A stretch of DNA of 64,000 nucleotides from Saccharothrix luteola. GTDB taxonomy: Bacteria > Actinomycetota > Actinomycetes > Mycobacteriales > Pseudonocardiaceae. Under the pieces are notes generated by a model. The model made no database searches and was not told where the DNA came from. It was given only the letters and a program-made list of their open reading frames with translations. The translations under genes were made by a program, and so were the position numbers. Location of the stretch: positions 1 through 64,000 of the forward strand of contig NZ_JAJHUO010000014.1 in the NCBI RefSeq assembly GCF_020859565.1, given 5' to 3'. Shown here piece by piece: positions 1-64,000 of the stretch; the first letter of the stretch is position 1; each line of letters starts with the position of its first letter.

Positions 1-1
1 G

Positions 2-493
2 CAACCCGGCGGCGTCATCCTCATGCACGACGGCTACCAGACCACCATCAACGCCGTCCCGCAGATCGCCGCGAACCTGGCGAGCCGCAACCTGTGCGCG
101 GGCATGATCTCGCCCGCGACCGGTCGCGCCGTCGCACCTTCGGACACCCCGCCGACCAGCACCACGACCAGCACCACGACCACGACCACGACACCTCCGA
201 CCGGGGCGTGCACCGCCTCCTACCGCACGGTCAACTCGTGGCAGGGCGGTTTCCAGGCCGACGTCACGGTGACCGCCGGCGCGCCGATCACCGGCTGGAC
301 CGTGCGGTGGACGTTGGCCGCCGGTCAGACCATCACCCAGGTCTGGGGCGGCGTGTCCGTCGGCTCCGGCAGCCAGGCCGCGATCCGCAACGCCGCGTGG
401 AACGGCTCGTTGGGCGCCAACGCCTCGACCACCTTCGGGTTCGTCGCCAACGGCTCCCCGACGGCCACGACGCTGAGCTGCACCAGTCCCTGA
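2..493 (+). CDS. Polysaccharide deacetylase (CE4) C-terminus with CBM2, 5'-partial
   Basis: The start lies outside the window. The first ~45 residues are the end of a NodB-type CE4 deacetylase domain: the segment GGVILMHDGYQTT holds the conserved LMHD motif whose histidine is the catalytic acid in this family. A Thr/Pro/Ser linker of about 25 residues follows (a run of Thr around 150-210), then a ~100-residue family 2 carbohydrate-binding module with paired cysteines near its ends and tryptophans in WQGGF, GWTVRW and WNGSL. Family knowledge suggests a secreted enzyme that deacetylates xylan or chitin while anchored to cellulose or chitin. The exact substrate cannot be told from this fragment. 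It is convergent with the next gene and ends just before a strong hairpin. Confidence 0.85.
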   Translation, partial: QPGGVILMHDGYQTTINAVPQIAANLASRNLCAGMISPATGRAVAPSDTPPTSTTTSTTTTTTTPPTGACTASYRTVNSWQGGFQADVTVTAGAPITGWTVRWTLAAGQTITQVWGGVSVGSGSQAAIRNAAWNGSLGANASTTFGFVANGSPTATTLSCTSP

Positions 494-509
494 CCCGGTG
501 ACTGGTCGA

Positions 510-540
510 GTGCGCCCCTCGCACCGGGCGAGGGGCGCAC
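510..540. terminator. Bidirectional hairpin terminator
   Basis: A perfect 13-bp inverted repeat (GTGCGCCCCTCGC at 510-522 and its complement at 528-540) encloses a 5-nt loop. It lies between the convergent deacetylase and lipoprotein genes, so it can end transcription from both sides. There is no U-tract, which is usual for actinomycete terminators. Confidence 0.75.
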
Positions 541-543
541 CGG

Positions 544-1209
544 TCAACTCGTCAGGTGCCGCACCGCCCTGGGCAGGACGCCGTACAGGTCGTCCAACGT
601 CTCCGGCGGGTAGTCCGCCCGAACCGTGTAGACGCACGACAGCAGGTTCCCGTGCGAGAAGAACGCCGCGCACAGCCAGTACGTCTTGGTGTCGTCCGCG
701 GTCGTGGCGCAGTACCCGAGGAACGGGTCGACCCCCTCGGGCGGGTCCACGACGACGTCCTTGAGCACCGTGAACTGCTGCGGGTCCGGCTCGATCGACC
801 AGGTCGCGCACTGCCGGGTGGCCTCGATGACCTGCCGCAGGACCTCGGCCCCGGTGGCCTCGGCATACCCGGTCACGACCTGCCGCATCACGATCTCGTC
901 GTTGATCCACTCGCGGTACAACGTGGGCATGTAGCCGCGTTCGGCCTCGACCTCCACCTCGCACGGCTTCGGCTGCCACTGGAACGCGTACTCCTCGGCC
1001 GACGGCCCGGTGAAGCCGTAATCCGCCATCCCGTCCTTCGGAATGGCCCCCTGCTGCACCATCGTGGGCAACCGGTCGTTCAACGACGGCGCGCTGGACG
1101 TGGTGACGGCGGTGGCGTTCGTCCGCTCCGCGACCGCCGAACCCGACACCGGCGTGCTGCACGCGGACAACAAGCACACGCCGACGAGTAATCCCCCCAA
1201 GGACCTCAT
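544..1209 (-). CDS. Putative secreted lipoprotein of unknown function
   Basis: The 221-residue product begins with a short basic N-terminus, a hydrophobic stretch and the lipobox LLSAC, so the cysteine near residue 17 should be lipidated and the protein held on the outer face of the membrane. The mature part starts with a Ser/Thr/Ala-rich tether and continues as a soluble domain with four further cysteines (around residues 83, 133, 167 and 179, plus one near 192) that could form disulfides. The general look resembles the extracellular sensor domains seen in actinobacterial lipoproteins and PknH-type kinases, but I do not recognise a named family. It is transcribed alone, with a terminator downstream and the DUF1152 gene ending about 50 bp upstream. 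Confidence 0.7.
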   Translation of the reverse strand: MRSLGGLLVGVCLLSACSTPVSGSAVAERTNATAVTTSSAPSLNDRLPTMVQQGAIPKDGMADYGFTGPSAEEYAFQWQPKPCEVEVEAERGYMPTLYREWINDEIVMRQVVTGYAEATGAEVLRQVIEATRQCATWSIEPDPQQFTVLKDVVVDPPEGVDPFLGYCATTADDTKTYWLCAAFFSHGNLLSCVYTVRADYPPETLDDLYGVLPRAVRHLTS

Positions 1210-1257
1210 ACCTACGTGATCGCCCTCGCGGCCAGCGACGTTTCAGACGGTGGCGCC

Positions 1258-2214
1258 TCAATGCGGGAACGTGCGCCGTGCCCGTCGCGTGAGGTCTTCG
1301 CGGTGGTCCTCGATCTCCAGCCCGACGTCGATCATGGTCTCACTGTCCCGAATCCGGTCCAGGTAGCCGACGGACGCGGCGAGCGCGAGCAGGTCGACCG
1401 CGAAGTACACGCCCATCAACGGGTTGACGAACAGCTCGCTGCCCGCGGTGCGCGAGGTGAGCGGCACGTCGCCGAACTCGCCGCGCAACGCCGCCGCGAC
1501 CTGCCCGTTCACGATGCTCGGCCGGAGCGGGGTGGCGGCTTGGGCGTGGGCGACGGCGTCCAGGTACGCCCGTGCCTCGTCGGACGCCGAGGGTATGGAC
1601 AGCGCGCCCAGGTAGCCGCCGGCCCGGTCCAGCGCGGCCAGGTTCTCCAGCACGTGCGCGTGGCACACACCGTGGTAGGAGTCGATGCCGAAACCCAGGC
1701 ACACCACCAGTCGCTCCACACCGTCGAGCGCGGCGACGGCGGCGAGACTGGTCATGTCCTCCTCGGGCGTGCCGATACCGGACTCGTCGCCGCGCATCAG
1801 GATGTCCGTGCCGCCGTCGACCAGGACGACCGCGTCCACCCCCAGCCGTTCGACCAACGTCCGATAGGCCGCGGTCAAGGGCCGCACCCCCGTGCGCGGG
1901 AACGCGTGCACGGTCGACGGCAGGTCGCGGGCGGACAGCCACCGGGCCAACGTGCGCTCGGGGAAGTAGTCGTCGCTGCCCGCGCTGTCCGGCCCGACCG
2001 CCGCCACGTCGGGCGCCACCCAGTCGTCGAGGTCGAGCTGGTCCAACGGGCTGAACGAGAGGTTCGCCAGGTGCACCCGCTTGCCCGACCCGCGCAACGC
2101 GAACGCCAGCGGCAGGCCCGCGTACACGTCGAACCCACCGCCCGCTCCGGCGATCAGCACGCTCGACGCGGACTTCAACCGGGTGAACAGCGGGGGCTCG
2201 GCCAACGTGAACAC
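1258..2214 (-). CDS. DUF1152 family protein
   Basis: The 318-residue protein starts at GTG 2214 (VFTLAEPPLF). This fits the usual N-terminus of DUF1152 proteins, in which a glycine-rich segment, here VLIAGAGGGFDVYAG, follows within 20-25 residues. Further conserved-looking acidic motifs are VVLVDGGTDILMRGDE and the stretch around GFGIDSYHG. The fold suggests nucleotide or cofactor binding, but the family has no established biochemical role. No Shine-Dalgarno sequence precedes the GTG; a TATGAT hexamer ends 7 nt upstream, so the transcript may be leaderless. An open frame continues further upstream, but that part has no family resemblance and overlaps the TIR gene, so it was not used. Confidence 0.75.
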   Translation of the reverse strand: MFTLAEPPLFTRLKSASSVLIAGAGGGFDVYAGLPLAFALRGSGKRVHLANLSFSPLDQLDLDDWVAPDVAAVGPDSAGSDDYFPERTLARWLSARDLPSTVHAFPRTGVRPLTAAYRTLVERLGVDAVVLVDGGTDILMRGDESGIGTPEEDMTSLAAVAALDGVERLVVCLGFGIDSYHGVCHAHVLENLAALDRAGGYLGALSIPSASDEARAYLDAVAHAQAATPLRPSIVNGQVAAALRGEFGDVPLTSRTAGSELFVNPLMGVYFAVDLLALAASVGYLDRIRDSETMIDVGLEIEDHREDLTRRARRTFPH

Positions 2215-2220
2215 CCCGTG

Positions 2221-2226
2221 ATCATA
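2221..2226 (-). promoter_or_regulatory. Putative -10 box (TATGAT) of the DUF1152 gene
   Basis: On the minus strand TATGAT lies 7 nt before the GTG start, the distance expected if transcription starts at the initiation codon. No good -35 hexamer is visible at 17 nt, so this is a weak call. Confidence 0.35.
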
Positions 2227-2347
2227 GGGAGGGCGGCCCGCAGGCCGAGCGCCTCGGCCGGCGTGACGGCACGTGAACTCCCGACTCCGCCGGCCTTCAC
2301 CGAGGTCGAAGCCCTGGCTGCACCGACCCTCGTGAGGGCGATCCGGT

Positions 2348-5300
2348 TCACGCGCGCAGCGCCCGCCGGTCCGCCGGTTCCTCGCCCAGGTCGTGCAGCC
2401 AGGGTTCGTGGCCGGGCGGTTCGTAGACCATCGGCGACTCCGCGAACCGGCGCAGGGCTGCCTTGTCGGGCTTCGACCGGCGCAGGGTGGCCGCGACCCG
2501 GTCGAGCCGGCGGGTCCGCTCGTCGGGGTCGCCGGGAACGGCGGGCAGGTGGTCCGGCGCCGGGTGGGAGCCGTCGGCCAGGTAGGACAGCGCGGCGACG
2601 CGGAGGTCGATCTCCGCGACCACGCCGGGGTGCCACGCCGCGCTCCGGAGGTCGTCCAGATCCGCGAGGAGGTCCCGGGCTCGCGCGTGTTCGCCGATCT
2701 CCGGGCGCGTGGCGGCCAGCTCGACCGTCGCCCACAACGCTCGGGCGCCGTCTTTCGCCGCGCGGTGCAGGTGGGCGGCGGCGAGGAACAGCTCGGCGGC
2801 CTCGGCGTGGGACGCCTGGCGGCGCGCCGCGCGGGCGCCGAAGAACGCGGCCAGCCCGGCGTTGCCGAAGTTCCGGACCTCCTCGAAGAGGTCCATGGCC
2901 TTGCGCCACAAGGCGGGCGCGCGGGGGCCGGTCGCCACCCGGGCCTCTTCGTAGAACGCGTCGGCACGCAGCCGCACCGGTGTCCGGGCGTCCATCAGGG
3001 TGCGGGTCACGGCCACCCAGCGCCGGGCCGCGCCGAAGTCGGACAGGCGCAGGGCGAGCCTGGTGTTGTTGATCGCCACCGGCAGCGCGGTGGCGTTCTT
3101 GCCGACGGTCCGGAACGCGTCGACCGACCGCTGTCCCGCCGCCAGGGCGCCGGCCAGGTCGGACCGGCCCGCGAGGTGCCTGGCCAGCTCGAACGTGACG
3201 CGCCCGACCAGCTCGACGAGCCCGGCGTCGGCGGCGACCCGCTCGGCGGAGGCGAACGCGTTCTCCGCGGCCTCCCCGTCGAGGGTGCGCGCCAGGTCCA
3301 GGTACTCGCGCACGGCCGCCTCCGCGTTGCCGGCACGGTCGCGCAGCCGGGCCGCGTGCTCGCGGTCGCGGCGGACGGACTCGTCGTCGGACTCCGCCTC
3401 GTGCACGGCGCGCAGCCCGTCGGTGAGGTCGCCGGCCAGATCGAACCACTCCTCGCGTTCGGCGAGGTCGCGGGCGGCGACCAGCGGGGTCGGGTCGAGC
3501 CGCAGGACGAGGTCGGGTTCGGCGCCGGCCCGCAGGTCGTCGCGCAGCCTGGTCAGCAGGAGCCGGCGGAAGCGGGCCACGGCGTCCGGCGACTCCTCCG
3601 CCTCCAGCCGCTCCCGCGCGTACAGGCGCACGAGTTCGAACAGCCGGAACACCGGTTCGGGCGGGTCGCCGAGCTCCTCGTGCCCGGCCACGCTGCGGTC
3701 GACCAGGCGGTAGAGGGTGAGCCGGGTGACGTCCGGGTCCCGGCCCAGCCCCCGGCCGAGGTCCTCGGCGGTCGCGGCCGAGCCCGGCGCGGCGGGGAGG
3801 TACTTGAACGCCGTGCGCCCGTCGTCGTCCAGGTGCCGGTAGCTCAGCTCGATGGCCAGCCGCATCGGCAGCACGTCGTCGTCGAGGAAGGCGAGCCTGG
3901 TCCGCTCGCGCCCCACCAGCCTGGCCACGCCCTCGGCGCCGGTCTCCGGGTGGTTGGTCATCCAGGACGCGATCAGCCGCAACGCCATCGGCAGGTCGGC
4001 GCACGCCGCCGCGATCCGGTCCAACGCCTCGGCCGGTGCGCCGGCCCGCACCCCGGCCAGCAGCTCGACCGACGCCGCGCGCTCCAGCGGCGGCACGTGC
4101 AGGACCACGTCGGCGTAGCCCTGCGTGCGGTTGCGGGAGGTGACGACGACCGCGCACGTCGGCGGCGCGGGCACCAGCGGCGCGACGTGCTTGGCGTCCA
4201 ACGCGTTGTCCAGCACCAGGAGCACCCCGCGACCGTCCAGCGCGGCACGCAGGTGGGCCGCCTCCGCGCCGGGCTCGGGCGTCACGCCGACGCTGTGGCA
4301 CACCAGCTTCGCCACGCCCGACGGCGCCCGCCGCGCGTCCAGGCCGAGCAGGTCCACGTACCGGACGCCGCCGGGGAACCGGTCGGCCAGCACGTGGGCC
4401 GCCTCGATCGCCACGGCCGACACACCCGCCCCGAGCTGACCGGTGAGGAACGCCGTGGCACGGCCCCGCTCGGCGAGCCGCGCGGTGACCCGGGCGACCA
4501 GGTCGGCCACCAGCCCGCCCCGACCGGCCAACGCGGGCTCGCGCGGCGGCAGGGCCGTCATGCCCAACGCCGTGCGGTGCAACGGCGTGAGCGCGACGGG
4601 CAGGCCGGTGGCCTCGCCCAACCGGAGCAGCACCGCCTCGGTGGAGGCCGACCGGACCGGTGGCAGCGCGGCGACCAGGGCGTTGGCGAGGCGTCGCGCG
4701 TCCGGGGAGGCGGCCCGGCCGGACAGCACCTCGCGCCGCAGCTCGACCGAGGCCGCCACGAGGTCGGTGCGTTCGTCGGCCAGCCGGCGCACCAGCTGCC
4801 GCCGCACCGCCGCCGGCAGGTCGCGCGCGCCCGGCACGGCCTCGGCGCCGTGCAGCCAGCGGGCCACCGCCTCGTCGTGACCGGGCAGCGACGGCAGCAG
4901 CACCCGCGGGTCCAGCCCGCGCCGGGCCAGGTGCAGCCACAGCGCGTCGGAACCGCCGACCTCGGTCACGGCCGCCGCCAGCAGCTCGGAGGCGACGCCG
5001 CCCAGCGCGTCCAGGTCGAGCCGGCGCAGCAGCGGCCCGAGCTGCGCCGCGACCACGTGCGGTCCCTCGCCGCGCGGCAGGCGCGAGTCGCGCAACGACT
5101 CCAGCAGCCTGCCCGCCGCACCCGCCAGGTCCAGACCGTCACCCAGCCGGATCGGCGTCCGCAGCTCCAGCCCGTACGGCAGGGCGTCCACCTGCTCCAG
5201 CACCAGCGGCACGACGCGCCGCCGACCGTCCGCCCGGGCCAGCGTGATCGCGCGGGCGATCTCCTCACGCAGGTAGACGGCGTTCTCCGTGCGTCGCGAC

Positions 5301-5479
5301 ACCAGCACCACGGTGATCCGCGAGGCCCGCAGGTGCCGGTCGAGGACGAGGTCCCACTCCTCGCCCGCGCGCAGCATCGAGTCCTCGTAGACCGTCGCGT
5401 GCGGTTCCAGCAGGGACCGAAGCCGTTCGGCGGCAGGACTGTCCGCGCCGGCGTGCGCCAGGAAGAAGTCCCACTCCAC
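2348..5479 (-). CDS. TIR-STAND protein (TIR, NB-ARC-like NTPase, TPR-like repeats)
   Basis: This 1043-residue protein starts at a GTG preceded by GGGGAGGAA. Residues 1-130 form a TIR domain: WDFFLAHAGAD is the first strand and YLREEI carries a glutamate (about E72) at the position of the NADase glutamate. Residues ~140-300 are helical and may be an effector-associated adaptor. Residues ~310-600 resemble an AfsR/NB-ARC STAND NTPase, with Walker B-like VLLVLDN and a winged-helix part. The last ~400 residues are helical, TPR-like and rich in Ala, Arg and Leu. The P-loop reads GQLGAGVS at 347-354, with Val353 where the catalytic lysine should be. Related TIR-STAND proteins act in antiphage abortive infection by depleting NAD. 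Such a role here is inference, and a signalling regulator is also possible. No phage or integrase genes lie nearby. Confidence 0.8.
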   Translation of the reverse strand: MEWDFFLAHAGADSPAAERLRSLLEPHATVYEDSMLRAGEEWDLVLDRHLRASRITVVLVSRRTENAVYLREEIARAITLARADGRRRVVPLVLEQVDALPYGLELRTPIRLGDGLDLAGAAGRLLESLRDSRLPRGEGPHVVAAQLGPLLRRLDLDALGGVASELLAAAVTEVGGSDALWLHLARRGLDPRVLLPSLPGHDEAVARWLHGAEAVPGARDLPAAVRRQLVRRLADERTDLVAASVELRREVLSGRAASPDARRLANALVAALPPVRSASTEAVLLRLGEATGLPVALTPLHRTALGMTALPPREPALAGRGGLVADLVARVTARLAERGRATAFLTGQLGAGVSAVAIEAAHVLADRFPGGVRYVDLLGLDARRAPSGVAKLVCHSVGVTPEPGAEAAHLRAALDGRGVLLVLDNALDAKHVAPLVPAPPTCAVVVTSRNRTQGYADVVLHVPPLERAASVELLAGVRAGAPAEALDRIAAACADLPMALRLIASWMTNHPETGAEGVARLVGRERTRLAFLDDDVLPMRLAIELSYRHLDDDGRTAFKYLPAAPGSAATAEDLGRGLGRDPDVTRLTLYRLVDRSVAGHEELGDPPEPVFRLFELVRLYARERLEAEESPDAVARFRRLLLTRLRDDLRAGAEPDLVLRLDPTPLVAARDLAEREEWFDLAGDLTDGLRAVHEAESDDESVRRDREHAARLRDRAGNAEAAVREYLDLARTLDGEAAENAFASAERVAADAGLVELVGRVTFELARHLAGRSDLAGALAAGQRSVDAFRTVGKNATALPVAINNTRLALRLSDFGAARRWVAVTRTLMDARTPVRLRADAFYEEARVATGPRAPALWRKAMDLFEEVRNFGNAGLAAFFGARAARRQASHAEAAELFLAAAHLHRAAKDGARALWATVELAATRPEIGEHARARDLLADLDDLRSAAWHPGVVAEIDLRVAALSYLADGSHPAPDHLPAVPGDPDERTRRLDRVAATLRRSKPDKAALRRFAESPMVYEPPGHEPWLHDLGEEPADRRALRA

Positions 5480-5553
5480 CCGTTCCTCCCCACCCCGCGG
5501 CGACGCCCCACTGCCACTGTGTCGGCCGAACGCACCCGAGCGCTACCTCGCCC

Positions 5554-5583
5554 ACTGCCCAGAGCTGATCTGCCCACAGCAGC
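5554..5583 (+). promoter_or_regulatory. Tandem PopR-type operator upstream of the clpP pair
   Basis: Two 15-nt elements abut exactly: ACTGCC-CAG-AGCTGA (5554-5568) and TCTGCC-CAC-AGCAGC (5569-5583). Both match the TCTGCC-N3-GGCAGA repeat that I recall for Streptomyces PopR, well in the left arm and partly in the right arm. They end 41 nt before the first clpP start. The assignment rests on this likeness and on the adjacent PopR-like gene. Confidence 0.5.
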
Positions 5584-5624
5584 ACGTCCCGCGAAACGTG
5601 CCGGCGGGTCGGCATGGTCGGAGC

Positions 5625-6248
5625 ATGACCGACACCAAGCAACCGCTGTTCGACCACCGACTGCGAGACCGGTTCTTCAGCCGGCGGGTGCTCGTCCTCG
5701 ACGGCCCGCTCGACGACGACAACGGCACCGTGCTCGCCACCCAGATGCTGTCCCTGGCCGCCGAGGACCCGGACAAGGACATCGCGCTGTGGATCCACTC
5801 GCCGGGCGGCTCGGTGCCGGCGATGCTCGCGATCCGCGACGTGATGCGCCTCGTGCCGTGCGACGTGGCCACGCTCGCGTTGGGACTGGCGTGCAGCGCG
5901 GGGCAGTTCCTGCTGTCCGCGGGCACACCGGGCAAGCGCTACGCCCTGCCCCACGCGCGCGTCCTGATGCACCAGGGCTCGGCAGGCATCGGCGGATCGG
6001 CTGTGGAGGTTCAGGTGCAGGCGGACGACCTGCGGCACACCCGCGACACGGTGCTGGGGCTCATCGCGGAGGACACCGGCCAGCCGATCGACCGGATCTT
6101 CACCGACTCCCTGCACGACCGCTGGTTCACCACCGGGGAAGCGCTCGACTACGGCTTCATCGACCACGTCGTCGAGCGCCTCGACCAGGTCGTGCCCGTG
6201 CGCACGCACGAGCTGGGGCTCGGCACCCGGACGGGGGCCCGCGCATGA
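5625..6248 (+). CDS. ClpP-type serine protease subunit (ClpP3-like), catalytic
   Basis: The 207-residue protein starts at ATG 5625 (MTDTKQPLFD); the open frame extends 27 nt upstream but lacks a better start. It has the full ClpP fold with an intact triad: Ser91 in GLACSAGQF, His116 in PHARVLMHQ and an aspartate at 161/165 in TDSLHDRW. The substrate-binding glycines are in HSPGGSV. ClpP subunits form a barrel that degrades proteins fed in by Clp ATPases. The gene overlaps the next one by ATGA, so the two are translationally coupled, and both lie downstream of a PopR-type operator. The arrangement matches the clpP3-clpP4 accessory operon of Streptomyces rather than housekeeping clpP1-clpP2, which usually lies beside clpX. 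Confidence 0.88.
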   Translation: MTDTKQPLFDHRLRDRFFSRRVLVLDGPLDDDNGTVLATQMLSLAAEDPDKDIALWIHSPGGSVPAMLAIRDVMRLVPCDVATLALGLACSAGQFLLSAGTPGKRYALPHARVLMHQGSAGIGGSAVEVQVQADDLRHTRDTVLGLIAEDTGQPIDRIFTDSLHDRWFTTGEALDYGFIDHVVERLDQVVPVRTHELGLGTRTGARA

Positions 6249-6835
6249 GCACCTACACCATCCCCAACGTCATCACCCGCGGCCTCGGCGGCGAGCGGAT
6301 CATGGACGTCTACTCGCACCTGCTGTCCGAGCGGATCGTCTACCTCGGCACCGCGATCGACTCCGGCGTCGCCAACGCGCTGATCGCCCAGTTGCTGTAC
6401 CTGGAGGCGGACAACCCGGACCGCGAGATCAACCTCTACATCAACAACGAGGGCGGCGACCCGTCCGCGATGCTCGCGCTGTACGACACCATCCGCTACA
6501 TCAAGGCACCGGTGTCGACGACGTGCGTCGGCCAGGCGGTGGCGACCGGCGCGGTGCTGCTGGCCGCCGGCGCGGCCGGGCACCGCTTCGTGCTGCCCCA
6601 CACCAGGGTGGTGCTGCACCAGCCCGCGGCGCAGGGTCGCGGCACCATCCCGGACCTCATCCTCCAGGCCGACGAGGTGGTGCGCGTCCGTGCCCAGCTG
6701 GAGGCGATCCTCTCCCTGCACACCGGTCGCGACGTCGCGGAACTGCGGCACGACACCGACCGCGACCGGGTGTTCTCCGCGGTGGACGCGGTCCGCTACG
6801 GGCTCGCGGACCGCGTCCTCGAACACCGGGACTGA
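6245..6835 (+). CDS. ClpP-like subunit (ClpP4-like) lacking the catalytic serine
   Basis: The 196-residue protein starts at ATG 6245 inside the stop codon of the preceding clpP. It keeps typical ClpP features: INNEGGDPSAMLALYDT, the LPHTRVVLHQP segment with His125, and the aspartate region HDTDRDRVFSA. The nucleophile motif, normally GQAASMG, reads GQAVATG, so Ala100 replaces serine. It should therefore be a structural or regulatory subunit that forms mixed barrels with the active ClpP, as inactive ClpP rings do in other bacteria. This role is inferred. It ends 10 nt before the convergent PopR-like gene. Confidence 0.88.
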   Translation: MSTYTIPNVITRGLGGERIMDVYSHLLSERIVYLGTAIDSGVANALIAQLLYLEADNPDREINLYINNEGGDPSAMLALYDTIRYIKAPVSTTCVGQAVATGAVLLAAGAAGHRFVLPHTRVVLHQPAAQGRGTIPDLILQADEVVRVRAQLEAILSLHTGRDVAELRHDTDRDRVFSAVDAVRYGLADRVLEHRD

Positions 6836-6845
6836 GACCGCGGCC

Positions 6846-7187
6846 TCAAGCGGCCATGAGCACGGGTCCCGCCGGGCGACGTCCGACCGCGGGGCCCGTG
6901 CCGCGGCGCTGCCGGACGTCGCCCGCGATGTCGGAGAGCAGGTCGAGCAGGTCGACGCCGAGCGCGCCGGTGACGGCGGCGATCATCTCGCTGGACGGTT
7001 CCTTGCGGCCCCGTTCGATCTCGGAGAGGTACTGCGGTGAGATGCCCGCCCGTTCGGCGACGTCGACGAGGCGGCTGCCCCGCTCCTCCCTCGCCGCGCG
7101 CAGGGACCGGCCGAGCACGTCGCGCCACAGCGGGTCCGGCTCGCGATCCGGCGTGCGCTTCTGGTGGAAGGGGAGGATGTCCGCCAT
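6846..7187 (-). CDS. popR: XRE-family regulator, PopR-like, with C-terminal Ala-Ala
   Basis: The 113-residue protein starts at ATG 7187 (MADILPFHQ); the longer open frame to 7265 lacks family resemblance. A helix-turn-helix of the XRE/ClgR/PopR type occupies residues ~35-85, with ISPQYLSEIERGRKEPSSE as the recognition region. The tail ends in VLMAA. In Streptomyces lividans, PopR activates clpP3-clpP4 and is itself degraded by ClpP1/P2 through its C-terminal alanines, so the AA end here fits the same feedback loop. It is convergent with the two clpP genes. The symbol is by analogy of sequence, tail and context. Confidence 0.75.
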   Translation of the reverse strand: MADILPFHQKRTPDREPDPLWRDVLGRSLRAAREERGSRLVDVAERAGISPQYLSEIERGRKEPSSEMIAAVTGALGVDLLDLLSDIAGDVRQRRGTGPAVGRRPAGPVLMAA

Positions 7188-7350
7188 GCCGCCATCGTGA
7201 CGCAGGCCGGGCGTCCAGGGGCAGCGGTTCCGCTCCCGGCGGACAGGGCGGTTGATCGTTAGCACAACGTTGGCGCGACGTTGGCGGCGATCACTTGACT
7301 GCCAGGGTCAGGCGTCCCCGTCCCCAGCGCTTGTGAGGAAGGTCCGGCTC

Positions 7351-8742
7351 ATGGCACCAGGCACCGCCGAGGTGGTCCCCGCGCGAACCGTGCTCAGGAA
7401 GACCGCGGCCAGGGCCGACGTCCAGCAGCGGATCGAGGCGATCGGCAAGGAGGCGGAGGCCGAGCCGGACTCCGTCGTGGGCAGGCCGACCGGCGGTCAG
7501 TTCCCCGACGACCCGTTCGCGAGCCTGCGGGGCGTCGCGGGGTGGGCGGTCGACTACGTGACCTTCCTGCGTGAGCCGATCGACCAGTTGCAGGGCGACC
7601 GGCAGAGCGTGCAGGCCACCGCGGACGCGATCCGCTCCACCGCGGAGCGGATGCGCGAGCTGGCCGCGAAGCAGCGCGACACGCTGGCCAAGCCCCAGGG
7701 GTGGACCGGAAAGGCCCAGGAGGCCTACCAGACCAGCATGGACACCCTCGGTGAGGAGCTGGACTCGCTGGCCGGCGCGGTCGCGGTGAAGGGCGTGGTG
7801 GTCGAGAACAGCGGTGCGATGGTGCAGGCGCTGCGGGAGGCGCTGCTGCACACCGTCGGCCAGTACTCGAACTCGCTGGTGCCGGGCGCGATCACCGCGT
7901 ACGTCTTCGCCCCGATCACGTTCGGCGCGTCCATCGCGATGTTCCTGGCGTCGGTGGTGGACAGCGCGTCCCAGCTCGGCACGAGCATCTCGGCCAAGAT
8001 GGACGATCTGAACGCGGCGCTGACCCGGCAGGTCGACCGGGTCAAGCAGCTCGACGAGATCTCGGACGAAGTCGGTCGCGGCTGGGAACGGTTCGGGGCC
8101 GCCGCGGGCGGGGGGTCGGAGGCGCAACCGGCCCGCACCGCGGCGCGGCGCGTGCTGCGCGAGGGCGAGCCCGCCGAGGCCCTGCGGCCGATGGAGGCCA
8201 GGCGGATGGTCGCCGCCGAAGAGATGCAAGCGCTGCGACCCGTGGAAGCCAGGCGGGCCGTGGCTGCCGAAGAAATGGAAGCGCTGCGACCCATGAATGC
8301 CGTGGCGGCCGAACGGCTCACCGGTCGGCTCGTGCCCGACGAACCCACCTACTCCGCACGGGTGGCGGAGGAACCGCTCCAGGCGCGGCAGGCGCTCCAG
8401 GCCGAACCGATGATGCAGGCCTCCCGCGCGGAGCAACCACTCCAGGCTCGTCACGCGGTCCAGGCCGAGCCGTTGATGCAGGCCTCCCGCGCGGAGGAGC
8501 CGCTCCAAGCCCGCCACGCCGTCCAGGCGGAACCGATGATGCGCGCGACCTACGTGCAGGCCGAACCGATGGTGCAGGCAACCCGAGCGGACGCCCCCGT
8601 CCACTACGAGCAGGCCGTCCGCGAGCAGGCCGTCCGCGCCACCGAGCCGGTCACCCACTACCGAGCCGCCGAGCAGGCGGAGTTGCGCGCGATGTCCGCC
8701 ACCCGCGAAGCGACGGTCCGCAGGGCCGAGGAGACCGAGTAG
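7351..8742 (+). CDS. WXG100-like exported protein with C-terminal repeats
   Basis: The 463-residue protein starts at ATG 7351 after GAGGAAGG. Residues ~70-170 are a helical hairpin of WXG type with the motif GWTGKAQEAYQ between two long helices. A small hydrophobic segment around residues 180-210 (AITAYVFAPITFGASIAMF) follows. The last ~170 residues are imperfect repeats rich in Ala, Glu, Arg and Met: first units like EALRPMEARR, then ~20-residue units based on QARHAVQAEPMMQASRAEEPL. WXG proteins are substrates of type VII (ESX) secretion. No EccC-type ATPase gene is in the window, so export and role are inferred. It is followed after 76 nt by a second protein of the same kind. Confidence 0.65.
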   Translation: MAPGTAEVVPARTVLRKTAARADVQQRIEAIGKEAEAEPDSVVGRPTGGQFPDDPFASLRGVAGWAVDYVTFLREPIDQLQGDRQSVQATADAIRSTAERMRELAAKQRDTLAKPQGWTGKAQEAYQTSMDTLGEELDSLAGAVAVKGVVVENSGAMVQALREALLHTVGQYSNSLVPGAITAYVFAPITFGASIAMFLASVVDSASQLGTSISAKMDDLNAALTRQVDRVKQLDEISDEVGRGWERFGAAAGGGSEAQPARTAARRVLREGEPAEALRPMEARRMVAAEEMQALRPVEARRAVAAEEMEALRPMNAVAAERLTGRLVPDEPTYSARVAEEPLQARQALQAEPMMQASRAEQPLQARHAVQAEPLMQASRAEEPLQARHAVQAEPMMRATYVQAEPMVQATRADAPVHYEQAVREQAVRATEPVTHYRAAEQAELRAMSATREATVRRAEETE

Positions 8743-8818
8743 GCGCGGGCGGTCCCCGACCGTCCCGCCGAGCACCTCCCCGTCCTTCCACTTCCCTGCG
8801 TTCCGCGGAGGCAACGCC

Positions 8819-10876
8819 ATGGTCACCGACCTGACCCCCACCACGATCAGCACGCCACCCCCTCCCGGCGGCGACACCGGCTTCACGATGGACGCGTCCG
8901 CGATGGACACGCTCCAGCAGCAAGCCGACGACCTGCGCACCGGCTACGAAGAGGTGTCCTCGAAGCTGTCCGGCCAAGCCCTGGCGGGCAACGCGTTCGG
9001 CACCGCCGGAGCGTTCGCCGTCGAGGCGTTCAACGCCTCCAACCACCGCTCGGTCGAACTGACGGGCAAGGCCGCCTCGACGTTGGGGCTCGTCGGCGAA
9101 GGGCTGAAGGCCACCGCGCACACGCAGCAGGAAGCCGACCGCGCCAGCGGCGAGCAGTTCGCCTCGGTCGAACCCGACACGATCGCCAACGGCCCGCAGG
9201 GCGCACCGGCGGGCGGCCCCGACGGCACTGCGACCACCCAGGGTCCGCCGGTCACCCCGACCGAGACGATCCCCGGCGGCGGCGCGAGCGGCACCGGCAC
9301 CGCCTCCCAACCCGGCGGGCCGCAAGTCCCGCCGGCGAGCGACATCCCGGGCGCGGACGGCACCACGCAGGCCTCCGACTACACCACCCCGGACCCCACC
9401 GGCCAGGGCGGCGGTGCACCCGCGGGTCAAGGTGGTGGCGCACCGACCGGTCAGACCGCCGGCGTCCCCAGCGGACAGATGCCCCCGACCCCCACGATGC
9501 CGGGCGCTCCGGGAACCCCCACCGCCGACAACCCGACGAAGCCCTCCGCCCCGGCAGCCGTGCCCACCGCCAACAGCGGCGGCTCGCCGGACGAGACCAA
9601 GACCGCTGCCGCCCGGACCTCGACCCCGCCCCCACAGGCCGCGACACCCCAGGCCGCCCCGGTGCCCGACTTCCCCGAGATCCCCGACCCACCGCCCGTC
9701 CCCAGCGGTTCCGGTGGCGGCGGTGGCGCGAGCCTGGCGGACGCCCTCAAAAACACCCCCACGACCGGCGGCACCACCCCCTCGGCGACCACACCGCCGC
9801 CGACGCCTCCCATCCCCGAGGTGCCGAAGGACCTCTTCAAGCAGCCCACCATCCCGGACCTCGGCACCGGCAGCGGTTCGGCCAGTGGCTCGGCCGGCGG
9901 TACGGCCGGTGGTTCCGGTGGTTCGGGCGGCGGGCCGTCCGGTGGCATGACACCTCCGCCGACGCCTCCCATCCCGGAGGTGCCGAAGGACCTGTTCAAG
10001 CAGCCGACGATTCCCGACCTCGGCACGGGCGGCGGCACAGGCACTTCGGGCGGCACTTCGGGCGGCTCGTCGGGCGGCGGCACGGGCACGCCTGGCTCGT
10101 CCCTGCCGGGCGGCACGCTGCCCACGACCCCGTCCGTCCCGGACCTCGCCGGCCTCCGTCCCGGCGAGCAGTCGCCAGGGGACCAGGGCGGTCGCGGCGA
10201 CCGTGACGCCTCGGACAACGAACGCCCCGGCCGCGACCGCGAGGCCGGCGACCGAGACAGCCGGGACCGCGAGGCGGGCGACCGCGAAGGACGCGACCGC
10301 GAAGCCGGTGACCGAGACAGCCGCGACGACCGTGAAGGACGGGACCGCGAAGCCGGCGAGCACGGCGGCGGCGGCGCGGGTGGTGGTGGCGGCGAGCAGG
10401 ACGGCCCGTCCGAGCGCGACCAGCACGGCTTCCCGATCACCTCGGTCGACGGCAAGCCCTGCCTCGACCTGCGCGACCTCCCGGCGGAGGAAGGCGAGCG
10501 CTGGCAGGAGACCATCCGCGACATCCTCGCCACCAAGGGTGAGGGGTCCTTCTTCTGGGCAGGCGACACCATCGACGCCCAGGGCCAACGCCACTCCCTC
10601 ATGGACCTGGCCGAGTTCATGACCAACCTGGACGGTCGCGCCGAGCCCGACGCGACCGAACGCCCCGGACGCGAGGTGTCGGACACCGTCGCCGCCAGCC
10701 CCGCCCGCAGCGCCAACGGCGACGTCTACGTCCTGGTGGGCCCCAACCGCGCCGAAGGCGACCCGGTGGAGCTGACGGACTTCCCGACGCTCCAGGCCAA
10801 CCCCGGGGTCGAACGGGTCTTCGCGATCGACGCCCTCACCGGCCGGGAGACCCAGATCCACCCGAAGGTCTCCTGA
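8819..10876 (+). CDS. ESX-type proline-rich protein with unknown C-terminal domain
   Basis: The 685-residue protein starts at ATG 8819 with GCGGAGG upstream. Residues ~20-105 are helical and resemble an ESX/WXG partner with a Gln/Asp/Ala heptad character. Residues ~115-440 are a Pro/Gly/Thr-rich linker holding a duplicated segment (PPPTPPIPEVPKDLFKQPT occurs twice). Residues ~460-530 are a charged Asp-Arg repeat (units such as DREAGDRDSR) and a poly-Gly run. The last ~140 residues, from HGFPITSVDGKPCLDLRDL to the end, form a compact conserved-looking domain that I cannot name. The architecture of N-terminal secretion module, long linker and C-terminal domain is like polymorphic secreted effectors. 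No immunity gene is evident, because the next gene is a convergent oxidoreductase. Confidence 0.6.
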   Translation: MVTDLTPTTISTPPPPGGDTGFTMDASAMDTLQQQADDLRTGYEEVSSKLSGQALAGNAFGTAGAFAVEAFNASNHRSVELTGKAASTLGLVGEGLKATAHTQQEADRASGEQFASVEPDTIANGPQGAPAGGPDGTATTQGPPVTPTETIPGGGASGTGTASQPGGPQVPPASDIPGADGTTQASDYTTPDPTGQGGGAPAGQGGGAPTGQTAGVPSGQMPPTPTMPGAPGTPTADNPTKPSAPAAVPTANSGGSPDETKTAAARTSTPPPQAATPQAAPVPDFPEIPDPPPVPSGSGGGGGASLADALKNTPTTGGTTPSATTPPPTPPIPEVPKDLFKQPTIPDLGTGSGSASGSAGGTAGGSGGSGGGPSGGMTPPPTPPIPEVPKDLFKQPTIPDLGTGGGTGTSGGTSGGSSGGGTGTPGSSLPGGTLPTTPSVPDLAGLRPGEQSPGDQGGRGDRDASDNERPGRDREAGDRDSRDREAGDREGRDREAGDRDSRDDREGRDREAGEHGGGGAGGGGGEQDGPSERDQHGFPITSVDGKPCLDLRDLPAEEGERWQETIRDILATKGEGSFFWAGDTIDAQGQRHSLMDLAEFMTNLDGRAEPDATERPGREVSDTVAASPARSANGDVYVLVGPNRAEGDPVELTDFPTLQANPGVERVFAIDALTGRETQIHPKVS
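9794..10028 (+). repeat. Duplicated 75-bp coding repeat
   Basis: A segment of about 75 bp occurs at 9794-9868 and again at 9954-10028 (160-bp offset) with mostly synonymous differences. Both encode the same PPTPPIPEVPKDLFKQPTI stretch, so the protein repeat is under selection or was recently duplicated. It lies in the linker of the ESX-type protein. Confidence 0.8.
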
Positions 10877-10880
10877 GCCA

Positions 10881-10908
10881 GCGGGCGCGGGAGCACCCCC
10901 GCGCCCGC
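10881..10908. terminator. Bidirectional hairpin terminator
   Basis: GCGGGCGCGGG at 10881-10891 pairs perfectly with 10898-10908 across a 6-nt loop. It lies 5 bp after the stop of the ESX-type gene and before the end of the convergent oxidoreductase, so it can serve both. Confidence 0.8.
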
Positions 10909-10941
10909 AAGATCAGACCCCGTCCCCGGACGGCGCGCCCC

Positions 10942-12048
10942 TCACCCGGACAGTCCGGACGTCGTGGTCGACCAGGGCGCGCCGACGCCGGCCATGCTGT
11001 CGTAGAACGGGTGGCCGTCGGTGATCTCGCCCTGGTCGATCGTGCGGCCGGTGAACGCCGAGGCGTAGATGGCGGCCACGAACTCCATGGTCACCCTGGT
11101 GTCGGCGGTGGACACCGGCGGGGTCCCGCCGGCGTCGAGGGCGTCGAGCACGGCGGCGAGTTGGGCGGTGTGGCCGCTGGGCGTGTCGGCCGGCCCGCTG
11201 TCCCACGCCGACACCACGTCGGGCGACGTGGGCGCGGCGGTGAACGTCCAGTTCCCGTCGTCGTAACCGTAGAGGTGCTCCAACTCCACGGTGGCCCGTT
11301 CGAAGTCGAAGCGCAGTTCGCTGGTCTGACGCGGCGAGACCACCGAGTTGACCACGGTGGCCACCGCACCCGAGTCGAACCGCACGAGCGCGGCGGACAC
11401 GTCCTCGGTGTCGGTCGGCCGGGCCTGGCGCGCGGCGATCGCGGTCACGCTGCTCCACCGGCCCAGGACCGACAGCAGCAGGTCGAACTGGTGGATGCCG
11501 TGCCCCATGGTCGGCCCGCCGCCCTCCAGCTCCCACTTCCCCCGCCACGGGACCGCGAAGTAGTCGTCGTCCCGGAACCACAACGTGTTCGCCGACGCCA
11601 CCAACGGCCGACCCAACGCGCCCTCGGCCACCAGCCGCCGCAACCGCACCGCGCCGGACCCGAACCGGTGCTGGAACACGGTGGCCATCGGCACACCGGC
11701 CGCGTCCTCGGCCGCGCGCAACCGGTCGAGACCGGCCAACGACAGCACCGGCGGCTTCTCGACCACCGGCACCGCGCCCGCCGCCAGGCACTCCAGCGCG
11801 AGCGGCAGGTGCGTCCCCGGTGGCGTGCACACGTGGACCAGATCGGGCCGCCGAGCCTCGATCAGCGCGGTCAGGGTCGGGTAGGCGGGCACGTCCCAGG
11901 TCGCGCCGAACGCGGCGGCCCGGTCGGGCTCGAGGTCGACCACGCCGACGAGCCGCGCCCGCCCGGCCAGGTTCCTCATCGCCTCGGCGTGCGCGCCGGC
12001 GATCGCGCCCGTGCCGACGATCGCACAGGTGTAGCCACGACTCGTCAC
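10942..12048 (-). CDS. Gfo/Idh/MocA family NAD(P)-dependent oxidoreductase
   Basis: The 368-residue protein starts at GTG 12048 behind GAGGAG. The N-terminal Rossmann fold has IVGTGAIAGAHAEA as dinucleotide loop, and EKPPVLS (residues ~97-103) corresponds to the conserved EKP motif with the catalytic-site lysine. The C-terminal alpha/beta domain includes GGGPTMGHGIHQFD, with the active-site His/Asp usual for the family. Members oxidise or epimerise sugars and inositols. The substrate is unknown, but the gene is the last of a minus-strand operon with cupin and PmoA-like genes, 22 nt after the cupin stop, which points to a sugar-acid or deoxysugar pathway. No signal peptide is present, so it should be cytoplasmic. 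Confidence 0.85.
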   Translation of the reverse strand: MTSRGYTCAIVGTGAIAGAHAEAMRNLAGRARLVGVVDLEPDRAAAFGATWDVPAYPTLTALIEARRPDLVHVCTPPGTHLPLALECLAAGAVPVVEKPPVLSLAGLDRLRAAEDAAGVPMATVFQHRFGSGAVRLRRLVAEGALGRPLVASANTLWFRDDDYFAVPWRGKWELEGGGPTMGHGIHQFDLLLSVLGRWSSVTAIAARQARPTDTEDVSAALVRFDSGAVATVVNSVVSPRQTSELRFDFERATVELEHLYGYDDGNWTFTAAPTSPDVVSAWDSGPADTPSGHTAQLAAVLDALDAGGTPPVSTADTRVTMEFVAAIYASAFTGRTIDQGEITDGHPFYDSMAGVGAPWSTTTSGLSG

Positions 12049-12070
12049 GAAAAGTGCTCCTCGTCCGCTG

Positions 12071-12790
12071 CTAGTCCAAGTGGAGACCCACGTCGACCGG
12101 GCTCAACCGCCCGCACATGCCGAACACCCGCTCCGGTTCCGGTGTCCGGAACACCGCCGCCCGCTCCAGGTGGGCGGCCACGCCCAGGGACACGTCCCGC
12201 GTGATCGCGAGGGTGGCCTCGGCCTGGCGGAGCGGCCCGTCGCGCACGATCCCCGCCCACGCGCCGGCCCGATCCCGGACCAACGCCGCCGCCGAGGCGT
12301 GGAACTCCCGCAGCGGAGCCCGATCACCGGCGCGGACCGCGTCCCGGATCCGGACGAAGCCCTCCACCGCCAGGTCACGACGTCGGCGGGCGTCGGCGGC
12401 GCGGTCGGCCTCGGTCGCCCGGACCGGCAGGGTAGCCGCGTCCCGGTACCGGTCCCGATCGGCGACGACCTCGGGCGGGAACGTCATCACCGCGTCACCC
12501 GCCTCGGGCAACCCCGCGTTGCCCATCAGCACGACCACCCGCAGACCGCCGTGGTTGACCGCGCGGTGGATCGTCCCGGGGGTGAACCACACCACCGAGC
12601 CGGCGACGAGCGGGATCTCGCGGCAGCCGTCGAGGGTCACGGTGTGCAGCTCGCCCTCACCGCCCACGACCACGTAGCACTCGGTCGACACCAAGTGCAC
12701 GTGCGGGCTCCCGCCCACCACACCATCAGGCGCCGCGTCGTCGTAGACGTCCAGGAACGACAGCGACGTACCGCCGGGGAACGTGCTCAC
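12071..12790 (-). CDS. Cupin-domain protein
   Basis: The 239-residue protein starts at GTG 12790, overlapping the stop of the PmoA-like gene by GTGA. The first ~110 residues form a cupin barrel: SPHVHLVSTECYVVVGGEGE gives the first metal-binding motif (two His and a Glu), and WFTPGTIHRAVN gives the second histidine motif. The C-terminal half is helical and charged, with no domain I recognise. Cupins of this sort are sugar isomerases, epimerases or binding proteins; the specific reaction is unknown. Translational coupling to its neighbours implies that the three proteins act in one pathway. Confidence 0.75.
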   Translation of the reverse strand: MSTFPGGTSLSFLDVYDDAAPDGVVGGSPHVHLVSTECYVVVGGEGELHTVTLDGCREIPLVAGSVVWFTPGTIHRAVNHGGLRVVVLMGNAGLPEAGDAVMTFPPEVVADRDRYRDAATLPVRATEADRAADARRRRDLAVEGFVRIRDAVRAGDRAPLREFHASAAALVRDRAGAWAGIVRDGPLRQAEATLAITRDVSLGVAAHLERAAVFRTPEPERVFGMCGRLSPVDVGLHLD

Positions 12791-13698
12791 ACCGCCTCAC
12801 CCAACACACCGCGCACCGAATCCGCCAGGGCCTCGGCTTCCTCCTCGCCGCCGTCGGCCACCCCCGCGCCGTAGCGGAACCGCACGGTCGCCCCGTCCGC
12901 GACGACGAGCTCCTCGCTGAAGAACGGGGCCGGGTTCAGGCACGCGAAGTGCTCGGACCGGGTGAACCACCGCGGCGGGTGGTGCGGGTTGGCCCCGTGG
13001 TCGACCATGAGGACCAGGGACTGCGCGTCGTCGCCGTCGTGCCTGCCCGCGAAGGCCATCCACTCGGCACGCCGGCCACGCACCTCGTCACCACCGGAGC
13101 CGTCGGGCGTCACGACGGTCCCGCCCGTGAACGAGCGCGGCCCGCGCCAGAACAGGCCGCCGTACCCCGCGTTCTCCCGGCCACGCGTGGTCGGCGAGCC
13201 GAACGCGATCTCCCGACCCGAGGTGTTCGTCATCGTCGTGTCGAACGTCAGCGCCCAAGCCTGAGCGGACAGCAGGGACGCGGCGATCGTCCGACGCTCG
13301 GTGATCACCGTGTCGCCCGCCTGGGTGATCCAGTCCAACTCGTGGGTGAACCAGGCCCTCTCCCCCTCCGCGCCGACGTCGACCACGCGCCGGTGCGACT
13401 GGGTACCGTTGTTGTCCAACTGCACGTAGGACCGCCCGTGCACGTAGGTGGGACCGCCCCAGAAGTTCTCCTCGCCGACGTTCGGCAACGACCACGCGAT
13501 CCCCTTGTGCCACACATGGTCGTGGGGCCGGAACAGGCTCACCACCCGCCCCGCCCGCGTGCGGATCGGGTGCAGGAACGGCTTGGGCGACTCCAACCGC
13601 GGCGTGTCGGGCACGTAGGTGTAGCGGACGAGGTCGACGTCACCGGCGCGCACGGTCAGCGCGGATCCGATGTCATGCCGCACGGCCAGGGCGCTCAC
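12787..13698 (-). CDS. PmoA-like protein (DUF6807)
   Basis: The 303-residue protein starts at GTG 13698, which overlaps the stop of the short upstream frame by GTGA. Motifs typical of this beta-sandwich family are KPFLHPIRT near the N-terminus, RPHDHVWHKGIAWSLPNVG, and DHGANPHHPPRWFTRSEHFAC near the C-terminus, rich in His and Trp. The family was named after a methane oxygenase-linked gene but is mostly found in sugar-catabolic clusters beside Gfo/Idh/MocA oxidoreductases, as here. Its reaction is not established. No signal peptide is seen. A longer upstream frame to 14160 exists but is a shadow of the divergent kinase gene. Confidence 0.75.
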   Translation of the reverse strand: MSALAVRHDIGSALTVRAGDVDLVRYTYVPDTPRLESPKPFLHPIRTRAGRVVSLFRPHDHVWHKGIAWSLPNVGEENFWGGPTYVHGRSYVQLDNNGTQSHRRVVDVGAEGERAWFTHELDWITQAGDTVITERRTIAASLLSAQAWALTFDTTMTNTSGREIAFGSPTTRGRENAGYGGLFWRGPRSFTGGTVVTPDGSGGDEVRGRRAEWMAFAGRHDGDDAQSLVLMVDHGANPHHPPRWFTRSEHFACLNPAPFFSEELVVADGATVRFRYGAGVADGGEEEAEALADSVRGVLGEAV

Positions 13699-13856
13699 CA
13701 CGTCAGCTCCGGCACGCCCACCCGGCGGCGCGGACCCGCGAGCAGGCCGCCGTGCGGCTCGACGGTGTCCCGGATCGGGAGGACGGACCCGGCCCGACGC
13801 CGGCGGCACACCGCCCTGCCGGTCACGCCGTTGAGCGCGATGACGACCTCGTCCAC
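13695..13856 (-). pseudogene. Remnant of a Gfo/Idh/MocA-type oxidoreductase gene (53 codons)
   Basis: A GTG at 13856 has an excellent ribosome site (AAGGAGG, 5 nt spacer) and opens a 53-codon frame: VDEVVIALNGVTGR, then SVLPIRDT and finally VPELTW. The order matches the start of sugar-cluster oxidoreductases that begin with an NGVTGRMG loop, continue with an LLAIRD-like segment and reach a PEL-L-VGR segment. Everything after that point is missing, and the stop overlaps the PmoA-like start by GTGA. I read it as a truncated gene whose ribosome site now serves to couple translation of the operon. The alternative is a genuine small leader peptide. It is the first reading frame after the operon promoter. 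Confidence 0.55.
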
Positions 13857-13871
13857 CCGGACCTCCTTGTC

Positions 13872-13885
13872 GGAAAGCGCTTTCC
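13872..13885. promoter_or_regulatory. Operator O1, GGAAAGCGCTTTCC
   Basis: A perfect 14-bp palindrome (16 bp with flanking C/G) lies just downstream of the minus-strand -10 box and upstream of the ribosome site of the minus operon. The CG-centred form is typical of LacI-family operators. A second identical core lies 76 bp away, centre to centre. Confidence 0.8.
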
Positions 13886-13889
13886 GGTG

Positions 13890-13919
13890 AGTATTCAGGG
13901 ACGCCTCGCACGCAGTCAA
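13890..13919 (-). promoter_or_regulatory. Promoter of the PmoA-cupin-oxidoreductase operon
   Basis: On the minus strand TTGACT (complement of 13914-13919) is followed after 18 nt by AATACT (complement of 13890-13895). Operator O1 begins 4 nt beyond the -10 box, a position where a bound repressor would block initiation. Confidence 0.55.
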
Positions 13920-13934
13920 GGGCCCGTGGAGCGC

Positions 13935-13963
13935 TTGACACCTCCTTGGAAAGCGCTTTCCAT
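13935..13963 (+). promoter_or_regulatory. Promoter of the glycerate kinase gene
   Basis: A consensus TTGACA at 13935-13940 is followed after 17 nt by TTCCAT at 13958-13963. The -10 box overlaps operator O2, and transcription would begin near 13970, the GTG start, which suggests a leaderless transcript. Confidence 0.55.
13948..13961. promoter_or_regulatory. Operator O2, GGAAAGCGCTTTCC
   Basis: A perfect palindrome identical in core to O1 and extended by T/A to 16 bp. It covers the spacer and -10 region of the glycerate kinase promoter. The 76-bp spacing from O1 is about seven helical turns, so a tetrameric LacI-type repressor could bridge the two sites and silence both directions. Confidence 0.8.
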
Positions 13964-13969
13964 TGGCCG

Positions 13970-15124
13970 GTGACCACACCTCCGCCGCAAGCGGGCCACG
14001 TCGTCGTGGCACTGGACTCGTTCAAGGGCTCGCTGTCCGCGCGCCGGGCCACGGCCGCCGTCGCCCGGGGAGTGCGCCGCGGCGGCGCGGTCGTGCACGA
14101 GCACCCGGTGGCCGACGGCGGCGAGGGCACGCTGGACGCCCTGCTCGCGGCCGGTTTCACGGCGGTGCCGGTGAGGTCGACCGATGCCCTCGGCCGTCCG
14201 GTCGAGGCGCGCTACGCGGTCCGCGACGGGGTCGCGGTCGTGGAGCTGGCCGAGACGTCCGGCCTCGGCCTGGTCGCGGACGTGCCGCCGACCCCGGACC
14301 GCGCGGCGGCGGCGTCGACGTTCGGTGTCGGGCTGGTGATCGCCGCGGCGTTGGACGCGGGGTGCGCCGCGGTCGTGGTCGGCCTGGGCGGCAGCGCCAC
14401 CACCGACGGGGGCACGGGTCTGCTGGCCGGTCTCGGCGCACGCCTGCTCGACGCGGACGGGGTCGCGCTCGACGCCACGACCTCGCCGCTGCGGGCCGTC
14501 CGCGCGGTCGACCGGACCGGGCTGCACCCCCGGCTGGGCGAGGCGGGGCTGGTCGTGGCGAGCGACGTGGACAACCCGCTGCTCGGTCCGCACGGCGCGG
14601 CGGCGGTGTACGGGCCGCAGAAGGGCGCGGACGCCGCGCTCGTGGCCTCCCTGGACGCCGACCTGGCCCGCTGGGCGGACCTGCTTGACCCTGGCGCCGC
14701 CGCGGTGCCGGGCGCGGGAGCCGCGGGCGGGACGGGTTTCGCCCTGCTGGCGCTCGGGGCCGAGGTGCGACCGGGCATCGACCTGGTGCTGGAGCTCACC
14801 GGCCTGGCCGACCGGCTGTCCGGCGCACGGCTGGTCATCGCCGGTGAGGGCCGCCTGGACCACCAGACGCTGCGCGGCAAGGCGCCGGTCGGTGTCGCCA
14901 CGGCGGCGCGGCGTGCGGGCGCGACCGCCGTCGCCGCCACCGGGAGCTGCGACCTCGACCGCGCCGAACTGGCCACCGCCGGGTTCGCCGACGCGTTCGC
15001 GCTCACCGACCTGGAGCCCGACGTGCCCACCTGCCTGACCCACGCCGAACCGCTGCTGGAACGCCTGGGCGAGCGCATCGCCGCCGCGTTCCCCGGCGAC
15101 CGGTCCCCGCACGACCACGGGTGA
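13970..15124 (+). CDS. Glycerate 2-kinase (GlxK/GarK family)
   Basis: The 384-residue protein is taken from GTG 13970. The frame runs 24 nt further upstream to a TTG, but that would lie inside the operator. Family motifs are VVVALDSFKGSLSA at the start, HPVADGGEGTLDALL, VVGLGGSATTDGGTG, the VYGPQKGA segment, and IAGEGRLDHQTLRGK near residue 290. These match the type I glycerate kinases that use ATP to make 2-phosphoglycerate from D-glycerate. The last ~10 residues are a poorly conserved His/Asp tail. It is divergent from the oxidoreductase operon and shares its operators, which links glycerate formation (with the dehydrogenase at 18006-19019) to the sugar pathway of this island. Confidence 0.88.
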   Translation: MTTPPPQAGHVVVALDSFKGSLSARRATAAVARGVRRGGAVVHEHPVADGGEGTLDALLAAGFTAVPVRSTDALGRPVEARYAVRDGVAVVELAETSGLGLVADVPPTPDRAAAASTFGVGLVIAAALDAGCAAVVVGLGGSATTDGGTGLLAGLGARLLDADGVALDATTSPLRAVRAVDRTGLHPRLGEAGLVVASDVDNPLLGPHGAAAVYGPQKGADAALVASLDADLARWADLLDPGAAAVPGAGAAGGTGFALLALGAEVRPGIDLVLELTGLADRLSGARLVIAGEGRLDHQTLRGKAPVGVATAARRAGATAVAATGSCDLDRAELATAGFADAFALTDLEPDVPTCLTHAEPLLERLGERIAAAFPGDRSPHDHG

Positions 15125-15310
15125 CGCCCTCACCCGGCTCGCGGGACCGAAGACCCGCACCACCGCCGGGTTGCGCCGGCCCACTCCGGCACCCGCCCGC
15201 ATCCCGCGCAGCACCACTCATCGCCGCCCGCACATCGCCACCCGCGCACCCCTGGACCCACCTGCGCCGCGCATCGCCGCCGCGTTCCCGGCGACCGGCC
15301 ACCACCCTGA

Positions 15311-16105
15311 TCACCGCCGCTCCCCCGGCCGCCACCGGGCGTACCAGTCGGCCGCCGCGCGCAGCGGCGCCGGCAGGGGCGCGATGGAGGGGTACCAGGC
15401 GCGTTCCCACTCCAGCGACACCCAGCCCGACCAGTCCGCCAACAGCCGGCCGCACGCCTCCAGCGGCACGTCGCCCGCACCCGGCGGGACCGGGGTCGGG
15501 TCGTCGGCGGCCACGTCCTTGACCTGGAAGTACCCCAGGTACTCCCCCAGCACCGCACGGGTGCGCTCCGGCGGCTCGCCCGCGCGCCACGGGTGCACCG
15601 CGTCCCACAGCACCGCCACCCGTCCCGGGTCGCCGAACGGCGCGACCAGCCGCCGCGCGGCCTCACCGGTCGGGTGGGAGTCGTGCGTCTCGACCAGCAG
15701 CCGGACGCCGGCGGAGCGCAGGTCGGGCAGCACGGCCGCGATCCGCTCCGACGCCCGCCCGTCCTCCCCGGCGCTCCCACCGCCGGGGAACACCCGCACC
15801 GAGGGCGCGCCGAGCAGCGCCGCCAACTCCACCAGGGCGCGCAGCTCGTCGACCACCGGACCGTCCGGCCCCGGCCGGCACACCTTCGGGTACCCCGCGA
15901 GGCAGGCGACCTCCAAGCCGGCGTCGGCGATCCGGTCGCGCGCCCGCGCCGCCCGCGCGGGCGACATCCCGAGGTGGACCTCCTCGTCGGGGTGCACGCG
16001 GACCTCCAAGCCGTGGCAGCCGTGCTCGGCCGCCACGACCGCGCTGTCCGACACCGGCACGCCGGGCGCGCCGAGCGTGCTCACCGCGAACTTCCACCCG
16101 CTCAC
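15311..16105 (-). CDS. Sugar phosphate isomerase/epimerase (xylose isomerase-like TIM barrel)
   Basis: The 264-residue protein starts at GTG 16105, overlapping the DUF2264 stop by GTGA. The TIM barrel motifs are KFAVSTLGAPG, HGLEVRVHPDEEVHLGM, SVRVFPGGGSAG, LLVETHDSHPTG with the metal-binding Glu and His, VLWDAVHP, FQVKDV, and SLEWER at the end, each at the place of an active-site acid or histidine in this superfamily. The substrate is not deducible. It is the last gene of a minus-strand operon with 2-hydroxyacid dehydrogenase and DUF2264 genes. The 186 bp between its end and the convergent glycerate kinase hold no recognisable feature. Confidence 0.82.
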   Translation of the reverse strand: MSGWKFAVSTLGAPGVPVSDSAVVAAEHGCHGLEVRVHPDEEVHLGMSPARAARARDRIADAGLEVACLAGYPKVCRPGPDGPVVDELRALVELAALLGAPSVRVFPGGGSAGEDGRASERIAAVLPDLRSAGVRLLVETHDSHPTGEAARRLVAPFGDPGRVAVLWDAVHPWRAGEPPERTRAVLGEYLGYFQVKDVAADDPTPVPPGAGDVPLEACGRLLADWSGWVSLEWERAWYPSIAPLPAPLRAAADWYARWRPGERR

Positions 16106-17961
16106 CCGTGCACCACCTCCACCGGCGCGAACGACACCCTGGTCACCGGCCCGTCCGACCAGCGCGCCTCGACCGCGTCCGGCCCGGCGGCCACGACCGA
16201 CACCACGTCCGAGAGGTCCCCGGGCTCACCGGCGAGCACGGCCAGCGCGACGTGGACCGATGTTCCCCCACCGACCCCGCACAGCCTCGGCACGCGCACC
16301 GACGGCGTGAACGCGGTGCCGCCCGGCGCGACGACCTCGTCCGCGGACTCCCAACCGTGCAGCGGGTGCAGCGCCGAGGACAGGTCCGGCCCGGCGGCCC
16401 AACCGGTCAGCTCCACCCCGGTACCCGGCGGCGCGCCGACCACGCGGTGCACCCGCAGCTCGTGCGGCCCGCGGGCGACCACCACGCTCTGCACGCGCAA
16501 CGCGGGCAGCAGCGGCGAGCCGCCGGGGAACACCGGCCGGTGCCACGAGGCGGCCCAGCCCCAGCCCTCGCCGTGGCCGGCCCCGAGCGGGTGGATGCGG
16601 CGGCGGGCGGCGCGCAGGCCGCGGAACACCACGGTGAAGTGGTTGTCGGCCGGGTTGCCCGCCGGGGTGGGGCCGGTGCGGGTGGAGTAGGCGAACCGGC
16701 TGTAGTGCGGATCGTCGCCCTCCGCGGTCTCGGCGTGGGTCGGCCGCACGTGGTCGCTGCCGTGGTTGTGCAGCCGGGCGATCCCGTCGGTGGCCGTGGT
16801 CTGCACGAGGAAACCGGGCGCGGACAGGCCGAGCACGTGGTCGCGCTCCTCGACCGGCGCGTCCCGCTCGACGTCGGTCCACAGCGGGTCGTCGGGACCG
16901 GCGAGCAGGCACACGAACGCCTTCGACGCCCAGTACGGCGAGGCCGGCCCCGAGTAGTGCTGCACCACCGGGGCGTACGGGCCGTGCCAGCCGAGGCTCA
17001 GCAGGCCGCGGTCGTCCACCGCGCCCCGGTCGAGGAAGTAGCGCAGGCAGCCGCTGAGCAGCCGGCGCGACACGCCCGGCGCGAGCGGCGTGTGGCCGGT
17101 GACCGCGCCGAGGGCGACGGCCGCGCCGGCCGCGAACCGGTAGGTCAACGACCTGCCCTGGTGGACGGGCGCGCCGTCGCCGCCGAACAGCAGCGAGAAC
17201 CCGGAGAGGTGCTCGCGCAGCCGGTCGCCGTGCGGGGTGGCCGTGCCCGCCAGGTGCGCGTCGAGCACCGGGTACAGGTGCAGCGCCCACCCGTTGTAGT
17301 GGTCGAAGGCCCGCCCGTCGCCGTCGGAGTACCAGCCCTGGCCCCGGTACCACGCCTCCAGCAGGCCCAGGGCTCGCTCGCGGACGCGGGCGGTGTCGGC
17401 GTCGCCCCGGCCGACCGACTCCAGGAACCCGGCCACCGAGTACGGGAACAGGTACCAGTTGTTCGGCGCGGGCAGGGCGTGCAGGGCGTCGCGCAGCCAG
17501 GCCTCGACGCGGTCGCGCACGGCGTCGTCCAGCCGGTCCCACAGCCATGGCCTGCTCACCCGCAGGGCGAACGCGACCGACGCCGCCTCGACCATCGGCT
17601 GACCCCGCACGTGGTGGTCGCCGATCACCGGCCACGACTCGGCGTCGTCCGCGCCGGGCGTGCGGGTGCCCGCGTCGAGGCCGTCGGCGTAACGGGCCAG
17701 CCGGCCGTGCGGGTCGTCGCCGCCGGCGCCCGCGACCCGGTACGCGGCGGCGAGCATCGTCCGGGCGAACCCCTCCAGGCCGTCGCTGCGCACACCGCTG
17801 CCCGACGCCGGGCCGGGCAGGTCCAGCCGGGCGCCACCGGGGCTCGCCCACCGCCACGCGGCGTCCAGCAGGGCGTCGGCGGCGGTCTCCCAGTGCGCGC
17901 GGGTGTACCCGGTACGCGGGCTGAGCCGTCGGTCTTCCACCAGGTCGGCCACGGGGTTCAC
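16102..17961 (-). CDS. DUF2264 family protein (alpha/alpha-toroid glycan-degrading type)
   Basis: The 619-residue protein starts at GTG 17961 with GGAGAGGAG upstream. Residues 1-370 match the DUF2264 (alpha/alpha)6 toroid, including APNNWYLFPYSVAGFLESVG, WYSDGDGRAFDHYNGWALHLY, and YSGPASPYWASKAF, with several conserved Trp, His, Tyr and Asp residues. The C-terminal ~240 residues are a beta-sandwich as in heparinase-like enzymes. Family members occur in pectin and rhamnogalacturonan gene clusters and may be hydrolases acting on unsaturated or substituted oligosaccharides. No signal sequence is seen, so it should act inside the cell on imported fragments. It starts 44 nt after the dehydrogenase stop. 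A longer upstream frame is antisense to the dehydrogenase and was rejected. Confidence 0.78.
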   Translation of the reverse strand: MNPVADLVEDRRLSPRTGYTRAHWETAADALLDAAWRWASPGGARLDLPGPASGSGVRSDGLEGFARTMLAAAYRVAGAGGDDPHGRLARYADGLDAGTRTPGADDAESWPVIGDHHVRGQPMVEAASVAFALRVSRPWLWDRLDDAVRDRVEAWLRDALHALPAPNNWYLFPYSVAGFLESVGRGDADTARVRERALGLLEAWYRGQGWYSDGDGRAFDHYNGWALHLYPVLDAHLAGTATPHGDRLREHLSGFSLLFGGDGAPVHQGRSLTYRFAAGAAVALGAVTGHTPLAPGVSRRLLSGCLRYFLDRGAVDDRGLLSLGWHGPYAPVVQHYSGPASPYWASKAFVCLLAGPDDPLWTDVERDAPVEERDHVLGLSAPGFLVQTTATDGIARLHNHGSDHVRPTHAETAEGDDPHYSRFAYSTRTGPTPAGNPADNHFTVVFRGLRAARRRIHPLGAGHGEGWGWAASWHRPVFPGGSPLLPALRVQSVVVARGPHELRVHRVVGAPPGTGVELTGWAAGPDLSSALHPLHGWESADEVVAPGGTAFTPSVRVPRLCGVGGGTSVHVALAVLAGEPGDLSDVVSVVAAGPDAVEARWSDGPVTRVSFAPVEVVHG

Positions 17962-18005
17962 GCGATCCGCTCCTCTCCGCTCGCGGTGTGCTCGATCAGG
18001 ATCGG

Positions 18006-19019
18006 TCACGCGATGTACGGGAGGCGTTCGGGAGCCACCCGGCCGAGCAGCGGCACGCCCTTGACGAACCGGCCCACCTCGGCGACCGCGAACTCGCCGA
18101 TGCGCCGCAGCTCCCGGCCCTGCGCACCGGCCAGGTGCGGGGTGATCAGCACGTTGGGCAGGGTGAACAACGGGTGCCCCGCCGGCAGCGGCTCCGGCTC
18201 GGTCACGTCCAGGATCGCCGAGATCCGGCCGGTGGCGCACGCCGCGGTCAGCGCCTCGGTGTCGATCAGCGAGCCGCGGGCGGTGTTGATCACGAGCGCG
18301 TTCTCGGGCAGCAGGGCCAACCGGCGGCCGTCGAGGAGGTGACGGGTCTCGGGCAGGGCCGGCGCGTGCACCGTGACGACGTCGCTGCGGCGGCAGAGCT
18401 CGTCCACCCCCACCGACTCCGCGCCGAGGCTGGTGGCTTCCGCGCGGGTCACGTGCGGGTCGTGGAGCAGGACCTCGACGTCGAACGCCCGCAGCCGCCG
18501 CAGCACGAGCCGGCCGATCCGGGACGCGCCGATGACGCCGACGGTGCAGTCGTGCAACCCGGTGCCGTCGCCGGGCAGCCAGTCGCGCGGCGCGCCCTCG
18601 GCGGCGGTCGCGTACCGCCTGGCCCGGCCGAACGCCCGCTTCGCGCCCAGGACCAGCATGGCCATCGTGTAGTCGGCCACGGGGACGGCGTTGACGTCGG
18701 CGGAGGAGGAGACGACCACGCCGCGTTCGAACACGACGGGGTCGACGGAGGACTTCACCGAGCCGGCGGCGTGCACGATCGCGCGCAGCCCCGGCGCGAC
18801 GGCCAGCACACCGGCGTCGACGCGCGGGCCGCCCCACCCCGTGACCAGGAGGTCCGCTCCCGCGAGGGCCGCGGCGGCGACCGGCCCGTCGAACGAGGTG
18901 AACGTCGCCGCCGGGTCGATGTCGACCAGCTGCCGCAACCGGGTGACGAGGTCGGGCGGGAAGACGTCGGCGAGCGCCCAGGGGGCGAGGGCGAAGACCG
19001 CGACAGGTCGCCGTGACAC
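18006..19019 (-). CDS. D-2-hydroxyacid dehydrogenase (NAD-dependent)
   Basis: The 337-residue protein starts at GTG 19019 behind GGAG. A frame continues upstream to 19079 but would cover the operator. The catalytic residues are in place: Arg in NTARGSLID, Glu in DVTEPEPLPAG, His in ITPHLAGAQG. The nucleotide loop reads VGVIGASRIGR, so the second glycine of the GxGxxG pattern is Ser. Enzymes of this group reduce glyoxylate or hydroxypyruvate or act on sugar acids. With the glycerate kinase in the same island, hydroxypyruvate/glycerate metabolism is a plausible, unproven role. It is the first gene of a three-gene minus operon with a strong promoter and a LacI-type operator. Confidence 0.86.
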   Translation of the reverse strand: MSRRPVAVFALAPWALADVFPPDLVTRLRQLVDIDPAATFTSFDGPVAAAALAGADLLVTGWGGPRVDAGVLAVAPGLRAIVHAAGSVKSSVDPVVFERGVVVSSSADVNAVPVADYTMAMLVLGAKRAFGRARRYATAAEGAPRDWLPGDGTGLHDCTVGVIGASRIGRLVLRRLRAFDVEVLLHDPHVTRAEATSLGAESVGVDELCRRSDVVTVHAPALPETRHLLDGRRLALLPENALVINTARGSLIDTEALTAACATGRISAILDVTEPEPLPAGHPLFTLPNVLITPHLAGAQGRELRRIGEFAVAEVGRFVKGVPLLGRVAPERLPYIA

Positions 19020-19060
19020 GGAGTGGGCTCCTATCAGTGGGCCGGGCAGCGGCCGATCAA

Positions 19061-19074
19061 TGTAAACGTTTGCA
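19061..19074. promoter_or_regulatory. LacI-type operator TGTAAACGTTTGCA
   Basis: A near-perfect CG-centred palindrome lies just downstream of the minus-strand -10 box of the dehydrogenase operon. It shares its core with sites at 19197-19210, 25693-25706 and 25860-25873. Confidence 0.75.
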
Positions 19075-19084
19075 TCCACACGTC

Positions 19085-19113
19085 ACTCTACGCACAAGCA
19101 CTGCCGCTCACAA
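19085..19113 (-). promoter_or_regulatory. Promoter of the dehydrogenase-DUF2264-isomerase operon
   Basis: On the minus strand TTGTGA (complement of 19108-19113) is followed after exactly 17 nt by TAGAGT (complement of 19085-19090). The operator at 19061-19074 begins 10 nt beyond the -10 box. Confidence 0.65.
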
Positions 19114-19184
19114 TGCCCGCGAGCCGAGCCAAAGGCAATGCCACTACAGGCGGATACACCCTGGAACACCGGACACGCAAGGCG

Positions 19185-19213
19185 TTGACGCAAGCGTGTA
19201 ACCGTTTTATGTT
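19185..19213 (+). promoter_or_regulatory. Promoter of the ABC importer operon with embedded operator
   Basis: TTGACG at 19185-19190 is followed after 17 nt by TATGTT at 19208-19213. The operator-like sequence TGTAACCGTTTTAT (19197-19210) occupies the spacer and the start of the -10 box, so a bound repressor would exclude RNA polymerase. Confidence 0.65.
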
Positions 19214-19259
19214 CGTGACCATCGTGTTTCGGCTCGGCACCGCGAGAGAGGCGTTCGAC

Positions 19260-20255
19260 GTGAGCATGACGCGGGTCCGCGGCGGCACCGGTGGCGCCGG
19301 CCCTCCGGCGGCGAAGGCGCCCGCCCCACCGCGGGAGGGTCGTCCGCGCCTCGGCCACCTGCGCCGCATCAGGGCCGACCGGGTGCTGCTGCTCGTCGCG
19401 GCGCCGGGGCTGGCGTACTTCCTGGTGTTCCACTACGGCGCGCTGTTCGGGAACGTGCTGGCGTTCCAGGACTACGTGCCGTTCCTGGGCGTCTCGGGCA
19501 GCGAGTGGGTCGGCCTGGCGCACTTCGAGCGCATGGTCACCGATCCCCTGTTCTGGAACGCGGTGAAGAACACGCTGCTGATCGGCGCGCTGCAGCTGGT
19601 GTTCTTCTTCCCCGCGCCGCTGGCGCTGGCGCTGCTGCTCAACAGCGTCGTCGGCGACACCCTGCGGCGGTTCGTGCAGAGCGTGGTGTACCTGCCGCAC
19701 TTCCTGTCGTGGGTCATCGTGGTCGCGCTGTTCCAGCAGATGCTCGGCGGCGCGGGCGTGGTCAACGGCTGGCTGTCGACCCTGGGCCTGGGCGGCATCT
19801 CGATCATCGGCAACCCGGACGCCTACGGGCCGCTGGTGATCGCGCAGCTGGTGTGGAAGGAGTGCGGCTGGGCCACGATCATCTTCCTGGCCGCGCTGTC
19901 GCAAGTGGACGAGCAGCAGTACGAGGCCGCGGCGCTGGACGGTGCGGGCTGGTGGCGGCGGCTGTGGCACGTGACGCTGCCCGCGATCAGGCCGGTGATC
20001 GTGCTGCTGCTGGTGCTGCGGCTGGGCGAGTTCCTGTCGATCGGGTTCGAGCAGTTCTTCCTGCAACGCCAGTCGGTCGGCCCGGAGACGGGCGAGGTGC
20101 TGGAGACCTTCGTGTACTTCACCGGCTTCGCGAACGGCGACTTCGGCTACGCCGCCGCGGTCGGGCTGTTCAAGGGCGTGATCGGCGTGGCGCTCATCTA
20201 CACGGCGAACAAGGTGGCCCACCGGCTGGGCGAACAGGGGGTCTACCGGTCATGA
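19260..20255 (+). CDS. ABC sugar transporter permease, LplB family
   Basis: The 331-residue protein is taken from GTG 19260, 9 nt after GAGAGAGG; an ATG at 19266 is an alternative. After a ~45-residue basic, Pro-rich cytoplasmic N-terminus there are six hydrophobic segments. The MalF-type EAA loop is EAAALDGAGWWRRLWHVTLP (residues ~220-240), which contacts the ATPase. LplB-type permeases pair with an LplC-type permease and an LplA-type binding protein to import oligosaccharides, often pectin fragments. The ATPase subunit is not in this operon, so a shared MsmK-type ATPase is likely. It overlaps the next gene by ATGA. Confidence 0.88.
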   Translation: MSMTRVRGGTGGAGPPAAKAPAPPREGRPRLGHLRRIRADRVLLLVAAPGLAYFLVFHYGALFGNVLAFQDYVPFLGVSGSEWVGLAHFERMVTDPLFWNAVKNTLLIGALQLVFFFPAPLALALLLNSVVGDTLRRFVQSVVYLPHFLSWVIVVALFQQMLGGAGVVNGWLSTLGLGGISIIGNPDAYGPLVIAQLVWKECGWATIIFLAALSQVDEQQYEAAALDGAGWWRRLWHVTLPAIRPVIVLLLVLRLGEFLSIGFEQFFLQRQSVGPETGEVLETFVYFTGFANGDFGYAAAVGLFKGVIGVALIYTANKVAHRLGEQGVYRS

Positions 20256-21139
20256 GCAGGACTAGCGCGCCGGCCTGGATGGGCCGGCCGACCCCCGCGG
20301 TGCGCGCCGCCAAGGCCGTCGCGCTGACCGTGATCGTCGCGCTGGTGGTCTTCCCGTTGTGGACGGTGCTGGCGACCAGCCTCGCCAGCCCGCAGAACGT
20401 GATCGAGAACGGCGGCTGGGTGGTGTGGCCGGACGAGTTCACGGTCGACTCCTACGCCGAGATCCTCCAGGGCGGGATCATCAGCCGCGCGCTGCTGGTC
20501 AGCGCGGGCGTCACGGTCGTCGGCACGGCGCTGAGCCTGTGCTGCACGATCGGCCTGGCCTACACGTTGAGCCGGCCGAAGGTCTACGGCGGCAAACCGC
20601 TGCTGCTGCTCGTGCTGTTCACGTTCCTGTTCCCGCCGGGGATGGTGCCGCTGTTCCTGGTGGTGCAGGGCGCCGGGCTGTTCGACTCCTACGCCGCGCT
20701 GGTCCTGCCGTTCCTGGTCAACGTGTTCAACCTGGTCGTGATGCGCGGCTTCTTCCAGTCGATCCCGGCGGAGCTGATCGACGCCGCGCGCATCGACGGC
20801 GCGGGCGAGCTCGGCATCCTGCGCCAGGTCGTGCTGCCGCTGTCCAAGGCGGTCATCGCCGTGGTCGGCCTGTTCTACGCGGTCGCGTACTGGAACCGCT
20901 TCTTCGAGGCGATCATCTACTTCAACGACCAGGCCAAGTGGCCGATCGGCACCGTGCTGCGGCAGTACGTCACCGGCGGGGCGTCCCTGGCCGAGACCTC
21001 GGGCGAGATGGCGACCACGTCGCCGCAATCGGTGCAGATGGCCGTCGTGATGCTCGCGACGCTGCCCATCGTGTGCGTGTACCCGTTCCTGCAGCGCTAC
21101 TTCGTCAAGGGCGTCGTCACCGGTGCCTTGAAGGCCTGA
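20252..21139 (+). CDS. ABC sugar transporter permease, LplC/YtcP (MalG-like) family
   Basis: The 295-residue protein starts at ATG 20252 within the stop of the first permease. It has about six membrane segments, starting at VALTVIVALVVFPLWTVL. The EAA loop reads ELIDAARIDGAGELGILRQV (around residue 175), followed by the LPLSKAVIAVVGLF helix. The WNRFFEAIIYFND segment is common to this carbohydrate permease group. It forms the transmembrane channel with the preceding protein. The substrate is inferred from neighbours: the exported PcRGLX/YetA-like protein and DUF2264 favour rhamnogalacturonan-type oligosaccharides. Confidence 0.88.
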   Translation: MSRTSAPAWMGRPTPAVRAAKAVALTVIVALVVFPLWTVLATSLASPQNVIENGGWVVWPDEFTVDSYAEILQGGIISRALLVSAGVTVVGTALSLCCTIGLAYTLSRPKVYGGKPLLLLVLFTFLFPPGMVPLFLVVQGAGLFDSYAALVLPFLVNVFNLVVMRGFFQSIPAELIDAARIDGAGELGILRQVVLPLSKAVIAVVGLFYAVAYWNRFFEAIIYFNDQAKWPIGTVLRQYVTGGASLAETSGEMATTSPQSVQMAVVMLATLPIVCVYPFLQRYFVKGVVTGALKA

Positions 21140-21194
21140 ACCCCCTCCACCGCAACCACTCCTTTCGGCTTCCCGCCGGGAGAGGAACCTCGTC

Positions 21195-22838
21195 ATGGAC
21201 CACCGCATCGACCGCCGTTCCCTGCTCCGGCTGGCGGGCGTCGGCGCGCTCGGCCTCGCCGCCCCGTCCTTCCTCACGGCGTGCGGCGACGGCGCGTCGG
21301 GTGGCGGCGTCTCCAACGCGGGCAAGGACCTGGCGCCGTGGCCGACGCGCGTGCCGTTCGCCGGTCCCACCCCGGACGCCCCCGGCGACGATTCCGGCGT
21401 GCAGCCGCTCTACCTGAAGTACCCCGAGAAGCTGGTGCGGTCGGTGGACAACCCGGTGGGCGACGGCTCCGACGTCACGGTGCTGGTCGTGTCGTTCGGC
21501 GCGCCGCCGAAGCCGGTCGGCGAGAACCGGTACTGGCAGGCGGTCAACCAGGCGCTGGGCGTCAACCTGAAGGTCGTCGTCGTGCCCGATCCGGAGTACG
21601 GGCAGAAGATGGCCACGCTGATGGCCTCCGGTGACGACCTGCCCGACATGATCATGTTCACCAACCTGGCGCTGCCGCACGCGGCCGAGTTCGTCCAGGC
21701 CCGGTGCGCCGACCTGTCGGAGTTCGTCGGCGGCGACGCGGTCAAGGAGTTCCCCAACCTGGCCAACCTCCCGACCCACGCCTGGCAGGGCATGGGCCGG
21801 ATCGGCGGCAAGATCCACGGCATCCCGCTGGAACGGCCGATGCCGGGCAACAGCCTGTTCGTCAACCGCTCGGCCATGGACGCGGCGGGCATCCCGAAGG
21901 ACTGGACGACCGAGCAGTACCTGGACGCCGCGAAGGAGCTGACCGGCGACCGCAAGTGGGGTATCGGCTGGTTCAAGACGCTGTTCGGCGGGCTGGGCGC
22001 CATCACCTACCACGCCGGTTCGCTCGGCGCGCCCAACGCGTGGTCGACGAACGGCGGCGCGTTCGCGACGACCCTCGCCACGCCCCAGTTCGAGCAGGCG
22101 CTGGAGGTCATGCGCAAGCTGGTCGAGTCGGGCGCGCACTACCCCGACAGCCTCACCGCCAGCTCCACCGACATGCAGAGCTACTTCCACAACGGCACGG
22201 TGGCCTCGATCAGCGACGGCTTCGGCTCGGTGAGCCTGCCGACCCTGACCAAGATCAACGGCCGGTTCGACCTCGACCTCGGCCGGCCGTACGGACCGCG
22301 GGCCACGCCCTGGCAGAGCGCCGGCGTCTTCGGCTACGTCACCATGAAGAAGGCCGACCCCGCCCGGATCAGGATGTTGCTGCGCATCTGCGACTACCTC
22401 AGCGCGCCGTTCGGCACCGAGGAGTACGAGCTGGCGAACTACGGCGTGGAGGGCGAGCACTTCACCAAGGACGCCGGCGGCATCAAGACCACCGACCTGT
22501 ACGGCCAGGAGAACAACTCGCTGCTGCCGACCAAGTTCATCGGCGTGGGCCCGGCGGTGCTGTACCTGCCCGGCCACCCCGACGTCGCCAAGGCCGTCCA
22601 CGAGTGGCAGAAGGCGACCCTGCCCAAGAGCGTGCGCAACCCCGCCACCGGACTCCGCTCGGCGACCGAGGCGAGCAAGGGCGCCCAGCTCAGCCAGATC
22701 GTCGGCGACGGCATCGCGGCGATCACGTTCGGCCGCAAGCCGCCGTCGGCCTGGAAGGACGTCGTGGCGCAGTGGCGGCAGGCGGGCGGCGACCAGGTCG
22801 CCGAAGAGCTGGCCAAGGAGCACGCCGCGAACCAGTGA
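21195..22838 (+). CDS. Extracellular solute-binding lipoprotein (LplA/YtcQ type)
   Basis: The 547-residue protein starts at ATG 21195 behind GGGAGAGGAA. The N-terminus carries a Tat-like DRRSLLRLAG signal and the lipobox FLTAC, so the protein is exported, lipidated and tethered outside the membrane. The mature part has the two-lobe layout of large (CUT1) oligosaccharide-binding proteins. A segment with DDLPDMIMFTN near residue 150 and IHGIPLERPMPGNSLFVNR near residue 210 are typical of the LplA/YtcQ group. It delivers substrate to the two permeases encoded directly upstream. A perfect hairpin follows the gene, so the operon likely ends here. Confidence 0.87.
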   Translation: MDHRIDRRSLLRLAGVGALGLAAPSFLTACGDGASGGGVSNAGKDLAPWPTRVPFAGPTPDAPGDDSGVQPLYLKYPEKLVRSVDNPVGDGSDVTVLVVSFGAPPKPVGENRYWQAVNQALGVNLKVVVVPDPEYGQKMATLMASGDDLPDMIMFTNLALPHAAEFVQARCADLSEFVGGDAVKEFPNLANLPTHAWQGMGRIGGKIHGIPLERPMPGNSLFVNRSAMDAAGIPKDWTTEQYLDAAKELTGDRKWGIGWFKTLFGGLGAITYHAGSLGAPNAWSTNGGAFATTLATPQFEQALEVMRKLVESGAHYPDSLTASSTDMQSYFHNGTVASISDGFGSVSLPTLTKINGRFDLDLGRPYGPRATPWQSAGVFGYVTMKKADPARIRMLLRICDYLSAPFGTEEYELANYGVEGEHFTKDAGGIKTTDLYGQENNSLLPTKFIGVGPAVLYLPGHPDVAKAVHEWQKATLPKSVRNPATGLRSATEASKGAQLSQIVGDGIAAITFGRKPPSAWKDVVAQWRQAGGDQVAEELAKEHAANQ

Positions 22839-22860
22839 CGCCGGACCGCTCCACTCCGGA

Positions 22861-22900
22861 CCACAGCCCCGACCGGCGGAACCGGTCGGGGCTGTGGTTT
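22861..22900. terminator. Strong hairpin terminator
   Basis: CCACAGCCCCGACCGG at 22861-22876 pairs perfectly over 16 bp with 22882-22897, with a 5-nt loop and TTT after it on the plus strand. It closes the importer operon and also lies just beyond the end of the convergent PcRGLX/YetA-like gene. Confidence 0.88.
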
Positions 22901-22913
22901 CGGCGTCCTCCGG

Positions 22914-25652
22914 TCACGCGGGCAGGCGGTCGCCCACCAGGGCCAGGCACTGGATCGCGGCCAGACCGTACTGCGCGGAGGCGTTCGTCGAGACGAAGGC
23001 GGCTTCGTCGACCGGCTTGAGCACCGCCGGGCCCTCGATCCGCGTGGACGTGAACTCCAAGGTCCGCGGGTAGCCCGCGTGGCCGGTGTCGAACTCCTTC
23101 CACGCCCGGTCGGCGAGCTGGGTGTCGCCGAGCTTGGCGGCGGCGTAGGCGGTGAGCCGGGAGTGGGCCTGGCGCAGGTTCAGGCTGCCCCAGGACTGGC
23201 CCGTCTCCGCCTGCTGCTCGGCGGCGGTGCCGTTGTAGAGCCGGCAGTACTGCAGCCACGCCCTGGTGAACGCCTCATCGCCGGTCAGGTCGATCAGCTC
23301 GCTGCACACCTCGACCAGCCCGAACACCGACCCGAGCGAACCGACGCTCACCGCGGGTCGGGCTGGCGCGAACTTGCCGTTGTCGAGGTCGTACAGGCCG
23401 CTGCCCTGCGCGAACCCGTTGGGCATCGCGGCGATGGTGCGCATGCCGTTGAGCAGCTTCTCGCGGGCGATCGGGTCGCCGCCACGCTCCCACTCGGTCA
23501 GCCAGGCGAGCGCGAGGCCGCTCCAGTCGGTGCCGGTGCTGACGGCGAGGGCGTGCGGGTCCGGCTCGTACGGCTCGGTGCGGATCTTGCGGAGGGGGTC
23601 CAGGGCGAGGAACGTGCGGTCGGCGTCGACCAGGTCGCGCATCAGGTCGCCGGTGCGCTCGTCGGCGGTGAGGAAGTAGAGGAAGCGCCGGTAGCCGGCG
23701 GTGCTGATGCGCAGTTGCTTGGCGCTGTCGGCCCAGTGCTGCACACCGTGCCGCGTGCCGAGGTCGCGCCACTTCCCGAGGTGGTAGACGTCGACCTCGC
23801 CGGTGTGCCGCGTCATCGCCTCGGCGAAGCGGAACGCCTCGGCCGTGCCGGAGCGCAGGTACTGGTACCACAGCCACAGGTCGGGCGAGAGCTCGGAGTT
23901 GGCCCACGCGTAGCCGCCGACGTCGTAGCGCCACACGTGCCGGTCCGGGTCGTAGCTGTGCATGACGTCGCCGTAGTCCCAGAAGCCGTACCAGGACCGC
24001 TGCTCCACCTGCTGCCGGTAGTAGGTGGACAGGAAGTCCAGCCGGTCCTCGATGCGGGCCTTCGCCGGGGTCGAGCGGTCGACCGGCGACCAGTCGCCGA
24101 ACACGCCGGCGGCGTGCAGGTGGGCGGGCGGCGCGACGATCAGCGGCGGCGTGCGCACCGCGTCGGCCAGCTCCGCGATCCGCTCGGCCGGCGGCGTCGA
24201 CTCCAGCGCCCAGAACACCAGCTCCGTCGTGCGCGCGATCCCGTAGGGCGTGCCGAAGCCCGGTTCGTAGTCCTCGTAGGTGATCTCCAGGCCTTCGAGC
24301 TGCTCGGGATGGGTGTCCTGGCCCAGGCCGTCGTGGTAGAAGCGCAGGTCCATCGGCTCGGCCTCGGGCGACCACAGCCACGCGGTGACCTCGGCCGTCT
24401 CACCGGCCGCGCCCCGGACGTCGAGCTGGGTGGGGTGCAGCTGCCAGAAGTTGCGCATGCCGAACGCGAAGCCGCCGCCGGGGCCGCCGACGTACCCGAG
24501 CCCGCCCGCCCGGCCGCCGGCGTCCACGGGGATCCAGCCGTGGCCCGCCTTGGTGCGCTTGCGGAGCTGGAACCCGTCGGCGGAGAGCTGGCGCAGCGAG
24601 TAGTCGCCGAAGGTGGGGATCAGGTGCAGCCGCGAGCCGACCCTGGTGTCCCACGTGGCCACCGGCGGGGTGGCCTGGCCCGCGACCTGCGCCCGGCGGA
24701 CCGCAGCGCCGGGGTCGCGGCGCAGGCCCGTGATGCCGCGCACCGCCTCGGCCAGCACGCCGTCACCGGGCCCGGCGAAGCGCACGTGCCGGTTGTGGGG
24801 CTCGTCGCGCATCGGCACCTCGAACCGGATGCCCAGGCCGCGGACGAAGTCCTTCTTCTCGTCGCCGTCGTAGACGAAGCTGTGCACGGCGCGGACGCCG
24901 TCGCTGCCGGCGTAGAAGTACAGCCGCACGGTGAACGGCAGCCACGTCCGGTTGCCGTGCCGGTGCCCGCCGTCGATCCGGACGACGGCGCGGACCGGGC
25001 CGGACTGCTCGACCGTCACCCGCTCCGTGCGGCCGGTGAACTTCTCCACCTTCGCCGCGCCGCCCTCCTCGTCGACCGGCCCGTCCTGCCGCAGGCACAC
25101 CAGGCGGCCGTTGCGGGCGATCTCGCGGTCGCCCCGGAACAGGGCGCGGACCAACTGGTCGCCCTTCTTGGGGATCACGCACCGCAGGACGCCCGTGCCC
25201 ACCTCGACCTCGTTGCGACCGTCCTTGACCGTCACGGCCGCCGCGGGCTTGGCGGGCGTGCCACCGGTCAGCACGTAGGTCTCGGCCGGCGGCGCCTCCG
25301 CGCCGATGGCGTGCGCGGTCCACTTCAGCGAACCGTCCGGCCAGTACGCGGTGGCCCACGTCTGCACGGGCACCGGCTGCCCCGCGGAGGTGTGCAACGC
25401 GAACGCCTGCTCCTTGGGCACCGTGCCCTTCGGCCACGGCACGCCCCAGGTGGACCCGGCGGCCAGTCGCCGCGGCGTGCCGCCTTCCAGCCACCCGAGC
25501 GGGACGCCGTCGGCCAGTGCGCCGCTCGCCGTCGCTGGTCGCGGGCCGACGGCGGGAGCCGCGTGCGCCGGCGTGGCGCCGCGGCCGACCTGCGCGGCGG
25601 CGCCGACCGCGGCCGCGCCGAGGATGAGATCACGTCGGGAGATCATCGCCAT
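22914..25652 (-). CDS. Tat-exported PcRGLX/YetA-like protein (candidate exo-rhamnogalacturonan lyase)
   Basis: The 912-residue protein starts at ATG 25652 with GTGGAG upstream. The signal carries twin arginines (ISRRDLILGAAAV) and an AHAAPA-type cleavage site near residue 33. The segment GSTWGVPWPKGTVPKEQAF followed by YWPDGSLKWTAHAIG is characteristic of the N-terminal RIFT-barrel of PcRGLX/YetA-like proteins. A beta-sandwich follows, then a large (alpha/alpha)6 toroid from ~500 to the end with conserved SWYGFWDYGDVMHSYD and WANSELSPDLWLWYQYLRSG. In the founding fungal enzyme this fold is an exo-acting rhamnogalacturonan lyase. Activity here is inferred. It would release disaccharides outside the cell for the importer encoded next door. 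It shares a LacI-type operator with the rest of the island. Confidence 0.8.
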   Translation of the reverse strand: MAMISRRDLILGAAAVGAAAQVGRGATPAHAAPAVGPRPATASGALADGVPLGWLEGGTPRRLAAGSTWGVPWPKGTVPKEQAFALHTSAGQPVPVQTWATAYWPDGSLKWTAHAIGAEAPPAETYVLTGGTPAKPAAAVTVKDGRNEVEVGTGVLRCVIPKKGDQLVRALFRGDREIARNGRLVCLRQDGPVDEEGGAAKVEKFTGRTERVTVEQSGPVRAVVRIDGGHRHGNRTWLPFTVRLYFYAGSDGVRAVHSFVYDGDEKKDFVRGLGIRFEVPMRDEPHNRHVRFAGPGDGVLAEAVRGITGLRRDPGAAVRRAQVAGQATPPVATWDTRVGSRLHLIPTFGDYSLRQLSADGFQLRKRTKAGHGWIPVDAGGRAGGLGYVGGPGGGFAFGMRNFWQLHPTQLDVRGAAGETAEVTAWLWSPEAEPMDLRFYHDGLGQDTHPEQLEGLEITYEDYEPGFGTPYGIARTTELVFWALESTPPAERIAELADAVRTPPLIVAPPAHLHAAGVFGDWSPVDRSTPAKARIEDRLDFLSTYYRQQVEQRSWYGFWDYGDVMHSYDPDRHVWRYDVGGYAWANSELSPDLWLWYQYLRSGTAEAFRFAEAMTRHTGEVDVYHLGKWRDLGTRHGVQHWADSAKQLRISTAGYRRFLYFLTADERTGDLMRDLVDADRTFLALDPLRKIRTEPYEPDPHALAVSTGTDWSGLALAWLTEWERGGDPIAREKLLNGMRTIAAMPNGFAQGSGLYDLDNGKFAPARPAVSVGSLGSVFGLVEVCSELIDLTGDEAFTRAWLQYCRLYNGTAAEQQAETGQSWGSLNLRQAHSRLTAYAAAKLGDTQLADRAWKEFDTGHAGYPRTLEFTSTRIEGPAVLKPVDEAAFVSTNASAQYGLAAIQCLALVGDRLPA

Positions 25653-25692
25653 GGGTGCTCCACTCCGGCGGGTCGACTCCGGGCAAGGGTTG

Positions 25693-25743
25693 TGAAAACG
25701 TTTACAGCACCGTAATGCCAGCATGAGCCTGAAGCCCTGTCAA
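25693..25743 (-). promoter_or_regulatory. Promoter and operator of the PcRGLX/YetA-like gene
   Basis: On the minus strand TTGACA (complement of 25738-25743) is followed after 17 nt by TGGCAT (complement of 25715-25720). The near-palindrome TGAAAACGTTTACA lies at 25693-25706, 8 nt beyond the -10 box, the same geometry as at the dehydrogenase operon. Confidence 0.62.
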
Positions 25744-25759
25744 TACACCCGCGACAAGC

Positions 25760-25773
25760 GGTATACGGTTACA
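25760..25773. promoter_or_regulatory. Auxiliary operator-like site GGTATACGGTTACA
   Basis: Read on the minus strand it is TGTAACCGTATACC, sharing TGTAACCGT with the importer-promoter site at 19197. It sits between the two divergent promoters of this intergenic region and could be a weaker upstream operator. Confidence 0.4.
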
Positions 25774-25826
25774 GGCGAGCCTCGCTGCACGTGTCCGCAC
25801 GGGGAGGAATCCGCCGGAATGGTGAT

Positions 25827-25873
25827 TTGACACCGGGACAGTCCGCCGGAAACATCGCGTGCAAGCGTTTTAC
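25827..25873 (+). promoter_or_regulatory. Promoter and operator of the lacI-family gene
   Basis: TTGACA at 25827-25832 is followed after 17 nt by AAACAT at 25850-25855. The operator-like TGCAAGCGTTTTAC covers 25860-25873, starting 4 nt beyond the -10 box. This suggests autoregulation of the LacI-type gene that starts at 25906. Confidence 0.55.
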
Positions 25874-25905
25874 CAGCGGGGTGCACCACGGCAGACGGAG
25901 GCGGG

Positions 25906-26991
25906 ATGGTTCGGCGAGCGGCGTCCGACAACGGTGGACCGCGGCCGACGACGATCCGTGACGTGGCCGCGCACGCCGGGGTGTCCGTCGCGACCGTGTC
26001 CCGGATCCTGTCGGGTTCCTACCCCGGCGCGCCCGCCACGCGCACCAGGGTGCTGCGGGCGGTGCGCGAGCTGGACTACGTGGCCAACGCCAACGCGCGA
26101 GGGCTGGCCGGCGCGAGCAGCCGCAGCGTCGCCATCATCGTCAACTCCGTCGTCTCGCCGCACTACGCCCACGTCGCGCAGGGCGTGCAGACCCAGGCCG
26201 CGATCGAGGGCAAGCTCTGCATCGTCGGCACCACCGGCAGCGACCCGGAGCGGGAACTCGCCACGGTCCAGCTCATGCGCGAGGAGCACGCCGAGTGCGT
26301 GATCCTCGTCGGCAACGTCGTGGCGGACGAGGCCTACCGCGACCGCATGGCCGAGTACGCCCGCGCGCTGGCGCTCGCCGGTTCCCAGCTGGTCCTGTGC
26401 GGACGGCCGCCGCTCGGGCCCGACGTGCCCGCCCTGGTCGTGGAGTACGACAACACCGGCGGCGCGTACGCCATCACCAGCCACCTGCTGTCCGCGGGCC
26501 ACCGCCGCATCCTGTTCCTGGGCAGGCGCGACAACTACACCACGCCGGAGAGCCGCATCGCGGGCTACCGCAAGGCCCTCGCCGACCACCACGTGGAGCA
26601 CGACCCAGGGCTGGAGGTCGCGGGCAGCATGGAGCGGCACGAGGGCTACCGGATGATCAGCGAACGGCTCGCCGCCGGACCACCCGACTTCACCGCCGTC
26701 TTCGCCGGCAACGACCTCATCGCCGCGGGCGCCCGCCAGGCGTTGCGCGAGCACGGCCTGAGCATCCCCGAAGACATCTCCCTGGTGGGCTTCGACGACC
26801 TGCCGCCGGCGGCCGACATCGGCCTCACCACCGTCCACGTGCCGCACGAGGAGCTGGGCCGCACCGCGGTGCGCATGGCGCTGCAACGCGCCCGGGACAA
26901 GTCGGGCACGCCCGAGCGGGTCATGCTCGGCACCCACATCGTCGTCCGCGACTCGGTGCGCCCCGTCGTGCGTTCCGGCGCCCGGCCGTGA
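25906..26991 (+). CDS. LacI-family transcriptional regulator of the sugar island
   Basis: The 361-residue protein starts at ATG 25906 behind ACGGAGGCGGG. An N-terminal helix-turn-helix, [20 protein letters not shown] (residues 15-34), is followed by the hinge helix with [15 protein letters not shown]. The rest is a periplasmic-binding-protein-like effector domain, ending with the [20 protein letters not shown] and [12 protein letters not shown] segments typical of the family. CG-centred palindromes near its own promoter and at three other promoters of the island are its probable targets. The effector is likely a sugar or sugar acid from the imported oligosaccharide. Its stop overlaps the start of the acyltransferase fusion gene by GTGA. 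Confidence 0.88.
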
Positions 26992-28664
26992 CCGGCGTCC
27001 CCGCCGACGGGCCGTTCGACCGCACCCGCTTCGACTACTCCCCCTGGTCGTTCTGGGACGAGGCCGATGAGCGGGCGAGACGACGCCAGCTCGACCTCCG
27101 ACGGCACCTCGTCGAGCACCGCGGCTACGAGATCGGGGAGCGCTGCTTCCTCTCCGAGCTCGCCTCCGTGCGGAACGAGGAGCTCAGCCTCGGCCACGGC
27201 AGCTACGTCGCCGCGGGCGCCTACCTGAGCGGGTCGCTGCGCGCCGGCCGTGACTGCACGATCAACCCCTACGCGGTGGTGCGCGGCGACATCCGCCTGG
27301 GCGACGCCGTGCGCATCGGCGCGCACACCTCGATCCTCGCGTTCAACCACACCTTCGACGACCCCGACACCGAGGTGTTCCGGCAGCCGCTGCGCTCGGT
27401 CGGCATCACCATCGGCGACGACGTCTGGATCGGCTCGCACGTCGTCGTCCTCGACGGGGTGACGGTCGGCGACCGGTCGGTGATCGCCGCCGGCGCCGTG
27501 GTCACCAAGGACGTCCCGGCCGGCGCGATCGTGGGCGGCAACCCGGCCAAGGTCCTCCGTTGGCGCGTGCCCGCCCCCGCACCGCGGCGGGACGACCTGG
27601 TCGGCCGGCTCACCGCGTTCGCCGAGACCGCCCGCGCCCAGGCCGAGCAGGTCCTGGAGCGCTGCTGGAAGCCCGACCTGGGCCTGTTCACCGACCGACC
27701 GGGGACGGCGCCGACCGTCCGCGCCCAGTGCGACGCGATCGAGATCGCCGACCTGCTGCTCGGCCGCGCGCCCGACCAACTGCCCGCCCAGGCCCAGGTC
27801 GACCGGCTGCGGGGTTGGCAGGACCCGGAGACCGGCCTGGTCGGCCCACTCACGGACGGCGTGGCACCGGCCCGGGCCGACCTGTCCGACCCGGACGCCG
27901 CCTACCACGTGCTGTCCGTCGGCTACGCGCTCGACCTGCTGGGCAGCGGCTTCCCCGAGCCGATCCACGCCGTGTCCCGGATGACCGCCGAGGAGCTGAT
28001 CACCGACCTCGAACGGCAGCCGTGGACCACCAACGCCTGGTCGGCGGGCGCCCGGGTGGACGCGCTGGGCACCGCCCTGCACTGGAACCGGCGCCGCGGC
28101 GCCCCGAACACGCCGGGCACGACCGAAGCCCTCTTCGGTTGGCTGGTCACCACCGCGGACCCCCACACCGGCATGTGGGGCCGACCGTCGCCCGACGACG
28201 GCCTGCGCCAACTCGTCAACGGCTACTACCGGGCCTCCCGCGGCACGTTCGCCCAGTTCGGCGTGCCCGTGCCCCACCCGGAACGCGTCGTGGACACCGT
28301 CCTGCGGCACGTCCGCGACCCCCGCTTCTTCCGCCCGGAGCGGCAGGACGCCTGCAACGTCCTCGACGTCGCCCACCCGCTCTGGCTGACCCGCCACACC
28401 GGGCACCGCGCCGACGAGGTCCGGGAGGTCGCCCGCCGACTGCTCACCGACGCGCTGGGCCACTGGTCCGATGGCGCGGGCTTCGGCTTCCGGGCACCGC
28501 ACCCCACGACCGCCGGTCTCCCCGCCACCGCGCCGGGCCTGCAGGGCACCGAGATGTGGCTGGCGGTCGGGTGGCTGCTCGCCGACCTGCTCGGCCTCGC
28601 CGACGCGCTGCCCTACCGGCCGCGCGGCGTGCACCGACCCGAACCCGCGTTCAGCCCGCCCTGA
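26988..28664 (+). CDS. Hexapeptide-repeat acyltransferase fused to an alpha/alpha-toroid-like domain
   Basis: The 558-residue protein starts at GTG 26988, overlapping the lacI stop. Residues ~45-190 are a left-handed beta-helix of the maltose/galactoside O-acetyltransferase type: [20 protein letters not shown], then FNHTFDD with the catalytic-site histidine, [20 protein letters not shown], and the closing [15 protein letters not shown]. Residues ~200-558 are helical with repeated Trp/Asp-rich turns such as [19 protein letters not shown] and [16 protein letters not shown], resembling six-hairpin glycosidases or terpene-cyclase toroids. I know of no named family with this fusion. Coupling with the regulator suggests that it modifies, or senses, the island's sugar. 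It overlaps the convergent MFS gene by 14 bp. Confidence 0.7.
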
Positions 28665-29883
28665 CCGACGCGCGGTCCACGTCCGCGGCGACGGAGGCGC
28701 GCAGGTGGTCGCGGCGCAGCACCGACAGCACCGCCATCAGGGCCGCCAGCAGGGCGAAGCCCGACGCCGCGGTCAGCGCCGCCGACGGGCCCGCCGTGCC
28801 GACGACCGCGCCCGCCACCAGGATGCCGACCACGCCCGAGCAGGTGGTGACCGCGCCGACGGTGGCCACCACGCGTCCCCGGACCGCCTCCGAGGTCCTG
28901 GCCTCGACCAGGCCGTTCAGCGTCACGTTCTGCACCGAGCCGCACGCGCCCGCGACCAGCCACGCCACCGCGGTGACCACGAGGTGCGGCAGCTGCGCGG
29001 GTGCGGCCAACGCCGGCGCCAGCACCAGGTTCGCCGCGGCGAAGGCCGCGACCAGCCCGCGCGTGGTGGTGACGCGGCGGGTCAGGTTCGCGCCGAGCAG
29101 CAGGCCCGCGGTCCAGCACGCGAGCACGGCGCTGTAGGTGAACTCGTTGCCGCCGATCGGGCCGAAGACCAGGAACACCTGGTTGACCAGCGCGATCGCC
29201 ACGGCCACGCCGACCACGGCCTGCGCGACGACGCGTCCCAGCAGCAGCCGGTCGCTGCGCAGCAGCACCCAGCCGCTCCACTGGCCGCCCGGCGTGGCCG
29301 CGCCGTCGTCCCGCCTCGGGTCGCGGTCCACCCGCAGCCACACCACGACCAGCGCCAGGTGCGTGAACGCCGACACCGCGTCGAGCATCACGGCCCACTC
29401 GACGCCCGGCCCGACCGCGATCACGCCGCCGAGCACGATGCCCGCCACGGACCCGGTGTTCTGCGCCGACGACAACGCCGACTGGCCGCGTGCCGCGCCG
29501 TCCTCGCCGGTCGCGACCGGGATCAGCGCGGACGCGCACGTCCGCACCACCACCCCGCACACGCCGAGCAACGCCACCAGGCCGAACAGGACGGGCAGCC
29601 GCGCATAGCCGAGCAGCAGCCCGACCAGCAGCAGCACCTGGGCGAACACCGCGACGAGGAGCAGCAGCCGGTGGGGGAACCGGTCGACCGCCCACCCGGC
29701 GAGCGGCGTGCCGAGCACGACGCCGAACGCGACGGCCACGAACAGCCCCGCCACCGCGAACGCGCCGGACCGGGCCAGCTCGGTGGTGAACCCGACCAGC
29801 GTGAGCTGCGCGCCGAGGCCGGCCACGCCGGACCCGCCCACCAGCACCGCCAGGTCCCGGTTGTCCCGCAGCACTGCGACCAT
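28651..29883 (-). CDS. MFS transporter (drug-export type)
   Basis: The 410-residue protein starts at ATG 29883 preceded by GGGGAGCGGA. About 12 hydrophobic segments are visible, with the MFS loop motif [18 protein letters not shown] between helices 2 and 3 and a repeat of it in the second half ([14 protein letters not shown]). A charged central loop ([17 protein letters not shown]) separates the halves. This is the pattern of MFS multidrug or macrolide-type exporters. The substrate is unknown. Its 3' end overlaps the acyltransferase fusion gene by 14 bp, and nothing nearby indicates co-transcription. Confidence 0.8.
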
Positions 29884-29977
29884 TCCGCTCCCCCGCCGCG
29901 TCGCCGGTACGGATCGAGGCGATCACCTCGAGGTGCCGATCATGCCCGAAGATCACCTCGGCCGGCGGCGCGGTGGG

Positions 29978-30835
29978 TCAGTCCGCGCGGACGACGGCCA
30001 GCGGGCACGGCGCGTGGTAGACCATCGCCTGGCTGGTGGAGCCGAGGAGCAGGCCCGCGAAGCCACCGCGACCGCGGCTGCCGACGACCAGCAGCTGCGC
30101 GTCCCGACCGGCGTCGAGCAGGGCTTTCGCCGCACGCTCGCGCACCACCCGCCGGTCGACCGCCACGTCCGGGAACTTCTCCTGCCACCCGGCCAGGCGC
30201 TGGGCCAGCAGCTGCCGCTGCTGCTCCTCCATCTCGTCCCAGTGCACGCGCACCTTGTCGGCGTAGGGGGTGCCGGCGAGCAGCGGTGTCCACGCGATCA
30301 GCGCGGTGAGCGCGGCGTCCCGCGCCGACGCCTCCTCGAACGCGAACCCGATCGCCGCCTCACCCGCCGGGGAGCCGTCCACGCCGAGCACGACCGGGCC
30401 GGTGGCCGGGTGGGGGCCGCGGACGACGACCACGGGGCTGCGGCCGTGCGCGGCGACCGACACCGCCACCGACCCGACGACCATCCCGAGGAACCCGCCC
30501 AGCCCCTGGGAGCCGAGTACGACGAGCCGGGCGTCCCGGGACGCGGCGACCATGGCGGCGGCGGGTTGGGCGGCCACCACCGACGTGCCGACCTCCGGCA
30601 CGAGGTCGCGCACGCTCGCGGCGGCCGTGTGCAGCCACTGCCTACCCTGCTCCTCGAACGCCTCCCGCACGTCGTGGCCGCTCAACACGAGCTCGGGGTA
30701 GCCGCGCTTGGGCAGCAGGTAGGCGTGCAGGAGCCGGAGCGGCACGCGGTGCCGCGCGGCTTCCTCCGCCGCCCAGCGCACGGCCCTCAGCGCCGACTCC
30801 GAGCCGTCCACTCCGACCACGATCGGGGCACTCAT
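29978..30835 (-). CDS. Universal stress protein with two USP domains
   Basis: The 285-residue protein starts at ATG 30835 with GGAGGG 9 nt upstream; a longer frame to 32050 is antisense to the kinase gene. It consists of two tandem UspA domains, residues 1-145 and 148-285. Each starts with a VVGVDGS-type strand (PIVVGVDGSESALRA; PVVLGVDGSPAGEAA) and ends with the ATP-binding signature G-x2-G-x9-G-S/T (GSQGLGGFLGMVVGSV and GSRGRGGFAGLLLGST). Such tandem ATP-binding USPs are common in actinobacteria and are induced by hypoxia, dormancy or stress. The exact role is unknown. The 94 bp to the MFS gene contain only short GAGGTGATC-like repeats. Confidence 0.88.
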   Translation of the reverse strand: MSAPIVVGVDGSESALRAVRWAAEEAARHRVPLRLLHAYLLPKRGYPELVLSGHDVREAFEEQGRQWLHTAAASVRDLVPEVGTSVVAAQPAAAMVAASRDARLVVLGSQGLGGFLGMVVGSVAVSVAAHGRSPVVVVRGPHPATGPVVLGVDGSPAGEAAIGFAFEEASARDAALTALIAWTPLLAGTPYADKVRVHWDEMEEQQRQLLAQRLAGWQEKFPDVAVDRRVVRERAAKALLDAGRDAQLLVVGSRGRGGFAGLLLGSTSQAMVYHAPCPLAVVRAD

Positions 30836-30982
30836 CACGGGGTCCCTCCAGCTTCCTCCAGCCGACGTCAGCGACACCCACACCATCCGACGGCGGGCGG
30901 CCCGCCGCACGTCGACCGCGGTGCCGCAGCCCCGTTCGGCGAACGCCTTCCGCTGTCGTGCCCGCCGGATACGATCGGCGCC

Positions 30983-32593
30983 GTGGATCCCGCCGACGAC
31001 TTGCTGGCCTGGGCGCCCCCGCCCGGTTCGGGTGGTGCGGCGCCGGCCGTCGCGCTGCCCGGCTACAGCGACTTCCGGCTCGTCGCGCACGGCGGCGAGG
31101 GCACCGTGTACCGGGCCACCCAGGACGGGCTCGGTCGTGACGTCGCGGTCAAGGTGCTGGACGTGACCGACCCGGCCACGGTCAGCCGGTTCCACCGCGA
31201 GCTGGAGATCACCGTCCGGCTCGGCCGCCAGCACCCGCACATCGTGACCGTGCTGGACACCGGGGTGATCGGCGGCCGGCCGTGCATCGTGATGGAGTAC
31301 CACGACCTCGGTTCGCTGCACGACCGGTTGCGGCAGCTCGGGCCGCTGCCCGTGGCCGAGGTCGTCGCGGCCGGGATCGCGGTGGCCGACGCGCTGTCGT
31401 TCGCGCACGGCCAGGGCATCCTGCACCGGGACGTGAAGCCGCAGAACATCCTGGTGCTGCCCACCTCCTACGTGCTGGCCGACTTCGGCATCGCGCGCGG
31501 CGCGGACGCGGCGCACACGGCGTCGCTGCAGCTGGTCAGCTACCGGCACGCGGCGCCGCAGATGGTGGACGGCCGACCGCCCGCCGCGGCCGACGACCTG
31601 TGGTCGCTGGGTTCGACGCTGTTCACCCTGCTGGACGGCGAGCCGCCGTTCGCGTCGGCCAACCCCGGCGAGGACACCATGCTCGCCTACCTCGGACGGG
31701 TGCGGGAGGCGCCGCCGAGGTCGCTGCTGCGGCGGGACGTGCCCGTCGAGCTGGTGGCGATCATCCTGCGGTGCCTGCGCAAGGAGCGGGAGGAGCGGTT
31801 CCCGGACGCGGCGGCGCTGCGCGCGGCGCTGGCGGCGGTGCCGACGTGGACGCCGCAGTCCACAGTGGACCCCGAGCACACGGCGGCGGTGCGGCGGGAG
31901 GTGCCGGAGCGCTACCCGGAGGGTCCGACCGAACTGCCGGACTTCGGTCCCAAGCCGGCGGTCGAGGCGGCGGCGGAACCGGTCGCCGCCGCGCCCGAGC
32001 CGGTGCGGACGTGGACCGAGGACCTGGCCGACCTGACCGTCCGGCACCACACCGAGCGCCGCCCGCCCGTGCCGCCGCCCCCGCCGCCGTTGGTGGAACT
32101 GCCGGAGCCGCCGCCGTCCCGGCCACGCCGGTCGTGGAAGTTGGCCGGGGTGAGCGCGGTGTTCGCCGGTGTCGTGGTCGGGGTGGCGTTGAACCTGCCC
32201 GGCCGGTCGGAGCAGGTCGCGTCACCGCCGTCCACGGCGACCACGACCACCACCAGCACGTCCGCCGCGACCACCACCACGACCGCCAGCCTGCCCGAGG
32301 GCGGCGATCCGCGGTTCACGCCGGTGCTCAAGCGGCTGGAGGACGGCGGTGACCGGATCGAGCTGTTCTGGACGGATCCGAGCGAGGGCAAGGCGCAGTT
32401 CGTCGTGGTCGACGTGACGGGCTCGGCGGCGCGGCCGTTGGTGACCGTGGCGGCCGGTGCGACGTCGCACGTGCTGGAGGGCTTGGAGCCGAAGGCGCCG
32501 CAGTACTGCTTCCAGGTGCTCGCGATCGGTCTCGACGACCCGGCCACGCAACGCGGCGCGTCAGCCCGCACGTGCGCCGTGCGCAACGGCTAG
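30983..32593 (+). CDS. Transmembrane Ser/Thr protein kinase with Fn3-like C-terminus
   Basis: The 536-residue protein is taken from GTG 30983 (VDPADDLLAWAP). Residues ~28-290 are a Hanks-type kinase: a glycine loop HGGEGTVYRA, VAVK (Lys57), HRDVKPQN with catalytic Asp150, and DFGIAR (Asp167). A Pro-rich juxtamembrane region follows, then one membrane helix at ~385-405 (KLAGVSAVFAGVVVGVALNL). A Thr-rich spacer and an extracellular ~85-residue domain resembling fibronectin type III follow, with two cysteines (CFQVL, CAVRN). This is the PknB-like layout of a receptor kinase that reads cell-envelope signals. The stop codon shares the palindrome CTAG with the stop of the convergent transglutaminase-fold gene. 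Confidence 0.85.
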   Translation: MDPADDLLAWAPPPGSGGAAPAVALPGYSDFRLVAHGGEGTVYRATQDGLGRDVAVKVLDVTDPATVSRFHRELEITVRLGRQHPHIVTVLDTGVIGGRPCIVMEYHDLGSLHDRLRQLGPLPVAEVVAAGIAVADALSFAHGQGILHRDVKPQNILVLPTSYVLADFGIARGADAAHTASLQLVSYRHAAPQMVDGRPPAAADDLWSLGSTLFTLLDGEPPFASANPGEDTMLAYLGRVREAPPRSLLRRDVPVELVAIILRCLRKEREERFPDAAALRAALAAVPTWTPQSTVDPEHTAAVRREVPERYPEGPTELPDFGPKPAVEAAAEPVAAAPEPVRTWTEDLADLTVRHHTERRPPVPPPPPPLVELPEPPPSRPRRSWKLAGVSAVFAGVVVGVALNLPGRSEQVASPPSTATTTTTSTSAATTTTTASLPEGGDPRFTPVLKRLEDGGDRIELFWTDPSEGKAQFVVVDVTGSAARPLVTVAAGATSHVLEGLEPKAPQYCFQVLAIGLDDPATQRGASARTCAVRNG

Positions 32594-34755
32594 CGCCGCC
32601 ACAGGGGCCGTGGGTCGACCGCCCAGAACATCCTGCGGTACCAAGGCATCCCACGCCGCAGCCCACCGCGCACCTGCCGCGCCAACGACCACGGCGACGT
32701 CCCGGCCGCACGCCCCGCCACCGCGCCCGGTCCCGCCGCCACCGTCCCTGGTCCCGCCGCCACCGGGTGACCGACCCGGGGCCGGCCATGTTCCGGGGCG
32801 TGACCGACGGCACGACCGACCTCCGGTGCGAAGGCCGCGTAGTCCGCCAACCGGGCCAACTCCACCGCCGGCGCCGACCCCAGACCCGCCGCGATGTCCG
32901 GTGCGGTCCGATCCGCGGTCGGTGTCCGGCCGGCCAGCAACAACCCGTCCAGCACGTAGGCCCAAGCGCCGGTCGCGCCCGCGGCACGCAGCCGGTTGCG
33001 CCGCACCAGCCGCGCCAACCCGAGCACCAGCAGGATCAGCACCGGCACCCCGCCGAGCACCGCGTACCCGATCCACCGCTGCGAACCGGCCGACGTGCCC
33101 TGCGCGGCGACGGTGCTCGACGGCGTCACCAACGGCGGCGGCGGCGCGGACAGCGGCGTGCTCGTCGGGGTGGCCGTGACCGACGCCAACCGGTCGAGCA
33201 CCTCGCGCTTCTGCGCGGCGCTCGACCCACCCGACGACACACCCGACACCGGGTCGAACGGCACCCAGCCCCACCCGGCGAAGTACACCTCGGGCCACGC
33301 GGTCGCGTCGCTGCCGCGCACCACGCGTTCCTCGCCGTCGGCGGGCTGGAAGCCGACGACCACCCGGGTCGGCAACCCCACCGCGCGCGCCAGCACCGCG
33401 AACGCCGACGCGAACTGCTCCGCCGTCCCGGCGTTCGCACCGGGCTCACCGGGACCGCCGAACAGGAACCGCTCCAACCGCGCGTACGACGACCCGACGG
33501 GCGCCTGCGCGTCCGGCGTGCGCCCCTGCTTCACCACCTGCTCGATCGCCACGGCCCGCTCGTACGGCGACCGAGCGCTCTGCACGATCTGCCGCGCGTA
33601 CTCCGCCAACGAGTACGGCAACCCCGGCAGCTCCAGGTACCGGCCCGCGTTCGTCGGCACGGTGGCGTCCAGCAGGTCCGCGTCATCGGGCACGTCCACC
33701 ACACCCCGCACCCGGTACGACAGACCGGGCGTCAACTCGGTGCGCAGCACCAAGGACCCCGAGTCGGGGTCGACCATCGCGCCGTCCAACGACACCGCCG
33801 TGGGCCGCCCCACCGTCGGCAACCACCGGCCGCCCAACTCGCCGACGGTGATCTCCACCTCGGCCTCGTCCACCTGCGCGCCCGGCGGCAGGTCCGGCTC
33901 CGCCACGGCCCCGATGGGCCCGTACAACGACGCCGCCCGCCACGCCGCACCCGAGTAGTCCGACAACGCCACCAACCGCACCGCCCGCTCCGGACCGCGC
34001 ACCCGGAACAGCTCCGTGTCGCCCAGATTCGCCCACGACGCCAACTGCGGCAACGGACTCGCCACCCCCAGATCAGCCACCGGCGGCTCCACCAGCTCCC
34101 GCGGCTCGAACGCCTCACCGGCCGGCAGAACCACCGCGAGCGCCGCGACCGCCGCCACCGGCACCGCGGGCAGCCCGAGCAACACCCGGCCACCGGCCTC
34201 CAACCGGTCCACGAGCAACCACCCGATCGCCACGAGCGCGACCAACCCCACCGCCACCAACCCGTACCGATCCGCCCGCCCGGCCGTCAACAGCGCCGTG
34301 CACGTGTAGAGCACCGCCGCACCAACCACGGGCGCCAACAACGACCGCCCCCGCCGCGCCACCGCCAGCACCACGACCAACGACACCCCGAACACCAGCA
34401 ACGCGCCCGGCGCCAACAGCTCGGGTGTGACGGGCGCGGGCCGTGCGGCGGTCAGCAGGCGCGGCACCAGGTCCAGCAGCACGGGCAGCGGGTCGGTGGA
34501 GTCGATCGCCGAGCCCTCCGCCACCCAGTACCCGCCGACCAGCGCCAGCACCACCAGCGAGAACGCCACCAGCCCCGACGGCACCCGCCGCCACCGCAAC
34601 AGCGGCAGGCACGCGAACGCCACCACAGCCGCGCCCGCGAACACCAGCGAAGCCGTGGCCCCCTGCCACCCCGAACCGAGGTGCAACGCGGCCACCACGA
34701 CCAACAACGCCGCCCAAGCCACCCGGGCCGCGCTGCCCACCCGAGCGGCACTCAC
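32590..34755 (-). CDS. Membrane transglutaminase-fold protein (DUF3488 type), catalytic residues lost
   Basis: The 721-residue call starts at GTG 34755, right before the first membrane helix and overlapping the upstream 77-codon frame by GTGA. The same frame is open to an ATG at 35082, with a Gly/Ala/Arg-rich extension and no ribosome site. Residues 1-210 have about six membrane helices, residues ~230-540 are extracytoplasmic, and one helix near 580 (IGYAVLGGVPVLILLVLGL) leads to a cytoplasmic tail. The core has the transglutaminase-like fold, but the usual Cys is Ala445 (NAGTAEQFASAF) and the His is Thr485 (ATAWPEVYF); only the Asp in WVPFDPV remains. Together with DUF58 and MoxR genes it forms the common actinobacterial envelope-linked cluster. 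Confidence 0.8.
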   Translation of the reverse strand: MSAARVGSAARVAWAALLVVVAALHLGSGWQGATASLVFAGAAVVAFACLPLLRWRRVPSGLVAFSLVVLALVGGYWVAEGSAIDSTDPLPVLLDLVPRLLTAARPAPVTPELLAPGALLVFGVSLVVVLAVARRGRSLLAPVVGAAVLYTCTALLTAGRADRYGLVAVGLVALVAIGWLLVDRLEAGGRVLLGLPAVPVAAVAALAVVLPAGEAFEPRELVEPPVADLGVASPLPQLASWANLGDTELFRVRGPERAVRLVALSDYSGAAWRAASLYGPIGAVAEPDLPPGAQVDEAEVEITVGELGGRWLPTVGRPTAVSLDGAMVDPDSGSLVLRTELTPGLSYRVRGVVDVPDDADLLDATVPTNAGRYLELPGLPYSLAEYARQIVQSARSPYERAVAIEQVVKQGRTPDAQAPVGSSYARLERFLFGGPGEPGANAGTAEQFASAFAVLARAVGLPTRVVVGFQPADGEERVVRGSDATAWPEVYFAGWGWVPFDPVSGVSSGGSSAAQKREVLDRLASVTATPTSTPLSAPPPPLVTPSSTVAAQGTSAGSQRWIGYAVLGGVPVLILLVLGLARLVRRNRLRAAGATGAWAYVLDGLLLAGRTPTADRTAPDIAAGLGSAPAVELARLADYAAFAPEVGRAVGHAPEHGRPRVGHPVAAGPGTVAAGPGAVAGRAAGTSPWSLARQVRGGLRRGMPWYRRMFWAVDPRPLWRR

Positions 34756-34985
34756 ACCTCGGGCACTCGCACCTCCGCCACTCCCGCCTCCGCGTCCGGC
34801 ACTCGCACCGCCGCGTCGGGCACGAGCACCGCTGTGTGGGGCACGAGCACCGCTGTGTCGGGCACCCGCACCATCGCCCGCGGACCCACGCGCACCGCCA
34901 TCCGCGGACAGGCGAGCACCGTGATCCACCTGCCCGCCCGCATCCGCGGACCCACCCGCACCGCCATCCGAAGGTCCGCGCGCAC
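34752..34985 (-). repeat. Repeat-rich 77-codon frame ahead of the transglutaminase-fold gene
   Basis: On the minus strand a frame from GTG 34985 ends in a GTGA overlap with the next gene. It encodes heptads such as VPDTAVL, VPHTAVL, VPDAAVR (21-bp imperfect repeats, ~34776-34871) and two copies of MAVRVGPR 66 bp apart. No ribosome site is seen. It may be a real coupled leader frame or a chance frame through a minisatellite. I recognise no protein family. Confidence 0.5.
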
Positions 34986-35179
34986 TCACCGACGCACCAC
35001 CCCGACACACCCGAGGCCGGGGCGCCGCGCCTCCATACTTCCGGCAACAAAATCGGCGCTTCCATTCATCCCCGGCGCCCATGACGCTATCGGGTGATCT
35101 TCTGCGGGCCGGCCAGGCGAAGCAGGTGGAGCGGGGACCCGGTCCGGTGCCCGCCACAGCCGTGCACTCAGCCGCGCGC
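34986..35179. other. Gap between DUF58 and transglutaminase-fold genes
   Basis: About 190 bp with lower G+C than its surroundings in parts (around 35035-35095). It is crossed by open frames but has none with a ribosome site. I see no promoter, hairpin or operator that I can support. It could be the N-terminal coding part of the transglutaminase-fold gene if the ATG at 35082 is used. Confidence 0.4.
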
Positions 35180-36328
35180 TCACCGCGACACCGCCGTGTT
35201 CCAAGCGTCCAACAGCCCTTCGGCCTTGGCATCGCGCAGCAACAACACCGACCCGACCGCCGAGATCGGCCGCACCACACCGGGATCCACGACCAGCACC
35301 ACCCCCACCGACGCCCGCCCCGCCTCCAGCATCAACGCCGACAGCTCAGCCTTCGCCCCGCACACCACCGCCACCACGTCCAAGTCCCGGATCGGCAGCG
35401 AACGCACCCCCGAAGCACGATCAGCCGCCTTGAGATCCGCCAACGCCGCCAGCACCACCGACGCGTCCGCGTCCACCGCACCCGGAGGCAACTCCACGTC
35501 CACCGCACCCGACGACGACACCAACCGCACCGGGTGCCCCTCGGCGATCGCCACCGTCACCAGCGACGCCGCCACCTCCACCGCGTCCTCGAGGTCCTTG
35601 GCCTCCGCATACCCGTCCGCATGATCGTCGAGCACCACCGCCAAGTGCGGGCGAGCGGGATCGGCGTCCTCCCGGATCATCAACGTCCCGGTCCGCGCGG
35701 ACGTCGCCCAGTGCAACCGCCGCAAGTCGTCACCCGGCACGTACTCCCGCAACCCCACCAGATCCGTCCCACCACGCTCCACCCGCTCATCGGCCCCCAC
35801 GTGCCCACGCCGCACCCCACCCGGCAGACCACGCACCGGCAGCACGCGCGGCACCACCCGGACCTCCACCACGTCACCCACCACCGTCCGGGCGTGCGCC
35901 AACCCCGCCAACCCCCGACGGCTCAACGTCAACGGCCCGACCTTCACCAACCCCCGCGTGTGCGTGGGAATCGGGTACTCCACCTTCACCTTCTGCCCCG
36001 GCGCGAGCAGCGGGATGTCCACCGCCACCACCTCACCCGCCACCTCGTCGGTCGCGTCGAACACCACCGGGAAACGCCGGCTCGTGCCCGTCAGCTCCAC
36101 CACACCCGTGCAGGCGCCCAACCGCTGCACGGTTCTCGGCCGCACGACCCGCTTCGGCGCGACCTGGGCCCGCGACAACACCGACACCACACCCGCCGCC
36201 ACGAGCACCAGCAACGCGATGCCCAACCCGGCCACACCCGGATAACGCCACCACAACCCCAAGCCCACCAACGACACACCCGACAGCACCGCGCCCAGCC
36301 CTCGCGCGGTCAGCCGCACCCTGGTCAT
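35180..36328 (-). CDS. DUF58 domain-containing membrane protein
   Basis: The 382-residue protein starts at ATG 36328, overlapping the MoxR stop by ATGA. Two membrane helices lie in residues 8-50 (GLGAVLSGVSLVGLGLWW and AGLGIALLVLVAAGVVSVL). The DUF58 core follows, with the signature GLREYVPGDDLRRLHWATSA near residue 195 and a VWA-like C-terminal region. DUF58 proteins work with MoxR AAA+ ATPases, probably in assembling or activating envelope complexes; the details are unknown. The gene is the second in a MoxR-DUF58-transglutaminase-fold run. Confidence 0.85.
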   Translation of the reverse strand: MTRVRLTARGLGAVLSGVSLVGLGLWWRYPGVAGLGIALLVLVAAGVVSVLSRAQVAPKRVVRPRTVQRLGACTGVVELTGTSRRFPVVFDATDEVAGEVVAVDIPLLAPGQKVKVEYPIPTHTRGLVKVGPLTLSRRGLAGLAHARTVVGDVVEVRVVPRVLPVRGLPGGVRRGHVGADERVERGGTDLVGLREYVPGDDLRRLHWATSARTGTLMIREDADPARPHLAVVLDDHADGYAEAKDLEDAVEVAASLVTVAIAEGHPVRLVSSSGAVDVELPPGAVDADASVVLAALADLKAADRASGVRSLPIRDLDVVAVVCGAKAELSALMLEAGRASVGVVLVVDPGVVRPISAVGSVLLLRDAKAEGLLDAWNTAVSR

Positions 36329-37311
36329 CGCGCGGCCGGTCTCGGCACCGCCACGCCCGCCAGGACGTCGGCCAGGACCTCCTCGGTCGTCGTGCCGGCC
36401 AACTGCGCCTCACGGGTCAGCACCAACCGGTGCGCCAACACCGGCACGGCCAACGCCTGCACGTCACCCGGCACCACGAAGTGCCTGCCCTGCGCCGCCG
36501 CGTGCACCTGCACGCACCGCACCAGCGAACGCAGACCACGCGTGCTCGCACCCAGCCGCAACCGGCTGTCCGCGCGCGACGCGACACCGATGTCGCTGAT
36601 GTAGCGCAACAACGGGTCCGCCACGTGCAGCGTCGCCAGCCGACGTCCCTGCTCGGCGACGACGTGCGGGTTGCTCACCGTCGGCACCGCGCCCACGTGC
36701 CCCGCGCCGCTCCCGGGCCGCAGCACGTCGATCTCGTGCTCCACCGACGGGTAGCCGATGGACGTGCGCAGCATGAACCGGTCCAGCTGCGCCTCGGGCA
36801 GCCGGTACGTGCCGTCCAGGTCGATCGGGTTCTGCGTGGCCACCACCAGGAACGGCGAGGGCACCGCGTGCGCCACGCCGTCCACCGTGACCGTCCGCTC
36901 CTCCATCACCTCCAGCAGCGCCGACTGCGTCTTGGCCGCGGCGCGGTTGATCTCGTCCGCCAGCACGACGTTCGCGAACACGGGCCCCGGCCGGAATCGC
37001 ACCTCACCGGTCTGCGGGTCGTACACGGACGTGCCGGTGACGTCCGAGGGCAGCAGGTCGGGCGTGAACTGCACCCGTCGCGACACACCGCCCAACGCGC
37101 CCGCGACCGCCCGTGCCAGCGTCGTCTTGCCCGTGCCCGGGACGTCCTCCAGCAGCACGTGCCCGCCGGCGAACATCGCGACCAGCACGAGGTCGATGAC
37201 GTCCCGCTTGCCCCGCACCGCCGACTCGACCGCGTCACCGAGCCGCGAGTGCAGGGCGCGGAACGCCGCGATCTCGTCCTCACCGATCGCCGGCACCGCC
37301 GTACTCGTCAC
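36325..37311 (-). CDS. MoxR-family AAA+ ATPase
   Basis: The 328-residue protein starts at GTG 37311, 13 nt after the upstream Fn3 gene. It has Walker A VPGTGKTTLA (~residue 58), Walker B VVLADEINRA, sensor 1 ATQNPIDLDGTYRLPEAQLD with the MoxR-specific QNP, and the RF arginine finger region DRFMLRTSIGYPS. The C-terminal lid is normal. MoxR ATPases act as chaperones for partner proteins with VWA or DUF58 domains, here the coupled downstream gene. It is cytoplasmic. Confidence 0.9.
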   Translation of the reverse strand: MTSTAVPAIGEDEIAAFRALHSRLGDAVESAVRGKRDVIDLVLVAMFAGGHVLLEDVPGTGKTTLARAVAGALGGVSRRVQFTPDLLPSDVTGTSVYDPQTGEVRFRPGPVFANVVLADEINRAAAKTQSALLEVMEERTVTVDGVAHAVPSPFLVVATQNPIDLDGTYRLPEAQLDRFMLRTSIGYPSVEHEIDVLRPGSGAGHVGAVPTVSNPHVVAEQGRRLATLHVADPLLRYISDIGVASRADSRLRLGASTRGLRSLVRCVQVHAAAQGRHFVVPGDVQALAVPVLAHRLVLTREAQLAGTTTEEVLADVLAGVAVPRPAAR

Positions 37312-37324
37312 TTCTCGCCCCTCG

Positions 37325-39493
37325 TCACTCCGACTCGCCGCGCCGCATCCGGCGGTTGCGGAAGGTCAACAACCACGCCGTCGCCAACAACCCGATACCG
37401 CCGCCGACCAACTGGTTGCTCTCGTCGGACGCGGGCACGCTCAGCGGCTGGCAGATCCGGCCGCCACCGCAGTTCTGGGGCGGCTCGCGCATGCGCACCG
37501 GGTACGACGCCGATTCCACCGACCCCGCCGGGCCGTGCGCCCGCACGACGATCGAGTTCAAGCCGTAGTCGACCGCGATGGTCACCGAACCACCGGCGCA
37601 GGGGATCGGCGCGGTGGCCTCCAACAGCAGGTTGACGACCTCGCACGTCCCGCTGTGATTCGCCCAGTCCGCCGGCGGCGCCGTGGTCACCCTCCTCTCG
37701 TACTCGTGACCGCCGGGCCCGACCGTGCTGATCACCTGGACACCCCCGGTCGGCAACGGTGGAGGCGGCGGGGGCGTGGTCGTCGTCGTGGTGATCACGG
37801 GCGGCGGGGTCGTCGTCGTGGTGACCACCGGCGGCTGCGTCGTCGTCGTCACCACCGGGGGCTGAGTGGTCGTCGTCCCGGCCGCCGGCCGGATCGTCCA
37901 CGACGCCGTGCCCGCCTCACCCACCCCGAACCGGTTGTACGCCGCCACCGCGACGTCCACCTTCCCGCTCGCGCAGAACGTGGAACCCGCGCACGGCAAC
38001 ACCAACTCGGCCGACGTGCCCGCCACCCGCGTCTCCTGGCTGCCGCCGGAGAACGCGCCGGTCCCCGTCACCTGGTACCCGGTGATCGGCTCACCGCCGT
38101 CCGGCACCGCGCTCCAGCTCACGGTCACGACCACCGACGTGCCGTTGTTGCTGCGCTGGGACACCGTCACGCCCGCCGGACGACCCGGCGCCGCACCCGA
38201 CACACCGGCACTCGGCGTCGTCGTGGTCGGCGCGACAGTCGTCTCCCCACCGCGGCCCTGCGTGTTCTGGCCGTTGCCCCTGTTGTCCCGCGTCGGCGGC
38301 TCCGGACGCGGCGGCGGAGGACTGGGCACACTCGGGATCGGCGACCGCTCCGGGTCCATCACCGGCAGCTCGGGACTGCGGATCACCACGTCCCGCGTGC
38401 GCCCGTCGGAATCCACGATCACACCCGAATCCGAACCCGGCGTGTTGATGAACAGCTTGCCGTCGTCGAACACCAGCGCCGGGTCGCCCGAACCACCCGT
38501 CCGCACGTCGTCCGCGCCACGCTTGCCCATCCGGTCCAGCACCACGACCTTGCCCGACCCCAGGCACGGCACGTAGACCCGGTCGCGGAACACCGCCGGC
38601 CGCCCGGGCTTGGGGCAGTCGAACTGCGCCATGTCCACCCGGACCACCTCGTCACCGCTGACCAGCACGACGACCGACGCGTCCGGGACCGACGCCGGTA
38701 CCAGGCCCGTCGGACTCGTCTGCGCCGCCAACACCTCGCCCGCGAACGACGCCGTGCTCGCCGTGAGGTCGCGGCCGGTGCCGTCACGCACCACCACGCC
38801 GCCCTCCAACCCGAGCAACGTCACACCACGCTCGTGCGGCACCAACGCCGTGCGCGGCCCGGCCCCCGACACCGCCCTGTTGGTCCGCTCCAAGAACTCC
38901 AGGTCTTCGTCCGACCACTCCAACGAGTACAGGTTGCCACCGTGGTCGACCGCCCAGAGAACCCCGCTGTCGTCCGCGACCACGTCGGCCAACGGCTGGC
39001 CGGCCAGCCACGGCGACCCGATGTCGGCCAACGTCACGGGGTCCGCGTTGTGCACCGAACCGGCCGCGCGATCGACCACGAACACCCGGTCCCACGCGAT
39101 GAGCACCTTCGCCGACGGTCCGGGAGGCGCCTGCCTGCGACCGGAGGACAACAACGTCGCCAGGTCGATCACGGTGATCTGGCCGGTGCGGCGGTCGAGC
39201 ACGATCAGCTTGTCGTCGGACTGCGCGATCTCCAACTGCGCGTCCGCCCCACTGACCTGCAACCGCGTCTGCGGCTTCCCCGAACTCGGGTTGACCTGCA
39301 CGACCTCACCGCGCTGGTCGTCGTTCAGCCAAGTGAGGCCATCGGAAACCTCGACAGCCGTGCGCGAGATGCCGTCGCCAAGAGCAGCGCCGACCAGCAA
39401 CAACAGCCCTAACGCGGCGGCGCTGACACTGGCCGACTCCCGCCGGCCCGCGCCGATGGCCCGACGCGCGATCCTGCCCAGCTTCGCTCCCAC
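37325..39493 (-). CDS. Exported beta-propeller / fibronectin type III protein with membrane anchor
   Basis: The 722-residue protein is taken from GTG 39493; a TTG 30 nt upstream is the other option. A basic N-terminus and hydrophobic helix (SVSAAALGLLLLVGAAL) place the rest outside the cell. Residues ~50-385 look like a beta-propeller with repeated DRRTGQITVIDL-type blades. A Pro/Thr linker and an Fn3 domain (~425-530, including SWSAVPDGGEPITGYQV and FGVGEAGTASWTI) follow. Next come a TTTT-PP low-complexity spacer, another beta domain with four cysteines, and a C-terminal helix followed by RNRRMRRGESE, an LPXTG-like stop-transfer without a visible sorting motif. It leads the MoxR-DUF58 operon and probably senses or binds the cell wall. 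Confidence 0.72.
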   Translation of the reverse strand: MGAKLGRIARRAIGAGRRESASVSAAALGLLLLVGAALGDGISRTAVEVSDGLTWLNDDQRGEVVQVNPSSGKPQTRLQVSGADAQLEIAQSDDKLIVLDRRTGQITVIDLATLLSSGRRQAPPGPSAKVLIAWDRVFVVDRAAGSVHNADPVTLADIGSPWLAGQPLADVVADDSGVLWAVDHGGNLYSLEWSDEDLEFLERTNRAVSGAGPRTALVPHERGVTLLGLEGGVVVRDGTGRDLTASTASFAGEVLAAQTSPTGLVPASVPDASVVVLVSGDEVVRVDMAQFDCPKPGRPAVFRDRVYVPCLGSGKVVVLDRMGKRGADDVRTGGSGDPALVFDDGKLFINTPGSDSGVIVDSDGRTRDVVIRSPELPVMDPERSPIPSVPSPPPPRPEPPTRDNRGNGQNTQGRGGETTVAPTTTTPSAGVSGAAPGRPAGVTVSQRSNNGTSVVVTVSWSAVPDGGEPITGYQVTGTGAFSGGSQETRVAGTSAELVLPCAGSTFCASGKVDVAVAAYNRFGVGEAGTASWTIRPAAGTTTTQPPVVTTTTQPPVVTTTTTPPPVITTTTTTPPPPPPLPTGGVQVISTVGPGGHEYERRVTTAPPADWANHSGTCEVVNLLLEATAPIPCAGGSVTIAVDYGLNSIVVRAHGPAGSVESASYPVRMREPPQNCGGGRICQPLSVPASDESNQLVGGGIGLLATAWLLTFRNRRMRRGESE

Positions 39494-39693
39494 GGCCGGG
39501 ATGCTAACGGCCCTGTATGACAATTCTGAGACAACTCACCAGCCTGCTCCGCTCGGCCCAAACCCGACTCGGCCGGATGCGTCCACATCGGACCAACCCT
39601 CCCCCGCGCGCGGTACGACCACCCCGCCACGCCCACCAACGCCGCGCGTGCCTTCCCCACCTCAACACCGCCCCTCACACCTCAACACCGCCC

Positions 39694-40188
39694 TCACAGG
39701 TCGGCGAACTCCTCCCGCCGCACCTTCGCGCACTCCGTCGTCAACCCCGCGTCCACGGCCTGGCTGATCTCCGCCAACGACCGCAACTGCTCCGGCGTCA
39801 ACACGTCGAACAAGTGCTCCCGCACCGCCGTCACGTGCCCCGCCGCCGCCTGCTCCAACACCGCGAACCCGACGTCCGTGAGCACCGCGATCGAGCCACG
39901 CCGATCCGAGGGGCAGGCCTGCCGCTCGACCCAGCCCTCCTTCTCCAACCGGGCCACCGCGTGGGAGAGCCTCGACCGTGACGAGTGGCACACCGCCGCC
40001 AACTCGCTCATCCGCAGCGAGCGCTCCGGGGCCTCGGACAGCGCCACCAGGATCTCGTAGTACGCCATCGGCATCCCGGAATCACGCTGCAACTGCCGGT
40101 CGAGGTGTTCGGTGAACTTGGTCACGGCGGTCATGAAGGCACGCCACACCTGCTGCTCTTCGGCGCTCAGCCACCGCACGTCGCTCAT
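39694..40188 (-). CDS. MarR-family transcriptional regulator
   Basis: The 164-residue protein is taken from ATG 40188 (MSDVRWLS). Two further in-frame ATGs lie 12 and 9 nt upstream. The only purine-rich site, GGGAGG, is 1 nt from the chosen ATG, so the start is uncertain. The winged helix includes LRMSELAAVCHSSRSRLSHAVARLEKEGWV as helix-turn-helix and recognition helix, with the DRRG wing tip. Flanking helices form the dimer domain. It is divergent from the yceI-like gene, and two GTTGAA-type palindromes lie in the shared 91-bp gap, so it likely represses both. MarR-YceI pairs are common in actinobacteria. Confidence 0.86.
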   Translation of the reverse strand: MSDVRWLSAEEQQVWRAFMTAVTKFTEHLDRQLQRDSGMPMAYYEILVALSEAPERSLRMSELAAVCHSSRSRLSHAVARLEKEGWVERQACPSDRRGSIAVLTDVGFAVLEQAAAGHVTAVREHLFDVLTPEQLRSLAEISQAVDAGLTTECAKVRREEFADL

Positions 40189-40209
40189 GCCTCCCATCAT
40201 ACGGCCGTT

Positions 40210-40255
40210 GTTGAACCTTCAACCAGGATGCGCTATGTTCTGTTGAGAGTTCAAC
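40210..40255 (+). promoter_or_regulatory. yceI promoter with two MarR operators
   Basis: TTGAAC (40211-40216) is followed after 17 nt by TATGTT (40234-40239). Inverted repeats GTTGAA-CC-TTCAAC (40210-40223) and GTTGAG-AG-TTCAAC (40242-40255) cover the -35 box and the start region. Their centres are 32 bp apart, about three helical turns. A bound MarR dimer at either would block transcription. Confidence 0.7.
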
Positions 40256-40279
40256 CAGACCAACCCAGAAGGACCATCA

Positions 40280-40825
40280 ATGACCTCGCAGACTGTGCAG
40301 ATCCCCGGCTACCTCGCGGGCACGTGGGCGATCGACCCGGTGCACTCGGACATCTCGTTCGTGGTTCGCCACCTGGGCGTGTCCAAGGTCCGCGGCCACT
40401 TCGGCACCTTCGAGGGCACGATCGTGACGGCCGAGAACCCGCTGGAGTCCACGGTCACCGCGAAGATCGACGCCGCCTCCGTCAGCACGCGCAACGACCA
40501 GCGCGACGCCCACGTCAAGAACGAGGACTTCCTGGACGTCGAGAAGTTCCCCGAGCTCACCTTCACGTCCACCGGCGTGCGCGCCCACGGCGAGGGCTTC
40601 CTCGTCGACGGCGAGCTGTCGCTGCACGGCGTGACCAAGCCCGTGGCCCTGGAGCTGGAGATCAACGGCTTCGGCGACGGCTTCGAGGGCTCGAAGGTCG
40701 TCGGCTTCTCCGCCTCCACCGAGATCAACCGCCGCGAGTTCGGCGTGACCGGTGGCCCGGCGGGCGCGGTCGTCGGCGACAAGATCACCATCCTGCTGGA
40801 GATCGAGGCCGTCAAGCAGGCCTGA
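40280..40825 (+). CDS. YceI-family polyisoprenoid-binding protein
   Basis: The 181-residue protein starts at ATG 40280 after AGAAGGA. It shows the YceI lipocalin-like barrel from end to end: GTWAIDPVHSDISFVVRHLGVSK at the start (the HS and HLG motifs), RDAHVKNEDFLDVEKFP (the xxHLRSxDFFD-type motif) and NRREFGVTG near the C-terminus. There is no signal peptide, so this is the cytoplasmic actinobacterial kind. Family members bind long isoprenoids or other amphiphiles, and a stress-linked role is likely under its MarR neighbour. A terminator follows 17 bp downstream. Confidence 0.9.
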   Translation: MTSQTVQIPGYLAGTWAIDPVHSDISFVVRHLGVSKVRGHFGTFEGTIVTAENPLESTVTAKIDAASVSTRNDQRDAHVKNEDFLDVEKFPELTFTSTGVRAHGEGFLVDGELSLHGVTKPVALELEINGFGDGFEGSKVVGFSASTEINRREFGVTGGPAGAVVGDKITILLEIEAVKQA

Positions 40826-40841
40826 ACCAAGAGCATCCCGG

Positions 40842-40868
40842 AAGGCCCGCCGACACCCGGCGGGCCTT
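40842..40868 (+). terminator. Rho-independent terminator after yceI
   Basis: AAGGCCCGCCG and CGGCGGGCCTTT form an 11-bp stem around a 5-nt loop (ACACC), ending in TTT. It lies 17 bp after the stop. Confidence 0.85.
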
Positions 40869-41222
40869 TCGCGCTGCCCGCCCTCCTCCCACCCCCACCC
40901 CCTCCCCCGCGCTCCCCGCCCCTCCCCTACCCTGCGTCAGGGCAAGTCGCTAGACCGGGCGAACCAGAGCGTCATTCCATTTCACCGAGCATTTCGGTAG
41001 TTTTTGGCGTGCCACCGCAACCTGCCTGAACCGCGCACCGTCTCCACCCGTAGTAGGTCGTAGCAGGTCGTGAAACCAGAGTTTTGCTTCGGTCGGCACT
41101 GAAGCTGTAGAACTCGATGCGGACACAGTCCGCTCACGGTCGTAGACCACGTGGGTGACATCGGACGCACTCATGGCACCATCTGGCGCAGCACGCGCCG
41201 GACGCAGGCGAGGAGGATCGGT
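40869..41222. other. Intergenic region without a supported gene
   Basis: This stretch begins with a C-rich pyrimidine run (40878-40930). Lower-G+C sequence follows (40975-41130), with the short direct repeat GTAGGTCGTAGCAGGTCG at ~41052-41069. The end carries the ribosome site GAGGAGG for the gene at 41223. I see no convincing coding frame or RNA gene, and the promoter for the next gene could not be placed. Confidence 0.45.
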
Positions 41223-41723
41223 GTGAACGCCCAGACCGAACAGGTCGACGACCTTCGACTCGTCGCGCTGCCCACCGCGGTGAACGTGGCGGACATGTTC
41301 GTGCGCTTCTCACTGGGCGAGTGGCGCCTGCGCGCGATGCAGGACGAGGCCGCGCAGACGGTCCGCCGACTGGTCGGCGCCGCGGTCGACGTGGCCGACC
41401 GGCGCGCGCCCGGCTTCCTCCTCGTCCGCCTGCGGCTGACCGGCACCTACCTGGTGGTCGAGGTCGAGGGCAACCGCGTCGCGCTGCCGCCGGAGCTGGC
41501 AGGCTCCCGCGCCGGCCTGGTCGACCTCACCGCCGGCGGCCACCTGGCGTGGTGCGAGCTGGCCCTGCCCTCGGGCATGAACGCCTCCGCCGTCCCGCTC
41601 CCGCGCCGCGAACCCCGCCGTTCCCCGGCCGCCGAGCAGCTGGGCGACGAGCCGAACGTGGACCCGGAGGTCATCCAGCGCATCCTCTACGGCCTGGGCG
41701 GCGGCGCGCACCGTCCCGATTAG
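41223..41723 (+). CDS. Degenerate HATPase-like regulator protein
   Basis: The 166-residue protein starts at GTG 41223 behind GAGGAGG. Residues ~15-110 follow the layout of short actinobacterial ATP-binding (RsbW-like) proteins: LPTAVNVADMFVRFSLGEW, a helix where ELVTNA normally stands, and a strand VRLRLTGTYLVVEVEG. The N-box asparagine and the DxGxG motif are absent (the N-box region reads RRLVGAAVD), so ATP binding is doubtful. The C-terminal ~50 residues are charged, ending EVIQRILYGLGGG. It may be a partner or decoy in a sigma-factor or phospho-relay switch. This is inference from fold resemblance. Confidence 0.55.
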   Translation: MNAQTEQVDDLRLVALPTAVNVADMFVRFSLGEWRLRAMQDEAAQTVRRLVGAAVDVADRRAPGFLLVRLRLTGTYLVVEVEGNRVALPPELAGSRAGLVDLTAGGHLAWCELALPSGMNASAVPLPRREPRRSPAAEQLGDEPNVDPEVIQRILYGLGGGAHRPD

Positions 41724-41833
41724 CGCGCCCCGATCAGGCGACACCACCGGTCGCAGGACTGCCGCCACCACCGAATGGCGGTATGCCATGAGTCACGCCC
41801 CGCCCGGGGCGCACCTCATGGAAGGGACCGCTG

Positions 41834-42364
41834 ATGCTTCTCCGACGCGCCGCCAGAACGATCGTCACGTGGACCGCCGCCCTCGGCGCGGTAGTGGCGT
41901 TGACCACAGCGCCCTCAGCCGCGGCCGCCTCACCACGCGCGATGGTCCCGGACGGGGTGTACAGCATCACCTTCGGCGGTGACGAGGACTCCGTCCTCAC
42001 CCCGCTGTCGGACCAGAAGGGCGCGCCGACCGTCCTCCTGCCGCCGACCGGCGATCCCGCCTACCAGGAGTGGGAGCTGGTCAGGGACAGCAAGTTCACC
42101 CAGATCATCAGGAACATCAACAGCGGCCTCTACCTGACTCTGGGCGGGCAGCAAGCAGCCGACCACCGGCCCGTCGTCGCCGGCCCCTACCCGTACTCGT
42201 GGGTCGTGCGCACCGGTTCGGTGCCCGACCGCGTGACCATCCGGGCCTGGGAGGCCGGGTTCGCGCTGGACCGGTCACCGATGCTGATCTACCCGCCACG
42301 AGTCGACGTCCAGACGTCCCGTGGCGACCTGAGCCAGGAGTGGGTGCTGACCCCGCACGAGTAG
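41834..42364 (+). CDS. Secreted beta-trefoil-like protein (possible protease-inhibitor fold)
   Basis: The 176-residue protein starts at ATG 41834 with GGAAGGG upstream. It has a Sec signal peptide (RRAARTIVTWTAALGAVVAL and an AAAA-SP cleavage site near 32). The mature ~140 residues are beta-rich with three similar turns: PDGVYSITFGGDEDSVL, QEWELVRDSKFTQIIRNINS and GLYLTLGGQQ, then QEWVLTPHE at the end. The repeated QEW followed by beta-hairpins resembles beta-trefoils of the ricin-like and I66-type inhibitor families. It has no cysteines. Target and function are unknown. Confidence 0.6.
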   Translation: MLLRRAARTIVTWTAALGAVVALTTAPSAAAASPRAMVPDGVYSITFGGDEDSVLTPLSDQKGAPTVLLPPTGDPAYQEWELVRDSKFTQIIRNINSGLYLTLGGQQAADHRPVVAGPYPYSWVVRTGSVPDRVTIRAWEAGFALDRSPMLIYPPRVDVQTSRGDLSQEWVLTPHE

Positions 42365-42458
42365 CGGGTGCAGACCCGAGGGCCGGTGTCCACCCAGGAC
42401 ACCGGCCCCCGTCACATCACCGCCGCACCACCACATCACCGCTCACCGCCACAAGCGC

Positions 42459-43304
42459 TCACCGCCGAGCGAGCGCCACCAACGCGACCGCGAGCACACC
42501 CATCCCGCACCACGACACGAGCGGCAGGCGTTCGTCCAGCACGACCACGCCCAGCACCGCCGCCACCGCCGGCTCGGCGAGCGTCAACGTGGTCGCCGCC
42601 GCCGCGCCCGTGTGCCGAAGCCCGCGGGCGAACAACAGGTACGCGGCGAATGTCGTGAACACCGCCAGGTGCGCGGTCACCGCCAGCCCCGACGGGCTCG
42701 CCACCCACCCGACACCGACGACCGCCACCACCGGCAACGTCAGCGCCGACGCGCCGCCGAACACCACGCCCACCACTGCCCGGGACGGGTGCCCGAGCCC
42801 GATCAGGTGCGCGCAGATCACCGAGTACGCGGCGTACGACAAGCCCGCGACCAGCGCCAACCCCACTCCGACCAGGTCGACGCGGGCGTCGCCGCCACCC
42901 AGCACGAGCGCCGCGCAACCGACCACCGCGGCCGACGTGAGCAGTGGCCGCGAGCGCAGCCCCAGCACGATCGGCGCGGTGGCCAGCGCCACGGTCGTGC
43001 CCACCGCCACACCCGTGCGCGCGACCGCCGGGTAGAACGCGAGCGCGTAGCCCGCCACGGTCACCGCGCCGAGCAGCAGCAACCTCCGGTCGGCGGTCCG
43101 CAGCACGGCACGCGTGCCGCGAGCGGTCAAGAACAGCAAGCAGCCACCCACCACCAGACCCGCCGCGCCGACGGCCACGGCCGGTGCGGAGGCGGGCGCC
43201 ATCGAGCTTGCGGTGCCGGTGGTGCCCCACAGGACGCACGCGGCCAGGATCGGCAGCGGTCCGCGGGTGGAACGAGCACGTGTTTCCACGGCAGAGGTCG
43301 ACAC
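42459..43304 (-). CDS. EamA-family (DMT) transporter
   Basis: The 281-residue protein starts at GTG 43304 with GGAG 6 nt upstream. Ten hydrophobic helices form two EamA repeats. The first has CVLWGTTGTASS, and the second has GLSYAAYSVICAHLIGLGHP and the end motif LAEPAVAAVLGVVVLDERLP typical of the family. These proteins export or import small metabolites such as amino acids. No specificity can be read. It stands alone, facing away from the alarmone synthetase gene. Confidence 0.85.
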   Translation of the reverse strand: MSTSAVETRARSTRGPLPILAACVLWGTTGTASSMAPASAPAVAVGAAGLVVGGCLLFLTARGTRAVLRTADRRLLLLGAVTVAGYALAFYPAVARTGVAVGTTVALATAPIVLGLRSRPLLTSAAVVGCAALVLGGGDARVDLVGVGLALVAGLSYAAYSVICAHLIGLGHPSRAVVGVVFGGASALTLPVVAVVGVGWVASPSGLAVTAHLAVFTTFAAYLLFARGLRHTGAAAATTLTLAEPAVAAVLGVVVLDERLPLVSWCGMGVLAVALVALARR

Positions 43305-43508
43305 GAGGTCTCCGTTCGCGAGACGAGAGGGAAGAGGACGCGAACGGGCGCACCGCGTGACCGGATCACGGCGTGATCGGGTCAGGCAGGCGAGAAGGCG
43401 TGCGTCAGCGAGTGCGCCCGGTCAGGCGCACGGCGGCGGAAGGACCACGTGCCAGTGGGTGTTCACGACCGGCATCGTAGACGACCGCCGGCCGGTATCG
43501 TGGGGATC

Positions 43509-44123
43509 ATGGACATCGGCGTCGCGGATGACCTGCTGCGGCGGTCCCTCGTGGTCTACAAGTTCGCGGTCGACGAACTCATGACGAAACTGCGGATCCT
43601 CAGTGAGGAGTTCGACCTCGTCCACCGGCACGACCCCATCGAGCACGTGACGCACCGCGTGAAGCGGCCCGACGCGATCCTCGACAAGCTCCGGCGCAAG
43701 GGGCTGCCGGCGGACCTGTCGCTGGCCGCCGAGCACCTGGACGACGTGGCGGGCGTGCGGGTGGTGTGCCCGTTCGTGTCCGATGTGTACCGCGTGCGCG
43801 ACATGCTGGCCCGGCAGAGCGACGTGGAGATCCTGCGGACCAAGGACTACATCGCCGCGCCGAAGCCCAACGGCTACCGCAGCCTGCACCTGATCGTGCG
43901 CATCCCGGTCTTCCTGTCCGACCGGGTGGAGCACGTGAAGGTCGAGGTCCAGCTGCGGACCATCGCGATGGACTTCTGGGCCACTTTGGAGCACAAGCTG
44001 TACTACAAGTACGACGACCAGGTGCCCGCGGGTTTCGTCGAGGAGCTGACCGCCACCGCCGCCATCGCCGCGGAGCTGGACGCCCGGATGCAGGTCCTGC
44101 ACCACGAGGTCCAGCGGGACTGA
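43509..44123 (+). CDS. Small alarmone synthetase (RelA/SpoT synthetase domain)
   Basis: The 204-residue protein starts at ATG 43509. It consists of a single (p)ppGpp synthetase domain: DVAGVRVVCPFVSDVYRV, the G-loop RTKDYIAAPKPNGYRSLHL, and VEVQLRTIAMDFWATLEHKL with the catalytic glutamate in EVQLRT. There is no hydrolase HD domain and no TGS/ACT tail, so it matches the RelQ/RelP class that transfers pyrophosphate from ATP to GTP or GDP. Such enzymes respond to cell-wall and other stresses and in actinomycetes influence antibiotic production. It lies about 600 bp upstream of the NRPS cluster, but no common regulation is visible. Confidence 0.9.
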   Translation: MDIGVADDLLRRSLVVYKFAVDELMTKLRILSEEFDLVHRHDPIEHVTHRVKRPDAILDKLRRKGLPADLSLAAEHLDDVAGVRVVCPFVSDVYRVRDMLARQSDVEILRTKDYIAAPKPNGYRSLHLIVRIPVFLSDRVEHVKVEVQLRTIAMDFWATLEHKLYYKYDDQVPAGFVEELTATAAIAAELDARMQVLHHEVQRD

Positions 44124-44170
44124 GGGGGCGTGCCCGCACGCCAACCACCCTCCCGCCGCACCCACGCACG

Positions 44171-44280
44171 CCCAACGTAGGACTCACACGTCCCGAACGT
44201 AGGACTCACGCGCGCCCGACGGCGGACTCACGCGCGCTGAACGTAGGACTCTCGCGGTCCGAGCGTTGGACTCTCGGTCC
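44171..44280. repeat. Five tandem ~22-bp intergenic repeats (GAACGTAGGACTC)
   Basis: Five imperfect units with the core GAACGTAGGACTCAC start at about 44171, 44192, 44215, 44237 and 44259. Units differ by a few bases (AACGTAGGACTC, GACGGCGGACTC, GAGCGTTGGACTC). They lie between the alarmone synthetase and the NRPS cluster. There is no leader or cas gene and the unit-to-unit sequence is continuous, so this is not CRISPR. It could be a protein-binding array or a dispersed repeat. Confidence 0.75.
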
Positions 44281-44717
44281 GGGCCGTCAATCGTGAATGT
44301 GCCACACGTCACTACCGACGTGCCGCGCCGCTACGCCCGAGTAACGTCAAACGACGCCAGACAAAGAAGGTTACGGCCATCTCGGAATCTCAACGAAAAT
44401 CCATCTGAACGGAGCAGGTAGATAATTCATACGCCCCCTGATGGACAGGCTACCGACACCCGCAAGCCGTTGACACGCGACTGCGAATAACCCTCGCGTA
44501 CTGCAGGTATTTACGAGACCACACGGTCCAAACCCGGCCGTTCGAGTGAATCCCGGAAGTGCTTCTTCCACCACGGAGTCACCCTCCCCTCAAAATGGGG
44601 AGTAGCCTTTCCGCAAATGCTCCGTTCGGCGGTCGCGACGATCTCCCGGTGACAGCCACCGTTGGGCCGCGCCCCGGTTACTCATTGACACTGTGGCTCA
44701 TTCTCAGAGGATCACGC
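44281..44717. other. Long AT-richer upstream region of the NRPS cluster
   Basis: About 440 bp with clearly lower G+C than the genes (for example 44370-44530) and no supported coding frame. A short hairpin (CTCCCC 44584-44589 with GGGGAG 44597-44602) lies 115 bp before the serine hydrolase gene. TTGACA occurs at 44474-44479 and at 44685-44690; the latter, with GAGGAT 16 nt on, could start a nearly leaderless transcript. This is the likely control region of the cluster. Confidence 0.5.
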
Positions 44718-45989
44718 ATGGACACCGACCGGATCTCCACTCGATTAGCGACGCTCGCCCGCGCCCACCTGGTGCCCGGCGCGCAGCTCGCCGTGCACCA
44801 CCAGGGACGCACGTGGACGCACGAGGTGGGCTTGGCCGCCGACGCGGCCGTGCCCATCGGCTCGATCACCAAGACGTTCACCGCGACCGTCGCCATGGCC
44901 CTGGTCTCGGACGGGGACCTGGACCTGGACGCGCCGCTGTCCGACCACCTGCCCGGGGTGGCGGCCGGCGAACTCACGCTGCGCCACTTGCTCAGCCACA
45001 CCGGCGGCCTGCCGTCGGACCCGGAGGACGTGCGCACGACGTCACTGCGCCACCACGTCCGGCAGGCGCTGCGCGAGCTGCACCCGCTGCACGAGCCCGG
45101 CGCGGGCTTCTCCTACTCCAACATCGGGTACTCCCTGATCGGCCACCTGATCGAGGTGGCGACCGGGATGACCTGGTCGGAGGCGGTGGAGGCGGTGCTG
45201 CTGCGCCCGCTCGGGGTGCGCGCCAGGTTCATCACGACCCCGGACGCCGACGTCGTCAGCGGCCACGCCGTCAACACCGCCACGGGCCGCGTGGTGCCGG
45301 TGGCGCAGTCGCTGACGCCGGTCGACGCGCCGGCCGGCGCCCTGGCCGTCAGCGCCGCGGAGCTGGTGACGTTCGGCCGGATGCTCGGCGGCGGCGCGCC
45401 GCACCTGATGGGCCCGGACGACCTCGCCCTCATGCGCGAGCCCGTGCGCCACGCGGAGCCGTTCGGCATGGCCGACGGCTGGGGCCTCGGCCTGGCGCTG
45501 TTCCAGCGCGACGGCGTCCGCTGGGTCGGCCACGACGGCACCGCCGACGGCACGTCGTGCCACCTGCGGATCAACCCGGCCGACGGCACCGCGGTCGCCC
45601 TGACGACCAACGGCAGCAGCGGCTGGGGCCTGTGGCGCGAGCTCGTGCCGGAATTGGCCGACGCGGGCCTGCCCGTGGCGGATTACGACGGAATGAGCGG
45701 GCTGCACCGCCGCATCGCCCCTCCGCCGGACTGCACCGGGCGCTTCCGCAACGGCGACGTCGAATACGCCGTGCGCGCCGTGGACCGGGAGCGCCTGGCC
45801 CTCACGGTGGACGGCGAGCCGTTCGCCGACCTGTCGTTGTTCGACGGGCTCGTGTTCGCGATGCGCGATTCCGACACCGGCGACACCAACCAGACGGGGC
45901 GTTTCCTGCGCGACCCGGGCGACGGCGGTATCCGCTGGATCCAGATCGGCGGCCGACTCGCCCGCAGGCAGGTCGCGAAAACGGGTTGA
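44718..45989 (+). CDS. Class C beta-lactamase-fold serine hydrolase, candidate PBP-type NRPS thioesterase
   Basis: The 423-residue protein starts at ATG 44718; the frame to 44559 upstream lacks resemblance. It has the serine beta-lactamase/PBP motifs: Ser49-x-x-Lys52 (GSITKTF), Tyr133-x-Asn135 (YSNIGY) and His272-Asp-Gly274 (VGHDGTADG). A ~90-residue lipocalin-like beta domain (from ~330) closes the protein. There is no signal peptide, unlike secreted lactamases. This two-domain layout and its place 66 nt before an epimerase-containing NRPS match SurE-type PBP-like thioesterases, which cyclise peptides at a D-residue. A cytoplasmic esterase or D-aminopeptidase is the alternative. Codon 10 is TTA, the rare bldA codon. 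Confidence 0.72.
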   Translation: MDTDRISTRLATLARAHLVPGAQLAVHHQGRTWTHEVGLAADAAVPIGSITKTFTATVAMALVSDGDLDLDAPLSDHLPGVAAGELTLRHLLSHTGGLPSDPEDVRTTSLRHHVRQALRELHPLHEPGAGFSYSNIGYSLIGHLIEVATGMTWSEAVEAVLLRPLGVRARFITTPDADVVSGHAVNTATGRVVPVAQSLTPVDAPAGALAVSAAELVTFGRMLGGGAPHLMGPDDLALMREPVRHAEPFGMADGWGLGLALFQRDGVRWVGHDGTADGTSCHLRINPADGTAVALTTNGSSGWGLWRELVPELADAGLPVADYDGMSGLHRRIAPPPDCTGRFRNGDVEYAVRAVDRERLALTVDGEPFADLSLFDGLVFAMRDSDTGDTNQTGRFLRDPGDGGIRWIQIGGRLARRQVAKTG

Positions 45990-46055
45990 ATTTCACGTTT
46001 GAACCCCAGCGGAATGGGTAAGCCGCGCCCCTGAGCCAGAAAGGCACCTCTCGCG

Positions 46056-49000
46056 ATGACGCACGCCCGCACACTGCCGGAATTGATCGCCGCGCAGGCG
46101 CTGCGCACTCCCGACGCACCCGCGGTCATATCGGCCGAAGGTGTGGTCTGCTACCGGGAACTCGACGAACGCGCGAACCGACTCGCGCACCTGCTCCTCG
46201 CCGAGGGGGCGCGGCGGGAGCACGTGGTGGCGGTGGCCATGCCGCGCTCGGTGGACAACGTGGTGGCGCGGCTCGCGGTGCTGAAGACCGGCGCCGCGTA
46301 CCTGCCGATCGACCCGGACTACCCGGCCGACCGGATCGCGTTCATGGTCTCCGACGCCGAGCCGCTGCTGGTGCTCTCCGACCTGCGGGACCTCACGGAC
46401 CGGCACGACGACGGCCGGCCGCGGCCGGCCGACCAACCCGTCACCGCGCCCGACGTCGCGATCCGGCCGGAGGACCCGGCGTACGTGATCTACACGTCCG
46501 GGTCGACCGGCCGCCCGAAGGGCGTCGTGGTGCCGCACCGGGGTTTACCGGCGTTCTCCGCCGCCGAGGTGGCCCACTTCGACGTGCGCCCGGGCGACCG
46601 GGTCCTCCAATTCTCCTCACCCAGCTTCGACGCCTCGGTGCTGGAGCTGTGCATGGCCCTGCCCGCCGGCGCGGCGCTCGTGGTGCCGCCGCCCGGACCG
46701 CTGCTCGGCGACCAGCTCGCCGAGGTGATCGGCACGTTCGGCGTGACCCACGCGCTGATCCCACCGGTCGCGCTGGCCACCGTGCCCGACGTCGAGCTGC
46801 CGACGTTCCGCACCCTGATCGTCGGCGGTGACGCCTGCCCGCCCGACCTGGTGGCGAAGTGGGCCCCCGGGCGCCGCATGATCAACGCCTACGGGCCGAC
46901 CGAGTCCACCGTGGTCACGTCGTGGAGCGAGCCGCTCGAGCCGGGCGGCACGCCGCCCATCGGCCACCCCATCCCCGGCACCGAGGTCCGCGTGCTGGAC
47001 GACGACCTTCGCCCCGCCCCCGAGGGCGAGCTGTACGTCACCGGCGTCGGCCTGGCCCGGGGCTACCTCCGCCGGCCGGGGCTGACCGCGCAGCGGTTCC
47101 TGCCCGACCCGTTCGGCGAGCCCGGCGCCCGCATGTACCGCACCGGTGACGTCGTCCGCACCCGTGCCGACGGCCAGCTGGAGTTCGTCGGCCGGGCCGA
47201 CCACCAGGTGAAGATCCGGGGCTTCCGGGTCGAGCCCGGCGAGATCGAGGCGCTGCTGCGGCAGCGGCCCGGCGTGGAGCACGCGGTCGTCGTCGCGCGC
47301 GGCGAGCCGAAACGGCTGGTGGCGTACGTGGTCGGCGACACCGCGGGTCTGCGGGAGCACCTGGTCGACAGACTGCCCGACTACCTGGTGCCTTCGGCGT
47401 TCGTCGAGCTGGAAGCGTTCCCGCTGACGCCCAACGGGAAGCTGGACCGGGACGCGCTGCCCGAGCCGGTCGTCGGCGACGTCCCGGAGGACCACGTCGA
47501 GCCGCGCACCGCGGCCGAGCGCCGCGTCGCCGCGGTGTGGTCGGACGTGCTCGGCGTGCCCCGGGTCGGCGCGCACGACGACTTCTTCGCCCTCGGCGGC
47601 GACTCGATCCTGGCCGTGCGGGCGCTGTCGCGGCTCGGCGGGCTGCCGGTGCGGGCGATGTTCGACCACCGCACGGTCGCCGCGCTCGCCGACGCCCTGC
47701 CCGACCAGGACGGCGCGCCGATCCCCCGCGTGCCCCGGGTCAAGCCGCTGCCCCTCTCCTCAGCCCAGCGCCGCCTGTTCTCCCTGGACGGCACGGCCGA
47801 GCAGAACACCGCCGTGGGCATCCGGCTCACCGGTCCGCTGGACGTGCCTCGTCTCGCCGAGGCGCTCGACGCGCTGGCCTGCCGGCACGACGCGCTGCGC
47901 ACGACGTTCGACGTGGTCGGCGACGAGCCGGTGCAGGTCGTCGCGCCGCACGGCACGATCCCGCTGCGCGTGCTGCCCGCACCGGGCGCAACCCAGCCGG
48001 CCGCGACCGAGCTCGATCCGACAGACCTCGGCCTGGACGAGCCGTTCGACCTGCGGCGCGGCCCGCTCACCCGCGCCGTGCTCAGCCCCCTCGGCCCGGA
48101 CGAGCACCTGCTGACCCTCGTCCAGCACCACATCATCACCGACGGCTGGTCGGTGCAGGTGCTGCTGACCGAACTGGCCGAGCTCTACGCGGGCAACCGG
48201 CCGGCCGAGCCTCCCGTGCAGTACCCCGACTTCACCGCCTGGGACCGGTCGAGGCCCGAGGGCGACCCGGCCTACTGGCGAGACCGGCTCGCCGGCATCG
48301 AGGCGCTCGACCTGCCCACCGACCGGCCCCGGCCACCGCTGCGCACCACGTCCGGCTCGGTCCTGCGGCGTCCGCTGCCCGCCGACCTGGTCCGCCGGCT
48401 GGCGGCCGTGGGCCGCGCGCACGACGCCACCTTGTTCATGACGCTCACCGCCGCCGTGCAGGTGGTGCTGTCCGCACGCAGCCGGCAGCGCGACATCGCC
48501 GTGGGCACGGTCAGCTCCGGCCGCGACCGCGCCGACCTGGAACGCGCGGTCGGGTTCTTCGTCCGCACGCTCGTGCTGCGCTCGTGGGTCGACCCGGACC
48601 TGCCGTTCACCGCGTTCCTGGACCAGGTGCGGGACACGGCGCTGGAGGCCTTCGCGCACGACGACGTGCCGTTCGACCGGGTGGTGGAGGAGGTCCGGCC
48701 CGACCCGGACCCCGGCCGCACGCCCCTGGTGCAGGCCGTCGTGGCCCTGCACCAGCCGCTGCTGCCCGGCACCGCGTTCGGCGAGCTGACCGCGGCCGAG
48801 CACGACCTCCCGCGCCCGGTGGCCCGGTTCGACCTGGTGGTGGAGTTCTGGCCGCGCGGCGACGACCTCGCGCTGACCGTCGAGTACAACACCGACCTGT
48901 TCGACGCCACCACGATCGAATCGCTGACCGACGACCTGGACGCGTTGCTGCGCCTGGTCGTGGACGACCCGGACCGCCCGCTGCACGACCTGACCGAGTT

Positions 49001-52000
49001 GGACTTCCCGCCGGACGACACCGTGCGGATCCGGGGCTTCCGGGTCGACCTCGCCGAGGTCGAGCAGGCGATCCGGCGGCACCACGAGGTGACCGACGCG
49101 GCCGTGGTCGTGGCCGACAAACGACTCGTCGCCTACGTCACGCCCCCGGTGAACCCCTCGGCGCTGCAAGGGTTCCTCGGCCAGGTGCTGCCCGCGCACG
49201 CCGTGCCCGCCACGTTCGTCGGCCTCGACCACCTCGACCGGGACTCGCTGCCCGCACCCCCGGACGAACGCGCCGAAGCCCGCTACGTCGCACCCCGCAC
49301 GCCCGTCGAAGCCGTGCTGGCGGACGTGTTCGCCGAAGTGCTCGGCGCGGCCCGGGTCGGCGTCCGGGACAACTTCTTCGCCCTCGGCGGCGACTCGATC
49401 CTGGGCATCCAGGTGGTCACCCGCGCCCGCCGCGCCGGCCTGGTGCTGACCTCGCGGGACATCTTCGCGCACCAGACCATCGCCGCGATCGCGCCGCACG
49501 TCACCCGCGACCTGCCGCCCACCGCCGACCAGGGCGCGGTGACCGGCGAGGCGCCGCTCACCCCGATCCAGCGCTGGTTCCTCGACGGCCACGCCGTGCG
49601 GCCGGAGCACTTCGACCAGTCCGTCGTCGTCGACCTCGACCCCGACCTCGACGTGCCCGCGCTGCGCACCGCCCTCACCGCGCTGGTCGAGCACCACGAC
49701 GCGCTGCGCACCCGGTTCGAGGGCGACCGCCAGGTGGTCGGACCCGTCACGGGTGCCGACCCGTTGGCGCTGGACCACTTCGACCTCACCCGCGGGCCGC
49801 TGCTGCGGGCCGAGGTCCTCGACGGCGGGTCGGTCCGGCTGACCGCGCACCACCTCGTCGTCGACGGCGTGTCGTGGCGCGTGCTGGTCGAGGACCTGAC
49901 CACCGCCTACCGCCAGGCCCGCGCCGGCGAGACCGTCCGCGTCGGCCGCAAGACGACGTCGTTCCGCGACTGGGCGATCCGGCTCGCCGACCACGCCGCG
50001 CACGGCTTCGACGCCGAACTCGCCCACTGGACGGCCGTGGCCGCCACCCCGACCGGCATCCCGGTGGACCGGACCGGCCCGAACACGGTCGGCTCGCAGC
50101 GCGAGGTCACCGTGCGGCTCACCGCGAGCGAGACCGACGCCCTGCTGCGCGACGTGCCCGGCGTGTACCGCACGCAGGTCAACGACGTGCTGCTGACCGC
50201 GCTGGGCCGGGTGCTGGCCGACTGGACCGGCCGGTCGCGCGTGCTGGTCGACCTGGAGGGCCACGGCCGCGAGGAGCTGTTCGCCGACGTCGACCTGTCC
50301 CGCACGGTCGGCTGGTTCACCACCGTCTTCCCCGTCGCGCTCGACCTGCCCGCAGGCGACTGGGGTGACGCGCTCAAGTCCGTGAAGGAGCAGCTGCGGG
50401 CCGTGCCCGGACGCGGCCTCGGCTACGGCGCGCTGCGCCACCTGGCCCGCACCGCGCCCGCCTGCGACCCCCGGGTCTCGTTCAACTACCTGGGCCGGTT
50501 CGACGCCGACCAGCGCGACCTGGAGCTGTCCGCCGACCCGCGCGCGCCGCGCCCGCACCTGCTCGACGTGGTCGGCCAGGTGCGCGGCGACCGGCTGGAG
50601 TTCACCTTCCACTACAGCGAGCACGCCCACGACCGGGACACCGTCGCCCACCTCGCCGACGGGTTCGCCGCCGCGCTGCGCGGCATCGTGGCGCACTGCG
50701 CCGAGCCGGGCACGGGTGGCCGCACGCCGTCGGACTTCCCGCTGGCGCGCCTCACCCAGGCCGAGGTGGACCTGATCACCGGCGAGGACGCCTACCCGCT
50801 CACCCCGATGCAGGCGGGCATGGTGTTCCACGGCCTGGGCGACAAGGGCGTGTACTTCCAGCAGACCACGTTCGTCGTGGACGGCGTGACCGACTCGGCC
50901 GCGTTCGCCGCCGCCTGGCAGCGGGTGGTCGACCGGACGCCCGTGCTGCGCAGCAGCGTGCTGTGGGAGGGCGTGCGGCAGCCGTTGCAGGTCGTGCACG
51001 AGCACGTCCGGGTGCCGTTCACGTTCCTGGACTGGAGCAGGCTCGACGAGGAGGCCCGCGCCGGGCGGCTGCGCGACCTGCTGGCCGAGGACCGGGCCGA
51101 GGGCATCGACCTGACCGCGCCGCCGTTGATGCGGGTCGCGATCGCCCGCCTGTCCCCGACCAGCGTCCAGGTGCTGTGGACGTTCCACCACGTGCTGCTG
51201 GACGGCTGGAGCGTCTTCCACGTGCTGTCCGACGTGCTCGGCGAACCGGCCGAGCGGCGGCCGTTCCGCGACTACGTGGCCTGGACCGCCGAGCAGGACG
51301 AGGCCGCCGCCCAGGCGCACTGGCGGCGGGTGCTGGCCGGGTTCGACTCGCCCACGCCGCTGCCCGCCGACCGCCCGGCCGAGCACGGCACGTCGTCGCA
51401 GCGGCTCGAGGTCGAGCTGACCGACGACGAGTCCGCGTCGCTGTACGAGTTCGCCCGCCGGCACCGCGTCACGCCGAGCGCGATCGTGCAGGGCGCGTGG
51501 GCGCTGCTGCTGGCCCGGTCCGCCGGCCGGCGTGACGTCTGCTTCGGCGCGACGGTGTCCGGCCGGCCCGCGGAGCTGCCCGGCGTGGACGCGATCACCG
51601 GCATCTTCATCAACACCCTGCCGGTGCGGGTCCGGGTCGACGGCGCGACGCCCGTGGCCGACTGGTTGCGCGCGTTGCAGGACGCCCAGGTCGAGTCGCG
51701 GCGGTTCGAGCACGTGCCGCTGGCCGACATCCAGGCGTGGAGCGAGGTCGAGCGCGGCACCAGCCTGTTCGACAGCGCGGTGGTGTTCGAGAACTACCCG
51801 GCCGACCTGGCCGAGGGCATGGGCCTGCGGGACCTGGCCGCGGTCGAGACCACGAGCTTCCCGCTCAGCGCCACCGTCTACCCGGCCGCACGGCTCGGCG
51901 TGCTGCTGGGTTACGAGCCCGCGATGTTCGACCGCGCCACGGTGGCCCGGCTCGGCGACCGGCTGCGCAGGCTGCTGGTCGGCCTGGTCGCCGACCCGGA

Positions 52001-53765
52001 CCGGCCGATCGCCGACGTGCCGTGGCTGGCCGAGGACGAGATCCGCCAGGTGATCGTGGACTGGAACGGCACGGCGGTCGGCGAGCCCACGGCCACGATC
52101 CCCGAGCTGTTCGCCGCCCAGGCCGCCCGCACGCCGGACGCCGTCGCGGTGACGTGCGAGGGCGGGCGGTTGACCTACCGCGAGCTGGACGAGCGCGCGA
52201 ACCGCCTCGCCCACCACCTCGTCGCGCGCGGCGCGGGACCGGAGGCGGTGGTGGCGTTGACGTTCCCGCGCTCGATCGACCTCGTCGTCGCCGTGCTGGG
52301 CGTGCTGAAGTCGGGCGCGGCCTACCTGCCGCTGGACTCCTCGTCACCGGCCGACCGCATCTCGCACATCCTCGCCGACGCCCGTCCCGTGCTCAGGTTG
52401 GACCGGCTGCCGGACCTCTCCGACCAGCCCGCCACGGACCCGAAGGCGCCCGTGCGGCCGGACAACGCCGCGTACGTGATCTACACGTCCGGCTCGACCG
52501 GCCGGCCCAAGGGCGTCGTCGTCCCGCACTCGAACGTGGTCCGGCTGTTCTCCCGGACCGACCACTGGTTCGGCTTCGGACCCGACGACGTGTGGACCCT
52601 CTTCCACAGCTACGCCTTCGACTTCTCCGTCTGGGAACTGTGGGGCCCGCTCCTGCACGGCGGCCGACTCGTCGTCGTGCCCTACGAGACCTCGCGATCA
52701 CCACGCGACTTCGCCCGGCTCATCGCCGACGAGGGCGTGACTGTGCTCAACCAGACGCCATCGGCGTTCTACGAGCTGCTGGAGCACGCGCCCGACCTCG
52801 CCGTCCGGTACGTGATCTTCGGCGGTGAAGCCCTCGACGTGCGCAAACTCTCCCGGTGGCACGGGTCCGGCGCGTTGATCAACATGTACGGGATCACCGA
52901 GACCACCGTCCACGTCACCTGGACGCACGCCGACGGCTCGATCGGCGTGCCCATCCCCGACCTGCGGGTCTACGTGCTCGACGACGACCTCAACCCCGTG
53001 CCGCCTCACGTGCCGGGCGAGATGTACGTGGCCGGGCCGGGCCTGGCGCGCGGCTACCTCGACCGGCCCGGCCTGACCGCGTCGCGGTTCGTCGCGGACC
53101 CGTTCGGCCCACCCGGTTCCCGCATGTACCGCAGCGGGGACCTGGCCCGGTGGGAGGACGGCGCGCTGCACTACTTGGGCCGCGCGGACCAGCAGGTGAA
53201 GATCCGCGGGTTCCGGATCGAGCTCGGCGAGGTGGAATCGGCGCTCGCCGCGCATCCTGCCGTCGCCCAGGTCGTTGTAGTGGCGAACGAACAACGCTTG
53301 GTGGCGTACTTCGTGCCGGACAAGCCGACTACGGCGTCGGAGCTGCGCGACCACACGGCCGAGGTCCTGCCCGACCACATGGTGCCCGCGGCGTTCGTCG
53401 CACTGGAAAGCCTGCCGTTGACCGTGAACGGCAAGCTCGACCGCGTCGCGCTCCCCGCGCCCGAGCGCGACGCGGTCACGTCCTCCGCCTACGTGGCCCC
53501 CCGCACCGAGACCGAGGACGCGATCGCCGCCATCTGGGCGGACGTGCTCGGCGTCGGCCGCGTCGGGGTCGAGGACAGCTTCTTCACCCTGGGCGGCGAC
53601 TCGATCCGCAGCCTGCACATCACGTCCCGGACCAAGGCGGCGTTCGGCGTCGACCTGTCCCCACGCGACGTCCTCACCGCGCGCACCGTGTCCGCCCTGG
53701 CCGACCTGGTCGAGGAACTGGTGCTCGCGGACCTCGAAGCCCTCGCTGCCGACACGGAGGCGTGA
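46056..53765 (+). CDS. Nonribosomal peptide synthetase 1: A-T / C-(A remnant)-T-E / C-A-T
   Basis: The 2569-residue enzyme starts at ATG 46056. Module 1 is A1 (7-470) and T1 (Ser517), with no starter C domain. Module 2 has C2 (HHIITDG, 691-697), a ~80-residue A-domain stump (990-1070) that begins at the A8 motif ([14 protein letters not shown]) and lacks A1-A7 and the A10 lysine, T2 (Ser1114), and E2 (HHLVVDG, 1265-1271; LEGHGRE). Module 3 has a DCL-type C3 (HHVLLDG, 1711-1717), A3 (2015-2470) and T3 (Ser2516). The A3 pocket reads D-F-W-N-I-G-M-V-H-K, the exact threonine code. A1 reads D-A-L-L-I-G-A-V-V-K, nearest to tyrosine or hydrophobic codes and uncertain. An acidic helical tail may dock to NRPS2, whose ATG lies 6 nt after the stop. 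Codon 164 is TTA. Confidence 0.93.
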
Positions 53766-53771
53766 CCCGTC

Positions 53772-64000
<10,229 letters not shown>

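Follow-up and report, generated by a model that had tools for sequence, protein, structure and literature searches.

Adenylation (A) domains set the product of an NRPS, and modules that lack one break the collinear prediction of that product. In the window (the whole stretch of DNA analysed here, 64,000 nucleotides), the second module of the synthetase NRPS1 has condensation (C), carrier (T) and epimerization (E) domains, and an A domain reduced to a stump that we call A2*. How, then, does the carrier T2 receive its amino acid, if it receives one at all? We propose that A2* is a conserved, non-catalytic remnant and that T2 is charged in its own assembly line, most likely by A1, the complete A domain of module 1. 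We give this reading a probability of about one half.

A truncated adenylation domain in a conserved module

The core of the cluster consists of a PBP-type cyclase gene, NRPS1 and NRPS2, all on the forward strand. The first gene (44559..45989, with a real start that may be more internal than 44559) encodes a PBP-type thioesterase (TE), i.e., a stand-alone head-to-tail cyclase (Pfam Beta-lactamase, 7.6e-57). Its best PDB matches are the Ulm16 PBP cyclase (8fek, 3.1e-64) and SurE (6ksu, 1.2e-63), followed by a match at 4.1e-25, and it is related to the characterised PBP-type TEs. A homologue of this cyclase lies immediately 5' of NRPS1 in 15/15 loci, the best-matching relatives found in a scan of GTDB genomes. 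NRPS1 (46056..53765; 2569 aa) is organised as A1-T1-C2-A2*-T2-E2-C3-A3-T3, and NRPS2 (53772..72467, running past the window end at 64000; 6231 aa) as C4A4T4E4-C5A5T5-C6A6T6E6-C7A7T7-C8A8T8E8, ending with E8 and containing no TE domain. The two synthetases together hold eight carriers for seven complete A domains, and E domains are found in modules 2, 4, 6 and 8, with none in module 1. The genome carrying the window measures 10.3 Mb and its assembly is rated 8.8% contaminated.

In NRPS1, Pfam recognises two AMP-binding cores (A1 and A3) against three carrier domains. The complete A1 (46092..47465, end approximate) is followed by T1 (47490..47714, boundaries approximate; GGDSI) and by C2 (47748..48995, Pfam residues 565-980), whose HHIITDGW motif is intact. 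The last residues of C2 run directly into a 14-residue stretch (residues 990-1003, from 49023), so that beyond the junction come about 80 residues of the A C-terminal subdomain (Asub), then T2, then E2. This stump, Asub alone (49023..49268), keeps its A8 motif and matches Pfam AMP-binding_C (PF13193, E=2.8e-8, profile 1-70 of 76). It has neither the core nor the A10 lysine loop (PLTPNGK), which is deleted, and about 390 residues are gone altogether. T2 (49281..49505, boundaries approximate) has an intact GGDS, with the serine codon near 49395, and E2 (49557..50855, boundaries approximate) keeps its own ten-residue motif. Then come C3 (50890..52080, boundaries approximate), a condensation domain of the post-E class, and A3 (52092..53465), with the code DFWNIGMVH, which is described as threonine-type (PMC12283262).

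The same truncation was found in 29/29 clusters, i.e., 22 of Saccharothrix, four of the Lentzea group and three of the Allokutzneria group, the genus being inferred from group labels for part of them. They come from a family search in which 30 of 390 genomes passed 1e-49; the 30th genome was dropped when its sequence, once read, revealed a normal module whose A motifs are intact. In the GTDB scan, the junction was examined in the best 15 of at least 79 loci and was truncated in all 15 (12 Saccharothrix, two Allokutzneria, one Lentzea). The cluster is present in 22 of 25 Saccharothrix genomes, that of the window included. The A3-core motif is missing from module 2 throughout the 29 clusters, and the spacing from the C2 histidine to the T2 serine is 415-457 aa in every one of them, against 787-835 aa from C6 to T6 (28 clusters measured), with a median difference of 388 aa. 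In the alignment, the A10 lysine is found in 198/198 other A subdomains (two from one genome being left out) and in 0/29 A2*. The first-pass annotation had reported a stump between an intact C2 and an intact T2-E2, with the A10 segment cut and the catalytic lysine missing; all of this holds, and its coordinates are correct to within a few bases. We also agree with its deduction that, judging by these motifs, A2 is unable to adenylate and T2 either takes its charge from a different A domain or is skipped.

NRPS genes are repetitive, and together with the contamination rating this could suggest an assembly artefact, a collapsed repeat hiding the A core, which the annotation had named as a possible refutation. 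The C2-A2* join is continuous and identical in 29/29 assemblies, which cover three genus groups and include several single-contig genomes. This excludes such a collapse for practical purposes.

The structure of the stump was approached with AlphaFold, as had been suggested, and A2* is confidently predicted to adopt a normal Asub fold. The whole C2-A2*-T2 model is poor (mean pLDDT 59), T2 being its worst part; a structure search with this model, to be read with its poor overall quality in mind, returned chiefly C domains.

The domains around the stump are kept as well, C2, T2, E2 and C3 having intact motifs in 29/29 clusters. For C2, the HHxxxDG motif was recovered 26 times by motif search and three times as the variant HHIITDGR, counted as intact; for T2, GGDS is present with its serine in every cluster. 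The E motif search missed E6 in two clusters and E4 in one, with normal spacing in all three. Among the 22 Saccharothrix clusters, A2* has a median dN/dS of 0.371, the second highest of the eight Asubs (range of the seven intact ones, 0.236-0.428), and its median dN (0.186) is the highest. The dN/dS of T2 (0.194) is close to that of T3 (0.193) and below those of the other six carriers, while that of E2 is 0.389, against 0.374 for E4 and 0.367 for E6. T2 is the most conserved carrier, both within Saccharothrix (mean identity 0.905, against 0.795-0.875 for the others) and between genera (0.752, against 0.578-0.700). Moreover, C3 forms one clade with C5 and C7 (support 1.0), apart from C2, C4, C6 and C8, in the 29 clusters. 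These rates place A2*, T2 and E2 under purifying selection. Taken with the identity of T2 and the class of C3, this indicates that module 2 is kept like a working, epimerising module. Since relatives share this stump, the module probably works.

The stumps of the 29 clusters form one clade (support 0.996), and the truncation is therefore most likely a single event that took place before the clusters parted. The annotation had seen in A2* an evolutionary intermediate towards an A-less module. We disagree: stumps that form a single clade across three genus groups and evolve under purifying selection rather suggest a stable state.

Candidate donors for T2

How could such a module be loaded? In the mechanism that we propose, A1 would load T1 in its own module and, on the same polypeptide, T2 in the next one downstream. 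C2 would then join residues 1 and 2, E2 would turn residue 2 to the D form, C3, of the post-epimerase class, would pass the dipeptide on, and the PBP-type enzyme would finally cyclise the octapeptide. A2* would probably be retained because a folded Asub keeps the spacing and the contacts needed by T2. A1, invariant in its specificity code and one module upstream on the same chain, is the most likely donor, and such loading has direct precedents. Module 2 of the fungal siderophore synthetases SidD and Nps6 has a truncated A domain, and in SidD both T1 and T2 are loaded by A1 (PMC10192304). The likeness lies in the order of an A1-T1 pair and then a module with an A domain that lost its N-terminal part, and this order, on one polypeptide, is the one found in NRPS1. 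It is a likeness of mechanism, not of descent. The truncated domain of SidD and Nps6 lacks about 290 residues and is a larger remnant than A2*. Moreover, SidD is fungal, iterative and makes a hydroxamate siderophore, whereas module 2 of Saccharothrix has an E domain and would, in our proposal, be loaded by A1.

The specificity codes restrict the possible donors. Code positions were set by alignment to the Thr domain, and we take them to be those that determine A-domain specificity. A1 of the window has the code DALLIGAVV; in 29/29 clusters, A1 and A8 share DALL[IV]GAVV, and A4 and A6 share DT.D.G.[VI]D; the third residue is uncertain in the codes of A4-A6, whose motif is one residue shorter. 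The substrate of DALL[IV]GAVV could not be read from the literature searched, in which this code was not found printed. The codes of A3 and A7 differ between species. If residue 2 is identical in all clusters, the donor should therefore be of the A1/A8 or of the A4/A6 type. The annotation had listed A3 among the donors; its code varies and it is absent in 3/3 Allokutzneria-group clusters, which makes this unlikely.

Since A8 has the code of A1 and the type of A4 and A6 is invariant over the 29 clusters, a domain of NRPS2 (A8, or A4 or A6) could charge T2 across proteins. Precedent comes from capreomycin, whose producer is a Saccharothrix: CmnA-A1 loads the T domain of the A-less CmnI, a separate protein (PMC12400406). 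There too, the carrier of a module without A domain is charged by that of module 1 of its own line, but across separate proteins, and CmnI is described as A-less, the available text of that source mentioning no A remnant. The phylogeny of module 2 also offers something to this alternative. E2 groups with E8 (support 1.0, in trees of 29 and of 15 clusters) and T2 weakly with T8 (0.81, tree on 15/29 clusters), which points to the A1/A8 type; by identity, the carrier nearest to T2 is T4 in both Saccharothrix and Lentzea, and T8 in Allokutzneria. On the other hand, C2 groups with C4 (0.886, tree on 15/29 clusters), and the closest counterparts of both the stump and T2 in Saccharothrix are those of module 4, which argues against descent from an A1-type module. 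In the tree of all 29 clusters C2 falls with C8 and C6, and the Asub tree (15/29 clusters) gives the stump no placement. The trees of E, T, C and Asub thus conflict on the ancestry of A2, and we use them as weak evidence. A1 is nearer to T2 than any domain of NRPS2 and on the same chain, in a geometry known from SidD and SidC (PMC10192304), so that loading from NRPS2 is possible but rather unlikely.

Another way would be to charge T2 with an unlinked, separately encoded A domain, A2* serving as its docking surface, a role that the annotation had suggested. In kutzneride biosynthesis, a non-functional A* is critical for the transfer mediated by the free-standing KtzN (PMC10587159). In a Kutzneria-group genome, a region around a halogenase pair, which we infer to be kutzneride-like, holds the end of a C domain followed by A*-T-E. 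This A* is what remains of an Asub and lacks the A10 lysine, and the 100 kb examined there also include one A ORF and one A-T ORF. By contrast, the Saccharothrix cluster has no dedicated A domain in the flanks scanned. A free-standing A domain had been anticipated downstream, but the motif scan of the window's contig found none within 46 kb upstream and 51 kb downstream of NRPS1-NRPS2, and none further in 15 upstream and six downstream flanks of relatives, where the two motif matches were the cluster's own A1 and A8. The next AMP-binding match on the window's contig outside NRPS1 and NRPS2 lies beyond 236 kb.

Elsewhere, ten small ORFs that bear an A domain, taken from four genomes with the cluster, are at most 42% identical to one another. 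They were chosen among ORFs of less than 900 aa with an A-like match, one per locus and mostly the most A1-like, the weaker, mostly ligase-like ORFs and one second A-like ORF being excluded. In one pair of genomes (18 loci of a Saccharothrix against 22 loci in 20 stretches of an Allokutzneria, with an A1 match of 1e-20 or better), three of the 18 non-cluster A-like loci have a match of at least 60%, the benchmark being 61-71% identity for A1, A4, A5, A6 and A8 of the cluster in the same pair. Two of the three encode proteins with about 34% identity to A1, which we take for acyl-CoA ligases. The remaining one, matched at 84%, encodes an A-T protein of about 1300 aa with membrane and repeat segments, and it has a match in 18 of the 22 Saccharothrix that bear the cluster and in none of the three that lack it. 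This co-occurrence may come from shared descent. In the other four cluster-bearing Saccharothrix the protein has no match at E<=1e-120, and we dropped it as a universal partner of T2. No A domain common to every cluster-bearing Saccharothrix emerged from a search that covered part of the unlinked ones. On this balance, an unlinked donor is unlikely.

Two further explanations dispense with a donor. With an A2 that cannot adenylate, module 2 could be dead and skipped, T2 never being loaded and the product being a heptapeptide. Decay would then be expected across the divergence of three genera, but the C2, T2 and E2 motifs are intact everywhere, under a constraint similar to or above that of complete modules, and C3 still belongs to the post-E class; we find this improbable. 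T2 could also go without an amino acid of its own and serve a different transfer, as may hold for the terminal module of the glidonin line. Module 13 of that line reportedly attaches the putrescine. Glidonin does have a C-terminal putrescine, and the same kind of A* is found in module 13 of GdnB, i.e., an Asub alone, with core and specificity code absent, its function being left open by the authors (PMC10587159). But the glidonin module terminates its line and carries TE domains, comes from a Burkholderiales strain and has no E domain listed in the available text, whereas T2 is followed by an E domain and then by a C domain of the post-E class. A role of this sort for T2 is very improbable.

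A known kind of stump and a possible role for its A8 face

What defines an Asub-only A* is found in module 2, where the core is absent between C and T, the Asub is predicted to fold and C, T and E are intact. The glidonin authors call such domains rare apart from kutzneride (PMC10587159). The Kutzneria-group A* is the reverse of A2*, having lost the A8 motif and kept the A10 loop with Thr in place of Lys, and their sequences suggest that the two stumps arose independently. An actinobacterial case, like NRPS1, is WS9326A, where an A-less C-T unit is served by two free-standing A domains (PMC7539972); these trans A domains are encoded in the cluster, and no remnant is described in the text available. 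The C-T-TE module without A domain of bonsecamin (PMC8400726) and the degenerate A domains of fungal ferrichrome synthetases (PMC2644324) were considered and, from the parts of these sources available, offered no closer case. Given the SidD and CmnI precedents and the kutzneride and glidonin stumps, A2* belongs to a known kind, not to an evolutionary intermediate. No description of the Saccharothrix cluster or of its codes was found in the literature searched, most subscription journals lying outside its scope. As far as our searches reach, the variant is new, being bacterial, in-line, E-containing, with no dedicated donor found and spread over three genus groups.

In intact A domains, A8 serves the thiolation half-reaction and the A10 lysine the adenylation half-reaction. 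A2* could then be, instead of a relic, a half domain that completes a thiolation site at T2 for the core of A1 (or of another A domain) holding its aminoacyl-AMP. Of the eight columns of the A2* A8 face, six reach 96% conservation or more, whereas the stump as a whole has 23 such columns among 78 (P=0.007). Selective retention of this face is only suggestive, because the test depends on the threshold, with P of 0.11, 0.007 and 0.0145 at 100, 96 and 90 per cent conservation. At 96 per cent, the intact A8 faces give 0.08 (S1), 0.28 (S4), 0.15 (S6) and 0.017 (S8). We regard the half-domain role as distinctly doubtful. If true, it would mean that one core serves two C-terminal subdomains in a bacterial NRPS, in a stable and widespread division of labour.

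Predicted product and significance

The E domains of modules 2, 4, 6 and 8, combined with a PBP-type cyclase, lead us to predict an octapeptide that is cyclised head to tail and alternates L and D residues; its residue 2 would be the same as residue 1 if A1 is the donor. PBP-type TEs follow a rule whereby an N-terminal L residue is joined to a C-terminal D residue (PMC11735501). In this cluster, going by the domains, the first residue would be L and the last D, and there is no fused TE. Such an alternating peptide, if real, would be of separate chemical interest. An MbtH gene is located about 1.2 kb 3' of NRPS2. Its presence was recorded in 12/29 clusters; the downstream sequence was too short to tell in 14 others, and none was seen in the sequence examined of the three Allokutzneria-group clusters.

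Rule-based predictions may misread position 2 of this cluster, which is widespread in Saccharothrix. It also provides a tractable bacterial system in which to ask how several carriers come to share one A domain and what preserves an Asub, with a bearing on NRPS engineering through A-domain sharing. In the Allokutzneria group, the loss of A3 adds a natural experiment in A-domain loss, C3 leading there directly into T3.

Predicted product and distribution of the cluster

In the cluster (44559-64000 in the window, continuing on contig NZ_JAJHUO010000014.1 to 72467), epimerization domains are found in modules 2, 4, 6 and 8, and this arrangement, together with the PBP-type cyclase, leads us to predict a cyclic octapeptide in which L and D residues would strictly alternate. 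The cluster is carried by 22 of the 25 Saccharothrix genomes. Downstream of NRPS2, beyond the window, lies an MbtH gene (match at 73,681-73,818 of the same contig). It was observed in 12 of 29 clusters, in a set where the examined sequence ends short of the MbtH position in 14, and it was not found in the flanking sequence examined of the Allokutzneria-group clusters.

A protein of roughly 1300 residues combining an A-T didomain with membrane segments and repeats (genome G009, contig C1, 153244-154653, and orthologues) is present in 18/22 cluster-bearing versus 0/3 cluster-lacking Saccharothrix. Its counterpart in one Allokutzneria genome shows 84% identity across the A domain.

Variation of the adenylation domains

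Across the 29 clusters compared, the A3 and A7 specificity codes differ from species to species, the codes met at these positions being Thr-type, DVFSIAMVH and DALLVGAVV, with a Ser-like A3 code in the Lentzea group. From the sequences, these changes look as if recombination had swapped the cores. The A5 code is DAYWWGGTF in four clusters. In the three Allokutzneria-group clusters (L047, L049 and G088), A3 is completely absent from NRPS1 and T3 directly follows C3; therefore, eight carriers are served by six A domains.

Possible duplicated contigs and a second stump

Because A-domain scores are identical between contigs in the pairs C8/C26, C39/C45 and C5/C15 of the window's own assembly, we suggest that it contains duplicated contigs, and its contamination value of 8.8% is consistent with this.

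In a Kutzneria-group genome (G402, locus L227), an A*-T-E module, which we infer to be kutzneride-like, lies near a halogenase pair. Its stump has lost A8, and Thr replaces the A10 lysine. The module has the same architecture as module 2 of NRPS1, and its stump is apparently independent in origin of A2*, the adenylation stump there.
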